A DNA stretch of 64,000 nucleotides. Origin: Bifidobacterium mellis (GTDB taxonomy: Bacteria; Actinomycetota; Actinomycetes; Actinomycetales; Bifidobacteriaceae). How positions within the stretch are numbered: the stretch's first letter is position 1; the number at the start of each line of letters is the position of its first letter. The position numbers and the translations under genes were made by a program. Below the pieces are notes generated by a model. That model was not told where the DNA came from. It made no database searches and saw only the letters and a program-made list of their open reading frames with translations. The DNA lies in contig NZ_KQ033885.1 in NCBI RefSeq assembly GCF_000967265.1, positions 533,552 through 597,551 of the forward strand. Reading direction: 5' to 3'. Of the stretch, positions 1-64,000 are shown piece by piece.

Positions 1-997
1 GTACCCCGCCAGCTTGATCGAGCGGCGGAAGGACAGCACGGGTATCGGGCAGCGGAAGAGCACCGCGGCGGGGATTGATTTGCGCCAGCAGTCGTCGCAC
101 CGCCCAGAAGCCCATCTCGTAGTGGGGCAGTTCGACCGTGGTCAGGGGAGGGGCCGAGGTCTCGGCTACGACCTGGTGGTTGTCCACGCCCACCAGATTC
201 AGGTCCCTGCCGATGACCAGATGGCGTGCGGCGGCGGCCTGGTAGAGGTAAAAGGAACGCGAATCATTGAAGCAGAAGACGCCATCGGGGTGCTGGTCGT
301 CCATCAGATCGTTTGTCTGATCCATGGCCTCCTGGTTGAAGCCCACCAGTCGGATTAAGGCCTGACTTGCAGGTAATCCCGCTTCCTTAAGAGCGGTCTG
401 ATATCCGCGCATTCTATCTTCCTGCGCCGGCAGATCCTGTGTGGTGCCCAGGTAGGCCACTCGGCGACTACCTGATTCGATCAAATGGCGGGTGGCATCG
501 TAGCCGATCAGAAACTCGTCAGGCGCGATGCTGGGGCAGCGGTTGGCCCGCTCCACTGCATTGACCACCACGGCAGGGCAGGAGCGCAGCGCCTGGGGTA
601 GGTCGACATTCTGGTCATACATCTTGGCGAAGAGGAAACCGTCCACCCCATAGCGCTTCAGGGCCTGAATCTGTTCTGATTCACGGATGCCCCCATCGGT
701 GGAGACGGTGAGAAGCACATAGCCGCGCTCGGCTGCCGCATCCTGCGCGCCCTGAATGATGGCGCCGGCGTATGGCGTGGTGGCCACCTCTTCGCTGATG
801 AAGCCCAGCATGCCGGTCTTGCTGGTGCGCAGGGACCGTGCCATGGGATTGGGCCGATAGCCCAGGGTCTTGGCTGTGTTGCGCACCTTTCGGGCGATCT
901 CCGACTTGACCCTGCCCTTGTCGCGGCCGTTGAGCACCAGGGAGACCGTGGAGACGGACACGCCTGTGCGTTCGGCGATCTGCTTCATCGTGATCAT
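1..997 (-). CDS. LacI-family transcriptional regulator, 3' end outside window
   Basis: Sugar-responsive DNA-binding repressor of the LacI/GalR family. The first residues (MKQIAERTGVSVSTVSLVLN) are a textbook LacI helix-turn-helix, followed by the hinge-like stretch ending GYRPNPMARSLR and a periplasmic-binding-protein-like effector domain running off the left edge, so about 332 residues are visible. The ATG at 997 is preceded by AAGGTG with good spacing; an in-frame ATG nine bases later (988) is possible. The target operon is presumably outside the window, so the effector is unknown. Nothing else is divergently arranged with it: the next gene (1059-1394) is on the same strand upstream. Confidence 0.93.
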   Translation of the reverse strand, partial: MITMKQIAERTGVSVSTVSLVLNGRDKGRVKSEIARKVRNTAKTLGYRPNPMARSLRTSKTGMLGFISEEVATTPYAGAIIQGAQDAAAERGYVLLTVSTDGGIRESEQIQALKRYGVDGFLFAKMYDQNVDLPQALRSCPAVVVNAVERANRCPSIAPDEFLIGYDATRHLIESGSRRVAYLGTTQDLPAQEDRMRGYQTALKEAGLPASQALIRLVGFNQEAMDQTNDLMDDQHPDGVFCFNDSRSFYLYQAAAARHLVIGRDLNLVGVDNHQVVAETSAPPLTTVELPHYEMGFWAVRRLLAQINPRRGALPLPDTRAVLPPLDQAGGV

Positions 998-1058
998 GGG
1001 CACACCTTAACTTGCTCAGGCGATTTCAGCCCGGCTGATCTTCGGTGACAGTGAGCCT

Positions 1059-1394
1059 TCAGCGGTTTTCCCCGCCCAGGATCCGGTCGACCCGCTCCAC
1101 CTTTTCGTGGATCTGGTCCCGCTTGCCGGAGCGGATGTCCAGCTTGAGGCTGACGCCGGTCCTGTACCCCTGCTCGGCCAGGACCCGTGTGGCCTCTTCC
1201 ACGACCTCCATGACCCGGTGCAGATCACCTTCGATCACGGTGCTCATGGCATTGGTCTGGTTGGGTAGCCCCGAGTCCCTGATGACCTTGATGACCTGGG
1301 CCACATAGGTGGACAGCTCCTCACCCTGACCGGAGGGTGCGATCGTGACCTCGGCTACGGTGTTCAGATAGGATGGGTCGTTCATATCGGGCAT
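1059..1394 (-). CDS. Thiamine-binding / MTH1187 (DUF77) family protein
   Basis: Small 111-residue protein. Visible features are the N-terminal strand VAEVTIAPSG, then LSTYVAQVIKVIRDSG and the motif TNAMSTVIEGDLHRVMEVV, ending in VSLKLDIRSGK. This pattern is characteristic of the MTH1187/YqgV (DUF77) family, which forms ferredoxin-like tetramers; some members bind thiamine or its precursors. Start at the ATG at 1394 is supported by AAAGG eight bases upstream; a second in-frame ATG is three codons later. It stands alone between the LacI gene and glyS. Function in this organism is inferred from family only. Confidence 0.8.
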   Translation of the reverse strand: MPDMNDPSYLNTVAEVTIAPSGQGEELSTYVAQVIKVIRDSGLPNQTNAMSTVIEGDLHRVMEVVEEATRVLAEQGYRTGVSLKLDIRSGKRDQIHEKVERVDRILGGENR

Positions 1395-1591
1395 ATCGGA
1401 AACCTTTCCGCATCGATTGGCGTTCGTAGGCAGGATGCCCGGTGTCCCCTGCGGTCACCCGCGCGGCCTCCCGCACCTGCCTCGATGGTAGGCCTCTACG
1501 CTGACAGCAGGTCACCCGCCGAAGGTATGCTGGAGGCCGGTCATCAGGTCGTAGCCCCCAGGAGGGGGTTCCCGAGCAGAAGGTGTGATCA

Positions 1592-3109
1592 GTGGCAGTA
1601 TCGAAACTGGATGAGGTCATCTCCCTGGCCAAGCGCCGAGGGTTCGTCTTTCCCGCAGGGGAGATCTACGGCGGGACGCGCTCGGCCTGGGACTATGGTC
1701 CTTTGGGCGTGGCTCTCAAGGACAATATCAAGCGTGAGTGGTGGCGGACCATGGTGGTCACCCGCGACGACGTGGTCGGCGTGGACACCTCGGTCATCCT
1801 GCCCACGGCGGTCTGGGAGGCCTCGGGCCATGTCTCCGTTTTCAACGACCCCCTGATCGAGTGCCTGAACTGCCACAAGCGGCACCGGGCCGACACCCTG
1901 GAGGAGGCCTACGTTGAAAAGCACGGCCATGATCCGGAAAACGGCCTCAAGGACATCCCCTGCCCGGACTGCGGCACCAAGGGACAGTGGACCGAGCCGC
2001 GGGACTTCAACATGATGCTGCAGACCCATCTGGGACCCATCCAGGACGAGAAGAGCCTGCACTACCTGCGCCCCGAGACTGCCCAGGGCATCTTCGTGGA
2101 CTTCAAATCCGTCATGGCCTCCTCACGCTCCAAGCCCCCCTTCGGCATCGCCAACATGGGCAAGAGCTTCCGCAACGAGATAACCCCCGGCAATTTCATC
2201 TTCCGTACCCGCGAGTTCGAGCAGATGGAGATGGAGTTCTTCGTCCACCCCGGCACTGACGAACAGTGGCATCAGTACTGGATCGACGCCAGGACCCGTT
2301 GGTACGTGGATCTGGGCGTCAAGCCCGAGAACCTGCGCCACTACGAGCACCCCAAGGAGAAGTTGGCCCACTATTCCAAGCGAACCGTGGACATCGAATA
2401 CCGGTTCGGCTTCCAGGGCTCCGAGTGGGGCGAGCTGGAGGGCGTGGCCAACCGCACCGACTACGACCTCAAGGCCCATGCCGAGCACTCGGGCGAGGAT
2501 TTGAGCTACTTCGACCAGGCCAGCGGGGAACGCTACATCCCCTACGTGATCGAGCCTGCAGCCGGTCTGACGCGCTCGCTGATGGCCTTCCTGGTGGATG
2601 CCTATGACGTGGACGAGGCCCCCAACACCAAGGGCGGGGTCGACCGGCGCACCGTGCTGCGTCTGGACCCGAGGCTGGCCCCAATCAAGGCCGCGGTTCT
2701 TCCCCTGTCCAAGAAACCTGATCTGCAGCGGATCGCCCATGACCTGGCCGCCGACCTGCGCCAGAATGAGTGGATGGTGGACTATGACGAGTCCGGCGCC
2801 ATCGGCCGCCGCTACCGTCGTCAGGACGAAATCGGCACGCCCCTGTGCATCACCGTGGACTTCGACACCCTGGACGACAAGGCGGTCACCATCCGCAACC
2901 GCGACTCCATGCAGCAGGACCGGGTGGCTCTGGACCAGGTGGAGGACTATGTGCGCCGGGTCGTCGGTGAGCAGCGGGTGCGTTACCCCATGGGTCCATC
3001 CGACCTGACCGGTACGCGCGCCGCTGACGGCTACACGGACCTGGCCAGCGAACCGGGTACGGACGAGAGCGAACCGATCAAGGTGGCCGAGGCCGGTGGC
3101 CGGTACTGA
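1592..3109 (+). CDS. glyS: Glycyl-tRNA synthetase (dimeric, single-chain type)
   Basis: Charges tRNA-Gly with glycine in the cytoplasm. The 505-residue protein is the alpha2 class II type found in Actinobacteria, not the two-subunit GlyQ/GlyS enzyme. It shows the N-terminal motif around [18 protein letters not shown], a putative zinc site with CxxC pairs near residues 91-94 and 124-127, class II motif 2 ([20 protein letters not shown], about residue 190) and motif 3 ([11 protein letters not shown], about residue 325). Start is a GTG at 1592 with AAGGTG six bases upstream. Its 3' end overlaps the dusB start by 14 nt, so the two are probably co-transcribed. Confidence 0.97.
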
Positions 3110-4274
3110 GACTGATCGCCTGACCCCAAAGGTTCCCCCGGTGCAGCTGGGCCCGATAACCGTGCCTGTGCCGGTCATGCTTTCGCCCATGGCGGGCGTG
3201 ACCAACTGGCCCTTCCGCCTGCTCTGCCGCGAGTACGGACCCGACGGACTGTATGTAGGGGAGATGGTGACGGCCCGGGCCCTGGTGGCGCGCAACCCCA
3301 AGGCCTTCAGGCTCTGTCGTTTCGCCCCCCAGGAGAAGGTGCGCTCCCTGCAGTTGTACGGGGTGGATCCTCAGATCATGGAGCAAGCCACCAGAATGGT
3401 GGTCGATGCAGGCTGGGCCGATCATATCGACATGAACTTCGGCTGCCCGGTCCCCAAGGTCACCAGGCACGGCGGCGGGTCCGCCCTGCCTTGGAAGACC
3501 GACCTCTTCGCCGAACTGGTCCATCGTGTGGTCGCTGTCTGCTCGCCTGCCGGGATCCCCGTCACCGCAAAGATCCGGGTGGGCATCGACCACCAGCACG
3601 AAACCTTCTTGGAGGCCGCCCACATAGCCCAGGAGGAGGGGTGCGCCGCCGTGACCCTGCACGCCAGAACCACGGCTGAGTACTATGGCGGCCATGCCGA
3701 CTGGGACCGGATCGCCCAGCTGGTCCAGGCCGTAGATATCCCCGTCTTCGGAAACGGCGACATCTGGACCGCCGAGGATGCCCTGGACATGTTCGCCCAG
3801 ACCGGCTGCGCAGGTGTGGCCATCGGCCGGGGCTGCCAGGGCCGTCCATGGCTCTTTGCCGACATCGCTGCGGCCCTGGCCGGCTCCCCGGAACGGCAGG
3901 AGCCCACCCTGGGCCAGGTGGGGGCCATCATGGCCCGCCACGCCAGGCTCCTGGTCGAGTTCTACGACGGCGACGAACGCATGGCTGTCCATGATATGCG
4001 CAAGCATGTGGCCTGGTATCTTAAGGGCTTCGCCGTGGGCGGCCAGGTGCGCCGCGACTTCATGGCCTGCGAGAGCCTGGAGGACATGGACCGCTGCATC
4101 GCCGACCTGGACCAGGACATGCCCTATCCGCGGGCCGTGGCCGGCAAGCCCCGGGGCCGGGTCCGCTATGCCAAGAAGGTCCGCCTGCCCTATGGCTGGC
4201 TGGATTCGCGGACCACCACCCATCAGGAGCGCGAGACGCTCTTCGGCAACGACCCCATGGATGCCTCCTACTGA
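3096..4274 (+). CDS. dusB: tRNA-dihydrouridine synthase, DusB-type
   Basis: FMN-dependent TIM-barrel enzyme that reduces uridines in tRNA D-loops to dihydrouridine. Family signatures are [13 protein letters not shown] near residue 30 and [20 protein letters not shown], in which the catalytic cysteine is about residue 117, followed by phosphate-binding GNGDIW and [13 protein letters not shown]. Length 392 aa, slightly longer than Escherichia coli DusB because of a C-terminal helical extension. It begins with GTG inside the glyS reading frame (14-nt overlap), implying translational coupling. Confidence 0.95.
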
Positions 4275-4310
4275 AGCCGGAAATATTCCCGTCACCAACC
4301 ATGCGCATCC

Positions 4311-4336
4311 GGGTCTAGAATCAGGGTTTAGAATAC
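4311..4336. repeat. 13-bp tandem direct repeat upstream of ftsZ
   Basis: Two adjacent copies of GGGTYTAGAATNN (4311-4323 and 4324-4336) lie in the 231-nt gap between dusB and ftsZ. The spacing is slightly more than one helical turn, so a dimeric regulator could bind one face, but no known binding site was recognised. The remainder of the gap includes a GC-rich imperfect dyad around 4390-4430 without a T-tract and should contain the ftsZ promoter. Confidence 0.4.
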
Positions 4337-4505
4337 GGACGGAACGGCGTGGAGGTTCTTTCGGAAGGCCAGGGCGGTTGGCTCTGACCTCCCGGACCCT
4401 GGGCCCACGGCCGTCAGGGAGGGTCGGAACGCCTGTGGGCAAATGCGTGTTGGCGTATATGACCTGCGCTAGAGTTGAGCGTAACGTGAGTGACGGGAGC
4501 ATACT

Positions 4506-5678
4506 GTGAGCGAGATTGCCCAGAATGACAATTTCAATGACAAGACCAACATCAAGGTCGTTGGTGTTGGTGGAGCCGGTGGCAATGCTGTCAATCGCAT
4601 GATCGCCGAAGGTCTGCAGAATGTCGAATTTGTGGCCATCAATACCGATGCCAAGGATCTCCTGCGCTCAGAAGCCGATGTGAAGATCTCCCTTTCCGAT
4701 GCCAACAGCCGCGGCCTGGGAGCCGGAGCCGATCCGGAGAAGGGCGCCAAGGCCGCCCAGGACCATCAGTCCGATATCGAAGAGGTACTCAAGGGCGCCG
4801 ATATGGTCTTCGTCACAGCAGGGGAGGGCGGCGGTACAGGCACCGGTGCCAGCCCCCTGGTAGCGCGTGCAGCCCGTCAGCAAGGCGCGCTCACCATCGC
4901 CGTCGTCACCCGTCCCTTCACCTTTGAGGGGCCCAGGCGCTCCGCTTCCGCCGAATCGGGCATCGAGAACCTGCGCAAGGAGGTCGATGCCCTTATCGTT
5001 ATCCCCAATGACCGGCTTCTGGACCTCTCGGATCGCACGGTCTCGGTCATGGATGCCTTCAAGACCGCAGACACGGCCCTGCTGGCCGGCGTTCAGGGCA
5101 TCACCGACCTGATCACCATGAACTCCTACATTCACGTGGACTTCTCCGATGTCACCGCCATCTTGAAGGATGCCGGCACCGCCCTCTTCGGCATCGGCGC
5201 AGCCCGGGGCGAGGATCGAGCCACCCAGGCCGCCGAGATCGCCATCTCCTCCCCGCTTTTGGAGGAGAGCATCGAGGGTGCCCATGGGGCCCTGATCAAT
5301 GTGGCCGGCCCCACCGACCTGAGCATGCAGGAGGCCTCTGCCGCCGCCCAGCTGGTTCAGGATGCCATCCATCCCGAGGCGCAGATCATCTGGGGCCTGG
5401 CCCTGGACGATGCCTACGGGGACGAGGTGCGGGTCACGGTCATCGCCGCCGGATTCGATCCCACCCCGAAGAAGGACGAGACCCCGGCTCCTGCAGTGGA
5501 CACGACCACCGCACCGGCAGCGGCCACCCCGATCCAGGAGCCCCAGCAGCCGCTGACGACCCCGTCCGTCCAGGCGGAGTCCGATGAGACCTCCGAACAC
5601 GATGTGGTGCCCCCCGCCTCCGGCGATGACGGCACCTCCGACCCGGGATATCTGGATATCCCTGACTTTCTGCGGTAA
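4506..5678 (+). CDS. ftsZ: Cell division protein FtsZ
   Basis: Tubulin-like GTPase that polymerises into the Z ring. The 390-residue protein has the N-terminal GVGGAGGNAVNRM nucleotide-binding segment, the tubulin signature GGGTGTGASP near residue 108, the T7-loop region with NSYIHVDFSDV, a Pro/Thr/Ala-rich linker of about 60 residues, and the C-terminal anchor peptide LDIPDFLR that binds SepF. GTG start at 4506 with GGGAG about seven bases upstream. It is the first gene of a division-septum run with sepF, yggT and wag31 and lies about 29 kb upstream of mraZ. No ftsA is present, as usual in Actinobacteria. Confidence 0.98.
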   Translation: MSEIAQNDNFNDKTNIKVVGVGGAGGNAVNRMIAEGLQNVEFVAINTDAKDLLRSEADVKISLSDANSRGLGAGADPEKGAKAAQDHQSDIEEVLKGADMVFVTAGEGGGTGTGASPLVARAARQQGALTIAVVTRPFTFEGPRRSASAESGIENLRKEVDALIVIPNDRLLDLSDRTVSVMDAFKTADTALLAGVQGITDLITMNSYIHVDFSDVTAILKDAGTALFGIGAARGEDRATQAAEIAISSPLLEESIEGAHGALINVAGPTDLSMQEASAAAQLVQDAIHPEAQIIWGLALDDAYGDEVRVTVIAAGFDPTPKKDETPAPAVDTTTAPAAATPIQEPQQPLTTPSVQAESDETSEHDVVPPASGDDGTSDPGYLDIPDFLR

Positions 5679-5696
5679 TCAGGCGAAGGAGCAGGT

Positions 5697-6164
5697 ATGG
5701 CAGGATTGATGAAGAACGCAATGTCCTTTTTCGGCATGTCGGATGTCGTGGATGACGATGACGACGACCTGGCCGACGATGACGAGGCCCGCGATGGCTT
5801 CGACACCGATCACTCTGTGACTCCCATGGCTCCGCAATCCACCTCCAATAGCCAGGAAGCCGAGTCCACGCCCTTCCAGAGCCGGATCAACCGCATCACC
5901 ACCATCCATCCCAAGTCCTACGAGGATGCTCAGATGGTCGGCAGGGCCCTGCGGGACGGGGTTCCGGTGGTCCTCAACCTGACAGGCGTGTCCGAGTCGG
6001 TGGCCTACAGGATCGTCGATTTCTCCGCCGGCGTGGTCTTCGGGGTGCGCGGGTCCATCGAGCGGGTCACCCCCAGGGTCTTCCTGCTCAGCCCCGCACA
6101 GGTCAACATCAAGGTGGAGGAGCCCGAGTCGGGTTCCTCGGCCAAGGGGCTTTTCGCCCAGTGA
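5697..6164 (+). CDS. sepF: Cell division protein SepF
   Basis: Membrane-associated FtsZ anchor that substitutes for FtsA in Actinobacteria. The 155-residue protein has an N-terminal amphipathic segment (MAGLMKNAMSFFGM) suited to membrane binding, a very acidic linker (DDDDDDLADDDE), and the C-terminal SepF core with VVLNLTGVSESVAYRIVDF and GVRGSIERVTPRVFLLSP. It begins 18 nt after the ftsZ stop with GGAG upstream, consistent with stoichiometric co-expression with FtsZ. Confidence 0.96.
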   Translation: MAGLMKNAMSFFGMSDVVDDDDDDLADDDEARDGFDTDHSVTPMAPQSTSNSQEAESTPFQSRINRITTIHPKSYEDAQMVGRALRDGVPVVLNLTGVSESVAYRIVDFSAGVVFGVRGSIERVTPRVFLLSPAQVNIKVEEPESGSSAKGLFAQ

Positions 6165-6205
6165 CCGACGCCCTGGCAGCCGTGTCCGCAGGAGCCTGAA
6201 GACGC

Positions 6206-6490
6206 ATGCTTGTTCCTTTTATTCGATATCTGATAGACATCTGCATTGAGACCTACCTGCTCATCCTCTTCGTGCGGATGATTCTGGACTGGGTCCTGGT
6301 TCTGTCGCCCCGCTGGTACCCCCGTGGCTTTGTGGCCTCGCTCATTCGGGTCATCTATGCCCTGACCGAGCCGCCCCTGCGCTGGTTGCGCCGGTACATC
6401 CGGCCCCTGCCCATGGGCAGGATCCAGCTCGACGTGTCCTTCATGGTGCTCTACGCCGCCCTGATCATCATCCAGGTGCTGCTGGGGTAG
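6206..6490 (+). CDS. YggT family integral membrane protein
   Basis: Small 94-residue protein with two YggT repeats. The first hydrophobic segment (YLLILFVRMILDWVLVL) and the second (SFMVLYAALIIIQVLL) flank a Pro/Arg-rich loop containing LTEPPLRWLRRYIRP, the diagnostic YggT motif. The position between sepF and wag31 is conserved in Gram-positives and suggests a role near the division or elongation machinery; a biochemical function is not established for the family. Confidence 0.92.
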   Translation: MLVPFIRYLIDICIETYLLILFVRMILDWVLVLSPRWYPRGFVASLIRVIYALTEPPLRWLRRYIRPLPMGRIQLDVSFMVLYAALIIIQVLLG

Positions 6491-6582
6491 AAAGCAAGAC
6501 CGCGGATACGGCAGACTCCGTGCTAGCATGCAGTAAGAGAACACAATCGGGCTGGTTGGCCTGAAGCGAGGTGGAGAAACAT

Positions 6583-7887
6583 ATGGCTCTATTGACGCCT
6601 AATGACATAAGGGAGCATACCTTCCAGACAGTGCGGTTTAAGGAAGGCTACGACGTCGACGAGGTCGACGACTTCCTGGATCAGGTCACCGATACGGTTG
6701 AAGCCCTGGGCAAGCAGGCCATGCAAGGCAACGCCGCTTCCACCCAGTCCCTGGGTACCGATGTGGCCTCGCTGAACTCAAAGATTTCCGACTTGACGGC
6801 TCAGGTGGAATCCCTGCAGACGGAGAACCGGGATCTGAAGCAGGCCCAGGGTAATGCCGCCCAGCAGCCTGCCGTGGATGCCCAGACCAAGCGGCTCCTG
6901 GCCGAATCCCAGAGCCAGGTCAAGACCCTGGCCTCCCAGAACGACCAGCTCAAGCGTCAGGTCGAGCAGCTCAACTCCCAGATCGACCAGCTGACCGCCC
7001 AGGCCGCCGCGGGCAACAACACCCAGGCGCTGACCAACCAGCTGACCGCCATGCAGAAGGAGCGCGACCAGGCCCGCCAGCAGGTTCAGGCGCTGACCAA
7101 CCAGCTCAATGCCTCCCAGCAGAGCATGGCCACGGCCCGCCAGCAGGTCACCCAGGCACAGAAGGCCTCTCAGCAGCAACAGCAGCGCACCGAGCAGCTC
7201 AACAAGCAGCTGGAGGAGTCCCGCAAGCGTGAGGAGCAGCTGCGCCAGCAGGTTTCCAAGGCCGAGCCCTCCACGGAAACTGGCAGCCTGCAGCGGATCG
7301 CGGGCGCTGGCGCCGAGGCCAGCAGCGAACCCGAGAGAGCCACCGCCATGCTCACCCTGGCCATGCAGTTGCACGATCAGTACGTGGACAAGGGCAAGGC
7401 CAACGCCTCCCAGCTGGTCGCCGAGGGCCACGCCCAGCACGATGACATCGTCAAGAAGGCGGAGGACTACTCCAAGAGGACCCGCGCCGAGGTGGACGAG
7501 TACTCCAAGCGAGTCCACTCCGAGGCCGATGGCTACTCGCAGCGCGTACGCTCCCAGGCCGACGAGTACTCGGTCAAGACCCGTTCCGATGCGGATGCCT
7601 ATTCCAAGCGCCAGCACACCCAGGCCGACGAGTACGAGACCCAGGTGCAGACCCGGGCGCAGGAGTACGACAAGAACACCCGCGACAGTGCCGATCGCTA
7701 TGCCGCCGATGTCAAGAACAAGCTCATGGATCAGTCCAAGGTTCTGGAGGAGAACATCCAGGGGCTCAAGCAGTTCGAGGCGGGCTACCGCAGCAAGCTG
7801 ACCGAGTTCCTCAACCAGCTGATCAACCAGATCTCGGACACCAGCAATTACCAGTCCATGGAAAAGAAGTCCGAACAGGCTCACTGA
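6583..7887 (+). CDS. wag31: DivIVA/Wag31 polar growth and septum-placement protein
   Basis: Coiled-coil scaffold that senses negative membrane curvature and recruits the polar or septal wall machinery. The N-terminal DivIVA domain reads LTPNDIREHTFQTVRF then GYDVDEVDDFLDQV (residues 3-37). Long Gln-rich coiled coils follow, then a striking 11-residue repeat block (residues about 294-370) and a C-terminal helix. At 434 aa it is much longer than mycobacterial Wag31 (about 260 aa). The ATG at 6583 is chosen because the upstream in-frame GTG at 6571 lies inside the ribosome-binding site GAGGTGGAG. Confidence 0.95.
   Translation: MALLTPNDIREHTFQTVRFKEGYDVDEVDDFLDQVTDTVEALGKQAMQGNAASTQSLGTDVASLNSKISDLTAQVESLQTENRDLKQAQGNAAQQPAVDAQTKRLLAESQSQVKTLASQNDQLKRQVEQLNSQIDQLTAQAAAGNNTQALTNQLTAMQKERDQARQQVQALTNQLNASQQSMATARQQVTQAQKASQQQQQRTEQLNKQLEESRKREEQLRQQVSKAEPSTETGSLQRIAGAGAEASSEPERATAMLTLAMQLHDQYVDKGKANASQLVAEGHAQHDDIVKKAEDYSKRTRAEVDEYSKRVHSEADGYSQRVRSQADEYSVKTRSDADAYSKRQHTQADEYETQVQTRAQEYDKNTRDSADRYAADVKNKLMDQSKVLEENIQGLKQFEAGYRSKLTEFLNQLINQISDTSNYQSMEKKSEQAH
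7462..7692 (+). repeat. Seven tandem 33-bp (11-residue) repeats inside wag31
   Basis: Seven consecutive hendecads of the form D/E-x-Y-S-x-R-x-x-x-x-A (for example DEYSKRVHSEA, DGYSQRVRSQA, DEYSVKTRSDA, DAYSKRQHTQA) occur without gaps, followed by a degenerate eighth unit DRYAADVKNK. The Tyr recurs every 11 residues. Hendecad periodicity predicts a right-handed or straight coiled coil, unlike the heptads typical of DivIVA. Confidence 0.85.
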
Positions 7888-7899
7888 TTCCATCCGGTA

Positions 7900-8430
7900 A
7901 TGACGAAGAACATACACAAGGGACGGCTGCGCGGGCGCGTGGCCGTCTTCGTCGCTCTGGCGGCAGTGGCCATAGCCTTGGACCAGGTGACCAAGGCCCT
8001 GGCCCTGGCCCGGCTGGGCAACGGTGTCAGGGTGGCTCTTCCTGGACCGCTGCGCGGACTGCGTCTGGTACGCAACCCCGGGGCTTCGCTTGGATTGGGA
8101 TCGGGTAGTACCTGGATCATATCCCTGATTGCCCTGGCAGCCTGTCTGCTCATTATCGTTCTGGCTCTGCGCACCACCTCCATGGTCTGGACCCTGGTAC
8201 TCTCCCTGGCTTTCTCCGGGGCGGCAGGCAATCTGATCGACAGGGTGGCCTATGCATCGGGCTTCCTTGACGGTGCCGTGGTCGACTTTCTGGACTACGG
8301 CTGGTCGGTGGGCAATGTGGCCGATATCTATCTGACCCTGGCAGGCGTGGCCGTGGTGGTGCTCATTTTCTGCAATGTGCGGTTCAGTGACCGGCCCGAG
8401 AGGCCAGAACATGGGGGAGCGGCCAAGTGA
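7900..8430 (+). CDS. lspA: Lipoprotein signal peptidase (signal peptidase II)
   Basis: Membrane aspartyl protease that cleaves lipoprotein signal peptides after diacylglyceryl modification. The 176-residue protein has four predicted hydrophobic segments, the N-terminal signature ALDQVTKALAL, the conserved LVRNPGASLGLGSG, and the two catalytic Asp regions GAAGNLIDRV and VGNVADIYLT. It is 12 nt after wag31 and overlaps the downstream pseudouridine synthase by 4 nt (GTGA), forming the common lspA-rluD pair. Confidence 0.96.
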   Translation: MTKNIHKGRLRGRVAVFVALAAVAIALDQVTKALALARLGNGVRVALPGPLRGLRLVRNPGASLGLGSGSTWIISLIALAACLLIIVLALRTTSMVWTLVLSLAFSGAAGNLIDRVAYASGFLDGAVVDFLDYGWSVGNVADIYLTLAGVAVVVLIFCNVRFSDRPERPEHGGAAK

Positions 8431-9356
8431 CCCGGCTTCTTCCTGCGCCGGATGCCCTGGTGGGTCGGCGCCTGGACATGGCCCTGTCCAAGATGCTGGG
8501 CCTGTCCAGGGCCAAGGCCAGCGACCTGGTGGCCCAGGGCCATGTGCGGATCATGGGCCGTCGGGTGAACAAGGCCACCACACTGATGAGCGGCGATCTG
8601 ATAGAGTTGGACGAGCCCGAGCCAGCCAAACAGGTGGAGCCGGTGGCCGAGGACATGCCCGTGGTTTACGAGGACGAGGACGTGGTCGTCGTGGACAAGC
8701 CGGTGGGGGTGGCGGCGCATCCCTCCATAGGCTGGACCGGCCCAACCGTTCTGGGCAGCCTCCTGCAGCGGGGCACCCACATCACCTCCATGGGGGCCCA
8801 GGGCCGTCAGGGCATCGTCTCCCGCCTGGACGCGGGCACCAGCGGCCTCATGCTGGTCTGCAAGTCCGACCTGGCCTACAAGGAGATGCGCCGGCAGTTC
8901 GCGCGGCATGAGGTGGTCAAGATCTACCACGCCCTGGTCCAGGGCAATCTTACCGAGGACAAGGCCACCATCGAGGCCCCCATTGGCCGGGCACGTGTCT
9001 CGGACTTCCGCTTCACGGTCACCCCTGCCGGCAAGGAGGCCATCACCCACTGGGATGTGCTGGAGCGCTTCGGCTCGGCCACCCTGGTCAGCGTCAATCT
9101 GGAGACCGGACGCACCCATCAGATACGCGTGCACTTCTCCTCCATAGGCCATCCCCTGGTGGGCGACCACATGTATGGGGCCAACCCCGACCTGGCGGAG
9201 CGGCTGGGCCTGAAGCGGCAGTGGCTGCACGCCATGCGCCTGGAATTCCGCCATCCCCGTACCAAGATCTGGACCAAGGTGGTCTCCTCCTATCCGGCTG
9301 ATCTGCGCCGCTCCCTGCAGATCGAGCGTCAGAGCGCCTCCGGTATACGCAGCTAG
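8427..9356 (+). CDS. Large-subunit rRNA pseudouridine synthase, RluD-like
   Basis: Converts uridine to pseudouridine in 23S rRNA. The 309-residue protein has an N-terminal S4 RNA-binding domain (RRLDMALSKMLGLSRAKASD) and a RluA-family catalytic core with VSRLDAGTSGLMLVCKS; the Asp in RLDAGTSG is the catalytic nucleophile. The ending ETGRTHQIRVHFSSIGHPLVGD is also diagnostic. GTG start overlaps the lspA stop. RluD versus RluC/RluA specificity cannot be decided from sequence alone. Confidence 0.93.
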   Translation: MTRLLPAPDALVGRRLDMALSKMLGLSRAKASDLVAQGHVRIMGRRVNKATTLMSGDLIELDEPEPAKQVEPVAEDMPVVYEDEDVVVVDKPVGVAAHPSIGWTGPTVLGSLLQRGTHITSMGAQGRQGIVSRLDAGTSGLMLVCKSDLAYKEMRRQFARHEVVKIYHALVQGNLTEDKATIEAPIGRARVSDFRFTVTPAGKEAITHWDVLERFGSATLVSVNLETGRTHQIRVHFSSIGHPLVGDHMYGANPDLAERLGLKRQWLHAMRLEFRHPRTKIWTKVVSSYPADLRRSLQIERQSASGIRS

Positions 9357-9399
9357 CGGACTCCGGCGATTCGGCCAGGGTCCTGGGTAAGTTGGAGAT

Positions 9400-12300
9400 A
9401 TGTCCTCAACCCGGTCAGACTTCGTTCACCTTCACACCCACACCCACTATTCCACCCTGGACGGGGCCAGCAGGATCCCCGACCTGGTCGCCGAGGTGGG
9501 ACGTCTGGGACAGCCGGCCGTGGCCATCACCGACCACGGCAACATGCACGGGGCCTACGAGCTTTGGCGGACGGCCGTGGACTCCGACATCAAGCCCATC
9601 ATCGGCATCGAGGCCTATGTGACCCCTGAGACGGCCCGCCAGGACAAGAGCCGGGTCCACTGGGGAACCGACGAGCAGCGTTCGGACGATGTCTCCGGCG
9701 GCGGCTTCATCACCCACATGACCCTCTGGGCCAGCGACGATACGGGCCTGGTCAACCTGATCAAGGCCTCCTCGGTGGCCAACCTGGAGGGCCTGGTCGG
9801 CAAGTGGCCCCGCATGGACAAGGACCTGCTGTCCACCTACCACAAGGGGGTCATCGCCACCACCGGCTGCCCCTCGGGCATTGTCCAGACCAGGCTGAGG
9901 CTGGGCCAGTTCGACGAGGCGCTGCGGGCCGCCGGGGAGTTCCAGGACATCTTCGGCAAGGAGAACTATTACGTGGAGCTGATGGACCACGGGCTGGAGA
10001 TCGAGCATCGGGTGACCAAGGATCTGCTGGAGATCGCCCGTCGTCTGGATGCCCCCCTGGTGGCCACCAACGACTCGCACTATGTGCGCAAGGAGGATGC
10101 CTCGGCCCAGGACGCCCTGCTCTGCATCAACTCGGGGTCCCGGCTGACCGACCCTGGACGCTTCAAGTTCGACGGCACCGGCTACTACATCCGCTCGGCC
10201 CAGGAGATGCGTGAGATCTTCAAGGAGTTCCCCGAAGCCTGCGACAACACACTGGAGATCGCGGAACGCTGCAACGTCATGTTCGACGACCACGAGGACG
10301 GGGCCTTCATGCCCCGTTTCGACTGCCCGGAGGGCTGGGACGAGACCTCCCTCTTCCTGAAGAAGGTGGACGAGGGGCTGAAGAACCGCTACCCGGACGG
10401 GGTGCCCGAGGAGGTCTCCCACCAGGCCGACTACGAGTGCGGGGTCATCTGCCAGATGCAGTTCACCGGATACTTCCTGGTGGTGGCCGATTACATCAAC
10501 TGGGCCAAGAACCACGGAATCATGGTGGGTCCGGGCCGTGGATCGGCTGCAGGATCCATGGTGGCCTACGCCATGGGCATCACCGAGCTGGACCCGCTCA
10601 AGCACGGCCTGATCTTCGAGCGCTTCCTCAACCCCGAGCGCGTCTCCCTACCCGATATCGACGTGGACTTCGACCCCGAGGGGCGCATGAAGGTCCTGGA
10701 CTATGTGGGCCGCAAGTACGGCTCCGACAAGGTGGCCCAGTGCGTGACCTACGGCACCATCAAGACCAAGCAGGCCCTGAAGGACTCGGCCAGGATCATG
10801 GACTACGAGTACTCCGTGGGCGACCAGGTCACCAAGGCCCTGCCGCCCACGGTCAACGGCAAGGACATGAGTCTCAAGGAGATCTTCGATCCCCGGTCCA
10901 AGCGTTACCCGGAGGCCAAGGAGTTCCGCGACCTGTACGAGTCCAACCCGGACGTCAAGCGGATCACCGAGGAGGCCAAGGGCATCGAGGGCATCATCCG
11001 CCAGACCGGCGTGCACGCCTGCGCCACCATCATGGCCTCCAACCCAATCACCAATACCTCGCCCTTGATGGAGCGCACCGACGGCACGGTGACCACCACC
11101 TTCGAGTACCACACCTGCGAGACCCTGGGGCTGGTCAAGATGGACTTCCTGGGGCTGTCCAACCTCACGGTCATCAGGGACACGGTCAACAACATCAAGC
11201 GCAACGGCAAGGAGCCCATCAGTATCGAGAAGGTCCCCCTGGACGACAAGGAGACCTACCAGCTGCTGTCCAGGGGCGACACCCTGGGTGTCTTCCAGCT
11301 CGATGGCGACGGTATGCGATCCCTGCTGCGCATGCTCAAGCCCGACAACTTCAACGACATCTCCGCCCTGATCGCCCTTTACCGGCCGGGGCCCATGGAT
11401 ATGAACTCGCACATCAACTATGCCAAGCGCAAGAACGGGCTGCAGAAGATCGAGCCCATCCACCCCGAGGTGGCCAAGCCCCTGGCGGGTGTGCTTGATG
11501 AGACCTACGGCCTGATCGTCTACCAGGAGCAGGTCCAGTCCGCAGCCCGGATTCTGGCCGGTTACTCACTGGGCCGAGCCGATGTGCTGCGAAGGGCCAT
11601 GGGCAAGAAGAAGCCCGACGTCCTGGCCAAGGAGCAGGTGCCCTTCTTCGAGGGCATGAAGGCGCATGGCTACTCCCAGGAGGCCGCCCAGGCGGTCTGG
11701 GACGTCCTAGTGCCCTTCTCCGGCTACGCCTTCAACAAGGCGCACTCGGCGGCCTACGCCCTGATTGCATACTGGACCGCCTACCTGAAGACCCACTATC
11801 CGGTGGAGTTCATGGCCGCCCTGTTGCAGAACGAGCGGACCAACAAGGACAAGACCGCCCTCTACCTGGGCGAGGCCAGGAGGATGGGCATCCGCATCCT
11901 GGCGCCCGACATCAACGAGTCCGTGTCCGAGTACTCCGCTGTCGGCGACGTGGTCCGCTTCGGCCTGGGCGCCATCCGCAATGTGGGCGACAAGGTGGTG
12001 GCGGACATCATCAAGGAGCGCCAGGGGCCCCGGGGCAAGTACGTCAACTTCATGGACTTCGTCAAGCGGGTGCCCATGGAGGTGCTCAACAAGCGAACCG
12101 TGGAATCCCTGATCAAGGGCGGCGCCTTCGACAGCATCGACCCCAACCGGAGGGCCCTCTTCCAGATCCACGACGAGGCCGTCGATCAGGTCATGCCCAT
12201 CAAGCGCAAGCAGGCCGAGGGCCAGTTCGACCTCTTCGCCGATGCCGATGACGACCAGCCCCAACAGGACGCACTGGGCGATGCCCAGGTGACCGTGCCC

Positions 12301-12957
12301 GACATCGACGAGTGGGACAAGTCCACCAAGCTCAACTTCGAGCGGCAGATGCTGGGCCTGTATGTGTCCGACCACCCGCTGAGCGGCATGACCTCGGTTC
12401 TGGCCGGCATGCGCGACATGTCCATCGCCCAGCTGCTCAACCGGTCCAAGGGCATGGACGGCAAGGCGGTGACCCTGGCCGGGCTGGTCACTGCAGTGGA
12501 CCGGCGGGTCTCCAAGAAGGGCAATCCCTGGGCCATCGTCACCATCGAGGACCTGGAGAGCTCCATCCAGTGCATGTTCTTCGGCAAGGTCTACGATGCC
12601 CACTCCGACGACCTGGTCCTGGACTCGGTCATCCGGGTCAGGGGTGTGGTCGAGCTGCGGGACGAGGCCACCAATATCCGCGTCAACGATATGGAGGTGC
12701 CCGTCCTGGAGTCGGCGGACGAGCGGCCTCTGACCATCACCCTGCCCAGGCAGGCCCTGGATCGGGGGCACATGGAGCGGCTGGCCCGGATACTCAAGTC
12801 CCACCCCGGCTACTGCCAGGTCCGTCTGGCCGTCACCGACGACCGGGGCAATGTGCGCCTGCTGACCTTTGGCGACGGCTTCCGCACCAGGCACGACACC
12901 TCCATGATGGCCGAGATCAAATCGGTCTTCGGGCCCTCCTGCCTGCCGTCGGCCTAG
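9400..12957 (+). CDS. dnaE: DNA polymerase III alpha subunit
   Basis: Catalytic subunit of the replicative polymerase. The 1185-residue protein shows an N-terminal PHP domain (FVHLHTHTHYSTLDGASRI), the polymerase palm with PDIDVDFDPEGR (about residues 417-428; catalytic aspartates), GRGSAAGSMVAYA, the thumb/fingers motif FNKAHSAAYALIAYWTAYL, a helix-hairpin-helix region, and a C-terminal OB fold (VTLAGLVTAVDRRVSKKG). Length is typical of DnaE1. ATG at 9400 follows GTTGGAG. It is the last gene of the ftsZ-to-dnaE run. Confidence 0.98.
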   Translation: MSSTRSDFVHLHTHTHYSTLDGASRIPDLVAEVGRLGQPAVAITDHGNMHGAYELWRTAVDSDIKPIIGIEAYVTPETARQDKSRVHWGTDEQRSDDVSGGGFITHMTLWASDDTGLVNLIKASSVANLEGLVGKWPRMDKDLLSTYHKGVIATTGCPSGIVQTRLRLGQFDEALRAAGEFQDIFGKENYYVELMDHGLEIEHRVTKDLLEIARRLDAPLVATNDSHYVRKEDASAQDALLCINSGSRLTDPGRFKFDGTGYYIRSAQEMREIFKEFPEACDNTLEIAERCNVMFDDHEDGAFMPRFDCPEGWDETSLFLKKVDEGLKNRYPDGVPEEVSHQADYECGVICQMQFTGYFLVVADYINWAKNHGIMVGPGRGSAAGSMVAYAMGITELDPLKHGLIFERFLNPERVSLPDIDVDFDPEGRMKVLDYVGRKYGSDKVAQCVTYGTIKTKQALKDSARIMDYEYSVGDQVTKALPPTVNGKDMSLKEIFDPRSKRYPEAKEFRDLYESNPDVKRITEEAKGIEGIIRQTGVHACATIMASNPITNTSPLMERTDGTVTTTFEYHTCETLGLVKMDFLGLSNLTVIRDTVNNIKRNGKEPISIEKVPLDDKETYQLLSRGDTLGVFQLDGDGMRSLLRMLKPDNFNDISALIALYRPGPMDMNSHINYAKRKNGLQKIEPIHPEVAKPLAGVLDETYGLIVYQEQVQSAARILAGYSLGRADVLRRAMGKKKPDVLAKEQVPFFEGMKAHGYSQEAAQAVWDVLVPFSGYAFNKAHSAAYALIAYWTAYLKTHYPVEFMAALLQNERTNKDKTALYLGEARRMGIRILAPDINESVSEYSAVGDVVRFGLGAIRNVGDKVVADIIKERQGPRGKYVNFMDFVKRVPMEVLNKRTVESLIKGGAFDSIDPNRRALFQIHDEAVDQVMPIKRKQAEGQFDLFADADDDQPQQDALGDAQVTVPDIDEWDKSTKLNFERQMLGLYVSDHPLSGMTSVLAGMRDMSIAQLLNRSKGMDGKAVTLAGLVTAVDRRVSKKGNPWAIVTIEDLESSIQCMFFGKVYDAHSDDLVLDSVIRVRGVVELRDEATNIRVNDMEVPVLESADERPLTITLPRQALDRGHMERLARILKSHPGYCQVRLAVTDDRGNVRLLTFGDGFRTRHDTSMMAEIKSVFGPSCLPSA

Positions 12958-12970
12958 GACGCGTCCGGAA

Positions 12971-12991
12971 CCGTCTCACCATTTGGGACGG
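12971..12991 (+). terminator. Hairpin after dnaE
   Basis: The sequence CCGTCTC-ACCATTT-GGGACGG can form a 7-bp stem (one G-T pair) with a 7-nt loop just after the dnaE stop. It has no T-tract, so it may be a weak terminator or simply an mRNA 3'-end structure separating dnaE from the his operon. Confidence 0.4.
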
Positions 12992-13039
12992 CGGTGAGTC
13001 GCTGGCTTTGGCGACACAAAAGTTCACTACCATCAAAGT

Positions 13040-14437
13040 ATGTCAAAGCTCATGATGAGAACCATGGATCTGCGCGGGAAGACCATGTCCCGCGCCCAAC
13101 TCCTGGCTGCCATGCCCCGGGCCGATATGGGTACCCGGGAGGCCAGCGCCCAGGTGCAGCCCATACTGGACCAGGTGCGCAAGCACGGGGCTGCGGCCCT
13201 GCGCGACCTGGAGGAGAAGTTCGATCATGTGCGTCCCCATGATCTTAGGGTTCCGGCATCGGCCATGCAGGAGGCCTTGGATGGGCTGGATTCCAAGGTC
13301 AGGGCGGCGATAGAGGAGTCCGTCACCCGCATCCGTAAGGTCTGCACCACCCAGGTGCCCAAGCCCATGGCCACCGACCTGGCACCCGGCGCCCGGGTCA
13401 GCGAGCGGTGGATCCCGATCGAACGCGTAGGCCTCTACGTGCCGGGAGGCAAGGCCCTGTACCCTTCCTCGGTCATCATGAACGCGGTCCCCGCCCAGAT
13501 TGCCGGCGTTGATTCCCTGGCCGTGGCCACGCCGCCCGCATCCGACGACCCCCGCGGTCTGCCAGCGGCCATCATCCTGGCTACCTGCGCCATCCTGGGG
13601 GTGGACGAGGTCTATGCCGTGGGCGGCGCCCAGGCTGTGGCCATGTTCGCTTACGGGGCCAAGGGATCCGAGCCTCAGGACGGGGAGATTCTCTGCGACC
13701 CGGTCGACAAGATCACCGGCCCTGGCAACATCTTTGTGGCGACAGCCAAGCAGATGGTCTCCGGCATGGTGGGCATCGACGCTGTGGCCGGACCCACGGA
13801 AATCGCCATTCTTGCCGACGGTCAGGCCAACTCCGACTGGGTTGCCGCAGACCTGATCGGCCAGGCCGAGCATGACGAGCTTGCCGGCTCGGTGCTGATC
13901 ACCGACAGCCAGGACTTGGCCCAGGGCGTTCAGGAGGCTCTGGAGCGCAGGGTGCCTCGGACCGAACACGCCGACCGGGTGTGCACATCTCTGGGTGGCA
14001 ACCAGTCGGGAATCATCCTGACCGACGGGATCGACCAGTCCATCGACGTGGCCAATGCCTATGCCGCCGAGCACCTGGAGGTTCAGACGGCCGATCCTGA
14101 CGCCGTCATCGACCGGATTCGAAACGCCGGAGCCATCTTCCGCGGCCCTTACTCTCCTGTGCCCCTGGGCGACTACATGGCCGGGTCCAACCACGTCCTT
14201 CCCACCGGCGGAACCGCCCGCTTCGACGTGGCCCTGGGAGTCCACACCTTCATGAAGCCTGTCGAAGTCATTGAGTACGACCAGGAGGGGCTCAAGCCCA
14301 TCGCTGCCAAGATCAATGATTTCGCGGTATCCGAGGACCTGCCCGCCCATGGCGAGTGCGTCCTGAGCAGATTCCTGGACGACCCCTACGACAAGGCCGA
14401 CCTGGAAGCCAACGAAGAGAAGGCCGGTCTGCGGTGA
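13040..14437 (+). CDS. hisD: Histidinol dehydrogenase
   Basis: Zinc- and NAD-dependent enzyme catalysing the last two steps of histidine synthesis (histidinol to histidine). Diagnostic segments are ERVGLYVPGGKALYPSSVIM, VDEVYAVGGAQAVAMFAYG, DKITGPGNIFVATAKQMV, GPTEIAILAD, and the C-terminal VLPTGGTARF with catalytic and zinc His residues. The start is uncertain: no good ribosome-binding site precedes the ATG at 13040, while the homology-like start MRTMDLRGK lies about six codons later. A TACCAT box ends six bases before 13040, so a leaderless transcript is possible. First gene of the his block. Confidence 0.95.
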   Translation: MSKLMMRTMDLRGKTMSRAQLLAAMPRADMGTREASAQVQPILDQVRKHGAAALRDLEEKFDHVRPHDLRVPASAMQEALDGLDSKVRAAIEESVTRIRKVCTTQVPKPMATDLAPGARVSERWIPIERVGLYVPGGKALYPSSVIMNAVPAQIAGVDSLAVATPPASDDPRGLPAAIILATCAILGVDEVYAVGGAQAVAMFAYGAKGSEPQDGEILCDPVDKITGPGNIFVATAKQMVSGMVGIDAVAGPTEIAILADGQANSDWVAADLIGQAEHDELAGSVLITDSQDLAQGVQEALERRVPRTEHADRVCTSLGGNQSGIILTDGIDQSIDVANAYAAEHLEVQTADPDAVIDRIRNAGAIFRGPYSPVPLGDYMAGSNHVLPTGGTARFDVALGVHTFMKPVEVIEYDQEGLKPIAAKINDFAVSEDLPAHGECVLSRFLDDPYDKADLEANEEKAGLR

Positions 14438-15582
14438 GTGCCATACCAGCCGATCTTCCCCTCCGTGCGGACCTGGTGGGGGAGGAGCCCTACGGCGCCC
14501 CCCAGCTGGATGTCCCGGTCTGCCTGAACGTCAACGAGAACCCCTATCCCCTGGACCAGGAGGTGGTCGATGCCATCTGCCAGCGCGTGCGCCTGGTGGC
14601 CCCCGGCCTCAACCGCTATCCGGACAGGGAACATGAGGAACTGCGGCGGGCCCTGGCTGCCTACCTGAAGAAGGAGTCGGGGACCTCGCTCCAACCCGGG
14701 CAGCTCTGGGCGGCCAACGGGTCCAATGAGATCATGCTCCAGCTCTTCCAGGCCTTCGGTGGGTCGGGCAGGACGGCCCTGGGCTGCGACCCGACCTACT
14801 CCATGTATCCCGAGTACGCCCGGGATACCTTCACCGACTGGGAGCTGGCCCATCGGCTGCCCGATTTCAGCCTGGATGTTGAAACGACCATCGAGCGCAT
14901 CAAGGCTTTGAGGCCAGCTATGGTCCTGGTGACCAGCCCCAACAATCCCACTGGGACGCCCCTGCCCATGGATCAGCTGACCAGGCTCCTGGAGGCCTGC
15001 TCCCAGGTCCCTGTAGCGGGCGCGGATCCGTCCGCCCGGCCCATCGTGGTCGTGGACGAGGCCTACATCGAGTTCCGAGACCCGGGTACGCCCTCGGCGG
15101 TCAGCCTGATCGGGCAGTACGACCACCTGGCCGTCAGCCGGACCATGTCCAAGGCCTTCGCTTTCGCCGGCGCCAGGGTGGGCTACCTGGCTGCATCCCA
15201 GGGAATAATCGACGCGGTCCGTATCGTCCGGATGCCCTACCACCTGAGCGCGCTGACCCAGGCTGCGGCCCTGGCTGCCCTGGAACACACCGACCTCCAG
15301 CTGGCTCGTGTGGATCAGCTCCGCCAGACCCGTCGGGAGACCGCCGAGTGGCTGGCCGGGCAGCAGTTCCACGGCCGACCCTTGACCGTGGTCCCCTCGG
15401 CCTCCAACTTCATCCTCTTCGGCATCTTCCCCGACCGGGATGCCGTTTTCGAGGCCATGAAGGATGAAGGCGTGCTGATCCGGGCCGTGGGTCCCCAAGG
15501 GTATCTGAGGGTCTGCATGGGCACGGACGAGGAGATGGAGCGATTCCGGCAAACCCTGGTCCATGTCCTCAAGCGGTTCTAG
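14434..15582 (+). CDS. hisC: Histidinol-phosphate aminotransferase
   Basis: PLP-dependent class I/II aminotransferase converting imidazole-acetol phosphate to histidinol phosphate. The 382-residue protein carries LNVNENPYPLDQEV near the N terminus, the aspartate/tyrosine PLP-contact region VVVDEAYIEF, and the Schiff-base lysine in SRTMSKAFAFAGARVGYL. GTG start at 14434 overlaps the hisD stop by 4 nt (GTGA); the open frame extends further upstream inside hisD but that part is not protein-like. Confidence 0.96.
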   Translation: MSAIPADLPLRADLVGEEPYGAPQLDVPVCLNVNENPYPLDQEVVDAICQRVRLVAPGLNRYPDREHEELRRALAAYLKKESGTSLQPGQLWAANGSNEIMLQLFQAFGGSGRTALGCDPTYSMYPEYARDTFTDWELAHRLPDFSLDVETTIERIKALRPAMVLVTSPNNPTGTPLPMDQLTRLLEACSQVPVAGADPSARPIVVVDEAYIEFRDPGTPSAVSLIGQYDHLAVSRTMSKAFAFAGARVGYLAASQGIIDAVRIVRMPYHLSALTQAAALAALEHTDLQLARVDQLRQTRRETAEWLAGQQFHGRPLTVVPSASNFILFGIFPDRDAVFEAMKDEGVLIRAVGPQGYLRVCMGTDEEMERFRQTLVHVLKRF

Positions 15583-15682
15583 GAGGATGCAGACCAGCGG
15601 CACGGCTATGCTGGTGGTCTAGACGCCGTGCAGGAGCCACAGTGCGGACTGGAGTGCGCGGCAAGAAAGCGGAGGAGCAGCA

Positions 15683-16285
15683 ATGGCAGGCAGAACAGCC
15701 ACCATCACCCGCCAGACCAGTGAATCCAAGGTGAGCCTGAGTCTGGACCTGGATGGCACCGGAGTGACCGATATCGACACCTCGGTTCCCTTCTATGACC
15801 ATATGATGACGGCCCTGGGCAGGCATTCCCTGATCGACCTGACCATCAAGGCCAGCGGGGACACCCAGATCGACGTCCACCACACCGTCGAGGACGTGGC
15901 CATCGTCTTTGGCGAGGCCCTGGCCCAGGCCCTGGGGGACAAGCGGGGCATCAAGCGCTTCGCCGATGCAACCGTTCCCCTGGACGAGGCACTTGCCCGA
16001 GCCGTGGTCGATATTTCCGGCAGGCCCTATGCGGTCTGCACCGGTGAGCCGGAGGGGTTCGAGTACGCCATGATCGGCGGGCACTTCACCGGTTCCCTGG
16101 TCAGGCACGTCATGGAGTCCATCGCCCTGCACGCCGGCATCTGCCTGCACCTGACCCTCTTGTCGGGCAGGGATCCGCATCACATCGCCGAGGCTGAATT
16201 CAAGGCCCTGGCCAGGGCTCTGCGTTTCGCCGTGGAGCCTGATCCCAGGGTGAAGGGCATCCCCAGCACCAAGGGGTCGCTATGA
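15683..16285 (+). CDS. hisB: Imidazoleglycerol-phosphate dehydratase
   Basis: Manganese-dependent dehydratase of histidine synthesis. The 200-residue protein is the monofunctional form without the HisB phosphatase domain. Metal-ligand motifs are visible in two related halves: [17 protein letters not shown] with [11 protein letters not shown], and [14 protein letters not shown] with [15 protein letters not shown]. Ribosome-binding site GGAGGAG precedes the ATG at 15683; a 100-nt gap separates it from hisC. The stop overlaps the next start (ATGA). Confidence 0.97.
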
Positions 16286-17025
16286 GCACTGATGAACACG
16301 ACAACAAGGATCAGAACCTGCCGGATTCCGGCCATCATCTGAGCGAGGAGGAGGTCGAGCGGGCCCTGGCCAGCTTTGAGGCTGAGTTCAATCAGGACCA
16401 GGACCAAGCGGATCGGCCGGTTGAGCACTCCGAATCGAGCGTGGACGACGAGGCTGGGCTGAATTCCGAGTCTGCTGACCAATCGTCAGCGGAACCGGAC
16501 GGGGCTGATGGCGTTGAGGCTGACTTCGATCAGGAGCTGGAAGGCCTGATCGGCAACCGGGCCAAGGCCGCCGTCATGGTGACCCGTCTGGCTTCGGCGG
16601 AGCTTCTGGCGGCCTTCTGCCAGATCTCCGACATTTCCGCCTGGTGCATCCAGGCCCGTGAGGGTGCCGTGGCCGTCCTGAGAAACCTGGACGGGGACGG
16701 ACCCGAGGCAGCCATCCGCGATCTGACCACGGTCGTATCCGGGCTCAGCGCCATCCTGGCGGTCAACCGGGCCGACAAGCTCGAGGTGACCCTCTGGATC
16801 AGCGGGAGGTCGGGGCAGACGCTTGCGCCGCCCATCCTCTTTGCCGCCACCGCCGACTTCGTGGAGGACCTGATGATCGGGACCACCACTGTGGACAGGC
16901 TGCGCCAGGACGGGGCCGCCGTCTTCGACTCGGGGGAGTACAACCGCGAGAAGGCCATGGGCATCATCGCCTCGCACACCAGGTTCGGTGCCGGCGGATC
17001 GACTCGCCAAGGCCGCGTCGAGTAA
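16282..17025 (+). CDS. Conserved-position protein of unknown function in the his operon
   Basis: Not recognised. The 247-residue product has a strongly acidic, probably disordered N-terminal third (about residues 1-85, rich in Asp, Glu, Ser and Gln) followed by a compact domain from [19 protein letters not shown] with one half reminiscent of an alpha/beta fold ([31 protein letters not shown]). No signal peptide or membrane segment. It starts with ATGA coupling to hisB and lies directly before hisH, so it should be made with the His enzymes. It could be an accessory or regulatory protein, but no catalytic motif is visible. Confidence 0.8.
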
Positions 17026-17070
17026 TCGAGTCGAGTAGAAGTTCAGGCAAGAGGCTTGGCTAGGAGGAAC

Positions 17071-17844
17071 ATGACCCGGATACAGGTGCTTGACTATGGG
17101 TTCGGCAATGTCAGATCCATGGTGCATGCCCTCTCCCAGCTGGGGGTCGATGCGCAGATCAGCGCCGACCCGGACCTGGCCATGAAGGCCGACGGCCTGG
17201 TCATTCCAGGTGTGGGAGCCTATGGGGCCTGCATGGCGGGGTTGCGCGCCGTGGGCGGCGACCGCATCATCCTGGATCGTCTGGCCCAGGGACTGCCGGT
17301 TCTGGGGGTCTGCATAGGCCTCCAGGTCATGTTCCAGTTCGGGGACGAGGACGGCCGCAGCGAGCCTGGTCTGGACCTGATCCCCGGTCGTGTGACCAAG
17401 CTGGATGCCGATGTGGTGCCCCATATGGGCTGGGACCATGTCCAGGCGCCTCAGGGAACACGACTCCTGGCAGGGGTCCAGGACCAGCGTTTCTACTTCG
17501 TCCACTCCTATGCCGCCATGGCTGCGCAGGGGGATGACCGGGTCAGCGGGACGCAGCCCAATCTGTGCCTGCGGGTATCAGCATTCAAAGAACATGGTGA
17601 CAGCCGGCCAGGGTCATTCCGGCCAGGGTCGGACAAAACCTCACAGGGCGCCTCTTTCGGTGAACCGCTGGTTACCTGGGCCACCTATGGACGCAGCAGG
17701 TTCGTGGCCGCCTATGAATGCGGTCCCTTGAGCGCCACCCAGTTCCATCCTGAAAAGTCCGGACAGGCCGGGGCACGGTTGCTGACCAATTGGGTGAGGG
17801 CCCTTCCCGGGGCTTCCGGACTCCCTTGCGAGAAAGGTGAATGA
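17071..17844 (+). CDS. hisH: Imidazole glycerol phosphate synthase, glutaminase subunit HisH
   Basis: Class I glutamine amidotransferase that supplies ammonia to HisF. The nucleophile is in [12 protein letters not shown], and the catalytic His/Glu pair is in [10 protein letters not shown]. The protein is 257 aa, about 50 longer than usual (200-215 aa): an insertion lies between YFVHSYAAM and PLVTWATYG and contains a 15-bp tandem repeat (17604-17633, encoding [10 protein letters not shown]). Start is the ATG at 17071 preceded by AGGAGG; the in-frame TTG at 17056 would put the ribosome-binding site inside the gene. HisF is not in the window. Confidence 0.94.
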
Positions 17845-17845
17845 G

Positions 17846-18577
17846 ATGCTGACGCTCCTACCCGCTGTCGACGTCCGTGACGGAAAGGCGGTCCGTCTGA
17901 AGCAGGGGATCTCCGGTTCCGAAAAGGTCTACGGGGAGCCTGCCGATGCAGCCAAGGCCTGGGTGGACCAGGGTGCCGGGTGGCTCCACCTGGTCGACCT
18001 GGATGCGGCCTTCGGCACGGGCGACAACCGAGACAAGCTGGCCGCCCTGGTCAACCAGCTGGGCGATCGCGTCAAGGTGGAGCTCAGTGGCGGCATCCGC
18101 GACGACGCCAGTCTGGAGGCAGCCCTGGATGCCGGCGCCACCCGGGTCAACATCGGCACGGCGGCCCTGGAGAACCCGGAGTGGACCAGCCAGGTCCTGG
18201 ATCGATACGGCGAGCGGGTCTGCGTGGGTCTGGACGTGCGCGGACACACCCTGGCCGCCCGGGGCTGGACCAGACAGGGCGGGGACCTTTTCGAGGCCAT
18301 GGAGCGACTGGACCGTGACGGGTGCAGCCGGTACGTGGTCACCGATGTGACACGCGACGGGATGATGACCGGTCCCAACCTGGATCTGCTGGGACAGGTG
18401 GCTGACCGGACTCCGGCCAAGGTGACCGCCTCGGGAGGTATATCCAGCCTCGATGACCTGAGCCGGATCCTGGATCTGGCCGATCGGGGCGTGGACAGCG
18501 CCATCCTGGGCAAGTCCCTCTATGAGGGGGCCTTCACCCTGGAGCAGGCGCTGGACCTGGTCTCGGGGCATTGTTAA
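17846..18577 (+). CDS. hisA: Phosphoribosyl isomerase HisA/PriA
   Basis: Beta/alpha-barrel isomerase acting on ProFAR in histidine synthesis. The 243-residue protein has [53 protein letters not shown], and [13 protein letters not shown] with the second catalytic Asp. The last motif resembles actinobacterial PriA, which can also perform the TrpF reaction; whether this one is bifunctional is not shown. The ATG at 17846 is chosen because AAAGGTGA lies immediately upstream; the in-frame GTG at 17837 is part of that site. Confidence 0.95.
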
Positions 18578-18623
18578 CGCTATAAGCAAATCTGTGAAAT
18601 ATAGGAATGGGAGCATAGGCTCT

Positions 18624-19961
18624 ATGGATAAGCAAGAGGAGTTCGCGCTGCGCACTGTCGAGGAGCGCGATGTCCGGTTCATTCGTCTCTGGTTCACCGA
18701 CGTCTTGGGCACCCTGAAGTCGGTGGCCATAGCGCCCACCGAGTTGGAGGTCGCCTTCGAGGAGGGACTGGGCTTTGACGGCTCGGCCATCGAGGGTATG
18801 ACCAGGGTCTCCGAGGATGACATGATCGTCAAGCCCGACCCGTCCACCTTCCAGATACTTCCCTGGAGGGGCGGACCCCAGGGTACGGCGCGGATCTTCT
18901 GCGACGTGCTCACACCGGACGGCGAGCCCAGCAGCGGTGACCCCAGGCATGTGCTCAAGCGTGCCCTGGCCAAGGCCAAGGAGAAGGGCTTCATCTTCTA
19001 CACCCATCCGGAGATCGAATTCTACCTGTTCGAGAATCAGGATGACTGGTCCCAGGTTCCGACCCCCATCGACGAGGGCGGCTACTTCGACCATGTGCCC
19101 CGCAGCCCGGGGATGGACTTCCGCCGGGCCTGCGTCAACATGCTGGAGCAGATGGGCATCTCGGTGGAGTACTCCCACCATGAGGCCGGACCGGGGCAGA
19201 ACGAGATCGACCTGCGCTATGCCGACGCCCTGACCACCTCCGACAACATCATGACCTTCCGGACCGTGGTCAAGGAGATTTCCCTGGAGCGGGGGATCTA
19301 CGCCAGCTTCATGCCCAAGCCCTTCACCGACAAGCCGGGGTCGGGCATGCACACCCATCTGAGCCTGTTCGAGGGGGACACCAATGCCTTCTACGAGGTG
19401 GGCCAGGAGTTCAACATGTCCCAGACGGCCCGGCAGTTCGCCGCCGGCATTCTGGCCCATGCGGCCGAGATCTGCGCGGTGACCGACCAGTACGTCAACT
19501 CCTACAAGCGGCTCTGGGGGGGAGCCGAGGCACCCAGCTACGTCTGCTGGGGGCACAACAACCGGTCCGCCCTCCTGCGCATACCCCAGTACAAACCCGG
19601 CAAGGGCAACTCGGCCAGGATGGAGTTCCGCGGCCTGGATCCGGGGGCCAACCCCTACCTGGCCTACTCGGTGCTGCTGGCTGCGGGCCTTGACGGGATC
19701 GAGCAGAAGATGACCCTGGGCGAGCCCACCAGCGACGACGTCTGGGAGCTGACCGACGCCGAGCGGCAGGCCATGGGCATCGAGCCCCTGCCTGACAGCC
19801 TGGACGCGGCCCTCAAGGTCATGGAGAAGTCGGACTTCGTGGCCCAGGTGCTGGGCGAGCAGACCTTCGAGTACTTCCTGCGCAACAAGCACCGGGAGTG
19901 GGCCGGATACAGCCGGCAGGTCACCCCCTACGAGCTGGCCTACTACCTGCCCAGGCTTTGA
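18624..19961 (+). CDS. glnA: Glutamine synthetase, GlnA2-type (class I without adenylylation site)
   Basis: ATP-dependent synthesis of glutamine from glutamate and ammonia, forming a dodecamer. Visible motifs are LWFTDVLGTLKSV, GFDGSAIEGM, metal-ligand EIEFYLFE, HHEAGPGQNEIDLRYADAL, GSGMHTHLSLFEG, and ARMEFRGLDPGANPYLAYSVLLAAGLDGI. The region that carries the adenylylated Tyr in GSI-beta enzymes reads DDVWELTDAERQAMGIEPLP and lacks it, matching GSI-alpha/GlnA2 types. The ATG at 18624 has GGGAG upstream. The gene follows hisA by 46 nt and ends tail-to-tail with the next minus-strand gene. Confidence 0.96.
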   Translation: MDKQEEFALRTVEERDVRFIRLWFTDVLGTLKSVAIAPTELEVAFEEGLGFDGSAIEGMTRVSEDDMIVKPDPSTFQILPWRGGPQGTARIFCDVLTPDGEPSSGDPRHVLKRALAKAKEKGFIFYTHPEIEFYLFENQDDWSQVPTPIDEGGYFDHVPRSPGMDFRRACVNMLEQMGISVEYSHHEAGPGQNEIDLRYADALTTSDNIMTFRTVVKEISLERGIYASFMPKPFTDKPGSGMHTHLSLFEGDTNAFYEVGQEFNMSQTARQFAAGILAHAAEICAVTDQYVNSYKRLWGGAEAPSYVCWGHNNRSALLRIPQYKPGKGNSARMEFRGLDPGANPYLAYSVLLAAGLDGIEQKMTLGEPTSDDVWELTDAERQAMGIEPLPDSLDAALKVMEKSDFVAQVLGEQTFEYFLRNKHREWAGYSRQVTPYELAYYLPRL

Positions 19962-19970
19962 ATCCGGGGC

Positions 19971-20858
19971 TCACTGGTCCGATCGGCCGAACCAGCTGTT
20001 GTAGATGATGACGAAGTTGCGATTGCCATAGCTTGAGCAGCGGTTGCCCTCGCCGTCGCCTGCCCGCAGCGCTGCCTCGTTGGGCTGGTAGGGCGTATAG
20101 ATGTAGAGCAGGGCAGTGGCATCGTTCTCGATGTAGACCTTGCCGCTGCCACAGGAGGCATCGGGGCTGAAGCGCACATCGTTCAGGGCCTTGGTCTGGT
20201 AGCCGTATTGGTCCCGGTGGGCCTGGTAGTAGCGGAACCGGTGGGCGGCACCGTAGACCTGGTTGAAGAATCCGGCGTAGCGAGCGTCGCAGTCTGCATC
20301 GTCAGGACAGGAGAGGCCCATGGCCGACTGGAGCTGGACCTGGGTGGGGGGCTGGTCGGTGGCCACCAGGTGCTGCTCCTTTTGCAGCATGGTCAGGAGG
20401 ACCTTCTGACTGATTCCGCAGGAGCGGGCTGACCCGTCGATGATCTGAGCCGCGCTCTGCCCCTTGCCGCCCTTGTAGGCATCACATAGGCCGTCGCCAG
20501 GGCGGTCGGGGACATCCATCTGTAGACTGCGCAGGCAGGTGGAGCCGTTGCAGGATCCCCCCTTCTGGTCCAGGAAGGCCTGGACATCGTCGGCGTTCAT
20601 GTCCACCGTGTCATGGAAGCGGTGATCGGTGATGATCCTGCCTGGATTGAAGACGTACTCCTGGGAGAGCTGCTCCTGGTGGCGGATGACGCGGCCGACC
20701 ATCAGCCGGTAGGAGACGAAGCGGACGGCAAGGATGCACAGGGCGACCACCAGGACTATGGCCATCAGGGCTGCCCCCAGGGTCTGCGCGCGGCGGAGGG
20801 TCATCCGTCCGCGTTCGTTGCCGCCCCTGCGTGCTCGTCCCGATGGCCTTGTGCTCAT
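19971..20858 (-). CDS. Membrane-anchored extracytoplasmic protein, possible wall-active (lysozyme-like) enzyme
   Basis: A 295-residue protein with a basic N terminus, one signal-anchor helix (about residues 27-47: LGAALMAIVLVVALCILAV) and a large outside domain with about ten cysteines in pairs. A segment GISQKVLLTMLQKEQHLV, followed by LQSAMGLSC and a Tyr-rich tract (FRYYQAHRDQYGYQ), resembles the catalytic Glu region of lysozyme-like transglycosylases; this is inference only. It ends with NRNFVIIYNSWFG. Start overlaps the hrpA stop (ATGA), so it is the last gene of a coupled operon. Bifidobacterial homologues are, as far as I recall, often named haemagglutinin without evidence. Confidence 0.78.
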   Translation of the reverse strand: MSTRPSGRARRGGNERGRMTLRRAQTLGAALMAIVLVVALCILAVRFVSYRLMVGRVIRHQEQLSQEYVFNPGRIITDHRFHDTVDMNADDVQAFLDQKGGSCNGSTCLRSLQMDVPDRPGDGLCDAYKGGKGQSAAQIIDGSARSCGISQKVLLTMLQKEQHLVATDQPPTQVQLQSAMGLSCPDDADCDARYAGFFNQVYGAAHRFRYYQAHRDQYGYQTKALNDVRFSPDASCGSGKVYIENDATALLYIYTPYQPNEAALRAGDGEGNRCSSYGNRNFVIIYNSWFGRSDQ

Positions 20859-23800
20859 GGTTTTCCTTCCAGCGCCTTCCTGATCCTTTGCAGGCTGACG
20901 GGGATGGCCGTCCCCAGCTCCTGGGCCCAGATGGAGACAAAGTACTCCTCCATCATCCAACGTCCCCTTTGCGCACGGTCCATGGCCTGGTCTCGTCCGG
21001 GACCGGCGGGCAGAGCCTGGGCCGCCTTGGCCGCCTGGTCCACCAGATCCTGGGCGGTCTGCGCCTGCCATGCCCATCGTACGTCACGATCCTTGTCCCT
21101 GCGGGCCTTGTCCAGGCGCATCAGGTCCGCCTTCAGGTATGTCCGCAGGCGGGGGAGGGCATAGGGCGGATCGGCGCCGATGAAGCCCTTGGCCACCAGA
21201 TTGGCAGAATGCTGGCGTATCCACTGCAGGACCGAGAGCAGGGGAAGATCGGCCGGGCCGGACACGGCCTTGTCCACCTGGGCCGAGGTCTCCAGAATGG
21301 CGGTCACATCCCTGGCCACCTGATAGACGGTGTCCTCGTAGACCTGGCTGACGCCGGCCACAGCCTCCTGCAGGGTCCGGTCGTCGGTGACGGCTTCGGT
21401 GTGGGGGATCAGGCGCTTGACAGCGGCCATCTGCAGGTCCTCGGCAAGCGCGGAGGTGTCCGCATAGGGGGCCGAGGCCAGCATCAGGGCCTCCCGGCTC
21501 AGCCAGCGTGAGGAGATCCGCTGGGCAGGCAGGTGGAGCTTGTCCAGGGCGGCCTGCCAGATCAGTTCCTCGCGCGGTTTGGTGGTGGCGCCGGACTGGT
21601 GGAGCAGGTCGGCGCTCTTGACCACCTGACCCTGTCGGGCGGCCTTGCTGGCCTGGGAGTCCACCCGGGACCGGGCCGACTGCCGGGCCTGTCCGGCCAG
21701 GTCGCGCTGCAGGTCGGTCAGGGACTTGGACCGGCCCAGGACCTTGGGGTGGCCCTGGCCCTTGCGGCCGTGGCCCTGGCGCCGATCCTCCTCCACCTGG
21801 AAGGTGGGGCGCAGGTAGTCGGGTAGCCGTTCCAACCTGGCCTGGGTGAAGACCTCCGGGTGCAGCTGGGCGCCGACCGTATCGATGGCTGCGGCGGTGA
21901 AGGCCTGCTCGAAGTCCGGCCAGCCTCCGGCGGGGATGGCTCCTGCACTGTTTTCGTCTTCGTCTGCATGCTGCTGGTCCGCCGACCCGTAGGTGGCCTG
22001 CTCTGCCGGCGCCGGATCGGCGCCGGGCAACAGGGGATAGTGGCCGTCTATCCAGGCGCGGATGGTCCGGGCGGCGTCAGGAGCGGGGACGAACTGGACC
22101 CGCAGGGCCTTGGGCAGGGACTTGATGGTGGCTGTGATCAGATCGTCCAGAAGACCGGGCACGGTCCAGCTGAACTGTCCGGGCATCAGCTGGTTCAGGC
22201 AGTGCAGGGGGATGTGGACAGTGATGCCGTCGTCCGGCTCTCCCGGCTGGTAGCGGTAGGTCAGGGGCAGATCCATGGGCCGGCCGTCGATGCCCAGGGT
22301 GTGCCAGTGGTCGGGGTAGTCCCCGGGTCGGTAGGAGGCGGACTGGTCGTTCAGGCGCTCCACCTTGTCGGGGTCGAAGTCCAGCAGGTGGGGGTCCGCA
22401 TCGTGGTGCTTCCGCCACCAGGCGCCCAGTGCAGCCAGGGAGGTGGCCTCCTGGGGAATGCGCTCCTGGTAGAAATCGTAGAGGTCCTCCTCGGTGACGG
22501 TGCCGGTCACCTGACGGGTCCGGCTGGTCCGCTCTCCGGCCTCTCTGAGCACCTGCCTGTTGGCCTGAATGAAGCCGTCATGGGGGAAGCGCTCGCGTAC
22601 GTCACCCTCGACCAGGCCCTGGCGTATCAGCATGTCCCGGGCCTGGCCGGGGTTGATGCGGGCCCACTGGACCGTCCTGTCGCGCACGATGGGCAGGCCG
22701 TAGAGCAGAACCTTTGAGGTCGCCACCGCGGCACCACGGGAGGCCGACCAATGGGGCTCGGCGTAGGTGGTCCTGGTCAGCGACTTGGCCAGGGGCTCGG
22801 CCCAGGCGGGGTCGATGGCTGCACAGCAGCGCGCCCAGAGCCGGGAGGTCTCCACCAGCTCGGCGGCCATGATCCAGGGCGGATTGGCCTTGGCCAGTGC
22901 AGAGCCGGGGAAGATGGCGAAATGCGTGCCGCGCGCCCCCTGATAGTCGTTCTTGGCCTGCCGGCGAGCCCGCTTCATGGCCTTGGCCCGGGCGGCACCA
23001 TGCAGGCCGGCGAAATCGGAGGCCTTGGGTTCGTGGACCACCTGCATGCCCATGCTGGAGAGCAGCCCGGCCAGCATGGACCGGTGGATGCCTTGGTCGT
23101 CCCAGGAGCAGACCAGGGCGTGTGCCGCCTGCTGCCCAATCGGCAGGGCCAGCAGGGCCTGATCCGGTCCCTTGACGGGGACGGGGGAGCCTACCTTCAT
23201 GTGCAGTCCCCGGCACATCTGGGCAAGCTGCCGGTAGAGGTCATGCCACTGCCGCATGCGCAGGAAGGCCATGTACTCCTGCTTGCAGGCCTTGCGCAGG
23301 GCCCCGTTGGAGGGTTCCTTGTCCTGCGGGAAGAAGCGGTTCCAGATGTTCAGGGCCGTCAGGAAGTCGCTGGATGGGTCCTCGTAGCGGGCATGGATCC
23401 GATCGGCCTCCTCGCGCTTCTCCTCAGGTCGCTCGCGGGGGTCCTGCAGGGAGAGGAAGGCCACGACCACCAGAACGGCGGCCAGGGTGTCCGGGGTGGC
23501 ATCCTGGCCGGCCTGCAGGATCATTCTGCCCAGACGGATGTCGATGGGGATCCTGGCCAGCCGTCGTCCCAGATTGGTCAGCCGGATGAGGCCCTGCTGG
23601 CGGGAGATGGCCTGAAGCTCGGTCAGTTCCCGCAGACCGTCGCTGACTGCTCGGGTGTCGGGCGGGTCGATGAAGCCGAAGTCGGTGACGTCCTCGGCCG
23701 TATGGGCCACGCCCACCGAGAGCATATGCAGGATGACCGAACCCAGGGAGGTGCGCAGGATCTCCGGGTCGGTGAACTTGGGACGGGTGTCATAGTCGTC

Positions 23801-24946
23801 CTTGGCATACAGGCGGATGGCGATGCCGTCGGCCACACGTCCGCAGCGGCCCGCCCGCTGATCGGCCGAGGCCTGGGAGATGGGCTCGATGGGCAGGCGC
23901 TGGACCTTGGCCGACTTGGAATAGCGGCTGATCCTGGCCAATCCCGGGTCCACCACGTATCGGATGCCCGGTACCGTCAGGGAGGTTTCCGCCACGTTGG
24001 TGGCGATCACGATACGCTGATGGCCGTGGTGTTCGAATACCCGGTGCTGCTCCTTGGCCGACAGGCGGGCGAAGAGGGGGATGATCTCCAGGGCGTCCGG
24101 GCGGCGCATGTCGGAGGTTCGCGGGCCGAAGTGGCGTCGCAGGGCGGTTTCGTACTCACGGATGTCGCGCTCGCCGGCTGCGAAGACCAGGATGTCCCTG
24201 GGGCCGTCCTCATGGGTGGAGTGGATGACCAGCTCGGCGCAGGCCCGGGCCACCGCCTTGGGGATGTCCGGTTCCTCCCTGTCCTGGCCTTCCCCATCGG
24301 AGTCGAACCCGGGTACATGCCGCATCAGGGCAGGTGCCGATCCGGCGGGCTCGTAGAGGGTTTGGACCGGATAGGTCCGGCCGGAGACCTCCAGCACGGG
24401 CACCTGGGTGTGCAGGGCCTTGGCGAAGTGGTCCCGGAACTTGACCGAATCGATGGTGGCCGAGGTGATGATCAGCTTCAGATCGGGCCGTTTGGGCAGC
24501 AGGGCGGTCAGGTAGCCCAGCAGAAAGTCGATGTTCAGGCTGCGCTCGTGGGCCTCGTCGATGATGATGGTGTCGTAGGCCCGTAGCTGGGGATCGCCCT
24601 GGATCTGCGCCAGGAGGATGCCGTCGGTGACCACTCGCAGGCGGGTGCTCCTGCTGGACTTGTCGGTGAAGCGCACCTGGTAGCCGATCTGGTCACCCAG
24701 CCTGGTGCCTGTCTCCGAGGCGATGCGCTCAGCCACGGTTCTGGCGGCGATCCTCCTGGGCTGGGTGTGCACGATCTGGTGGCCGTGGTCGCCACGACCC
24801 ATCTGAAGGAGGATCTTGGGAATCTGGGTGGTCTTGCCCGAGCCGGTCTGACCGGAGACGATGACCACCTGGGAGGACTGCACGGCGTGGACGATGTCCT
24901 CCTTGACCGCACTGATGGGCAGCTCGGCGGGATACTCGAACCTCAT
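20855..24946 (-). CDS. hrpA: ATP-dependent RNA helicase HrpA
   Basis: DEAH-box RNA helicase, 1363 aa, implicated in rescue of stalled or collided ribosomes and mRNA processing in other bacteria. Walker A (SGQTGSGKTTQIPK, residues 31-44), DEAH in IIDEAHERSLNIDFLLGYL, motif III SATID, motif VI QRAGRCGR, followed by the HA2/OB domains and the long HrpA C-terminal extension. Start at 24946 is chosen because protein-like sequence begins with MRFEYPAELPISAV and the ATG overlaps the upstream methyltransferase stop (ATGA). Confidence 0.96.
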   Translation of the reverse strand: MRFEYPAELPISAVKEDIVHAVQSSQVVIVSGQTGSGKTTQIPKILLQMGRGDHGHQIVHTQPRRIAARTVAERIASETGTRLGDQIGYQVRFTDKSSRSTRLRVVTDGILLAQIQGDPQLRAYDTIIIDEAHERSLNIDFLLGYLTALLPKRPDLKLIITSATIDSVKFRDHFAKALHTQVPVLEVSGRTYPVQTLYEPAGSAPALMRHVPGFDSDGEGQDREEPDIPKAVARACAELVIHSTHEDGPRDILVFAAGERDIREYETALRRHFGPRTSDMRRPDALEIIPLFARLSAKEQHRVFEHHGHQRIVIATNVAETSLTVPGIRYVVDPGLARISRYSKSAKVQRLPIEPISQASADQRAGRCGRVADGIAIRLYAKDDYDTRPKFTDPEILRTSLGSVILHMLSVGVAHTAEDVTDFGFIDPPDTRAVSDGLRELTELQAISRQQGLIRLTNLGRRLARIPIDIRLGRMILQAGQDATPDTLAAVLVVVAFLSLQDPRERPEEKREEADRIHARYEDPSSDFLTALNIWNRFFPQDKEPSNGALRKACKQEYMAFLRMRQWHDLYRQLAQMCRGLHMKVGSPVPVKGPDQALLALPIGQQAAHALVCSWDDQGIHRSMLAGLLSSMGMQVVHEPKASDFAGLHGAARAKAMKRARRQAKNDYQGARGTHFAIFPGSALAKANPPWIMAAELVETSRLWARCCAAIDPAWAEPLAKSLTRTTYAEPHWSASRGAAVATSKVLLYGLPIVRDRTVQWARINPGQARDMLIRQGLVEGDVRERFPHDGFIQANRQVLREAGERTSRTRQVTGTVTEEDLYDFYQERIPQEATSLAALGAWWRKHHDADPHLLDFDPDKVERLNDQSASYRPGDYPDHWHTLGIDGRPMDLPLTYRYQPGEPDDGITVHIPLHCLNQLMPGQFSWTVPGLLDDLITATIKSLPKALRVQFVPAPDAARTIRAWIDGHYPLLPGADPAPAEQATYGSADQQHADEDENSAGAIPAGGWPDFEQAFTAAAIDTVGAQLHPEVFTQARLERLPDYLRPTFQVEEDRRQGHGRKGQGHPKVLGRSKSLTDLQRDLAGQARQSARSRVDSQASKAARQGQVVKSADLLHQSGATTKPREELIWQAALDKLHLPAQRISSRWLSREALMLASAPYADTSALAEDLQMAAVKRLIPHTEAVTDDRTLQEAVAGVSQVYEDTVYQVARDVTAILETSAQVDKAVSGPADLPLLSVLQWIRQHSANLVAKGFIGADPPYALPRLRTYLKADLMRLDKARRDKDRDVRWAWQAQTAQDLVDQAAKAAQALPAGPGRDQAMDRAQRGRWMMEEYFVSIWAQELGTAIPVSLQRIRKALEGKP

Positions 24947-25611
24947 GCCCGGCCCACCTCGATGATCCGGTAGCCCTTGGACGAGGCATATTTCTCCGCC
25001 GTCCAGCCGGAGCCCAGGGCCTGAGCCAGCCAGGGAATCAGGGAGTCGGCGCCCAGGTTGCGCTGGACCACCAGGTAGGCCCGGCCTTGGGGTTTCAGTC
25101 TGGGCAGGTAGGTCATCAGCAGGTCGTGCAGGGCCGTCTTGCCCACCCGGATGGGCGGATTGGACCATATCAGGTCGAAGCACAGATGGTCCGGCACCTG
25201 CTCCGGGGTCAGCGTGTGCACCCTGTCAAGGCCCTGGGACCGGGCGTTGCGGGCGGTCAGATCCAGGGCCCGCAGGTTGGTGTCCACAGCATAGACGCTG
25301 GCCTTTGGCGACTGGATGGCCATGCTCAGGGCGATGGGCCCCCAGCCGCAGCCCAGGTCCAGAAAATCGCCCTCGACCGGGGGCTGGGGGACGCGTTTGA
25401 GCAAAACCGAGGTGCCCAGGTCAAGCCTGCCCGACGAGAAGACCCCGTGGGAGACCTCCACCTGGCAGGTGCGGCCGGCCAGCTCCACCCGGATGGTCCG
25501 CCGCTGGTCGGGGGAGGCCGGACGGGCCACGAAGTACTGTTCGCCTCCGTCCGTCCCGGTCCTGGAGGATTGCCCCCGGCTGCTGCCATGGTCCCTGTGC
25601 GTCATGTCCAT
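24943..25611 (-). CDS. RsmC-like class I SAM-dependent methyltransferase
   Basis: Probable 16S rRNA guanine-N2 methyltransferase of the RsmC type. SAM-binding motif I is DFLDLGCGWGPIALSMA, motif II VYAVDTNLRALDLTARNA, and the catalytic NPP motif is WSNPPIRVGKTALHDLL; the C terminus has RAYLVVQRNLGAD and EKYASSKGYRIIEV, typical of RsmC/RlmG. Only one methyltransferase domain is present (222 aa). The start is ambiguous between 25611 and 25605. First gene of an ATGA-coupled run with hrpA and the exported protein. Confidence 0.9.
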   Translation of the reverse strand: MDMTHRDHGSSRGQSSRTGTDGGEQYFVARPASPDQRRTIRVELAGRTCQVEVSHGVFSSGRLDLGTSVLLKRVPQPPVEGDFLDLGCGWGPIALSMAIQSPKASVYAVDTNLRALDLTARNARSQGLDRVHTLTPEQVPDHLCFDLIWSNPPIRVGKTALHDLLMTYLPRLKPQGRAYLVVQRNLGADSLIPWLAQALGSGWTAEKYASSKGYRIIEVGRA

Positions 25612-25740
25612 CCCGTCCGTCTTTGAAGTCTGCCCGTCCCTCGGGCGCTCGCTGATGTCTGCTAAGAAGATGATAATAAAGACTGTGTCATGATTCCGCC
25701 TATACCGGATTCGTTCCCCAGTCCATAGATCAATGCAGAG

Positions 25741-27294
25741 GTGCCTTTGACCCAAGAAAAACCGACCCAAGAGCATGGTTCAGCGGTTGTCGATGCCCAT
25801 CAGGACCCGCTCGCCCACAAGTCCGAGGTGCTGACAGGCAGTAGGGAGCAGGTCGGGCAGGACCAGGATCAGGAGTGGGAGGAGCGCAGCCGACGCAATG
25901 CCTTCCGCCATGTCGAGGGGCTGGGGGAGCTCCAGGACGTGACCGAGGTGGAGTACCGCAAGGTCCGTCTGGAGCGTGTGGTCCTGGTCGGGGTCTGGTC
26001 GGGTTCGCGGACCACGGTCGGCCAGGCCGAGGAGTCCCTGCGTGAGCTGGCAGCCCTGGCACGGACCGCCGGGGCCGAGGTGCTCGACGGACTGCTCCAG
26101 CAGCGGGTCAAGCCCGATCCTGCCACCTACCTGGGTTCGGGCAAGGCTCGGGAGCTGGCGGATATCGTGGCCCGGCTGGGTGCCGACACCATCATCACCG
26201 ACGACGACCTTCATCCCTCCCAGCGACGGGCTCTGGAGGATGTCACCAAGATCAAGGTGGTCGACAGGACGGCCCTGATCCTGGACATCTTCGCCCAGCA
26301 TGCCACCAGCCGCGAGGGCAAGGCCCAGGTGGAGCTGGCCCAGCTGGAGTACATGCTGCCCAGGCTGCGCGGCTGGGGCGGATCACTCTCCCGCCAGGCT
26401 GGTGGTCAGGCTGCCGGGCAGGCCGGCGGCATAGGCTCCCGCGGTCCGGGCGAGACCAAGATCGAGACCGACCGGCGGGTCATCAGGCGGCGGATTTCCC
26501 GGCTGAAGCGCCAGATTGCCCAGATGGCCCCCTCGCGTCAGGTCAAGCGTGGGTCCCGGCGGCGCTACCAGTTGCCGGCCGTGGCCGTGGTGGGGTACAC
26601 CAACGCCGGCAAATCCTCGCTGACCAACCGGCTGACCGGGTCCCAGGAACTGGTGGAGAACGCCCTCTTCGCCACCCTGGATACGGCCGTCAGGCGCACC
26701 AAGGCGGCAGATGGCCGACTCTACGTCTATGTGGACACGGTCGGATTCGTCCGCCGCCTGCCCACCCAGCTGGTCGAGGCCTTCAAATCCACCCTGGAGG
26801 AAGTGGGGCAGTCCGACCTGATCCTGCACGTCGTGGACGGTTCCCATCCCGATCCATTCGGCCAGATCAGGGCTGTGGACGCTGTGCTGGCGGACATCCC
26901 CGGCGCCGAGTCCATTCCCCGCCTGCTGGTCTTCAACAAGGTGGATCTGATCGATCAGGACGCCAGGCAGCGGCTTGCCAACCTCGAACCCGAGGCCTTT
27001 CTGGTCTCGGCCAGGCAGGGTCAGGGTCTGGAACCCCTGCGCAGGCGGGTGGAGGAGCTGCTGCCCGCCCCCGCCGTGCATGTCCAGGCCATCCTGCCCT
27101 ACACCAGCGGCTCCCTGCTGGAACAGGTGCGGCAGCTGGGAAGGGTTGATTCATTGGAATACCGGGCCGACGGTGTTGCGCTGAGCGCTGATGTGGACGA
27201 CCGGCTGGCGGCCGCCGTGCTTGACCAGGCCATTGACCAGAAGCCCTTGCAGGCTTCAGGGGGTGACACGCCATCGGCGGGGCGGAACTCTTAA
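25741..27294 (+). CDS. hflX: GTPase HflX (ribosome splitting factor)
   Basis: Ribosome-associated GTPase that can split stalled 70S ribosomes. The N-terminal HflX domain includes VVLVGVWSG, DPATYLGSGKARELA and IITDDDLHPSQRRALED; the glycine-rich linker contains RGPGETKIETDRR; the G domain has G1 VGYTNAGKSSLTNRL, G3 DTVGFVRRLPTQL, G4 FNKVD and G5 VSARQG. The 517-aa product starts at GTG 25741 or TTG 25747; AGAGGTG upstream does not decide. It is divergent from the rsmC/hrpA operon. Confidence 0.95.
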   Translation: MPLTQEKPTQEHGSAVVDAHQDPLAHKSEVLTGSREQVGQDQDQEWEERSRRNAFRHVEGLGELQDVTEVEYRKVRLERVVLVGVWSGSRTTVGQAEESLRELAALARTAGAEVLDGLLQQRVKPDPATYLGSGKARELADIVARLGADTIITDDDLHPSQRRALEDVTKIKVVDRTALILDIFAQHATSREGKAQVELAQLEYMLPRLRGWGGSLSRQAGGQAAGQAGGIGSRGPGETKIETDRRVIRRRISRLKRQIAQMAPSRQVKRGSRRRYQLPAVAVVGYTNAGKSSLTNRLTGSQELVENALFATLDTAVRRTKAADGRLYVYVDTVGFVRRLPTQLVEAFKSTLEEVGQSDLILHVVDGSHPDPFGQIRAVDAVLADIPGAESIPRLLVFNKVDLIDQDARQRLANLEPEAFLVSARQGQGLEPLRRRVEELLPAPAVHVQAILPYTSGSLLEQVRQLGRVDSLEYRADGVALSADVDDRLAAAVLDQAIDQKPLQASGGDTPSAGRNS

Positions 27295-27353
27295 GGGCAG
27301 ATGCGCACCAGGTCACCTATGCTGGGTAGACTACGTATGTTGTGTCAGCGGCA

Positions 27354-27370
27354 AACCCGTTTCCCGGGTT
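27354..27370 (+). promoter_or_regulatory. 5'-UTR hairpin of ldh
   Basis: AACCCG-TTTCC-CGGGTT forms a perfect 6-bp stem and 5-nt loop 24 nt before the ldh start, just ahead of the AGAGAGG ribosome-binding site. Such hairpins near the 5' end can stabilise abundant glycolytic mRNAs; this role is inferred. Confidence 0.45.
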
Positions 27371-27390
27371 CCGATAAGAGAGGTCCATAG

Positions 27391-28356
<966 letters not shown>

Positions 28357-28427
28357 GTATTTCCCGGAAAACCCTTGCCTTGTGACCCCTGGTGGCATAC
28401 TTTGGTGACTGATGAATCGGGGTATGC

Positions 28428-29357
28428 ATGAGCGCTCATGAAGGTGGTGTCCAGGGCGGCGGATCCGCCCATCGTAGACAGTTGCTGATGACCCTGGCGC
28501 TGACGGGCTCGGTCTTCGTGGCCGAAGTCGTGGGCGCCTTGGTCACCCGCAGCCTGGCCTTGCTGGTCGACGCCGGGCACATGATGACCGACATGGCCGT
28601 GCTGATCGCCTCCACAGTCACTGCTGTGTTGATGGAGCGCCGTCCCACAGACCGGCGGACCTGGGGATGGTCCCGTCTGGAGGTCATCACGGCGGCTGGC
28701 GGTGCTCTCGTTCTGCTGGCTGTGGGCATCTATGCCATTGTGGAGGCCGTCTTGAGGCTCTGGTCGCCCGGGCGGGACCAGGTTCATCAGCAGGGGTTGC
28801 TGCTCTTCTTCGGCATTTTGGGTCTGGCTGCCAATGTGGGGTCCATCCTGGTCCTGGCCTCCGGGCATAAGGACAACCTGAATATGCGTGCCGCTTTTCT
28901 CGAAGTGGTCAACGATGCACTGGGCTCGGTGGCCGTCCTGGTATCTGCCGTGGTCATGATGCTCACCGGCTGGGCCGGATTCGATGCCGTGGCGGGAGCC
29001 CTGATTGCTCTGCTGATGATTCCCCGCGCGATCAAACTGCTGGCCAGCAGTGTCTCCGTGCTTCTTGAGGAGACCCCGGCGGACCTCGACATGGCCAAGG
29101 TCAGGAAGCACCTGGAGGGCGTGCCTGGCGTGCTGGAGGTTCATGACCTGCATGCCAACAGCGTCTCCACTGGTCTGCCGCAGCTGACGGCACATGTGGT
29201 GGTGCGTCAGGGAACGACGGCCGTTGAAAACGAACGAATTCTGACCAGCATGCAGCGCTGCTTGCGCGATCATTTTCCGGTCTCGGTCGAACATACGACC
29301 TTCCAGATAGAACCGCAGGGTCACCGGGACAGCAGCGGCGAACATTTGGACATGTAG
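28428..29357 (+). CDS. Cation diffusion facilitator (zinc/cadmium/cobalt-type) exporter
   Basis: Proton-coupled divalent-metal exporter of the CDF family, 309 aa. Six hydrophobic segments are visible; the transport-site motif in TM2 is LLVDAGHMMTDMAVL and in TM5 is AFLEVVNDALGSVAVL, giving the HxxxD/DxxxD-type metal site. The C-terminal cytoplasmic ferredoxin-like domain includes VPGVLEVHDLHANS. It is convergent with lexA with only 3 nt between stops. Metal specificity is not resolved by sequence. Confidence 0.94.
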   Translation: MSAHEGGVQGGGSAHRRQLLMTLALTGSVFVAEVVGALVTRSLALLVDAGHMMTDMAVLIASTVTAVLMERRPTDRRTWGWSRLEVITAAGGALVLLAVGIYAIVEAVLRLWSPGRDQVHQQGLLLFFGILGLAANVGSILVLASGHKDNLNMRAAFLEVVNDALGSVAVLVSAVVMMLTGWAGFDAVAGALIALLMIPRAIKLLASSVSVLLEETPADLDMAKVRKHLEGVPGVLEVHDLHANSVSTGLPQLTAHVVVRQGTTAVENERILTSMQRCLRDHFPVSVEHTTFQIEPQGHRDSSGEHLDM

Positions 29358-29360
29358 CCT

Positions 29361-30149
29361 TCAGACCTTGCGCAGGACTGTGACCACCTTGCCCATGATG
29401 ACGGCGTGGGTGCCGTCAATGGGGGAGTATGCGGGGTTGTGGGGGATCAACCAAACGTGGTCCTCCTCGCGACGGAAGGTCTTTACCGTGGCCCCATCGT
29501 CCAGCAGTGCCGCGACGATGTCCCCGTTCTCAGCCTCCTGCTGGCGGCGGACGACCACAAAATCCCCGTCGCATATGGCGGCGTCGACCATGGAATCCCC
29601 ATGGACCTCAAGCATGAAGAGCTCGCCGGATCCGGTCAGGCGCTCGGGCAGGCGCATGACATCATCTACATGCTGCTCGGCCAGAATGGGCTGACCTGCG
29701 GCGATCCTGCCGACCAGGGGCACGTCACGCGACTGCATGATGGCCTCGTCGGCCTGTGTGTCGGGGAAGGGCATGATCCTGGCGGTTCCCGCAGTCGGCT
29801 CAGGCTGGTCCTGGACCAGCTCTATGGCGCGTCCTTTGTTGGCAGTCAGACGGATGTAGCCCAGATCCTGCAGGACCTGAAGCTGGTGCTTGACGGAAGA
29901 AGTGCTGCGTAGTCCCGCGTCCTTGCCGATCTCCCTGTAGGAGGGCAGGAATCCGCGTTCCGACAGGTGCCGCTTAATGGCTTCCAACACCCTGGCCTGG
30001 CGATCGGTCAGCTTGGGCCGGGATCCCTGATTCAGGCTCTTGGTGCTGGCTGAGGTTCCAGCGGTTTCCCGGGAGGTTGCGCTGTTGGCAGCAGTGGACT
30101 GGTTGAGGGAGCTCGTGGCCGTGGACCCTGTAAAGGGGATGGTACTCAC
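29361..30149 (-). CDS. lexA: LexA repressor
   Basis: SOS repressor with self-cleavage stimulated by RecA. The 262-residue protein has a winged HTH (LTDRQARVLEAIKRHLSERG, SYREIGKDAGLRSTSSVKHQ, residues 47-90), cleavage site Ala151-Gly152 in VGRIAAGQP, nucleophile Ser186 in EVHGDSMVDA and Lys223 in GATVKTF. About 45 Ser/Thr-rich residues precede the HTH, an extension seen in several Actinobacteria. GTG start at 30149 follows AGGAAAGGAG. The promoter and LexA boxes lie in the shared intergenic region. Confidence 0.97.
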   Translation of the reverse strand: MSTIPFTGSTATSSLNQSTAANSATSRETAGTSASTKSLNQGSRPKLTDRQARVLEAIKRHLSERGFLPSYREIGKDAGLRSTSSVKHQLQVLQDLGYIRLTANKGRAIELVQDQPEPTAGTARIMPFPDTQADEAIMQSRDVPLVGRIAAGQPILAEQHVDDVMRLPERLTGSGELFMLEVHGDSMVDAAICDGDFVVVRRQQEAENGDIVAALLDDGATVKTFRREEDHVWLIPHNPAYSPIDGTHAVIMGKVVTVLRKV

Positions 30150-30179
30150 GATGGGCTCCTTTCCTTGGAAACTGAACTC

Positions 30180-30208
30180 AGTCTAACCTGCCCCAAGTGA
30201 AAAATCAA
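30180..30208 (-). promoter_or_regulatory. lexA promoter
   Basis: On the minus strand a -35 element TTGATT (30203-30208) and a -10 element TAGACT (30180-30185) are separated by exactly 17 bp. The -35 overlaps the imperfect LexA box at 30207-30218, the expected arrangement for autorepression. Confidence 0.65.
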
Positions 30209-30218
30209 ACAAATGTTC
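30207..30218. promoter_or_regulatory. Imperfect LexA box at lexA promoter
   Basis: AAACAAATGTTC differs by one base from the actinobacterial SOS core GAAC-N4-GTTC and is followed by GA, giving GTTCGA. It overlaps the lexA -35 hexamer. Confidence 0.7.
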
Positions 30219-30227
30219 GAATCTGCC

Positions 30228-30256
30228 TTGCCAAACGACGATTGAGATGCCAGAAT
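30228..30256 (+). promoter_or_regulatory. Candidate promoter of the LysM SOS gene
   Basis: TTGCCA (30228-30233) and CAGAAT (30251-30256) are separated by 17 bp. The predicted start site would fall within the first of two downstream LexA boxes, so LexA would block it directly. Confidence 0.5.
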
Positions 30257-30258
30257 AA

Positions 30259-30286
30259 GAACATCTGTTCGATAGAACAAATGTTC
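30259..30286. promoter_or_regulatory. Two tandem perfect LexA (SOS) boxes
   Basis: GAACATCTGTTC (30259-30270) and GAACAAATGTTC (30275-30286) both match GAAC-N4-GTTC exactly, are each followed by GA, and are 16 bp apart centre to centre. They lie between lexA and the divergent LysM gene. Confidence 0.85.
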
Positions 30287-30300
30287 GAAAGAGGTGTACC

Positions 30301-30729
30301 GTGGCTGTTCGTGCCTGTGCCAGTTCCCGCATGTCTACGTCGTCGAACCTGCCCTCGGCCTGCCTGGCGCACGTCAGTTCCTTGTTCTCGTCCGTCATGC
30401 AGCGTCTTCGCAGAGTTGCCAAAGCCTGTGTGTCCGAGCAGGGTTTTGCGGGTGTCATCCTGCGTGGATTCGCGGTTTTTCTGGCTGTCGGCGCGCTGAC
30501 ACTGGCTGGGTTCGGATGGATGGCTCGACCTGCCAGCTCCGCTCCAGGACCGCAGGAGGTCATCACCAGGACGGTTCGTCCGGGCGATAATGTCTGGTCC
30601 TATGCGGCCTCGATCACCCCACAAGGCGAGGATGTCACAAAAAACGTGGACCGGATCATGCAGATCAACAACATGTCCTCGCCCAACCTGCGCGTTGGTG
30701 ACCGAATCCTGATTCCCAGCGACGATTGA
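30301..30729 (+). CDS. SOS-controlled membrane LysM protein, candidate cell-division inhibitor
   Basis: A 142-residue single-pass membrane protein with a cytoplasmic N terminus of about 50 residues, one helix (GVILRGFAVFLAVGALTLAG, residues 51-70) and an external LysM domain (residues about 88-139: TRTVRPGDNVWSYAASI ... NNMSSPNLRVGDRILIPSD). Position and architecture match mycobacterial Rv2719c/ChiZ and Bacillus YneA, SOS-induced proteins that halt septation. The order lexA | LysM gene | nrdR is the same as in mycobacteria. GTG start at 30301 has GAGGTGT upstream. LexA boxes precede it. The inhibitory function is inferred from synteny and architecture. Confidence 0.85.
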   Translation: MAVRACASSRMSTSSNLPSACLAHVSSLFSSVMQRLRRVAKACVSEQGFAGVILRGFAVFLAVGALTLAGFGWMARPASSAPGPQEVITRTVRPGDNVWSYAASITPQGEDVTKNVDRIMQINNMSSPNLRVGDRILIPSDD

Positions 30730-30873
30730 GGCAGGGACTTTCGATCCGGGGGTTCAACGACGGGGCTTCAATGACTTGTCGTCTGGATGAAGGTACTAGC
30801 TGAATTCAAGGAGTTTGTCCAGGGTTATACGCTGATAGGCCCGGTATACGTGGGTCTTGAGGTTCTTTGGCGC

Positions 30874-30879
30874 TATGAT
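30874..30879 (+). promoter_or_regulatory. -10 box of nrdR, placed for a leaderless transcript
   Basis: TATGAT (30874-30879) is a five-of-six match to the -10 consensus TATAAT. The presumptive transcription start 7 nt downstream falls on the A of the second of two in-frame ATG codons (30881, 30887), and no ribosome-binding site is seen at useful spacing. Confidence 0.5.
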
Positions 30880-30886
30880 AATGCAT

Positions 30887-31369
30887 ATGCACTGTCCTTT
30901 CTGCCAGAATCCCGATACCAAGGTTGTGGATACGCGAATCAGCGACGACGGCCATGCCATAAGACGCCGCCGTGAGTGTCCGAACTGTTCGCGTCGGTTC
31001 ACCACGGTGGAGACCTCGATTCTCCTGGTCATGAAGCGCTCAGGCAATGCCGAGCCCTTCAACCGCGACAAGGTCATCTCTGGCGTGAGGAAGGCCTGCC
31101 AGGGCAGGCCCATCGATGAGAATGACCTGAAGCTCCTGGGCCAGCAGGTCGAAGAGGATCTGCGTTCGCGCGGCCTGGCTCAGGTGGATTCGGAAGAGGT
31201 CGGCAGGGCCATCCTGAAGCCCCTCAGGGAGCTGGACGAGGTGGCCTATCTGCGCTTTGCATCGGTCTACCGCAACTTCAGCAACCTGGAGGACTTCCAG
31301 CAGGCCATCGACACCCTGCGTGCCGAAGACCAGTCAGTTGAGGAGCAGTCTGCGACTGCGCAGTCCTGA
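30887..31369 (+). CDS. nrdR: Transcriptional repressor NrdR
   Basis: Nucleotide-sensing repressor of ribonucleotide reductase genes. The 160-residue protein begins [19 protein letters not shown] and has a four-Cys zinc ribbon (HCPFC and ECPNC, residues 2-35) followed by an ATP-cone ([20 protein letters not shown]). Family length and motifs are complete. An ATG two codons upstream (30881) is the alternative start. The ribonucleotide reductase genes it should control are not in the window. It is separated by 157 nt from the LysM gene and has its own -10 box. Confidence 0.95.
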
Positions 31370-31396
31370 AATTAGACGCTTGGGCGACTAGACACG

Positions 31397-33631
31397 TCAT
31401 CCCAGGTCCAGCAGTCTCTGATCCACGGATGTCTGGGCGATGACCAGCTCCTGGGTCGGTCGCGTCATGGCCACATAAAGGTCGGCCGCCGCGCTCAGCC
31501 TGGAGGGGGCTTCGTCCTGGATGGCTCCAGGCTCGACCAGAACCACGGCGTCGAATTCCAGACCCTTGGTGTGATCGGTGGTCGTGATTGTGATCTGGTG
31601 CTCCTGAGCCTTATCAATATGCAGCCGTGAGCTGACCCCGGCTTCCAGGGCGCTGGGAACGATGATCGCCAGGCGTCCGGTACCGTCATTGCCCAGATGT
31701 CGCTCCGCCAGTTCGTCAACCAGGTCAGGCAGCCGGTCCAGCAGGCTGGACTGATCGTCGGCCCGCAGGTGGCTGACCGATCCTTCAACCTCGCGCACGG
31801 CCTTGAGCGTGGAAACCTCAAGACCCTCGGAGGCTGCGAAGGAGGAGGCCAGGTTGGATACCTGGCGAGGGTTGCGGTAGTCGATGGTCAGCTGCCTCAG
31901 ATCCCATCCGTCCGGGCCGAAAAGCCTGTCCATGGTGGAGGCCCAGGACCGGGTGCCACCGAGGGCCGCCGTCTGGGCCACGTCCCCGACGATGGTGAAG
32001 GAACGGGAAGGGCAGCGCCGGACCAGCATCCTCCAGTCCATGGCCGTCAGCTCCTGGGCCTCGTCGACCACGATGTGCCCGTAGACCCATTCCCGGTCGG
32101 CGGCCGCCTGGGTGGCTGCCTGGTTCTCGTCCTCGCCATTGATGGAATCCAGCAGCATCTGCGAGGTCACGATGCCTGTGCCGATGCCGTTCTGGGCCAA
32201 GGTGTCGCTGGCAAACCGGCGTTCCTCATCGCGGCGGGCCTTTTCGGCCTGATCACGATCAGCCTGGCGTGGGTCGGGGCCCAGCAGCTCCATGGCCTCG
32301 TCCAGGATGGGGATGTCGGATACGGTCAGTTCGGCGCCGTCCTGGCGGGTCAGCAGGTCAATCTGTTCCGGGGTCAGCCAGGGGGCGAACCGGTGCAGAC
32401 GGTCCGGCCTGGACCAGAGGTCGTTGACCAGCCAGCGGGGGTTCATGGGAAGCCAGGCCAGGTTGAGGGTCCGCCGCACCTGGTCGTTCAGCCGCAGCAG
32501 GGAGGTGACCCGGGCAAGTTCCTCGGCTCCGGGCTCGTAGTCCACTCCCTCGGCATAACGGGCGGTCATGGCGTTCAGGGCCGAGCGTACGAAGGTGTTT
32601 CTGGCCTTGTTATGGGGCTGGTGGCTGCGTCGGGCATCGACCAGGGCCTGTTCCAGATCGACCGCCAGCATGGGTACGGCAACCCCATCCACCTTGACCG
32701 TGGGCAGGGAGGCAGGGACCCGTTCCCGGGAGGCGATGGCATTGGCTACGGCTTCGGCCATGCGGATGTCCCCCTTGAGACGGGCCACGTGCGGGTCCTC
32801 CTGGCGTTCGGTGCTGATGCCGGGGATGAGGTCGCCCATGGTTCGGCTGAGCACCCCGGTCTCGCCCAGTGAGGGCAGGACCTGGTCGATGTAGTGCAGG
32901 AAGGCGTTGCTGGGCCCGACGATCAGCACGCCTGAACTCTCCAGTCTGCGCCGGTGGGTGTAGAGCAGATAGGCCGCCCGGTGCAGGGCCACAGCGGTCT
33001 TGCCGGTGCCAGGACCGCCTTGGACCACCAGCGGGCGGGTCATGGGGGAGCGGATGATCCGGTCCTGTTCGGCCTGGATGGTGGCCACGATGTCGGTCAT
33101 CCGCCCGGTGCGGCGGCTGGACAGGGAGGCCATGAGAGCGCCCTCGCCGGCAAGCGTGCCGCCTTGGGCCGCCTTGTCCACCTCGGGGGCCGACAGGTCC
33201 AGAACCTCATCCTCGATGCCGGTGACCTGGCGGAAGTTGAGGGTGATGTGCCGACGCATGACGATGTCGCCGTGGTCCGCCGGGGTGGCCTCGTAGAAGG
33301 GGCGTGCGGCCTCGGCACGCCAGTCGGTCAGGATGGGCTCGTGGTTGCTGTCCAGCAGGCCCAGTCGCCCGATATATCGTCGGCCGCCCTGGGCCGTATC
33401 CAGTCGGCCGAAGACCAGACGGTCCTCCACGGCCCGCAGCTGGGTGAGCCGGTCCTCATACATGTTGGCGAATGAATCCCGCTCGGTGCGCTGGGTGGGC
33501 GATCCGTGGGAGCCGGCGGCCCGGACCGCGTCCAGTCTGGTCCTGGCCTGCGTCCGCAGCTCGTCCAGACGGCCGTAGGCCCTGTCCACCGCCGTCTGCT
33601 CTTCATGCAGCTGTGAGGAATAGCTCGACAT
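31397..33631 (-). CDS. HelD-type UvrD-like helicase (RNA polymerase-associated ATPase)
   Basis: A 744-residue superfamily 1 ATPase. Order of features: N-terminal helical coiled-coil (EEQTAVDRAYGRLDELR, residues 8-24 onward), YIGRLGL region, Walker A VVQGGPGTGKTAVALHRAA (about residues 203-221), Walker B region VVDEAQELTAMDWRML, motif III-like GDVAQTA, motif VI region YVAMTRPTQELVI. This matches actinobacterial HelD/HelR proteins, which remove RNA polymerase from stalled or drug-inhibited complexes. Start at 33631 is chosen because the 14 extra upstream residues are not protein-like. It is divergent from mraZ. Confidence 0.9.
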   Translation of the reverse strand: MSSYSSQLHEEQTAVDRAYGRLDELRTQARTRLDAVRAAGSHGSPTQRTERDSFANMYEDRLTQLRAVEDRLVFGRLDTAQGGRRYIGRLGLLDSNHEPILTDWRAEAARPFYEATPADHGDIVMRRHITLNFRQVTGIEDEVLDLSAPEVDKAAQGGTLAGEGALMASLSSRRTGRMTDIVATIQAEQDRIIRSPMTRPLVVQGGPGTGKTAVALHRAAYLLYTHRRRLESSGVLIVGPSNAFLHYIDQVLPSLGETGVLSRTMGDLIPGISTERQEDPHVARLKGDIRMAEAVANAIASRERVPASLPTVKVDGVAVPMLAVDLEQALVDARRSHQPHNKARNTFVRSALNAMTARYAEGVDYEPGAEELARVTSLLRLNDQVRRTLNLAWLPMNPRWLVNDLWSRPDRLHRFAPWLTPEQIDLLTRQDGAELTVSDIPILDEAMELLGPDPRQADRDQAEKARRDEERRFASDTLAQNGIGTGIVTSQMLLDSINGEDENQAATQAAADREWVYGHIVVDEAQELTAMDWRMLVRRCPSRSFTIVGDVAQTAALGGTRSWASTMDRLFGPDGWDLRQLTIDYRNPRQVSNLASSFAASEGLEVSTLKAVREVEGSVSHLRADDQSSLLDRLPDLVDELAERHLGNDGTGRLAIIVPSALEAGVSSRLHIDKAQEHQITITTTDHTKGLEFDAVVLVEPGAIQDEAPSRLSAAADLYVAMTRPTQELVIAQTSVDQRLLDLG

Positions 33632-33804
33632 GTGCGTCCGTTCTGTCCAATGTTCAAAAATCGGATGATCCAATATACCGCTCGACCTCTACTTTTTCGG
33701 CCCGGCAGACCCTTGGCCGCGCCCTCTTTGCCGGGTGGCGAAACGCCGGGGCGGACCCTTTGGCGAGTCGGATGGTTGGGTTTGGGCCTGAAGTGGTGTC
33801 AAGG

Positions 33805-33839
33805 TGGTGAGCAATGGGGATAAGTGGGGTAAAGTGGGG
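33805..33839 (+). promoter_or_regulatory. MraZ box: four TGGKG repeats at 10-bp period
   Basis: TGGTG (33805-33809) and TGGGG (33815-33819, 33825-33829, 33835-33839) are direct repeats with exact 10-bp spacing, as expected for the TGGGN-N5 operator bound by MraZ octamers. The block lies 70 nt before the mraZ start; a further TGGTG at 33794 is one base out of phase. Autoregulation of the dcw cluster is inferred from family knowledge. Confidence 0.85.
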
Positions 33840-33908
33840 AGCACTGCGTAGGGGACGCTACCCGATGGGGTCGTCCCATGGTTACCGAACTGGCATTGGA
33901 GGTGGGGC

Positions 33909-34391
33909 ATGGCCGATACATACGACGCAGATGCCGCCTCGCCTTCCCTGCCGCCCATGCTTCTGGGCACCTACACCCCCAAAATGGATTCCAAGGGCCG
34001 CCTGGCGCTGCCCGCCAAGTTCCGCGCCCAGCTGGGTCAGGGCCTGGTCATGGCCCGCGGCCAGGAGCGTTGCGTCAGCCTGCTGCCCACAGACGAATTC
34101 CGGCGGATGGCTGTGCGCATCCAACACACCTCCATGGGCGACAAGTCGGCCAGGGACTACCTGCGCGTATTCCTGTCCGGTGCCGTCGACCAGGTCCCCG
34201 ACAAGCAGGGCCGCATCCTGGTTCCGCCCATGCTGCGCTCCTATGCACGGCTGACCGGCCCCGTCGTGGTCATCGGCGTGGGCACCCGCGCTGAGATCTG
34301 GGATCAGGATTCCTGGACCGCTTACTTGGAGAGCAAGGAGCAGGGTTACGCCGATATTGCCGACGATGTTCTTCCGGCGGTGGATTGCTGA
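33909..34391 (+). CDS. mraZ: Transcriptional regulator MraZ
   Basis: DNA-binding AbrB-like (SpoVT/AbrB double-barrel) regulator, 160 aa with about 18 extra N-terminal residues. Two MraZ half-domains are visible: LGTYTPKMDSKGRLALPAKFR (repeat 1, about residues 19-38) and AVDQVPDKQGRILVPPMLR (repeat 2, about 95-113). GGAGGTGG precedes the ATG at 33909. First gene of the dcw cluster, with its own operator block upstream. Confidence 0.95.
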   Translation: MADTYDADAASPSLPPMLLGTYTPKMDSKGRLALPAKFRAQLGQGLVMARGQERCVSLLPTDEFRRMAVRIQHTSMGDKSARDYLRVFLSGAVDQVPDKQGRILVPPMLRSYARLTGPVVVIGVGTRAEIWDQDSWTAYLESKEQGYADIADDVLPAVDC

Positions 34392-34402
34392 TGGAGGCCC
34401 TC

Positions 34403-35494
34403 ATGGAAAATCGCAATCCTCCCGATCAGGAGGCCGTGGACAGGGGCATGGTCCACCGTCCGGTCCTGCTGGAGCGCTGCCTTGCGCTGGCCCGGCCCGC
34501 CTTGGAGCGCCCGGGCGCCGTGGCTGTGGATTGCACGCTGGGCCTGGCCGGTCACGCCACCGCCTTCCTCAAGTCCTGCCCTGAGGCCCGTCTTATTGGC
34601 ATCGACAGGGATCTTGAGGCCCTGGATCTGGCTACAGGCCGGATGCGCGACGAGGGCCTGGCCGACCGCTTCACCCCGGTGCATGCACCCTTTGACCAGC
34701 TGGACCGGCAATTGGACGCACTGGGAGTAGGCCAGGTGGACCTGGTCTTCATGGATTTGGGGCTCTCCTCCCTGCAGATCGACCAGCGCGACAGGGGATT
34801 CACCTACCGGCAGGATGCTCCGTTGGACATGCGCATGGACACCAGCCAGGAGCTGACGGCCGCACAGGTCCTGGCCGAGTATGACCAGGAGCACTTGGCC
34901 GACATCTTCTCCCGGTATGGGGAGGAACGCTATGCAGGACGCATCGCCCGGGCCATCGTGGAGGCCAGGCAGGAGCAGCCGCTGACCACCTCGGCCCAGC
35001 TGGACCGTCTGGTCGACAGGACAGTACCGCGCGGCCACCGTCCTCCGGGCAATCCGGCCAAGAGGGTTTTCCAAGCCCTTCGCATCGAGGTCAACGGGGA
35101 GCTGGACCGTCTGAGGCGCACCCTGCCCCAGGCCATTCTGCGGCTGGCCCAGGGAGGTCGTCTGGTCGTGGAGTCCTATCACTCCTTGGAGGACCGCATG
35201 GTCAAGCGCTTCATGGCGCCTGGTCTGCATGTGGACCTGCCGGCTGGCATGCCGGTGGTGCCCGATCAGGCCCGTCCCTATCTGTCGGATCTGACTCATG
35301 GGGCCATCAAGGCAGATGCGGCGGAGCGGGAACGCAACCCCCGATCCGCCTCCGTGCGCCTGCGGGCCGTGGAGATGATCGGAACCATCCCTGAAGAGCG
35401 TCGTTGTCGGCTTCAGGCCGAGGCCCGTGGTGAGGTCTCAGCTGATCGCCATCGCCGCGTGGGTCACGGTTCGGAATCGAGGCGCCGGTCATGA
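34403..35494 (+). CDS. rsmH: 16S rRNA m4C1402 methyltransferase RsmH (MraW)
   Basis: SAM-dependent N4-methyltransferase acting on C1402 of 16S rRNA. Signature segments are MVHRPVLLERCLALA, VAVDCTLGLAGHATAFL, LIGIDRDLEALDLA, VDLVFMDLGLSSLQID, YRQDAPLDMRMD, and PAKRVFQALRIEVNGEL, ending in SYHSLEDRMVKRFM. Of the in-frame starts (34385, 34391, 34403) the ATG at 34403 has TGGAGG at ideal spacing; the ATG at 34391 overlaps the mraZ stop by one base. The 363-aa product has a basic C-terminal extension. Confidence 0.95.
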   Translation: MENRNPPDQEAVDRGMVHRPVLLERCLALARPALERPGAVAVDCTLGLAGHATAFLKSCPEARLIGIDRDLEALDLATGRMRDEGLADRFTPVHAPFDQLDRQLDALGVGQVDLVFMDLGLSSLQIDQRDRGFTYRQDAPLDMRMDTSQELTAAQVLAEYDQEHLADIFSRYGEERYAGRIARAIVEARQEQPLTTSAQLDRLVDRTVPRGHRPPGNPAKRVFQALRIEVNGELDRLRRTLPQAILRLAQGGRLVVESYHSLEDRMVKRFMAPGLHVDLPAGMPVVPDQARPYLSDLTHGAIKADAAERERNPRSASVRLRAVEMIGTIPEERRCRLQAEARGEVSADRHRRVGHGSESRRRS

Positions 35495-35982
35495 CCATGC
35501 CAGCACGTTCGGTCCGTTCCAAGGCCTCCCCGGACAAGGGCCATCCCCGTATCCAGGAGATGCCCACCAGGCCCGAGCTCAGTCTGATCAAGGGCACAGG
35601 CAAGACCGGCAAGGCGCGCCAGCCGGAACGAGGTCCAGTGGCTGAGGGGGCCCGGCGTCTGATCGGCTGGACTCGGACCCGGGGCAATCCCCTGCTGCGG
35701 ATCATGACCTCGGTGGTTTTCCTGGCGGCCTGTATGTTCGGCTCCCTGATGCTGCGCACCCAGATGGTCCAGGATTCCTTCGAAGCCACCCGGATCCAGC
35801 GTGAGATCAGCAATCTCAACCAGGACGTCCAGGATGACCAGAACAAGCTCGACCAGCTCCAGGCCTCCCTGCCGGACAAGGCCCAGCAGTTGGGCATGCA
35901 GCCCCAGCAGGGTCTGAACTCCATCGATCTGCAGGGCTACAAGCCCCCTCAGGATGCCCATGGCAAGGCGGGGCATCCATGA
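35491..35982 (+). CDS. ftsL: FtsL-like septum protein
   Basis: Bitopic divisome protein of 163 aa. It has an N-terminal basic cytoplasmic part of about 70 residues, one membrane helix (IMTSVVFLAACMFGSLML, about 71-88), then a short external coiled coil (EATRIQREISNLNQDVQDDQ). No sequence motif defines FtsL; the assignment rests on topology and position between rsmH and ftsI, with ATGA overlaps on both sides. Confidence 0.8.
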   Translation: MTMPARSVRSKASPDKGHPRIQEMPTRPELSLIKGTGKTGKARQPERGPVAEGARRLIGWTRTRGNPLLRIMTSVVFLAACMFGSLMLRTQMVQDSFEATRIQREISNLNQDVQDDQNKLDQLQASLPDKAQQLGMQPQQGLNSIDLQGYKPPQDAHGKAGHP

Positions 35983-37760
35983 GCGGCAAGGGAACCAAGC
36001 GCTCCTGGCACCTGTCTTTCTGCAAACGTTCCTTGTCTGTGGGCCTGATCCTGATCCTGGTGGCCGCGCTGGCCCTGGGCAAATTGGCCTACATCCAGCT
36101 CTTCGACGGAAAGTCCATGGCCCAGGCCGCTGCGGCGGGGCGCACCGTGCCGCACACCATCAAGGCCCAGCGTGGCCGCATTCTGGACGTCAATGGCCGG
36201 GTGCTGGCCCAGAGCCTGGAGCGATACAACATCATCGGCGACCCCGAGGCGGCCGCCTCCTTCATACCCATCAACTGCACCAAGCGCACAGGCAGTGACT
36301 GTCACAGCATCAAGGGCCACCCGGTGGGCGCCGACGGTGCTGCCGGCGTGGCCCGTCTCCTGGCACCGTCCCTGGGGATGAACGCCATGGAGCTGGGCGG
36401 CAAGCTCAGCGTCCCTGGACGGTACGTGGTCCTGGCCAAGCGGGTGACCCCCGAGGTCAAGCGCTCCATCGACAAGCTGGGGCTGCAGGGGATCATCACG
36501 GCCGAGCTGAGCAGCGAACGCACCTATCCGCACCCGGATCTGATGGGGGCCCTGATCGGGGGCATCGACGACAGCGGCAAGGGTGTGGCCGGGATCGAGC
36601 AGATGGAGAATCGGCGGCTGACCGGCACCGACGGCTATACGGTCTATCAGCAGGGGATGCTGGGCCAGGAGATTCCCGGAACCATGACCCGTCAGCGCAA
36701 TCCGGTCAATGGCAAGGACGTGAGACTGACCATCGATCAGGACGTGCTCTGGTACGTCCGCCAGGCCCTCAAGTCAGGCTGCCAGAACTATCATGCTGAC
36801 TGGGCTCTGGCAGTGGTCCAGGACACCCGCACCAACGAGATCCTGGCCCTGGCCGACACCGACGACTACCAGGCGGGCAGCGACCAGGCCAAGGTCAACT
36901 CCTCCAGGGCTGTGGCGGAGACCTTCGAGCCCGGCTCGGTCGGCAAGACCATCTCGGCCGCGGGCATGCTCCAGGAGCAGGCGCACTCCATGACCGACCG
37001 CTTTACTGTGCCCGACCACATCACCCTGGACAACCAGCAGTACAAGGATTCCTTCAACCATGGGGACGAGCATTGGACGCTGGCCGGCATTCTGCAGAAT
37101 TCCTCCAACGTGGGCATGGTCATGGCCGGTCAGAACTACCCCGACCAGAAGCGCTACGACTATCTGACCCGCTTCGGCATCGGCCAGGTCTCGGCCCTGG
37201 GTCTGCCGGGGGAGTCCAAAGGACTGCTGACCTCGCCCCAGACCTGGGACCGGCGCACCCGCAACACGGTCCTGTTCGGCCAGGGCTATGCCACCAACGC
37301 CGTCCAGCTGACCAATGCCGTCGCCACCCTGGCCAACAAGGGGGTCCGTTCCGACCAGACCATCATCCGCGGCCAGGGCGCCGTCAAAGCCCATCAGGTC
37401 AGGGTCGTGGACGAGAAGGTGGCCGCTGAGGTCATGAACGCGATGGAATCGGTATCAGAGAAATACGATAAGACGGTCAAGGTGGAAGGCTACAGGATTG
37501 CCGCCAAGACCGGCACCGCCGAGGTGGCCGACAGCTCCGGCAGACTGAGCGGCATCGTCAGCGACTGGGTGGGTATACTGCCCGCTGACGATCCCCGCTT
37601 TGTGATCACCGTGGTGCTGAAGAACCCCCACAGCAGTGCCGGGATTTTCGGCGGAGTCACCGCCGGTCCCATCTTCGCCCAGATCGGTGAATTCCTTATG
37701 CAGAAATATCAGGTCCCCACGTCCCAGCCCAGAACCGATGCTATCCCGGTAACATGGTGA
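35979..37760 (+). CDS. ftsI: Septal penicillin-binding protein FtsI (PBP3 type)
   Basis: Monofunctional class B transpeptidase, 593 aa. One N-terminal membrane helix (SVGLILILVAALALGKLAYI), the dimerisation/pedestal domain with RGRILDVNGRVLAQS, and a transpeptidase domain with SxxK in FEPGSVGKTIS, SxN in NSSNVGM and KTG in AAKTGTAEV. No PASTA domain. It starts with an ATGA overlap to ftsL. Confidence 0.95.
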   Translation: MSGKGTKRSWHLSFCKRSLSVGLILILVAALALGKLAYIQLFDGKSMAQAAAAGRTVPHTIKAQRGRILDVNGRVLAQSLERYNIIGDPEAAASFIPINCTKRTGSDCHSIKGHPVGADGAAGVARLLAPSLGMNAMELGGKLSVPGRYVVLAKRVTPEVKRSIDKLGLQGIITAELSSERTYPHPDLMGALIGGIDDSGKGVAGIEQMENRRLTGTDGYTVYQQGMLGQEIPGTMTRQRNPVNGKDVRLTIDQDVLWYVRQALKSGCQNYHADWALAVVQDTRTNEILALADTDDYQAGSDQAKVNSSRAVAETFEPGSVGKTISAAGMLQEQAHSMTDRFTVPDHITLDNQQYKDSFNHGDEHWTLAGILQNSSNVGMVMAGQNYPDQKRYDYLTRFGIGQVSALGLPGESKGLLTSPQTWDRRTRNTVLFGQGYATNAVQLTNAVATLANKGVRSDQTIIRGQGAVKAHQVRVVDEKVAAEVMNAMESVSEKYDKTVKVEGYRIAAKTGTAEVADSSGRLSGIVSDWVGILPADDPRFVITVVLKNPHSSAGIFGGVTAGPIFAQIGEFLMQKYQVPTSQPRTDAIPVTW

Positions 37761-37806
37761 TACCGGCAGGCATCATGGCGTTCCCGGACAAAGGAGAGAT
37801 TGCAGC

Positions 37807-38688
37807 ATGAGTGCGCTGAGTGAATCAATCTCCCGACGGTTGACCCTGGGTCAGCTCAAGGGACGCTACGGGCTGACCCTGGTCCCCGACTTCGCTGAAC
37901 CGGTTACGGTGACCTCACTGGTGGACGACCTGCCCTCCGTGCGGCCCGGCAGTCTTTACGTGCCTGCAGACCAGCAGGTGGACCAGGGCATGATCGAGGA
38001 GGCCGAACGTCGAGGGGCCTACGCAGCCCTGCTGCCGACCTCGGCCCGTCAAGAGGTGGGACGAGCCCGCATACCCATGCTCTTCGGCACCATGCACCCC
38101 TGGCAGATGGGCCAGCTGCTGGCCAATGCCGCAGGGGATCCTTCGGGAGCCCTGGCTGTCTTCGCCCTGGTCGGCTCCCAGGTGCAGGACCAGGTGGATC
38201 TCCTGGCCGACTTCCTGCACGTGCTGGGCAATCCCGTCGGCATTCTCAGCGCCAAGGGTTCATACTCGCTGGACCGGCGACTGGACCTGGAATACCCCCT
38301 GAGCATGTTCGATGTGCAGCGCAGTCTGTCCATCACCCTGGAGGACGGGGCGGCCGCCGTGGTCATCTCCGTGGATGAACAGACCCTGGCCAGGGATGCC
38401 CTGCAGGCGGTGGACCTGGATGTGGTGGCCCTGGGCGCCCAGGAGGGCTCCACCCGCGATATGCGGCATGTGCGGCTGATTTCCAGGGCCCGCCGATACG
38501 GATTCAACCTGGGCGGGCACACCATTGTGGCCCGGCGCAACGAGGAATCGGACGGGCTGGCCCGCCAGTCCCTGCCCGCCGATGCACAGAGCGACGACCT
38601 GTCACTGTGCATCGCCATGACCATGGCCGCCGGCGTCAAACGCAACAACATCAGGAGCGCCCTGCGCGTCTCCCGCGAAATGTCCTGA
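37807..38688 (+). CDS. MurE-like protein lacking ATP-binding and ligase motifs (probable pseudoenzyme)
   Basis: A 293-residue protein in the position of murE. Residues 30-80 (VTVTSLVDDLPSVRPGSLYV, then a GAYAALLPTS stretch) resemble the Mur ligase N-terminal UDP-binding domain. The next part aligns by pattern with the MurE central domain, but the P-loop GxxGKT/S is replaced by GSQVQDQ (residues 123-129), the SSHAL-type segment reads VDEQTL, and the carbamylated-Lys/DHLD region is absent (GAQEGSTRD). The C-terminal substrate domain is missing; MurE is normally about 500 aa. It cannot be a normal ligase; it may be a scaffold or relic. A functional MurE must be encoded elsewhere. Confidence 0.75.
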   Translation: MSALSESISRRLTLGQLKGRYGLTLVPDFAEPVTVTSLVDDLPSVRPGSLYVPADQQVDQGMIEEAERRGAYAALLPTSARQEVGRARIPMLFGTMHPWQMGQLLANAAGDPSGALAVFALVGSQVQDQVDLLADFLHVLGNPVGILSAKGSYSLDRRLDLEYPLSMFDVQRSLSITLEDGAAAVVISVDEQTLARDALQAVDLDVVALGAQEGSTRDMRHVRLISRARRYGFNLGGHTIVARRNEESDGLARQSLPADAQSDDLSLCIAMTMAAGVKRNNIRSALRVSREMS

Positions 38689-38697
38689 GAGGTGAGG

Positions 38698-40224
38698 ATG
38701 AGTCAGTCTGTAGGGGCCGGGTCCATGCCCATGACCCTGGAAGAGGTCGTCGAATACGTGCACGGTCGGCTGGTCGAGGCCGGTCCTGGTCGCGAACCCG
38801 ACCGGCGGTCCGTGCGCATGCGGGTGGTGACCGACTCCCGGCAGGCGGGGGCCGATGGACTCTTCGTAGCCATCAAGGGCGAGCACGTGGACGGTCATGA
38901 CTATGTTCCCGGCCTGGGGGCCAGGGGCTGCCGCGCGGCCCTGGTCGACCACCTGGTTCCGGGCGCTGACCTGCCGCAGATTCTTGTGGACGATACGGTT
39001 GCCGCCCTGGGTCTGCTGGCCAGGGCCAACATGGACCTTCGGCGTGAGGCCCCGGGCCCCTTCACGGTCATCGGCATCACCGGCTCCGTCGGCAAGACCA
39101 CGACCAAGGATCTGTTGGCCTCCCTGCTGGCCCTGCTGGGCCCTGTGGTGGCCCCGGTCGGGTCCTTCAACAATGAGATCGGTCTTCCTCTGACCGCCTT
39201 GGAGGTCGGGCCGGACACCCGCTATCTGGTGGCGGAGATGGGAGCCAGCCACGTGGGCGAGATTGCAGGTCTGACCCGGATGGTTCCCCCGGACATGGCC
39301 CTGGTCCTCAAAGTGGGAGTGGCCCACCTGGGTGAATTCGGCTCCGTGGAGCGCATCGCCCAGGCCAAGAGCGAGATCGTGCAGGGCCTGGTGCCGGGTG
39401 GGACCGCCGTGCTCAATGCCGACGATCCCCGGGTGGCCGCCATGGCCAATCTGGCCTCTGGGCCTGTTCTGCGGTTTGGGATGACCACTGAGGATGGTGG
39501 GCAGGACCGCGACCTGGACGGCTCGGCTCGTTATCTGGACAGTGACAGCTTGGACAGGCCGGCCTTCGAGCTGTGCCTGCGCGGCCAGCAGCCGGTTCGG
39601 TTGCGTCTGGGCATCCCCGGACGGCACAACGTCATGAACGCCCTGGCCGCCGCCACGGTGGCCCACACCCTCGGTCTGAACGCAGAGCGCATCGCCGATG
39701 AGCTGGGCCGACAGCGGCAAATCAGTCCGCATCGGATGGCCCTATCGTCGGTCCGGTTGCCTGATGCCTCCTTCACCCTGATCGATGATTCCTTCAATGC
39801 CAATCCCGACTCCGTGCGGGCCGGTCTGGACGCCTTGTCCGCCTGGAAGGGATCCGATGGCCCGGTCTATCGGATAGCCGTCCTGGGGGTCATGCTCGAG
39901 CTGGGCGATCGAGGGGAGCAGCTGCACCAGGAGATCGGCGCCTACTGCCGTCGTCGGGGCATTGATGCATTGGTCGCGGTGGGTTGCCGGGATCAGCAGA
40001 TGGACAGTCTGGTCCAGGCCCTGGTCCGTGGTGCCGGCGGACCATCCGATCCGGGCGAGGATCAGCCTGGGTCCATGCGTGTCCTCTTTGCCCAGGACGC
40101 TGACCAGGCCGACCGGATGGTCCGCCGCCTGTGCGCCAGGCATTCGGACCGGCAGAGTCTGGTTCTGCTCAAGGGCTCGCATATGTCCGGCCTGTCCGAT
40201 CTGGCCGACCGGTGGCAGGGCTGA
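38698..40224 (+). CDS. murF: UDP-MurNAc-tripeptide--D-Ala-D-Ala ligase
   Basis: Adds D-Ala-D-Ala to the UDP-MurNAc peptide, the last cytoplasmic peptide step. The 508-residue protein has the N-terminal VVTDSRQAGADGLFVAIKGE HVDGHDY region, P-loop GITGSVGKTTTKDLL, FNNEIGLPLTAL, VAEMGASHVGEI, and GRHNVMNALAAATVA followed by DDSFNANPDSVRAGL. ATG at 38698 follows GAGAGGTGAGG; the in-frame GTG at 38692 lies within that site. Confidence 0.96.
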   Translation: MSQSVGAGSMPMTLEEVVEYVHGRLVEAGPGREPDRRSVRMRVVTDSRQAGADGLFVAIKGEHVDGHDYVPGLGARGCRAALVDHLVPGADLPQILVDDTVAALGLLARANMDLRREAPGPFTVIGITGSVGKTTTKDLLASLLALLGPVVAPVGSFNNEIGLPLTALEVGPDTRYLVAEMGASHVGEIAGLTRMVPPDMALVLKVGVAHLGEFGSVERIAQAKSEIVQGLVPGGTAVLNADDPRVAAMANLASGPVLRFGMTTEDGGQDRDLDGSARYLDSDSLDRPAFELCLRGQQPVRLRLGIPGRHNVMNALAAATVAHTLGLNAERIADELGRQRQISPHRMALSSVRLPDASFTLIDDSFNANPDSVRAGLDALSAWKGSDGPVYRIAVLGVMLELGDRGEQLHQEIGAYCRRRGIDALVAVGCRDQQMDSLVQALVRGAGGPSDPGEDQPGSMRVLFAQDADQADRMVRRLCARHSDRQSLVLLKGSHMSGLSDLADRWQG

Positions 40225-40298
40225 GCCATGGGTCCATCGGCATCCCCGCAGCGGGGTCTAATATTCAAGGACAGAATCCAAGAGTTGGAGTACACACT

Positions 40299-41402
40299 GT
40301 GATTGCCCTCATCATCGGAATCCTGGTCGCCCTGGTGGTGACGCTGGCGGGGACCCCCCTGCTGATACGGCTGGTCCACCGCCTGCACTACGGCCAGTAC
40401 ATCCGCCAGGACGGGCCCAAGTCCCACCTGGTCAAGCGCGGCACCCCGACCATGGGCGGGCTGGTCATCAACCTGGCCATCCTGCTGGGCTGGGCGGCCT
40501 CGGCGCTCTACCGCTACCTGTCGCGGGGGGAGTCCGTGTCCCTGTCGGCCATGCTGGTCCTGTTCGCCATGCTCTCCATGGGCTTCCTGGGCTTCATCGA
40601 CGACTTCGCCAAGGTGCGCAAAAAGCAGAACCTGGGCCTGTCGGTCAGGGCCAAGTTCATCGGTCAGTTCATTCTGGCCACCATATACGCGGTGCTGGCC
40701 CTGAAGCTGCCCACCAAGAACGGCTACCCCAGCGCCCAGGCGGGCATATCCTTCGTGGAGCAGCCCATCATCGACTTCCGAATGGCGGGCAGCGTCCTGT
40801 CCGTGGTGCTCTTCATCATCTGGGTCAATCTGCTGATGACGGCCTGGAGCAATGCCGTCAACCTGACTGACGGCCTGGACGGGCTGGCTTCGGGCTCCTC
40901 CATGATCGCCTTCGTGGGTTACACGGTCATCGCCTTCTGGGAGAGCTACCACCTGAAGGGCGGCAGCCATCCCGGACATGCCTATGCGGTCTCCGACCCC
41001 CTGGACCTGGCCATCATCGCCTGCTGCGCGGCCGTGGCCTGCTTCGGCTTCCTCTGGTACAACACCAATCCGGCCTCCATCTTCATGGGAGACACCGGAT
41101 CCCTGGCTCTGGGCGGGCTCTTCGCAGCCTTGTCCATCGCCACCCATACCGAGCTGCTGGCGGTCATCCTGGGCGGGCTATTCGTGGGAGAGGCCGCCTC
41201 CGACGTCATCCAGGTGGGCTACTTCAAGCTCACCCACAAGCGGGTCTTCAAGATGGCGCCCATCCACCACCATTTCGAGCTGATGGGCTGGCAGGAGTCC
41301 AAGGTGGTTGTCCGGTTCTGGATGGTGGACCTGATCTTCGTCCTGCTGGCCCTGGTCTGCTTCTATGCGGACTGGGTGGTCCGCTCCGGGCTGCCCATCT
41401 GA
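40299..41402 (+). CDS. mraY: Phospho-MurNAc-pentapeptide transferase
   Basis: Integral membrane enzyme forming lipid I from UDP-MurNAc-pentapeptide and undecaprenyl phosphate. About ten hydrophobic segments; signatures KRGTPTMGGLVI, FLGFIDDFAKV, NAVNLTDGLDGLASGSSMI, NTNPASIFMGDTGSLALGG, and MAPIHHHFELMGWQESKVVVRFW. GTG start at 40299 with TTGGAG upstream; 367 aa, normal length. The open frame extending further upstream overlaps murF and is not membrane-like. Confidence 0.97.
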   Translation: MIALIIGILVALVVTLAGTPLLIRLVHRLHYGQYIRQDGPKSHLVKRGTPTMGGLVINLAILLGWAASALYRYLSRGESVSLSAMLVLFAMLSMGFLGFIDDFAKVRKKQNLGLSVRAKFIGQFILATIYAVLALKLPTKNGYPSAQAGISFVEQPIIDFRMAGSVLSVVLFIIWVNLLMTAWSNAVNLTDGLDGLASGSSMIAFVGYTVIAFWESYHLKGGSHPGHAYAVSDPLDLAIIACCAAVACFGFLWYNTNPASIFMGDTGSLALGGLFAALSIATHTELLAVILGGLFVGEAASDVIQVGYFKLTHKRVFKMAPIHHHFELMGWQESKVVVRFWMVDLIFVLLALVCFYADWVVRSGLPI

Positions 41403-41481
41403 GTGCGTCCATTCACGGTACCGGACTTCGGCAGCCGGTATCATGCCAAGCAGGTGCCGGAGCTAGCGGAATGAGGTATTC

Positions 41482-42921
41482 ATGAATATGGACTTGAGCC
41501 AGAAGCGTGTACTGGTCGCCGGGCTGGGCATTTCCGGACGGAGCGTGGCCTCAGCCCTGCAAGGCCGTGCAGCCGGGGTGACCACTGTGGACCAGCGCGC
41601 TCCACAGGCCGATCTGCATGACTTCGACCAGGTGGATTGGAGCCGGGTGGATCTGGTCATGGCTTCTCCTGTCTTCAATCCGCGCACCCCATTTATCCTT
41701 GAGGCGCAGCGTCGGGGCATCCCCGTGGTCAGCGAGGTGGAGATGGCTTGGATGCTGCGGGTGCCCTCAGCCCGGACCGGCCGTCCAGCCCCCTGGATCG
41801 GGATCACCGGCACCAACGGCAAGACCTCGACCACCAGGATGGTCGCCTCCATGATGCAGGCCAGTGGGTTTACGGCCCCTGCGGTGGGCAACATCGGCAA
41901 GGCCGTCTCCACAGCCGTCCTGGATCCCGACAATGACATGCTCTGCGTGGAGCTGAGCTCCTTCCAGCTGCACTTCACCTTCTCGCCGGCCCTGGAGTGC
42001 GCGGCCATCACCAATCTGGCCGACGACCACCTGGACTGGCATGGGGGCTTCGAGGCCTATGCGGCCGACAAGGCACGCATCTACAGGGGTGTGCGCAAGG
42101 CCCTGGTCTACAACGCCGACGACTCCCGGGTCTCCAACCTGGCCGGACAGGCTCAGCCGGCCTCCGGTTGCCGACGGGTGGGCTTCACCCTGGAGCGACC
42201 CGAGTCCGGGCAGCTGGGCGTGGAGGAAGGCTGGGTCGTGGACCGCAGCGGATTGACCGGTCAGGACCTTGAGGAGGGCGTCAGGCTGGTCCGGGTGGCC
42301 GATCTGACGGACCTGTGCGAGCCCGATGGTACGGTCTACCCCCATCTGCTTGCTGATGCCCTCTGCGCTCTGGCTCTGGCCCTGGGCGCTGGGGCCCGGG
42401 TCGATGCGGCCATCGAGGCCATGCGCGCTTTCACGCCCGGTGACCACAGGATCAGCACCGTGGCCACCCTGGGCCAGGGTTCGCAGGCCATCCGTTTTGT
42501 AGACGATTCCAAGGCCACCAACGCCCATGCCGCCGAGGCCTCCCTGGCCAGCTACCATGACGGCCAGGTGGTCTGGCTGGCCGGCGGACTGGCCAAGGGT
42601 GCCCGATTCGACGATCTGGTTCGGTCCCGCAGATCCAAGCTGGCAGCAGCAGTGGTCATCGGCCAGGACCAGCAGCCGATGGTCCAGGCCATCAAGGATC
42701 AGGCGCCCGATCTGCCGGTGACCCTGATTGATCCAGGTGCCGGTGATCAGGTCATGGCCCGGGCCGTTCGTGCGGCCGGCTCCTATGCACAGCCCGGTCA
42801 GGTGGTTCTGCTGGCCCCCGCTTGCGCCTCCATGGATCAGTTCGCCTCCTATGCCGACCGGGGCGACCAGTTTGCCAAGCAGGCAACACAATGGGTCCAC
42901 GAGCATGAAGCGCGGCACTGA
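41482..42921 (+). CDS. murD: UDP-MurNAc-L-alanine--D-glutamate ligase
   Basis: Adds D-Glu to UDP-MurNAc-L-Ala. The 479-residue protein has an N-terminal Rossmann-like domain ([18 protein letters not shown]), P-loop [41 protein letters not shown], and the C-terminal [16 protein letters not shown] plus [12 protein letters not shown]. All ATP and substrate motifs are intact, in contrast to the murE-like protein. Confidence 0.96.
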
Positions 42922-44128
42922 TTCCAACAAGGCCCCCTCCCAGGGGTCTGGAGGCAAGGGGGGCTACCGGGGCTGGCGGGCCATTCTCAACCCGCTCTGG
43001 TGCTACTACGGCTTTCTGGCCACGGTCGTCGCCACCACGGTCTTCGGCCTGATGATGGTTTTCTCCTCCTCGGCTGTGGATCTGGTGGCCCAGGGCAGCT
43101 CACCCTGGAGCCAGGTCATTCGTCAGAGCATATATGCAGTGTTTGGGCTCTTGTTGGCCCTTCTGGCCGTGAGGATCAGCGTCGACCACTATCGGAACTG
43201 GAGCACCTGGTTTCTGATCGTCAGCCAGGGCGTCCAGCTGTTGACCCGGACACCGCTTGGACGCTCTGCCAACGGCAACGAGGGATGGATCTCGATCGGG
43301 GGCGTCTCCATGCAGCCGGCCGAGCTGCTCAAGCTGGCCCTGTGTCTGTGGCTGCCCCAGGCCCTGATCGAAGCCCAGCGGCAGGTCGGCAAGGATTCCG
43401 ACCTGAAGAGTCTGGCCAAGGCCTATGCCAAGCCGGCCGCAGGTTTTATCGTCAGTTTCCTGCTGATCATGCTGGGCAAGGACCTGGGGACGGCCATGAT
43501 CATCGTCATCATCGGCTTCGTGGCCTTCCTGGTCTCGGGCTTCCCCCTGCGCTGGCTGCTCAGCCTGGCAGTCCTGGGGATGGCCGCGGTCATCGGTTTT
43601 TCGGTCTACGGCAACAGCAACCGGACCCAGCGGATCATGGCCGCATACGGCAAGTGCTCGGAGGATGACATTCAGGGGGTCTGCTACCAGTCCATACACG
43701 GGCTCTACGCCATGGCCTCGGGGGGTCTGACCGGGGTCGGGCTGGGCAACTCCAGGGAGAAGTGGAACTACCTGCCCGAGGCACACAATGACTTCATCTT
43801 CGCTGTCATCGGCGAGGAGCTGGGCTTTGTAGGGGCGGCCATGCTTATTCTGGTCTTCGTGGTCATGGGCTGGTGCATGCTGAGGATAGCCCTGACCACC
43901 AAGGACCAGTATGCGGGCATGGTGCTGATCTGCCTGGATGTGTGGCTGGTGGGCCAGGCCTTGGTCAACATCTGCGTTGTTCTGGGGCTGCTGCCGGTCA
44001 TCGGGCTGCCCCTGCCCTTCGTATCGGCTGGAGGGACCGCCCTGATCTCCTGCCTGGCTTCGGCCGGGGTGGCTCTGAAGATGATTCGGACCCAACCGGA
44101 CGTGATGGCAGCCACGGACGGGTCCTGA
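42905..44128 (+). CDS. ftsW: Lipid II polymerase / division protein FtsW (SEDS family)
   Basis: Septal peptidoglycan glycosyltransferase working with FtsI. The 407-aa protein has about ten membrane segments and SEDS motifs [51 protein letters not shown], and the C-terminal [23 protein letters not shown]. The ATG at 42905 gives a 17-nt overlap with murD; no strong ribosome-binding site is seen, so coupling is likely. Confidence 0.94.
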
Positions 44129-44129
44129 G

Positions 44130-45431
44130 ATGCGGAATGGACAAGGCGGAAAGGAAGCGGATTCGCGGATGACGACAGCGACGAGGACCGAGAAAGGGAT
44201 GCCTGGGGATGCCCAGGAGCATGCCGGGAAAGGCGCTGGTCCCCATCTGGTGCTGGCCGGCGGGGGGACGGCAGGGCATGTCAACCCCCTGCTCAGTGTG
44301 GCTGCGGCCATTCGGGAGCGTTGCCCCCAGGCTTCTGTCAGCGTGATCGGCACTGCCGTCGGGCTGGAGCACGACCTGGTGCCGGCTGCCGGACTTCCCC
44401 TGGATCTGATCGAGAAGGTTCCCTTCCCTCGTCGTCCCGGCAAGGCCGCTTTGGACTTCCCCCGGCGTTGGCGGCGTGAGGTGCAGCGGGTACGAGGGTA
44501 TTTGCGGGATCGGTCGGCCGACCTGGTGGTCGGCTTTGGCGGCTATGCCTCGGCGCCGGTCTACCGGGCCGCACGGAACCTGGGTCTGCCCATCGTCGTC
44601 CATGAGCAGAACGCCCGGGCGGGCATGGCCAACAAGCTGGGTGCCCGCTGGGCTGATTTCGTGGGTACGGCCTATGAGGATACCGGCATCCGGGCCCGGG
44701 CCGGAGTACCGGTGCGTCGCGTGGGTCTGCCCCTGCGGCCGGCCATCGCCCGACTGGCCAAGCGGATGGAGGCTGACCCTGCAGGAGCCCGCCGGGAGTC
44801 TGCGCAGTCTCTGGGGTTGGATCCCGATAGGCCCATCCTGCTGGTTACCGGGGGATCCTTGGGTGCTCTCAGCCTGAACAAGGCGGTGGCTGGCGCGGCC
44901 AGGCAGTTGTTGGATCGAACACAGGTCATCCACCTGACGGGCCGCGGCAAGGCCGACCAGGTCAGGGAGCAGGTTGCGGCTGACCTGGGTGATGGGGCCA
45001 TCAACGATCTGGACCCGGCTCATCAGGGCCAGGGGGACTACCACATGGACGAATATCTGGAACGGATCGATCTGGCCTTTGCCTGCGCTGATCTGGTGGT
45101 CTGCAGGGCTGGTGCCGGCTCTGTCAGCGAGCTGGCCGCCCTGGGTGTGCCCGCCGTCTACGTGCCCCTGCCCATCGGCAACGGGGAGCAGCGGTTCAAT
45201 GCGCAGCCGGTCGTCCATGCCGGGGGAGGGCTCATGGTGGATGATGCGGCCCTGGATGCCAAATGGGTGGCTGACCATGTCCCTGCTCTTATGGCCGACG
45301 GGGATAGGCTGGCTGATATGCGCCGACGGGCCTGGGGGTACGGGATTCGCGATGCCGCCCAGGTGATGGCCGAGCAGATTCTGACCATGGCCGACCAACA
45401 CCTCGCCCGCAAGGACTCAGGGAGGGCCTAA
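44130..45431 (+). CDS. murG: UDP-GlcNAc:lipid I N-acetylglucosaminyltransferase
   Basis: Peripheral membrane GT-B enzyme converting lipid I to lipid II. Signatures are [70 protein letters not shown], and [35 protein letters not shown] (split across the UDP-GlcNAc site). Start is uncertain: ATG 44130 abuts the ftsW stop, while ATG 44169 and ATG 44199 each give a product nearer to usual length. All would retain the complete enzyme. Confidence 0.94.
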
Positions 45432-45504
45432 TCGGGCATAATGGAGGCAGGCGACGGACGACCGTCCTGAATGGTCCTGAACTGTTGGAGGAGATGCAAC
45501 TACT

Positions 45505-47139
45505 GTGCCCAAGCATGAATTGAATACAGTGTCCGGTCGGCAGGACGGCGGTGACCGGTCCCTACCGGTCCTGGACCCCTGCCTGCCTGCCCTGGCCCGG
45601 GCCGGAGTGCGCGACACCAAGGATCTGGGGCCCACACACTTCATCGGCATCGGCGGGGCCGGGATGAGCGTGCTGGCCGAGATGCTTCACCAGGAGGGGG
45701 TTCAGGTCTCCGGATCCGACCGTGCCGAGGGGGACAAGACCCGACGCCTGCGTCAGCTGGGAATCCGGGTCGTCATCGGCCAGGATGCCCGCAACGTGGC
45801 CGGGGCGCGAACGGTGGTCTGGTCCAGTGCCATCAAGCCTGACAATCCCGAGATTCTGGCAGCTCGTGATGCCGGTGCCCGGCTGGTCCATCGCAGTGAC
45901 GTTCTGGCCCTGCTCATGGCATCCAGGATTTCGGTCACCGTGGCCGGAGCCCATGGCAAGACCACGACCAGCGCTCTCTTGGCCCACCTGTTGGCCAAGG
46001 GCGGCCAAGGGGATCTGGCCGACCCCAGCTACGCCATCGGGGGCAGCCTCCAGAGCGGCCAGGGGCCCATGGACGGCGGGCATGTGGGAGCCGGACGGGT
46101 CCTGGTGGCCGAGGCGGACGAGTCCGACGGCAGCTTTGGCAAGTACACTCCCGACATCGCCATCATCACCAATGTGGAGCCCGACCATCTGGACCACTAC
46201 GGCACGGCTGACGCCTTCCACCAGGCCTTCGTGGAACATGCCCGGCATGCCCGACGTTTCCTGGTGGTCTGCGGGGACGACCAGGGCGCCCTGGAGGTGT
46301 TGCGAAGGCTGCACGGGGACTGCCAGGCCAGGATCATCGTCTATGCATCAGATCCCCAGCTGAGTGCTGAATCCCTGCCCGGGATCCTTGGCCTGGTGCG
46401 CATCGGGTCCGAGTCCGAGAGCAGCGGCAGCGGGCGTGAACATTGCCGTCTGGCCCTCCCCGCGCAGATGCTCCGGGCGGCAGGGTTGGAGGCCGGCAAG
46501 CCGCTCGATCTGCAGGTGGACCTGGCGATTCCCGGCATCCACAACGCCCGCAATGCCGCCGCAGCCATCATCGCCGCCATCCTGCTGGGGATGGATCCTG
46601 ATGCGGCCACCGCCTCCGCCGCCGACTTCCGTGGGGCCTCCCGACGCTTCGAGGTCCGCGGATGCTGGCATGGGGTCACCGTAGTGGACGATTACGCCCA
46701 TCATCCCACGGAGATCGCCGCCCTGCTGACCGCCGCCAGACGACGCTACCCGGGCCGGACCATCAGGGTGCTCTTCCAACCTCACCTGTATTCGCGCACC
46801 GCCATCTTTGCCGACCGTTTTGCGCAGGCTTTGTCCCTGGCGGACGATGTGACCGTCACCGACATCTTCCCCGCGCGTGAGCTGGCCAGCGATTTTCCGG
46901 GTGTGGATGCCGGAACCATCCCCGCCGCGGCCCTCAAGGCAACGGACCAGGAGTCTCAGGGTTCCGGGAATAGGTCGGCTGGAGCCATCTTCCGGGCCTG
47001 CCCAAACATGCATCAGGCGGCTCTGGACCTGGCCGATCGGGCGGAGTCGGGGGATGTGATCCTGACCGTCGGCGCAGGCGATGTCACCGACATGGGGCCG
47101 GTCATTCTTGACAGGCTGGCTGAACGGGATGAGCAGTGA
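45505..47139 (+). CDS. murC: UDP-N-acetylmuramate--L-alanine ligase
   Basis: Adds the first amino acid to UDP-MurNAc. The 544-residue protein has FIGIGGAGMSVLAEMLHQEG, P-loop VAGAHGKTTTSALLAHLL, VAEADESDGSF, ITNVEPDHLDHYGT, GIHNARNAAAAI, and VVDDYAHHPTEIAALL with FQPHLYSRT. Slightly longer than usual because of an N-terminal extension. GTG start at 45505 follows GGAGGAG. The 73-nt gap before it contains CATAAT and two 10-bp direct repeats (TCCTGAAYKG), so it may have its own promoter. Confidence 0.96.
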   Translation: MPKHELNTVSGRQDGGDRSLPVLDPCLPALARAGVRDTKDLGPTHFIGIGGAGMSVLAEMLHQEGVQVSGSDRAEGDKTRRLRQLGIRVVIGQDARNVAGARTVVWSSAIKPDNPEILAARDAGARLVHRSDVLALLMASRISVTVAGAHGKTTTSALLAHLLAKGGQGDLADPSYAIGGSLQSGQGPMDGGHVGAGRVLVAEADESDGSFGKYTPDIAIITNVEPDHLDHYGTADAFHQAFVEHARHARRFLVVCGDDQGALEVLRRLHGDCQARIIVYASDPQLSAESLPGILGLVRIGSESESSGSGREHCRLALPAQMLRAAGLEAGKPLDLQVDLAIPGIHNARNAAAAIIAAILLGMDPDAATASAADFRGASRRFEVRGCWHGVTVVDDYAHHPTEIAALLTAARRRYPGRTIRVLFQPHLYSRTAIFADRFAQALSLADDVTVTDIFPARELASDFPGVDAGTIPAAALKATDQESQGSGNRSAGAIFRACPNMHQAALDLADRAESGDVILTVGAGDVTDMGPVILDRLAERDEQ

Positions 47140-48416
47140 AGCCCGGCAAGGGTCGCCGTGCCTCCAGCGGGGCTCCGTCCAGGACCAGGGCCGTACGGGC
47201 TGCCAAGGCCGCACGGACGGCCCGGTCCGGGCGCACCACCAAGCCTTTGGGAGAGGAACCGCAGACCGGCAGAACCGCCAGATCGGGCAGGTCGGCCGCT
47301 TCCGATGCTGCGGGACTGGCAGGTCGCCGGTCCAAGGCTGAAAAGACAGGCGGCGGGGGCAGGCGTCTCAAGCGGTCCAAGCGTCTCAAGGGTCGTCCCA
47401 ATCGAGCCAGGAATGAAGGCGGATCCCGGACACGTAGCCCAAGGTCGGCCTCTTCGTCCTCCCGCTCTCTGGTAAAGAACAGCAGCACATCAGCCTCCAA
47501 GTCTCCGGCTTCCAAGTCCGTGGCGTCCAAGTCCGCGGCCGCACGCTCGACAGGTTCGGCCGGCGGATTCGTCGATGCCCGGACCATACCGCCGGACCGG
47601 CCCGTCTCAGGCAGGATCGGCACCGACCAGGAGGAGCAGGGGCTGGGGATCTTCGTCAGGCCTAAGGTGCTGGACTTTCAGGCCCGTGTGCGCGAGAAGA
47701 AGAAGGTCAACCGCAGGCTGGTCCTGATCCGGACAGGTGTCGTCATCCTGGTCATGGCTCTGATTACAGGACTGGCATGGCTGCTCTTCCTCTCGCCGGT
47801 CTTCCGCCTGCAGACCGACCAGATCAATGTCAGCGGCGGCAATGCCTGGGTGTCCGACGATCGTGTGGCCTCAATCGTGGCCCATCAGGGGGATCGCTCG
47901 CTGTTGCTGATTTCGGCCAATGGCGTCGAGCAGGAGATCAGCGGCATGGCCGGGGTGACCGATGCCAAGGTCCGCAAGAGTTTTCCGCACGGTCTGGAGG
48001 TGACCTTCGATGCCCAGGAGCCCACTGCGGTCTTCAAGGATGCACAGGGCAAGCTGACGGCCGTCGACCGGCAGGGGAGGTCGCTCAACACCGTGACCAA
48101 GCCGGTGGACGGGGTGCCGGTCATCCAGGTGGCCACCGTCAAGCGGGCCCAGCAGGATCAGGCGGTCAGGCAGACCCTGCGGATTCTGTCGACCATGCCC
48201 GAGGCCATGCGTCATTCGGTGACCAAGGTTACTGCGGAAACCCAGGACTCCATCACCACCGAGCTGGACCAGGGCAAGCATGTCATCATCTGGGGCGACG
48301 GTTCCGACCTGAAGCTCAAGCAGGCCGTGGTCGACAAGATCATCAACGATCCGTCCAAGATCGGCGACAAGCATCAGCTGGATGTGTCGGCACCCCTGCG
48401 GCCCATAGTCAAATAG
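47136..48416 (+). CDS. ftsQ: Cell division protein FtsQ/DivIB with long basic N terminus
   Basis: Bitopic divisome protein, 426 aa. Roughly residues 1-180 are a cytoplasmic, low-complexity region rich in Arg, Lys, Ser and Ala (for example SKSPASKSVASKSAAARS), followed by one helix (VLIRTGVVILVMALITGLAW, about 195-215) and an external POTRA domain (FRLQTDQINVSGGNAWVSDD) plus FtsQ domain. The N-terminal tail is several times longer than in most bacteria. GTG start overlaps murC (GTGA). Last gene of the dcw cluster; it overlaps the convergent dtd gene by 8 nt. Confidence 0.92.
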   Translation: MKPGKGRRASSGAPSRTRAVRAAKAARTARSGRTTKPLGEEPQTGRTARSGRSAASDAAGLAGRRSKAEKTGGGGRRLKRSKRLKGRPNRARNEGGSRTRSPRSASSSSRSLVKNSSTSASKSPASKSVASKSAAARSTGSAGGFVDARTIPPDRPVSGRIGTDQEEQGLGIFVRPKVLDFQARVREKKKVNRRLVLIRTGVVILVMALITGLAWLLFLSPVFRLQTDQINVSGGNAWVSDDRVASIVAHQGDRSLLLISANGVEQEISGMAGVTDAKVRKSFPHGLEVTFDAQEPTAVFKDAQGKLTAVDRQGRSLNTVTKPVDGVPVIQVATVKRAQQDQAVRQTLRILSTMPEAMRHSVTKVTAETQDSITTELDQGKHVIIWGDGSDLKLKQAVVDKIINDPSKIGDKHQLDVSAPLRPIVK

Positions 48417-48909
48417 CCGTTGAAGAGGCTGCCGGCTTCATCAGTTTGTCGGTGTCCAGCAGGATGGTCACTGGGCCGTCGTTGGCCAGATCCACTCGCA
48501 TGTGGGCACCGAAGCGTCCTTCGGCAACAAGGACACCGGTCGCGGCCAGGGCCCGGTTCAGGTCCTGCCAGACGCTCTGGGCGTGTTGGGGCTCTCCGGC
48601 CGCCATGAAGCTGGGACGATTGCCGCGACGCAGATCCGCATAGAGGGTGAACTGGGAGATGGAGAGGATGGAGCCGCCGCAGTCCAGGATTGACCGGTTC
48701 ATCCGGCCCTCCTCGTCGGCGAAGATGCGCATCCGTGTCAGCTTGCGCACGGCATAGTCCACCTGGTCAGCCCCGTCGCCATCCTGGACGGCCACCAGGA
48801 GCAGGAGACCCGTGCCGATGCTCTGGGGTTTGAAATCGGGATCCGGCTGCCCTTGCTCGTCGACCACATCGACCCGGGCACGGCTGACCCGTTGTATGAC
48901 GATTCTCAT
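48409..48909 (-). CDS. dtd: D-aminoacyl-tRNA deacylase
   Basis: Hydrolyses D-aminoacyl-tRNAs. The 166-residue protein begins MRIVIQRVSRARVDVVDEQG, carries the catalytic Ser-Gln loop SILSISQFTLYADLRRGNRPSF and the Gly-cisPro region GPVTILLDTD. Complete family length plus a short insertion (PDFKPQS). Convergent with ftsQ, with 8 nt shared. Confidence 0.95.
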   Translation of the reverse strand: MRIVIQRVSRARVDVVDEQGQPDPDFKPQSIGTGLLLLVAVQDGDGADQVDYAVRKLTRMRIFADEEGRMNRSILDCGGSILSISQFTLYADLRRGNRPSFMAAGEPQHAQSVWQDLNRALAATGVLVAEGRFGAHMRVDLANDGPVTILLDTDKLMKPAASSTAI

Positions 48910-49304
48910 GCCTTCAGTCTAAAGACTTCAGGCGTTGTTGTAGTGTCGCAGGGGAAAAGCTGGACCGGTACCTGGTGAGAGTCAGACTAGAGAACCGTTT
49001 GAAGACTGGCATGAAGGACACCCACTTCAATGTAGTCATGGCAGGGCTGGTTCTTGTCAATGGTCCAGTCGATGACTATCCCTTCAACGTGCTCGATGCG
49101 CAGCTTCATGTTGAAGTCTGCGGTACCCGTGTTGCCAAGGCAATCTGACAAGCTGGATCGGCGACGCAGTCCTGATCAGCGTGCATGTATGTCGTCATGA
49201 TGAGTTACCTGCTTTCTCCGCTGATAGGAGGATGCTGGCCAGTCATGGTTTCCCTTGGATCGTCTCAGGTTCGTTGGCGCCGCTGGATTATACAGACGTA
49301 TCCG
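48910..49304. other. 395-nt gap with possible gene remnants
   Basis: No complete gene is seen. The minus strand holds two short frames (one ending at 48987, another from an ATG near 49200 beginning MTTYMHADQDC) that could be frameshifted pieces of one small protein. No tRNA, hairpin with T-tract or insertion-sequence end was found. Confidence 0.5.
48987..49109 (-). pseudogene. Short ORF or 3' remnant of an unrecognised gene
   Basis: A 40-residue frame from ATG 49109 contains IEHVEGIVIDWTIDKNQPC and has protein-like composition, but lacks a clear ribosome-binding site. The frame remains open upstream for about 20 more codons (through SDCLGNTGTADFN) before a stop. It may be a small gene or the tail of a decayed one. 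Not recognised. Confidence 0.3.
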
Positions 49305-49824
49305 TCAACTGACTGCTGCGGTCATGATCCAGTCGGTCTGTAGATCCTCGCCCAAGGTGAAGATGTGCTCTCCGGTCCGTTTGAAGCCCACGGCTTGGTA
49401 GAAACGTTGAGCGGGTTCATTGTGTTCCCATACGCCCAGCCAGATTTTGCTCAGGCTCTGGTTCCTGGCACGTTTGAAGGCTCGATTGATCAACAGGGTG
49501 CCCAATCCGCGGTGCTTGAAATCCGATAGGACGTATAGCCGCTCGATCTCCATGGATGTGTCGCTGAACTGTTCTGTTTGGGCCTTCCCGGTGTTGATCT
49601 GCATGTAGGCTGCGGGCGTGCCATCCACGCTGGCCAGAAGAAAAAACGGACTCAGGTTCTGACAGTTGTGACTTGACCAGTTCGGGGGAGAAGGAGTGCC
49701 GGAGGTAGTCTTCCATGTTTTCCCGGCTGTTGTCGGCGGCGAAGGTGTCGCGGAAAGTGGTAATGCCCAAGGAACGTATCAGTCCGACATCATCTGATGT
49801 GCATTGCCGTATTGTTGCGGTCAT
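49305..49824 (-). pseudogene. GNAT-family N-acetyltransferase, frameshifted
   Basis: Two minus-strand frames together make one complete GNAT protein of about 170 aa. The first part begins MTATIRQCTSDDVGLIRSLG with AGGAAAGGAAT upstream; the second contains the acetyl-CoA loop FKHRGLGTLLINRAFKRA and LGVWEHNEPAQRFYQAVGF. They are out of frame by one base at a run of six A on the plus strand (T6 on the coding strand, 49641-49646). Removing one T restores ESVFLLASVDGTPAAYM, a typical GNAT strand. This could be a real lesion, a slippage site or an assembly error. Confidence 0.85.
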
Positions 49825-49888
49825 GATGGCGATTCCTTTCCTCATTGATTCTGCTGCTTGGATATATCTGCTTTGAAAGGCACTGTTT

Positions 49889-50206
49889 TCAGTTGACGAC
49901 CTTGAGTCCGACCACGCAGGCGACCAAACCGATGATGAGCAGAATGCGGGCGAGTGAAATAGGCTCCGAGCCCGTAGCCATGGCGTATAGGACAGTCAGG
50001 GCAGCTCCGATGCCGACCCAGACCGCATAGGCCGTGCTGGTAGGGATGTTGCGCATGGCAAAGGCTAGACCCATCATGCTGAGAATCAATCCCACAATAA
50101 AAACGATGTCAGGGACGATTTTGGTAAAGCCTTGAGACTTGCCCAGGGCGGTGGCCCAGACCGATTCACAGATACCAGCGAATATGAGTATGATCCATGA
50201 GGACAT
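49889..50206 (-). CDS. gdx: SMR-family guanidinium exporter (Gdx/SugE subtype)
   Basis: A 105-residue, four-helix small multidrug resistance protein, the standard length. It begins MSSWIILIFAGICESVWATA, with the essential TM1 Glu in AGICESVWA, GFTKIVP after TM1, and TSTAYAVWVGIGAALTV in TM3, the pattern of the SugE/Gdx subtype that exports guanidinium rather than the Qac drug subtype. AAAGGG lies just before the ATG. A guanidine-III riboswitch immediately upstream (50218-50259) strongly supports the substrate. The in-frame start at 50251 would translate the riboswitch itself and is rejected. Confidence 0.92.
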   Translation of the reverse strand: MSSWIILIFAGICESVWATALGKSQGFTKIVPDIVFIVGLILSMMGLAFAMRNIPTSTAYAVWVGIGAALTVLYAMATGSEPISLARILLIIGLVACVVGLKVVN

Positions 50207-50217
50207 GGTTCCCTTTC

Positions 50218-50259
50218 GGCAAGTCTTGTCGCTGTCCGGGTACTTGACCATCGTCCGGG
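50218..50259 (-). promoter_or_regulatory. Guanidine-III (ykkC-III) riboswitch
   Basis: Read on the minus strand, the leader contains CCGGACGA (50258 to 50251), then a stem arm with CAAGU, GUACCCGGACAG, GACAAGAC and the pairing arm ACUUG (50224-50220). Order and conserved bases match the compact guanidine-III pseudoknot: a hairpin (CAAGU/ACUUG) plus pairing of the 5' CCGG with the downstream CCGG. The ribosome-binding site AAAGGG begins 2 nt after it, fitting translational control. Confidence 0.88.
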
Positions 50260-50523
50260 AACCTGAATCAGATTCTGAACATCAGAGTAGCACGAGTTGA
50301 ATCGTAAGATGTTGAGTCAGATATTTTTATGGCGGTTCAAAGGCCGTAAATGATCAATGCCGATTCAATTCGTCAGAGATCCTGCTCATTTGGGATTACA
50401 TTGCTGCTTGTCCACGAGGAATGAGGAACGCTGCAATCTAGATGAGCCGGGTTGTCAAAGTCGTATACAGCACTACACGGCTACTCCGCATATTCTGGTT
50501 TCACTGCTTTACTAACGTCAGTA

Positions 50524-52101
50524 TTAGTTGCCGATTTCCTTTGAAGCTGGAAAATTATGAGTGATAACTTTTTTTGGTCTTGCCTCTTTATCCGCCTCTG
50601 AGCTTATGGATGTTGATAAATATCTAGGGTCATTGAATATAGCAGCTAAATAGATTTTGCATTCCTCCTGATTGCAACAATCGAACTCTCTATCATTTGT
50701 GTCGATTTTGTCTACTAAGCACATGATATCGCGTTGATGTTTTGGTGCATCCTGATTTGTAGCGTTGTTTCGTTGAGAGTTACAATATTCTAGATTTTTT
50801 CGAAGTTCATCAACCGACAACGATAGCAAGGGAACCTGTTTCGTATCGGGGGAAGCGGGATAACATATTTTCGCCCATTCCTCTCTTTTAGCGTGTGTTA
50901 TGACGGTGTGCAGCAAATGCTCGCGATGAGTGTCTATAGATAATTCTGAATCGATGTATGTTGAAGTGACTTCCGTATATAAACGGAAGTGACCGTGCTC
51001 TATATCCTTCTGGTCGTCTTTGATAAACCCGGTTAACAGCAATTTATCAAGAGGGGCCAAGAACCAATCCCAGCAGGGTAGTTGATAGAACACGAAGATT
51101 AATATCGGGATCAGAAGTGTAACCACGAGCATCAGCGTGGTTGTCGGGTTTAATACAAGGGAAAAGGGTAAAAGTGATATAAAGTAAGAAAGTGCGGCTA
51201 TTGAGAAGTGGTATATTAACTTCCCAAATTTGTGACGTTTGTAGCGAGTTTGATTCCTTTTACTTGAGTGGCCATAAGCGCCGATTTGTAACATAAAGCC
51301 ACGATCAATCGAGCTGAGGATCAGTTCAAGCACAACAGCGATGATCAAGGTCGTTACACGGATGACTAAATGATTGCCCATTCTTGCGAATAGCGCTGCT
51401 ATTCCACATGCTATAAATGTTGCAAGAGTGGTCATGAGGGTCAATCCGAAAATAGGGCGAAGAATAGCATCGGTTATCGGATGTTTTGTAAACAACGATC
51501 CTTTAGGTAATGAGTGATATTCTTCTAGATGATCTGATCTCAGCGTTTCGTTTTCTTGCATCACGCGTGTCGAAAACTTGAATTTCACCCCATAGTTAAG
51601 GGCAAAGGTTGCTATGCTAAAGCCGATGATTATCAATGACAAGCTCAAACCGAAATCGTTCTGATTGAACGTGTCAGGCGATATGTAGCCTGTGATAAAG
51701 TCAATAGCGCCCGATAGTAAGTAGACAAAGTGGTAGAATGCGGTTGCGGTGTGGGAAAATTCGGCGGTCTTAGTTTCCAGAAAAGCTGTCACAAGAGTGA
51801 CGGCTATGATTAATGACCACAGTTCCGGCAGCATATTGGCAGTATCTTTAAAGGGATCGTTACGCACAAAATTGTGGAAGATGGTATTGTGCTCGTACCA
51901 ACTCTGCTTTGCTTGATTTTTGAGTAAGCTATACTCCATTATCCTGATAACAGCTCCACAGACGAAAAATAGAGCAGAGTACACAATATTTACTACGAGC
52001 TGCCTTTCCCTTTCAGCTTGCCAGCTTTCTGCTGGATGGAATATTGGAGATATATTCGAATGATCTCTTGCAGTGGACATAATTGAAACCCGCTCTATCA
52101 T
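50524..52101 (-). CDS. Unknown multi-pass membrane protein, AT-rich
   Basis: Not recognised. The 525-residue product has about eight hydrophobic helices, for example LVVNIVYSALFFVCGAVIRI, LWSLIIAVTLVTAFL, LSLSLIIIGFSIATFALNYG, VTTLIIAVVLELILSSI and LMLVVTLLIPILIFVFYQLP, then a hydrophilic C-terminal part of about 170 residues with several Cys (FDCCNQEECK). Base composition is clearly more AT-rich than neighbours and uses rare A/T-ending codons, suggesting recent transfer. The start is either 52101 or 52080. Neither neighbour suggests a function. Confidence 0.8.
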   Translation of the reverse strand: MIERVSIMSTARDHSNISPIFHPAESWQAERERQLVVNIVYSALFFVCGAVIRIMEYSLLKNQAKQSWYEHNTIFHNFVRNDPFKDTANMLPELWSLIIAVTLVTAFLETKTAEFSHTATAFYHFVYLLSGAIDFITGYISPDTFNQNDFGLSLSLIIIGFSIATFALNYGVKFKFSTRVMQENETLRSDHLEEYHSLPKGSLFTKHPITDAILRPIFGLTLMTTLATFIACGIAALFARMGNHLVIRVTTLIIAVVLELILSSIDRGFMLQIGAYGHSSKRNQTRYKRHKFGKLIYHFSIAALSYFISLLPFSLVLNPTTTLMLVVTLLIPILIFVFYQLPCWDWFLAPLDKLLLTGFIKDDQKDIEHGHFRLYTEVTSTYIDSELSIDTHREHLLHTVITHAKREEWAKICYPASPDTKQVPLLSLSVDELRKNLEYCNSQRNNATNQDAPKHQRDIMCLVDKIDTNDREFDCCNQEECKIYLAAIFNDPRYLSTSISSEADKEARPKKVITHNFPASKEIGN

Positions 52102-52453
52102 CGTCTCTCATTGTGACCTGATATAGTTAAATATAAATACGATTAAAGGACATGTAGTTTGCATGCTGTCCTGGTTGCGGATCGAGAAACAGGATCACCA
52201 TCGAACTAGTCAATGCGTTGGAATTGCTTGTTTGCTAGGTCTCTCCAGTTAAAGGGCTTCATTTTAATGCTGTGATGCCTGGACAATGTAAGGCATACGA
52301 TCACAATAAGCTCGGTATCATAAGGTTGAATCAGGGTTGATTCAGGGTCGTTTCAGGGGTTTGCCGGATGTTGTCTTTCGCGTCGGTCGGCTATTCATGT
52401 AATAGAGGAATGTAGTCGAGTGTACGCACGAGGACGTGGCAGGTGAATGAAAC
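52102..52453. other. 352-nt divergent intergenic region
   Basis: Separates the AT-rich membrane gene from the decayed permease. The left part is AT-rich and should hold the promoter of the minus-strand gene; the right part carries the three phased repeats at 52331-52359. No coding sequence is seen. Confidence 0.5.
52331..52359 (+). repeat. Three TCAGGGK repeats at 11-bp period
   Basis: TCAGGGT at 52331 and 52342 and TCAGGGG at 52353 are direct repeats one helical turn apart, extended as TGATTCAGGGT in the middle copy. They lie about 95 nt before the permease start and look like a response-regulator-type operator. Its regulator is not in the window. Confidence 0.55.
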
Positions 52454-53888
52454 ATGACTTGGGCCTTACGTAATTTGAAAGCCAATAGTGGCATCTGGGC
52501 TGGCGTCTTTATCGTTCTTGTGGTCACCCAAACCCTGCTTTGTGCCATGAGTGTGGGCATGGGCGTCAACAGCTGTTACCGAGGTCTATCGGTCAAGACC
52601 AGGGATCCTGCCAAGAGTCTGGCTTCGGCCCTGAGCCTAGTCTTCCTCACAGTCATTGTGCTCGGATGGCTGGTGATCAAGCAGATCTTGTAGGTATCAA
52701 TTCGCCAACGTCGACAGGTGCTGGCCCTTCTTTCGGTGCTGGGAGCTACGCCTAAGCAGATCCTGGTGCTTGCGCTTTTGCAGGTGATGATTCTGGACCT
52801 GCTGGCTTCTCTTGTTGCCGCGGCTCTGTCGCCTGCGCTGGCTGGAAGGATCCTCGACTGGTATTCAACCGGGATGCCGATGCCGGTGCATTTCACTTTT
52901 ACCTGGCACGGTTTTCCCAGGTCTGCCCTGACCGGTCTCGCAGTGGGATTGGCCACGGCCGTCTTGGCGACCAGCCGGACATTGCTGGATTTGGGGAAGA
53001 TGACACCCGTCCGGGTGGTGCGCCGTGTTGAGGAGAGCGAATCTGTCGATCGGCCCCGACATGGACGTGGTTTCGTGTCCCTTTTTCTTGGGCTGGCCTT
53101 ACTTGCTGCTATTGCCGTTGCCTGTCGTTGCCTATCTTTCGCATAGCGGCTCTGGATCCTTGGACCCTAAGCAGATTCAGGCGGTCGTAAGTGCCGTTGG
53201 AAGTGGACCGCTGTTCGCTATTCTTCTGCTGCTGATTGCCTTGGCTCGCGCTTGGGGGCCGGTTATAGGCAGGGTCACTCAACTCTGGACTACTCCAGTG
53301 CCGTCGTCATCTGCTATCTGGTGGATTGCGCGTTCACAGGCTGTGGTCAGGAGTAGAGACACCACATTCGGCTCTATAGTCATAGCGTTGACCGCTTGCA
53401 TGTTTCTGGTCGGTGGTCTGCTGATTGCGGGAAGCACCAGTACCGTTGCCATGAACAAGGTGCCGGGAATAGCAAATGTCACATCGAACAGAACCCTGGA
53501 GTCGTTCTATGGTTTCTGGGCAGCGCTGCTGGTCGCCCTGGTTGGCGTGATTACGGGGTTCGCCATTGTCGCTCGGGATCGTGACCTTGATCTGGCGCTC
53601 CTGTCAATCGCCGGTGCAAATCCGCAGCAGTTGACCGGCATATCCGTATTGGACGGCACCATCGTGATGACCACCGGCATTATCATTACAGCAGGCGGCA
53701 CCGGACTGGTCGGACTGTGCACAGCTATGGTCTACTGGCCCCTCGTCCGCAGTCTGTCTATAGTTTTTCCTTGTCAGTTCTTCCTTATATGCGGTTTGCC
53801 GATCATCGCCGTTGGTTCGCTGGCGACCATGCTGACGGCGCGTCCTGCTTTGAGGCGCTCGCCCATAGCCTTTCTGCAAGCACCATAG
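52454..53888 (+). pseudogene. FtsX-like ABC transporter permease, decayed
   Basis: One permease of about 475 residues split by two lesions. The first piece (start ATG 52454, AGGTGA upstream) ends at an in-frame TAG at 52691-52693; translation continues in the same frame with VSIRQRRQVLALLSVLGATP, a typical FtsX core. A frameshift between about 53090 and 53145 moves the rest to another frame, which ends at 53888 with RDLDLALLSIAGANPQQL, the second FtsX half. No ABC ATPase gene is adjacent. Probably non-functional. Confidence 0.85.
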
Positions 53889-54218
53889 GCGGATGGTCGA
53901 CAGTGAACTTTAATAGCTGGGTCCGCGATGGGTAATTCAGTGGTCTTGTCGAGCATTGATCTCGGCCATGGCTGTGTGCGACATATTCATCAACGAGCAG
54001 TTTCCCGTGGGATTGGGCAGCGTTGGGCAATGCGCTATATGCATGCTGGATGCCCGAAGATAGATGTCCTCGTTATGACGAATCAATCTCTAGGAGGTCT
54101 AGCGAACGATTAACTTTCAACTTTGGAGCAGATACGAATGGGCAGTCAAATTTGGGCCTCGGTTACACTGATTCGTGTCAGTCGGAACAAGGCTCGATTG
54201 CCGAGACTTTCACTTTTG
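53889..54218. other. 330-nt gap without recognisable gene
   Basis: Short frames exist on both strands but none has protein-like composition together with a ribosome-binding site. It probably consists of decayed sequence between the broken permease and the toxin-antitoxin pair. Confidence 0.5.
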
Positions 54219-54497
54219 TCACAGTGTTTGGTCGTGGCTGCCGGTGGTCATCAAAGTAAGAATCATTCGATTTTTGTCGCGCTTATACACCAGGAGCCAG
54301 TCTGCGTCGACATGTAGCTCCTCGTATGTAGACCAGCGGCCTTTCAGCTGGTGGTTTCGATATTTGCGCTTAAGCAGTGCTGAATTGTAGTCAGCCAAGT
54401 CGTCGAGCACCTGATAGAGCTTGCTTAGATCAAAATGTTTCTTCTTGATTTTCTTGACATCACGCAAATACTTCTGCGTATATGCAAACTCATACAT
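54219..54497 (-). CDS. YafQ-type RelE-superfamily toxin
   Basis: Ribosome-dependent mRNA interferase candidate, 92 aa. The RelE/YafQ fold is suggested by YTQKYLRDVKKIKKKHFD, LKRKYRNHQLKGRWSTYEELH, VDADWLLVYKRD and the C-terminal TTGSHDQ. His residues in NHQLKG, ELHVDADW and GSHDQ occupy the YafQ catalytic positions. The start overlaps the antitoxin end by 8 nt, the usual antitoxin-first arrangement. Confidence 0.9.
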   Translation of the reverse strand: MYEFAYTQKYLRDVKKIKKKHFDLSKLYQVLDDLADYNSALLKRKYRNHQLKGRWSTYEELHVDADWLLVYKRDKNRMILTLMTTGSHDQTL

Positions 54498-54744
54498 GAT
54501 GGATGATGTCTTTCATATTCTCTACATCTCCCGCATGGGTGACTGGTGAGGCCTCAGCTTCCTCCATTTCCCTATCAAATTTGGAAAGTTGGGAGCGGAA
54601 TGGAAGTCCTCCTTCGCGTAGAGACTGAGAGAGAAACATGTTAATCGCCGTGCCGAGATCAAGGCCTAGGTCTTCGAAAAGCTGTGAGGCTCGACACTTC
54701 ATATCCTCGCTGGTGCGAATTTGAATTCTCGCTGTCTCTTTCAT
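54490..54744 (-). CDS. RelB/DinJ-family antitoxin
   Basis: Ribbon-helix-helix antitoxin of 84 aa. RIQIRTSEDMKCRASQLFED followed by LGLDLGTAINMFLSQSL is the DinJ/RelB DNA-binding fold; the C-terminal part (EEAEASPVTHAGDVENMKD) should wrap the toxin. The start is the ATG at 54744; the in-frame GTG at 54753 abuts the GGAGGG ribosome-binding site. Pairs with the YafQ-type toxin and probably autorepresses via the operator upstream. Confidence 0.9.
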   Translation of the reverse strand: MKETARIQIRTSEDMKCRASQLFEDLGLDLGTAINMFLSQSLREGGLPFRSQLSKFDREMEEAEASPVTHAGDVENMKDIIHHV

Positions 54745-54790
54745 AACTTTCACCCCTCCGATTGCTCAATTAGTCATCTTTAGCTCCCAA

Positions 54791-54840
54791 ATTATATCAT
54801 TTGTGCTCCGAATGGAGTTACTTTGGAGTTATTCTAACTC
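54791..54840 (-). promoter_or_regulatory. Promoter and operator of the toxin-antitoxin pair
   Basis: On the minus strand a perfect TATAAT (54791-54796) lies 47 nt before the antitoxin ATG. Upstream are two direct copies of TAACTCCA (54824-54831 and 54813-54820, 11-bp period) and a perfect inverted repeat GAGTTA-TTC-TAACTC (54826-54840), covering the -35 region. This is a plausible ribbon-helix-helix operator. Confidence 0.65.
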
Positions 54841-54947
54841 TACGAGTAAAGAAACGAGCATGACTTGAGGTTCATGAATTAGGCTGTTGCCAATGTGATG
54901 CACTAAGTAATCCGGAAAGATGGATTCTTGAACCGTAAAACGGCATG

Positions 54948-54980
54948 AAAAGGGCCAGCCGAGTTGCCTCGGCCGGCCCT
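54948..54980 (-). terminator. Intrinsic terminator of ssrA
   Basis: On the minus strand a GC-rich stem (GGGCCGGCCGAG / CTCGGCTGGCCC, with loop GCAA) is followed by TTTT, directly after the tmRNA 3' end. Confidence 0.85.
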
Positions 54981-54987
54981 TGTCTTG

Positions 54988-55383
54988 TGGAGCTGCGGGG
55001 AATTGAACCCCGGTCCGGTGACCGCACCCTCAGTCTTCTACGTGCGTAGTCTGCAGGCCTTTGTGGCTATCTGTCTGCCCCCACCTATGTCGCAGACAAC
55101 CGGTGGCGGGCATAGCCGCAGTAAAAGTCCCCGAACCGCCCTGTGGCGCAGCAGTTCAGGCAAGTCTTCTTAATGACGCTCAGCATCCCCCCGAAGGCGA
55201 AGGGGAGTGAACGGAGCAGCTGCTCACTGGTTAATCCTGGCGCGAAGCTCAGGCAGCGAGAGCGAACTCAGTGCGGTTAGATTTAGCACTTGTTGTTTGC
55301 GGGAGGACATTAACGAGCGGACCCCCGCATTCTCGGCACGCTTCCCTGCGACGAACAGGTCACCGTCGAAACCGATCAGCCCC
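54988..55383 (-). ncRNA. ssrA: Transfer-messenger RNA (tmRNA)
   Basis: Rescues stalled ribosomes by trans-translation. The 5' end GGGGCTGATCGGTTTCGACG and the 3' T-arm GGTTCAATTCCCCGCAGCTCC form the tRNA-Ala-like acceptor (GGGGCUG/CAGCUCC with one G-U pair). The tag frame at 55287-55249 encodes AKSNRTEFALAA and a stop. CCA does not appear to be encoded in full. About 396 nt. Confidence 0.97.
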
Positions 55384-55391
55384 AATCTTGA

Positions 55392-55397
55392 ATTATC
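55392..55397 (-). promoter_or_regulatory. -10 box of ssrA
   Basis: GATAAT on the minus strand ends 8 nt before the mature tmRNA 5' end at 55383, inside a small palindrome CTTGA-TAAT-TCAAG. A good -35 hexamer is not evident. Confidence 0.5.
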
Positions 55398-55496
55398 AAG
55401 CTCTGCCGGTGCCATTACGGACCGGCCTCGTCAGTATACAACAGATGGACGCTGCGGATATTCCCGCTTCTCCCTGGGCATTGACTTGAATCCTGG

Positions 55497-56441
55497 TCAA
55501 GCCACAGAGCTCAGTCGACTGGTGGCATAGTCGCTGAAGGCGTGCACTTCCTCCACGTCCTCATGGAAGGCCTCCCGCTTGGTGTCGTTGAAGAGGAAGA
55601 TGTTGAAGCGAGGCATGTCATCACCGGCAAAGGGGATGAAGCGCAGGCCGTCGCCAGGGTGTACGCCAGCCGAGGTGATCAGGCTGCAGACCAGGCCGGA
55701 TGTGGTTACCAACTTCAAGGTCTCCACGTCGGAGACTTCAATCAGGTGGCTGACCGGTTCAGACAGGTGAATCAGCCTTTGGGCGGCCTGGGCATGGACG
55801 AAATCGCGGTTGAGGGTGGCGAAGGGGACGTCCCCGGGAAGCATGGACAGATCCTCGGGGTGCAGACTGGTCATTCCCGCCGTACCCAGCCGGTCGACCA
55901 TGGACTGGGTGCAGACCATGCCGAAGGGGAAGGAGGCCAGCTTGGTCGTCTCCACGCCATCCACGCTCAGCGACTCGTCGACGCTGGCCACCGCCCCGTA
56001 GTCCACACGGTGGGCCTCTATCTGGCTCAGCAACTTTTGGGACCCTATGGTTTCTACGGTCGTGTTCTTGTCTGGTTCGCACTGCCCTTGCCGCCCCTGC
56101 CCGGAGCTCAGCAGCGAAGAGATGATGGGTGGCAGGCCGATTGTGCGCCGTCGAATCCCGGTCCTCGCAGCCAAGGCCTCAGGCAGGGAGTTAATAAGGT
56201 CCAATGCCTGGCCGACGTGGTCCACCACTGTTCTTCCGGATTGGGTGAGCTGTGTGCCGTCACCTGCGCCGAAGCGCTGCCTTTGGACCAGCCTGGTTCC
56301 CAGACGTTTTTCCAGTCTTCTGATGGCCTGTGAGACGGCAGGCTGGGAGATGCCCGCCTCCAACGCGACGTCGGTGAAACTGCCGTACCGGGCCAGCATG
56401 GTAAGCAGCTCGAGGTCGCGGACATTATCCATATAGGTCAT
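55497..56441 (-). CDS. LysR-family regulator, probably of the malate module
   Basis: A 314-residue LysR-type activator or repressor. The N-terminal winged HTH reads DLELLTMLARYGSFTDVALE and AGISQPAVSQAIRRLEKRLG (residues 9-50); the C-terminal part is a type 2 periplasmic-binding-like effector domain. AGGGAAG precedes the ATG at 56441. It lies directly downstream of the malolactic-type enzyme on the same strand, separated by a strong hairpin. By analogy with MleR it may respond to L-malate; this is inferred from location. Confidence 0.9.
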   Translation of the reverse strand: MTYMDNVRDLELLTMLARYGSFTDVALEAGISQPAVSQAIRRLEKRLGTRLVQRQRFGAGDGTQLTQSGRTVVDHVGQALDLINSLPEALAARTGIRRRTIGLPPIISSLLSSGQGRQGQCEPDKNTTVETIGSQKLLSQIEAHRVDYGAVASVDESLSVDGVETTKLASFPFGMVCTQSMVDRLGTAGMTSLHPEDLSMLPGDVPFATLNRDFVHAQAAQRLIHLSEPVSHLIEVSDVETLKLVTTSGLVCSLITSAGVHPGDGLRFIPFAGDDMPRFNIFLFNDTKREAFHEDVEEVHAFSDYATSRLSSVA

Positions 56442-56592
56442 GAGCCGCTTCCCTTGATTGGTGCTCAGATTATTGCTTGTCTTTATTGCTTATCCGTCAA
56501 CTTTGGCGAAAGACTACTTATAAGAACCATATCATTATCATCTGGACTTGAGAAGATTGACCCTTGAAAATATTGACAGATCATGACTCATG

Positions 56593-56648
56593 ATTGGGGT
56601 CCGGCCGCCACGATTATCGATTATCAATCGTGCCGGCCGGACCCCAAT
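56593..56648 (-). terminator. Large 23-bp inverted repeat between the malolactic-type gene and LysR gene
   Basis: Arms of 23 nt (starting ATTGGGGTCCGGCCG) with a single mismatch flank a 10-nt loop. It begins 35 nt past the enzyme stop. There is no T-tract, so it may be a strong transcript-end hairpin, a processing signal, or a remnant of a mobile inverted repeat rather than a classic terminator. Confidence 0.6.
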
Positions 56649-56683
56649 TTCAATGTCGCAAGAAGCGAAGGTGCAGGTTTCGC

Positions 56684-58306
56684 TCAGGCGTCGTAGTGCC
56701 ACTGTGCCTTGGCAACGGCGGCATCCACGTCCTCAATCGGCTCACGGTTCAGGCCTTCCTGGACCGCCTGTTCAGCCACAGCAGTGGCCACCCGGCGTGA
56801 GATCTCCTTCAGATCGGCCACCGGCGGCAATACGGCGGTTCCGGGCTTGTCCACGTCGATCATGTCGGAGATGGCGTAGGCTGCGGCCAACAGCATCCCC
56901 TTGGTGACCAGCCGTGCCTTGGCGACGATGGCCCCGAAGCAGATGCCGGGATACATGAGGGCGTTGTTGCCCTGTCCGATGGAATAGGTGACCCCCTGGT
57001 AATCAACAGGCTTTGAGGGGGTGCCGGTGATGACGAAGCCGCGGCCGTGGGTCCAGGCGATCACATCGGCAGCCTTGGCCTCGGCCAGTTCCGTGGGGTT
57101 GGAGATGGGGCAGATCAGCGGCCGCTCCACATGCTTGGCCATGGCCTCGACAACGTCCTGGTTGAAGGCTCCGGCCCTGGTCGAGGTGCCGATGAGCACT
57201 GTGGGTTGGAAGGCGTCGACAACCTGTGCCAGCGAGGTCTTGTCGGTGACTGAGGCGAACTCGTCCGGCTTGCGGGCATATCGTGTTTGCCCCTCGGTCA
57301 GATCATCCTGGCCCTGCTCGATCAGCCCCTGACGATCGAAGAGCAGAACCCTGTTCCGGGCGGTCTCAGGATCCATGCCCTGGCGGATGATCAGGTCGTC
57401 CACGATCTGGTCGGCGATGCCCACGCCGGCGGTCCCTGCCCCGAAGACCATGATCCTGGTGTCCTTGGGGTCGGCTCCGGCGATTTTTCTGGCGGCGATC
57501 AGAGCGGCCAGTACGGTCACGCCGGTGCCCTGGATATCGTCATTCAGTGTCAGGATCCGGTCCTGGTAGCGCTTGAGAACAGGTGCCGCCTCAGGCCTGC
57601 CGAAGTCCTCCCAGTGGATCAGGGCCTCCGGGTAGCGCTGCAGGACCTGCTGGACGAAGTCATCGATGAAGTCGTCGTAGCGCTGGCCCCTGACCCTGGC
57701 GAAGTGGTTGCCCACATAATCCGGATTGTCAAGGAGGGCCTGGCGGTTGGTGCCGACATCCACCATCACCGGTAGAACGCGCGAGGGGTCAATGCCGGCA
57801 GCTGCAGTGTAGACCGCCAGCTTGCCCGTCAGGATCTCAGCGCCCTGGGCGCCCCAGTCGCCGATGCCGAGAATGCCTTCCGCGTCGGTGCAGACCACCA
57901 GATCGATGGGTCGGTCGCCGGCGTACTGGTCCAGGGCGTCGCCGATCCCTTCGGGGTGATCGATGGAGATGTAGGCCACGTCGCTGCCCGAATAGAACTC
58001 GTCGTAGCGTTGGATGGACTGGGCCACGGTGGGGGCGTAGACGATGGGCATGTACTCAGTCAGGTGCTTGTCCATGCTCCTGTAGAAGAGGCGACGGTCG
58101 GTGCGGCAGATGCTCATCAGGTAGAGCCGCTTGTCCAGATCGGTGGGCTGGGCCAGGAAGCGGCGGTAAACGATGCGCTCGCGCTGTTCGTCATCCTGGA
58201 CGGCAGCGGGCAGCAGCCCGTCCAGCTTGAGCTCGCGCCGTTGTTCATAGTCGAATCCCAGTCCCCGGTTGGCATAGGAATCGTTGATCGTATCGAATCC
58301 TGTCAT
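56684..58306 (-). CDS. mleS: Malolactic-type enzyme (malic enzyme family)
   Basis: NAD-dependent enzyme converting L-malate either to L-lactate and CO2 (malolactic) or to pyruvate (malic). The 540-aa length and the motif TDAEGILGIGDWG (residues 140-152) are those of lactic-acid-bacterial malolactic enzymes; true malic enzymes have TDGERILGLGD, with an Arg here replaced by Gly. Other motifs: EYMPIVYAPTV, GKLAVYTAAAGIDPSRVLPV, HWEDFGRPEA, LNDDIQGTGV, FGAGTAGVGIADQIV, PISNPTELAEA, GQGNNALMYPG. Divergent from a DASS transporter and followed by a LysR gene, giving a malate-use module. Malic enzyme activity cannot be excluded. Confidence 0.87.
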   Translation of the reverse strand: MTGFDTINDSYANRGLGFDYEQRRELKLDGLLPAAVQDDEQRERIVYRRFLAQPTDLDKRLYLMSICRTDRRLFYRSMDKHLTEYMPIVYAPTVAQSIQRYDEFYSGSDVAYISIDHPEGIGDALDQYAGDRPIDLVVCTDAEGILGIGDWGAQGAEILTGKLAVYTAAAGIDPSRVLPVMVDVGTNRQALLDNPDYVGNHFARVRGQRYDDFIDDFVQQVLQRYPEALIHWEDFGRPEAAPVLKRYQDRILTLNDDIQGTGVTVLAALIAARKIAGADPKDTRIMVFGAGTAGVGIADQIVDDLIIRQGMDPETARNRVLLFDRQGLIEQGQDDLTEGQTRYARKPDEFASVTDKTSLAQVVDAFQPTVLIGTSTRAGAFNQDVVEAMAKHVERPLICPISNPTELAEAKAADVIAWTHGRGFVITGTPSKPVDYQGVTYSIGQGNNALMYPGICFGAIVAKARLVTKGMLLAAAYAISDMIDVDKPGTAVLPPVADLKEISRRVATAVAEQAVQEGLNREPIEDVDAAVAKAQWHYDA

Positions 58307-58389
58307 GGTTTCACTTGTCCTTCACGATTGGGGCCGGCCGCGTTGCCGGACCTCTGCAATCAGCCTAGAAAAGCCCTTGGCAGCCCGGC

Positions 58390-58500
58390 AAATAAGCATT
58401 GCCTATATGCCGCCAAGGGGATCATCTCAGTCTTTGACGGGTCTTTAAGGCCTTCAGCAGCTGCCGGATGCGGCGTCCTTCATATAGGCAGCGCTTATTT
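58390..58500. promoter_or_regulatory. Mirrored 20-bp elements in the malolactic/transporter divergent promoter region
   Basis: AAATAAGCATTGCCTATATG (58390-58409) and CATATAGGCAGCGCTTATTT (58481-58500) are reverse complements at 18 of 20 positions. Thus each of the two divergent genes has the same element, in the same orientation relative to its own start. They probably are binding sites for one regulator, most simply the adjacent LysR protein. The rest of the 300-nt gap has no gene. Confidence 0.7.
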
Positions 58501-58607
58501 GTCGTCCCTGCCGCCTGCCGCATAGCATAAGTCCACACGAGCAAGCCGACGAGGAGGTCGGCGGTTTTCAGGCGGTCATACGCCGGACCATGAGCGAAGG
58601 AGCAATG

Positions 58608-60083
58608 ATGGGTGAAACAGTACGAACAGGCGGGGGCGGGGGAGACCCCCAGACAGGGGCCAGGCAGCCGTTCAATACGGGCCAACTGGTCAAGGCTCTG
58701 ATCTGTGTAGCGGTCGGGTTGGTCATCTTCCTGATTCCGCCTCCCAAGGGACTGACCGCCCAGGGCATGCACATGCTGGGAGTCTTCGTGGGCACCATCC
58801 TAGGGTTGATTCTGCAGCCTCTGCCCACTTCGGCGGTAGCCATCATCGGCATGACCGTGGGGATGCTGACCGGGGCATTGGACCCCAAGAAGGCGGCTTT
58901 CAACGGACTGGGCAGTGCCTCCATCTGGCTGATCGTGGCGGCCTTCTTCATCGCTCAGGGATTTGTCTCCACTGGACTTGGCCGCAGGATCGCCTTGGTC
59001 TTTCTGTCCAAACTGGGCAAGTCCAGCCTGGGCATAGCATACGGGCTCTCGGCCGCCGACCTGGTCCTGGCTCCGGCCACCCCGTCAAACACGGCTCGTC
59101 TGGGCGGCATCCTTTTCCCGATCATCACGTCCATCAGCGACGTGCAGGATTCAAAGCCGGACACTGATGAGTCCCGGCGACGCATCGGCGCTTACTTGGC
59201 GATCACGGCCAACAACGTCAACGCCATTACATCGGCCATGTTCCTGACGGCTATGGCGGCGGGCCCGGTCGTAGGACAGCTGGCCCAGAAATTCCATGTG
59301 GACATCGGGTGGGGCACCTGGGCCCTGGCCGGCATAGTGCCTGGCCTAATCTGCCTGATCCTCATCCCCGCCCTGATCTACCGCATCTTCCCGCCAACCC
59401 TGAGGAACGTTCCTCAGGCTCAGGAGGATGCCAAGGATGAGCTCAAGGGTCTTGGCCCGCTGAGCATGCACGAGTGGATCATGGCCGTGACCTTCCTGGT
59501 CATGCTGGTCCTCTGGGCGACCGGCTCGGTGATCCATATCAATTCCACCACCGTGGCCTTCCTGGGCGTGGCCGTGCTGCTGTGCACCAAGATCATCACC
59601 TGGCAGGACATGGTGGCCAACAAGTCGGCCTGGTCCACACTGATCTTCTTTGGTGTTCTGGTAGGCATGGCGGAACCGCTGAACACCCTGGGCGTCACCA
59701 CTTGGGCGGGGGAGATCATCGCCGGACTGGTCAAGGGCATGCCCTGGGTGTTGGTCCTGGTCATTCTGACGATCTTCTACTTCTTCATCCACTACATGTT
59801 CGCTTCCGAGCTGGCCCAGGTGGCGGCCATCTACACGCTCTTCGTCAGCGTGGCCGTGGCTGCCGGGGTCCCCGCCATGCCTGCAGCGCTGATGCTGGGA
59901 TGCGCCAGCGGTCTGATCGGCGCCATGACCCATTACGCCTCCGGACCGGCGGCCTTGATTTACGGTGCCGGATATGTCAAGACCTCTGAGTTCCTGCGGA
60001 TCGGCCTGATCTGCGGACTGGTGACCGTGGCCATCTTCCTGACCGTGGGTCTGGGCTGGTGGCGGCTCATCGGCATCTGGTAA
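58608..60083 (+). CDS. DASS-family dicarboxylate/citrate transporter
   Basis: A 491-aa carrier with about 12 hydrophobic segments of the divalent anion:sodium symporter family (CitT/TtdT/SodiT group). The two signature hairpins are APATPSNTARLGGILFP (about residues 155-170) and MTHYASGPAALIYGAGYV near the C terminus. Likely imports or exchanges malate or a related di-/tricarboxylate. AAGGAG at 58597-58602 favours the ATG at 58608 (58605 also possible). Divergent from the malolactic-type gene with a shared promoter element. Confidence 0.9.
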   Translation: MGETVRTGGGGGDPQTGARQPFNTGQLVKALICVAVGLVIFLIPPPKGLTAQGMHMLGVFVGTILGLILQPLPTSAVAIIGMTVGMLTGALDPKKAAFNGLGSASIWLIVAAFFIAQGFVSTGLGRRIALVFLSKLGKSSLGIAYGLSAADLVLAPATPSNTARLGGILFPIITSISDVQDSKPDTDESRRRIGAYLAITANNVNAITSAMFLTAMAAGPVVGQLAQKFHVDIGWGTWALAGIVPGLICLILIPALIYRIFPPTLRNVPQAQEDAKDELKGLGPLSMHEWIMAVTFLVMLVLWATGSVIHINSTTVAFLGVAVLLCTKIITWQDMVANKSAWSTLIFFGVLVGMAEPLNTLGVTTWAGEIIAGLVKGMPWVLVLVILTIFYFFIHYMFASELAQVAAIYTLFVSVAVAAGVPAMPAALMLGCASGLIGAMTHYASGPAALIYGAGYVKTSEFLRIGLICGLVTVAIFLTVGLGWWRLIGIW

Positions 60084-60105
60084 ATCCCGATACCGTAGAT
60101 ATAAG

Positions 60106-60147
60106 TTTGGCCCCGTCCTGTCGACAGTTCGACCTGGCGGGGCCAAA
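60106..60147 (+). terminator. Hairpin terminator after the DASS gene
   Basis: TTTGGCCCCG and CGGGGCCAAA form a perfect 10-bp stem with a 22-nt loop containing TGTCGACA. It lies between the convergent transporter and fructokinase genes and can act in both directions. Confidence 0.7.
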
Positions 60148-60167
60148 TCATATTCAAAGGACGGGGA

Positions 60168-61067
60168 TCATTGACCCTGCTGGCCCAGGTAGTCGGGGAT
60201 ATGCTCGGGATATTCGGGCCAGGCGCCCGGCTGGGTGCAGACGAAGGCAGCGGTGTTGACGGCAGCCCGGTGGGACTGGGTCAGGGAGGCCCCCAGCAGG
60301 CGGTTGATGGCGAAGGTGCCGGAGAAGGCATCGCCGGCACCAACAGTGTCGGCCACAGTGATTTCAGGCGTGGGCAGGTGGGAGGACTGGCCGTCTGCCA
60401 GATAGATTGTGCTGTAGTCGTTGCCGGCGGTCAGCACGATGGTGTCCAGGTGCCACTGGTCCATGAACCAGCGGCAGAGTTCGTCGTCGGTGGCTCCGGG
60501 CACACGGAACATGTCGCGCAGGGTGACCAGCTCCTCGTCGTTGAGCTTGAAGACCGTGGCCATGTCCAGAAGCTCCTGGATCAGGTCCTTGCTGTAGAAG
60601 GTGCCGCGCAGGTTGATGTCGAAGAAGCGCATGGCATGGCTTTTGGTGTGGCGCAGCACCTGCAGGCAGGTCTCGCGTGACTGGCTGCTGCGCATGCTCA
60701 GCGTGCCATAGCAAACGGCGTCGGCCTTGCTGGCCAACCCGGCCAGGTCATCCGTGTATTCCAGATGATCCCAGGCCACATCGGGCTTGAAGACGTACTG
60801 GGGGATGCCCTCGGTCAGCTGGACCTCGACGGTGCTGGTGGGGTGGTCGTTGTGCTGCAGGACGGCATCGACGCCGGCCTTCTGGACCGCCTCCTCAAGC
60901 TCCCGGCCCAGGTCGTCGCGTCCCACGGCGCTGATGGCATAGCCTTCCGCCCCGTTCTTCGCGGCGTGATAGCTGAAGTTGACCGGCGCGCCACCGGCCC
61001 GCTTGCCTGTTGGCAGGACGTCCCAGAGGATCTCGCCGATGCTGAGGACCACGGGTTTACTGGTCAT
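60168..61067 (-). CDS. PfkB-family carbohydrate kinase, probable fructokinase
   Basis: Phosphorylates a sugar, most likely fructose, to feed the bifid shunt. The 299-residue protein has LSIGEILWDVLPTG, the substrate-binding GGAPVNFSYHAAKNG, and the C-terminal ATP/anion-hole motif VADTVGAGDAFSGTFAIN with catalytic Asp. GGAAAGGAA upstream of the ATG at 61067. The start overlaps the ROK gene end by 11 nt, so both are in one operon. Confidence 0.9.
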   Translation of the reverse strand: MTSKPVVLSIGEILWDVLPTGKRAGGAPVNFSYHAAKNGAEGYAISAVGRDDLGRELEEAVQKAGVDAVLQHNDHPTSTVEVQLTEGIPQYVFKPDVAWDHLEYTDDLAGLASKADAVCYGTLSMRSSQSRETCLQVLRHTKSHAMRFFDINLRGTFYSKDLIQELLDMATVFKLNDEELVTLRDMFRVPGATDDELCRWFMDQWHLDTIVLTAGNDYSTIYLADGQSSHLPTPEITVADTVGAGDAFSGTFAINRLLGASLTQSHRAAVNTAAFVCTQPGAWPEYPEHIPDYLGQQGQ

Positions 61068-62334
61068 GGTGTTCCTTTCCTGATGACGGGCGATGCGTCC
61101 GCCTTGTGCTTGTTGACTTCACAGCTGGTCGGCCCATACTGGCCGGATGTTCCAAAAATTGGCTGGCAGCCACCGCAGCGGCCCCGGTCAGCGTGGCATC
61201 GGCAGGTAGGTTGGAGAGCAGAATCTGCGTGTGCTCCCGTAGGCCAGGCAGGGCGCGTTGGGATACTATGGCCCGAACTCGTTCAAGCAGGCGGGTACCG
61301 GCGGCGGCCACCATGTCTCCGATGACGATCTGGGCGGGGTTGTAGGCGTTGACGACGGTCACGCAGCCATATCCCACGTAGTCGGCTATCTGATCCACCA
61401 GGGTCTGGGCGGCCTGCTGGCCTGAGCGGGCCTGGTCGAACAGGACCGCGCAGGCCTTGGCATGGGTCATGGCTTCGATTCCAGGGAAGTGATCCCGCAT
61501 ATCCGGCTGGCACATGCGGCGATGGATGGCTACCGCCGAGCAGTAACATTCCAGGCAGCCGCGGTTGCCGCACTCGCAGGGCAGGCCGTTCAGATCGATG
61601 CTGACGTGGCCGATTTCGGTGGCCGCTCCCTGGCTGCCGTCCACCAGGGCGCCCCTGTCGATGACTCCCAGTCCAACGCCTTCGCCCACCAGGAAGTAGG
61701 CCATGCTGGATGCGCTCACGCCTGGGTCGAACAGACTCTGGGCCAGCGCACCGGCTCGGGCATCCTGCTCGATGAAGGTGGGTACGCGGAAGGCCCGGCC
61801 GAATTCGTGGATAAAGTCCACCCCACGCCAGCCGGGCATGCTGGTGACCAGGGCGATGCGGCCGGTATCGCGAAGGTAGGGGCCCGGTACGGCCATGCCC
61901 ACGGCCACGATGGCGGGGTGCGCCTCCAATCGCGCTTCCACTCGTGTTCTGACCTCGGCGACGGCGCCGGGGATGTCATCGGGGTTGACGGGGGGCAGCT
62001 CCTCCGAGTCCAGCAGACGGCCGCTGATGTCGAACAGTCCGATGCTGACCAGGCTGCGGGCGAACTTGACGCCGATGACCTGGTAGCGGTCGGCGTTCAG
62101 TGCCAATCCGATGGATCGACGGCCACCCTCTGAGTCCATGCTGCCGGTCTCGCTGATCAGGCCCAGGTCGATCAGGCGGGCCACCAGCTTGCCCACGGCC
62201 GCCGGCGTCAGGTTGATGTCCCGGGCCATCTGGGCTCGGGAACTGGTGCCGTGCTGGTGCAGGTACTGGACGATGCGTGACTGGTTGAGCTCGGAGAGGG
62301 CCTTTGGTGTGCTGGCGTATGGGCTGCCGCGCAT
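61057..62334 (-). CDS. ROK-family transcriptional regulator (NagC/XylR-like)
   Basis: A 425-residue regulator: winged HTH at the N terminus (LNQSRIVQYLHQHGTSSRAQ, INLTPAAVGKLVARLIDLGL) joined to a ROK sugar-kinase-like domain with VGMAVPGPYLRD, EIGHVSIDLNGLPCECGNRG and CLECYCS, which supply the structural zinc ligands. Start at 62334 has AGGAGGAGG upstream; the earlier in-frame start contains this site. Operators just upstream suggest autoregulation. Co-transcribed with the fructokinase and divergent from the GH20 gene, it may sense a sugar or amino sugar. Confidence 0.93.
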   Translation of the reverse strand: MRGSPYASTPKALSELNQSRIVQYLHQHGTSSRAQMARDINLTPAAVGKLVARLIDLGLISETGSMDSEGGRRSIGLALNADRYQVIGVKFARSLVSIGLFDISGRLLDSEELPPVNPDDIPGAVAEVRTRVEARLEAHPAIVAVGMAVPGPYLRDTGRIALVTSMPGWRGVDFIHEFGRAFRVPTFIEQDARAGALAQSLFDPGVSASSMAYFLVGEGVGLGVIDRGALVDGSQGAATEIGHVSIDLNGLPCECGNRGCLECYCSAVAIHRRMCQPDMRDHFPGIEAMTHAKACAVLFDQARSGQQAAQTLVDQIADYVGYGCVTVVNAYNPAQIVIGDMVAAAGTRLLERVRAIVSQRALPGLREHTQILLSNLPADATLTGAAAVAASQFLEHPASMGRPAVKSTSTRRTHRPSSGKEHHDQ

Positions 62335-62382
62335 GTCAACCTCCTCCTTGAGTGGTACAGTCACTACATTTTCGTGTACTTT

Positions 62383-62414
62383 ATAAACAACGTTTATATA
62401 TTAACATCGTTTAT
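62383..62414. promoter_or_regulatory. Two ROK-type palindromic operators
   Basis: ATAAAC-AAC-GTTTAT (62383-62397) is a perfect dyad, and ATTAAC-ATC-GTTTAT (62400-62414) a near-perfect one; their centres are 17 bp apart. They lie about 50-80 nt before the ROK start, in the AT-rich promoter stretch. Confidence 0.7.
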
Positions 62415-62424
62415 TAATCTTGCG

Positions 62425-62448
62425 CAACCTGTATCAACTCGTTTCAAC
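62425..62448. repeat. Three CAAC repeats at 10-bp period
   Basis: CAACCTG, CAACTCG and CAACCTG begin at 62425, 62435 and 62445, directly beside the ROK operators. Helical phasing suggests a second regulator's site. No known motif recognised. Confidence 0.45.
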
Positions 62449-62563
62449 CTGTTAAAGGTTTCTCGATAGAGGCAATTCCATCGTTGAACGCGTCATCGTT
62501 GGCCAGAAAGTTCGCCAGTTTCTGCTTCTTGACCAATGCGACCAATCGTAGATTCTTGCAGGC
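62444..62563 (-). pseudogene. Possible C-terminal gene remnant
   Basis: A 39-codon minus-strand tail ending at 62444 reads like real protein (KNLRLVALVKKQKLANFLAN, then ASIEKPL before the stop), unlike the antisense frame upstream of it. No start or domain is recognisable. It may be the last piece of a deleted gene. Confidence 0.3.
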
Positions 62564-62758
62564 TTGCCGTCTTGTGCGAATGCTGTTTGTATAACGGATA
62601 TTTGGCTCTGCCGGTGTCCGCTCGGCCTGAATGCCGGAATCTCTTCTTGTCTCCGGCGTACGGGTAGGCTGAGGAGGTGGCCATCGTTGGCCATGGCTGG
62701 AGCATGTCTCTGACGCGGTCGTCAGTGGCATCAGCCTGTTGCAGGAAAGGTATGGAGT

Positions 62759-64000
62759 ATGAGTCTTGATAATGGCATCGATGCCGTCGCCGATCCGTCC
62801 AGGGAGCGGCCGTTGGCCCTGATTCCCCGGCCGCTCCACTTGCAAAGGGATCGGGGCCGGTTCTTGTTGCCGGTGGCGGGCAGAATTGTCTGCGGTACAG
62901 CAGTTGACCAGGAGCTGGGTTCCGTCCTGAGTGGCCAGTTGACAGATACGATTAAGCAGGCCACGGGGATGGTCTGGGATCATTCGCGCGGGCAGGCTTG
63001 GACTGGCGCGGTCAGTCTGGATCTGGACCAGAATCTCGGTCCCCAAGAGTATCTTCTGTCCATCGCTGATCAGGGGGAGCGCCGGCCGATTGTCGATATC
63101 CGCGGCGGCGACGGTCAGGGACTGCGATGGGGGGTACAGACCCTTCGCCAGATCATCATGCAATGCGGTCCGGTGCTTCCCGCCCTGCACATCCAGGACC
63201 GCCCCGCCTACCCAACACGCATCTACAGTCTGGATGTGACCCGGGGTCGGGTGCCCACCATGGACTGGCTGCGGCACTGGGCGGACACATTGGCCCTGTA
63301 TAAGTTCAACCAGCTGCAACTCTACATTGAGCACACCATGGCTTTCCCGGGCATGAGCGAGGCCTGGAGGGGCACAAGCCCCCTGGAGCCCGGGCAGATC
63401 ACCGACTTCGATGACTATTGCGCCCGCCTGGGCATCGAGTTGGTGCCTTCGATCTCCACCTTCGGCCACCATTACACCAGCCTTCGCACTCGCGGATTCA
63501 GGGATCTGGGCGAGTTTCCCGAGCAGGCGGACCGGCCATACTCTTTCATAGAGCGTCAGGAGCATCACACCATCAATGTCAACCACCCACAGGCTCTGGC
63601 ATTCTCTACAGGGCTGATTGACGCCTATGCGCCGCTTATGCGTACGCGAAACTTCAATATCGGCGGAGACGAGACCTTTGATCTGGGCAAGGGGCGTTCG
63701 CGGCAGGACGGTTCCAGCAAGGATCCTGCTGACATGTATGCCGACTATCTGATCAGCCTGTGCGGTCACCTGCATGCACAGGGCCGTCATCCCATGTTCT
63801 GGGGTGATGTCGCTGTGTCCATGCCCAAGGTCCTGGACAGGTTGCCCAAGGACTGCACGCTGCTCAACTGGCTCTATGACCCGCAGGTAGAGCCGGACAA
63901 GGTTGCTCTTGTAGCCTCTACAGGGGCCCGGCAGATAGTCTGCTCGGCCGTTCACGACTGGAATCATCTTCTGCCTGGAATCGACAATGCATGGAACAAC
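62759..64000 (+). CDS. Glycoside hydrolase family 20 (beta-N-acetylhexosaminidase type), 3' end outside window
   Basis: Exo-acting enzyme removing terminal GlcNAc or GalNAc by substrate-assisted catalysis. About 414 residues are visible. An N-terminal GH20b-like domain (ALIPRPLHLQ ... LRWGVQTLRQIIMQ) precedes the catalytic barrel from YSLDVTRGRVPTMDWLRHWA; NQLQLYIEHTMAF, STFGHHYTSLR and the catalytic pair in NIGGDETFDLGKG are present. No signal peptide is seen at the N terminus, so an intracellular enzyme is likely. AGGAAAGG lies before the ATG at 62759. Divergent from the ROK regulator. Confidence 0.9.
   Translation, partial: MSLDNGIDAVADPSRERPLALIPRPLHLQRDRGRFLLPVAGRIVCGTAVDQELGSVLSGQLTDTIKQATGMVWDHSRGQAWTGAVSLDLDQNLGPQEYLLSIADQGERRPIVDIRGGDGQGLRWGVQTLRQIIMQCGPVLPALHIQDRPAYPTRIYSLDVTRGRVPTMDWLRHWADTLALYKFNQLQLYIEHTMAFPGMSEAWRGTSPLEPGQITDFDDYCARLGIELVPSISTFGHHYTSLRTRGFRDLGEFPEQADRPYSFIERQEHHTINVNHPQALAFSTGLIDAYAPLMRTRNFNIGGDETFDLGKGRSRQDGSSKDPADMYADYLISLCGHLHAQGRHPMFWGDVAVSMPKVLDRLPKDCTLLNWLYDPQVEPDKVALVASTGARQIVCSAVHDWNHLLPGIDNAWNN

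Follow-up and report, generated by a model that had tools for sequence, protein, structure and literature searches.

A guanidine-III riboswitch ahead of a Gdx-type SMR transporter gene in Bifidobacterium mellis

The stretch of DNA analysed here (hereafter the window; 64,000 nt of Bifidobacterium mellis, GCF_000967265.1, NZ_KQ033885.1 533,552-597,551, with coordinates below given as window positions) carries a guanidine-III leader, an SMR transporter gene and a GNAT acetyltransferase gene, all on the minus strand. The gene order is murC, ftsQ, dtd, GNAT, gdx, riboswitch, a 525-aa ORF, FtsX-type permease pieces, a YafQ/RelB-type pair and tmRNA, the names murC, ftsQ and dtd coming from a reading of the ORFs rather than from a family search. 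The unit sits between dtd and the tmRNA, about 6 kb apart in the window, and this order is kept wholly or partly in ten close relatives (L149, L150, L155-L158, L162-L165). At ten loci of the genus that lack the unit, a tmRNA near dtd was visible within the 1.5-kb flanks in three, at about 0.2 kb in L174 and L175 (genomes G151 and G138) and about 1.1 kb in L173 (G126). In the 16-18 kb fetched from G141, G142, G148 and G149, gdx was the only one of the tested window genes to be found, joined by the GNAT gene in three of the four. The interval between dtd and the tmRNA thus varies; the unit is not strain-specific, having been conserved in the lineage. A first-pass annotation of this DNA had spoken of an accessory region, a description that suits the variable interval but not a unit kept at the same place in close relatives.

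The other genes of the interval have features of their own. The 525-aa ORF (50524-52101, minus strand) matched no Pfam or NCBIfam family; its counterparts in G144, G145 and G129 share 50-58% identity with it, while its neighbours mostly reach 84-96%, and no counterpart was found in the remaining relatives compared. The FtsX-type permease (52454-53888, plus strand) lies in several ORF pieces, as do the matches in relatives. The YafQ/RelB-type toxin-antitoxin pair (54219-54753, minus strand) stands beside the tmRNA (54985-55383) and occurs in several relatives as well.

A cmscan of the whole window placed Rfam family RF01763 (Guanidine-III) at 50278-50215 on the minus strand with 51.7 bits (E 8.2e-8), covering model positions 1-67 of 67 and thus the full length. 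An Rfam search had been set beforehand as the check on the first-pass assignment of the leader to this class, and the score, against a gathering score of 36 bits, bears the assignment out. In the genome-wide search, the same locus was the only RF01763 match at E <=0.001 (E 6.4e-10). By direct reading, the aptamer core CCGGACGA...CUUGCC occupies 50258-50218 (41 nt), and the leader motifs stand in the order first described. The earlier 42-nt element ending at 50259 was correctly located and one extra C too long. Its proposed gap of 2 nt to the ribosome-binding site hinges on how the Shine-Dalgarno (SD) sequence is drawn; the SD-like GAAAGG (50217-50212) directly abuts the core and, with its spacer, fills 50207-50217, within which GGGAACC has a predicted pairing partner discussed below.

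The ATG of gdx follows at 50206-50204, opening a 105-aa frame that runs, stop included, to 49889. An alternative in-frame start within the aptamer would give a protein of 120 aa, ahead of which direct reading revealed no SD-like sequence; this start cannot be in frame in relatives whose leader has 53 nt rather than 52 nt. A consensus scan of the minus strand found neither a promoter nor a terminator. We are highly confident that the locus is a guanidine-III riboswitch controlling a Gdx-type exporter, and the leader would be expected, from its riboswitch family, to bind guanidinium.

In the published guanidine-III structure, an H-type pseudoknot holds guanidinium by C6, G7 and G17, as described in PMC5696562; mapped onto that description of 5NWQ, these contacts are present at 50253, 50252 and 50243. 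The two helices of the pseudoknot, P1 (50258-50255 with 50239-50236) and P2 (50249-50242 with 50224-50218, one base bulged), are both able to form in the window. P1 was paired in 47/47 leaders, hand-picked for spread out of 100 distinct leaders, and five of them carried a two-sided change from G-C to U-A, a level reached by 0/500 shuffles. P2 is almost invariant in the genus and therefore showed no two-sided changes there, and no clear rule related the third-strand letter to its P2 pair. Immediately upstream, adjoining the pseudoknot, lies a 7-pair hairpin (P0; GAATCTG-ATT-CAGGTTC, 50259-50275, minus strand) that folds alone at -5.0 kcal/mol and for which the RF01763 consensus draws a hairpin at the same place. 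A P0 stem of at least five pairs was found in 66/100 leaders, compared to 8/100 shuffled ones. Within the genus, two P0 pairs had two-sided changes, as many as in 120/500 shuffles.

The strand GGUUCCC (50257-50263, minus strand), made up of the P0 3' arm and the opening two bases of P1, can pair along its whole length with GGGAACC (50213-50207) just before the start codon, and the resulting helix is part of the minimum-energy fold of the window leader. In the energy model, GGGAACC was 0.00-0.02 unpaired without the aptamer fold; with the aptamer held, GAAAGG was 0.93-1.00 unpaired and P0 could form. The AAA of the SD-like sequence is still unpaired in the blocked fold, and the AUG falls in a small hairpin (0.06-0.15 unpaired) in the aptamer-held fold. 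Together, the upstream hairpin and the possible SD-blocking helix suggest, on modelled folds, a translational ON switch by alternate pairing, whose ON direction would follow published work on the guanidine-III class. With the ligand absent, GGUUCCC could pair with GGGAACC just 5' of the start codon. A build-up of guanidinium in the cell would lock the P1/P2 pseudoknot, which should hold the 5' CCGG strand, favour P0 and leave GAAAGG free for the ribosome; translation of the Gdx-type guanidinium/proton antiporter would then be turned on.

The evidence on this helix is divided. All seven pairs are kept in 8/14 genus rows and the CCC/GGG part in 9/14; no two-sided change was seen in the genus rows, where 14.3% of cells were unpaired. 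Across 100 leaders, own pairing was better than swapped pairing (1/2000 permutations as good), and the own upstream strand reached -8.88 kcal/mol versus -7.28 when shuffled, a gain that a control strand did not show. With one leader per genus, the advantage over swapping was not significant (146 to 506 of 2000 permutations in five draws of 38 leaders), and a helix equally strong arose in 147/5000 shuffles. SD accessibility was independent of the upstream part: it was lower in the native leader in 45/97 cases (100 minus three with long spacing; Wilcoxon p 0.51), and in the window itself it was 0.60, against 0.59 with the upstream part shuffled. Whole-leader stability was no greater than that of shuffles (z -0.43). 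Class-wide SD blocking was tried by swapped pairing, accessibility and pair counts and was set aside; only the redundant 100-leader set favoured it, and the helix is therefore kept as a model for the window locus. For that locus, we put the chance of this particular SD-blocking helix slightly below even.

The strongest alternative is a guanidine-III switch that works without an anti-SD helix: ligand folding would act through some other structure or shield the mRNA from RNase E, and the match between GGUUCCC and GGGAACC would be due to chance. It disputes the mechanism of expression and leaves the identity of the riboswitch as it stands. A review (PMC12186494), as far as it covers the class, lists mRNA protection from RNase E beside SD release among guanidine-III modes, and the helix lacks covariation and did not stand up when tested with one leader per genus or across the class; against this, the helix is the minimum-energy fold in the window and its pairs are intact in most genus rows, as counted above. 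We regard the alternative as a serious contender, if a somewhat doubtful one, and retain the alternate-pairing model for the window.

We also assessed how common the pairing of leader and SMR gene is. RF01763 was found in 39 of the family's 189 genomes, with 33 of them scoring above the cut-off, and in 124 of 296 genomes sampled from the class, of which 118 scored above it. By pattern, a leader lay ahead of the SMR start in 103 of 110 SMR loci, comprising 30 returned from the family search and 80 kept of 575 contig matches, with slight overlap; the seven without it were L060, L064, L084, L102, L112, L115 and L133, and the 103 leaders reduced to 100 distinct ones. Conversely, an SMR gene was at most 800 nt away in 24/30 riboswitch loci returned from the class. 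The closest named relative of the SMR protein among the matches listed is from Bifidobacterium asteroides (96% identity). In Actinobacteria, ykkC-III is reported close to arr genes and SMR genes (PMC8492726). The pairing of leader and SMR gene is common, and the locus is thus one more case of an established unit.

Within the genus, RF01763 was present at E <=0.001 in 18/27 genomes, counting that of the window, and the SMR gene of the unit in 17/27. Five of the 17 SMR matches were in pieces or partial (G133, G147, G136, G137, G150); in G136, G137 and G150 the leader scored just 28.6-29.1 bits and the usual ATG reads ATC. Taken with the GNAT gene split in both the window and G133, such losses could mean that the unit is decaying in the lineage, the GNAT being broken already and the SMR gene perhaps next. 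We consider this improbable: the aptamer in the window's genome fits the consensus and its SMR frame is whole, and in 12 of the 17 genomes the SMR match is near full length and free of stops.

Variant leaders were encountered in several relatives. A second, variant guanidine-III leader occurs in 7/27 genus genomes (G132, G134, G135, G136, G143, G144, G150; for instance L152:4637-4697, L151:4494-4555 and L141:4769-4829), with scores from 44.6 down to 28.9 bits; searches of the window's genome turned up no such second leader. Alignment by cmscan at these three loci showed that two core As of GACAAGAC are absent. The gene behind the variant leader encodes a protein that combines a CBU_0592-type membrane region with an ACT_7 domain; in several genomes this protein is in pieces or contains stops. 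The variant may be a decaying copy or respond to a different ligand. In five Bifidobacteriaceae leaders (L049, L053, L055, L057, L058), P1 is CCUG...CAGG in place of CCGG...CCGG, and GCAAAGAC replaces GACAAGAC. In 4/30 class riboswitch loci (L222, L224, L225, L231), the leader stands before a non-SMR protein of 378-389 aa with a similar start in each.

The transporter gene itself (49889-50206, minus strand) encodes an SMR protein (PF00893, 78.5 bits), and its subtype, given as Gdx/SugE at first pass, is upheld: at about 105 aa, the sequence sides with Gdx rather than with Qac/EmrE. SugE was the best NCBIfam SMR model at 82 bits, below the curated cut-off of 126 for the SugE equivalog NF008512. 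By sequence the protein is Gdx-like, with guanidinium as its probable substrate. A Qac-type multidrug exporter with an incidental riboswitch link is very improbable, for although PF00893 bears the name Multi_Drug_Res and Gdx proteins can additionally transport substituted guanidinyl cations that are hydrophobic (as described in PMC7695847), the nearest solved structures are Gdx (6wk5, 76.5 bits; 8vxu, 74.6 bits), against at most 34.4 bits for EmrE, and SMR models other than SugE reach at most 58.5 bits.

Directly downstream of the Gdx-type gene, a GNAT gene split over two frames occupies 49305-49845 on the minus strand (ORFs 49845-49417 and 49628-49305; identified from ORFs, families and tblastn), and it would be a second gene, broken in this case, on the gdx transcript. 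The cut-off of 250 for the spermidine/spermine acetyltransferase PaiA (NF053587) exceeds the scores of the window pieces (121 and 48.8 bits) and of the copies in L004 (193.5) and L002 (153.3), and the gene is therefore named PaiA-like only. It is open at the same place in several relatives. A match at E 1e-15 was found in 11/27 genus genomes and lay behind gdx in 11/11; tblastn found it split in G133 as well, and in G135 a single TGA was flagged inside the match. Six genomes have the SMR gene and no such GNAT (G129, G136, G137, G142, G150 and G144, the last with a remnant).

Elsewhere in the family, a guanidine-III leader stands directly before the GNAT gene in G117 (54.1 bits) and G070 (57.8 bits), the latter of which has another such leader in front of its SMR gene. 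The fetched 1.5-kb flanks of 19/30 GNAT loci contained no guanidine-III pattern; most GNATs of the family therefore do not seem to be controlled by this switch, and a general GNAT-guanidine link was rejected. At E 1e-20, only 3/296 class genomes had a match, that of the window included, and the GNAT could not be followed beyond the family. We built a tree of the 30 GNATs whose loci were returned, out of 50 matching genomes, with nine of the 11 genus copies and with the split copies of G000 and G133 omitted. The nine gdx-operon rows formed one group (93/93), and both leader-borne rows were placed outside it, in a tree with open forks and long branches. A single riboswitch-linked GNAT lineage was rejected on this arrangement, and the sequences point to more than one origin of the link as likely.

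A canavanine-type role for the GNAT is possible by analogy, because a solved relative, LcGNAT, acetylates canavanine and is linked to a guanidine riboswitch, as given in PMC10416765 and PMC9788692; guanidine has also been proposed as a cue for canavanine, as presented in PMC10018355. Against this role, the polyamine-type enzyme 1tiq scores slightly higher than LcGNAT (8osp), and no CtdA-like protein was found in the genus genomes searched. A canavanine defence set was accordingly discarded, the 27 genus genomes containing no standalone B3/4 (CtdA-like) protein. The single B3/4 match in each of them lies in an open frame 868-921 aa long, the length expected for PheRS beta. A further proposal, that the Bifidobacteriaceae guanidine-III regulon combines gdx with a PaiA/LcGNAT-like acetyltransferase against a plant-diet guanidino compound such as canavanine, with guanidinium as the cue and a link arisen in more than one way (gdx operon, own leader), is offered tentatively, and we think it rather unlikely.

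In sum, the locus is an ordinary, well-supported instance of a unit already known, and by itself it lengthens a long list of guanidine-sensing export units by one. The hosts of the Bifidobacterium asteroides group are bees. Bifidobacteria of plant-fed hosts are a natural setting for asking where guanidine comes from, and the source of guanidine is named as a major gap in a 2025 review (PMC12186494), as far as its account extends. The GNAT association is worth attention and would matter if true, extending to class III the tie between riboswitch and guanidino acetylation published for class IV, as set out in PMC9788692 and PMC10416765. The literature searched, mainly non-subscription, yielded no description of guanidine-III in Bifidobacterium, with GNAT or with CBU_0592.

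Among known systems, LcGNAT of Lactobacillus curiae (8osp) matched the relatives' GNATs with 155.4 (L004) and 137.8 bits (L006), and Bacillus PaiA (1tiq) with 158.9 and 142.1 bits, respectively. In the alignment with L004, Glu92, Tyr97 and Tyr142 of LcGNAT (our own numbering) coincide with identical residues. Unlike the L004 and L006 copies used in these comparisons, the window copy is split. LcGNAT goes with guanidine-IV instead of guanidine-III, according to PMC9788692 as far as it describes the pair. The window's transporter is of the same length class as Gdx-Clo (6wk5) and aligns with it over residues 3-103, the sequences differing along the protein. E13, W16, Y59 and W62 of Gdx-Clo are the same letters in the window protein. 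E13 is a residue named for Gdx in PMC7695847, as far as described there. Relative to the guanidine-III riboswitch of Thermobifida fusca (5NWQ), the window leader has a P2 that contains A-U pairs and a bulge, and an upstream hairpin overlapping the possible anti-SD strand; the SD-like sequence directly follows the core here, whereas it is 16 nt away in T. fusca, as given in PMC5696562. The pseudoknot core and the three ligand-contacting letters are the same in both, and here, too, the ribosome-binding site of an SMR gene comes shortly after the riboswitch.
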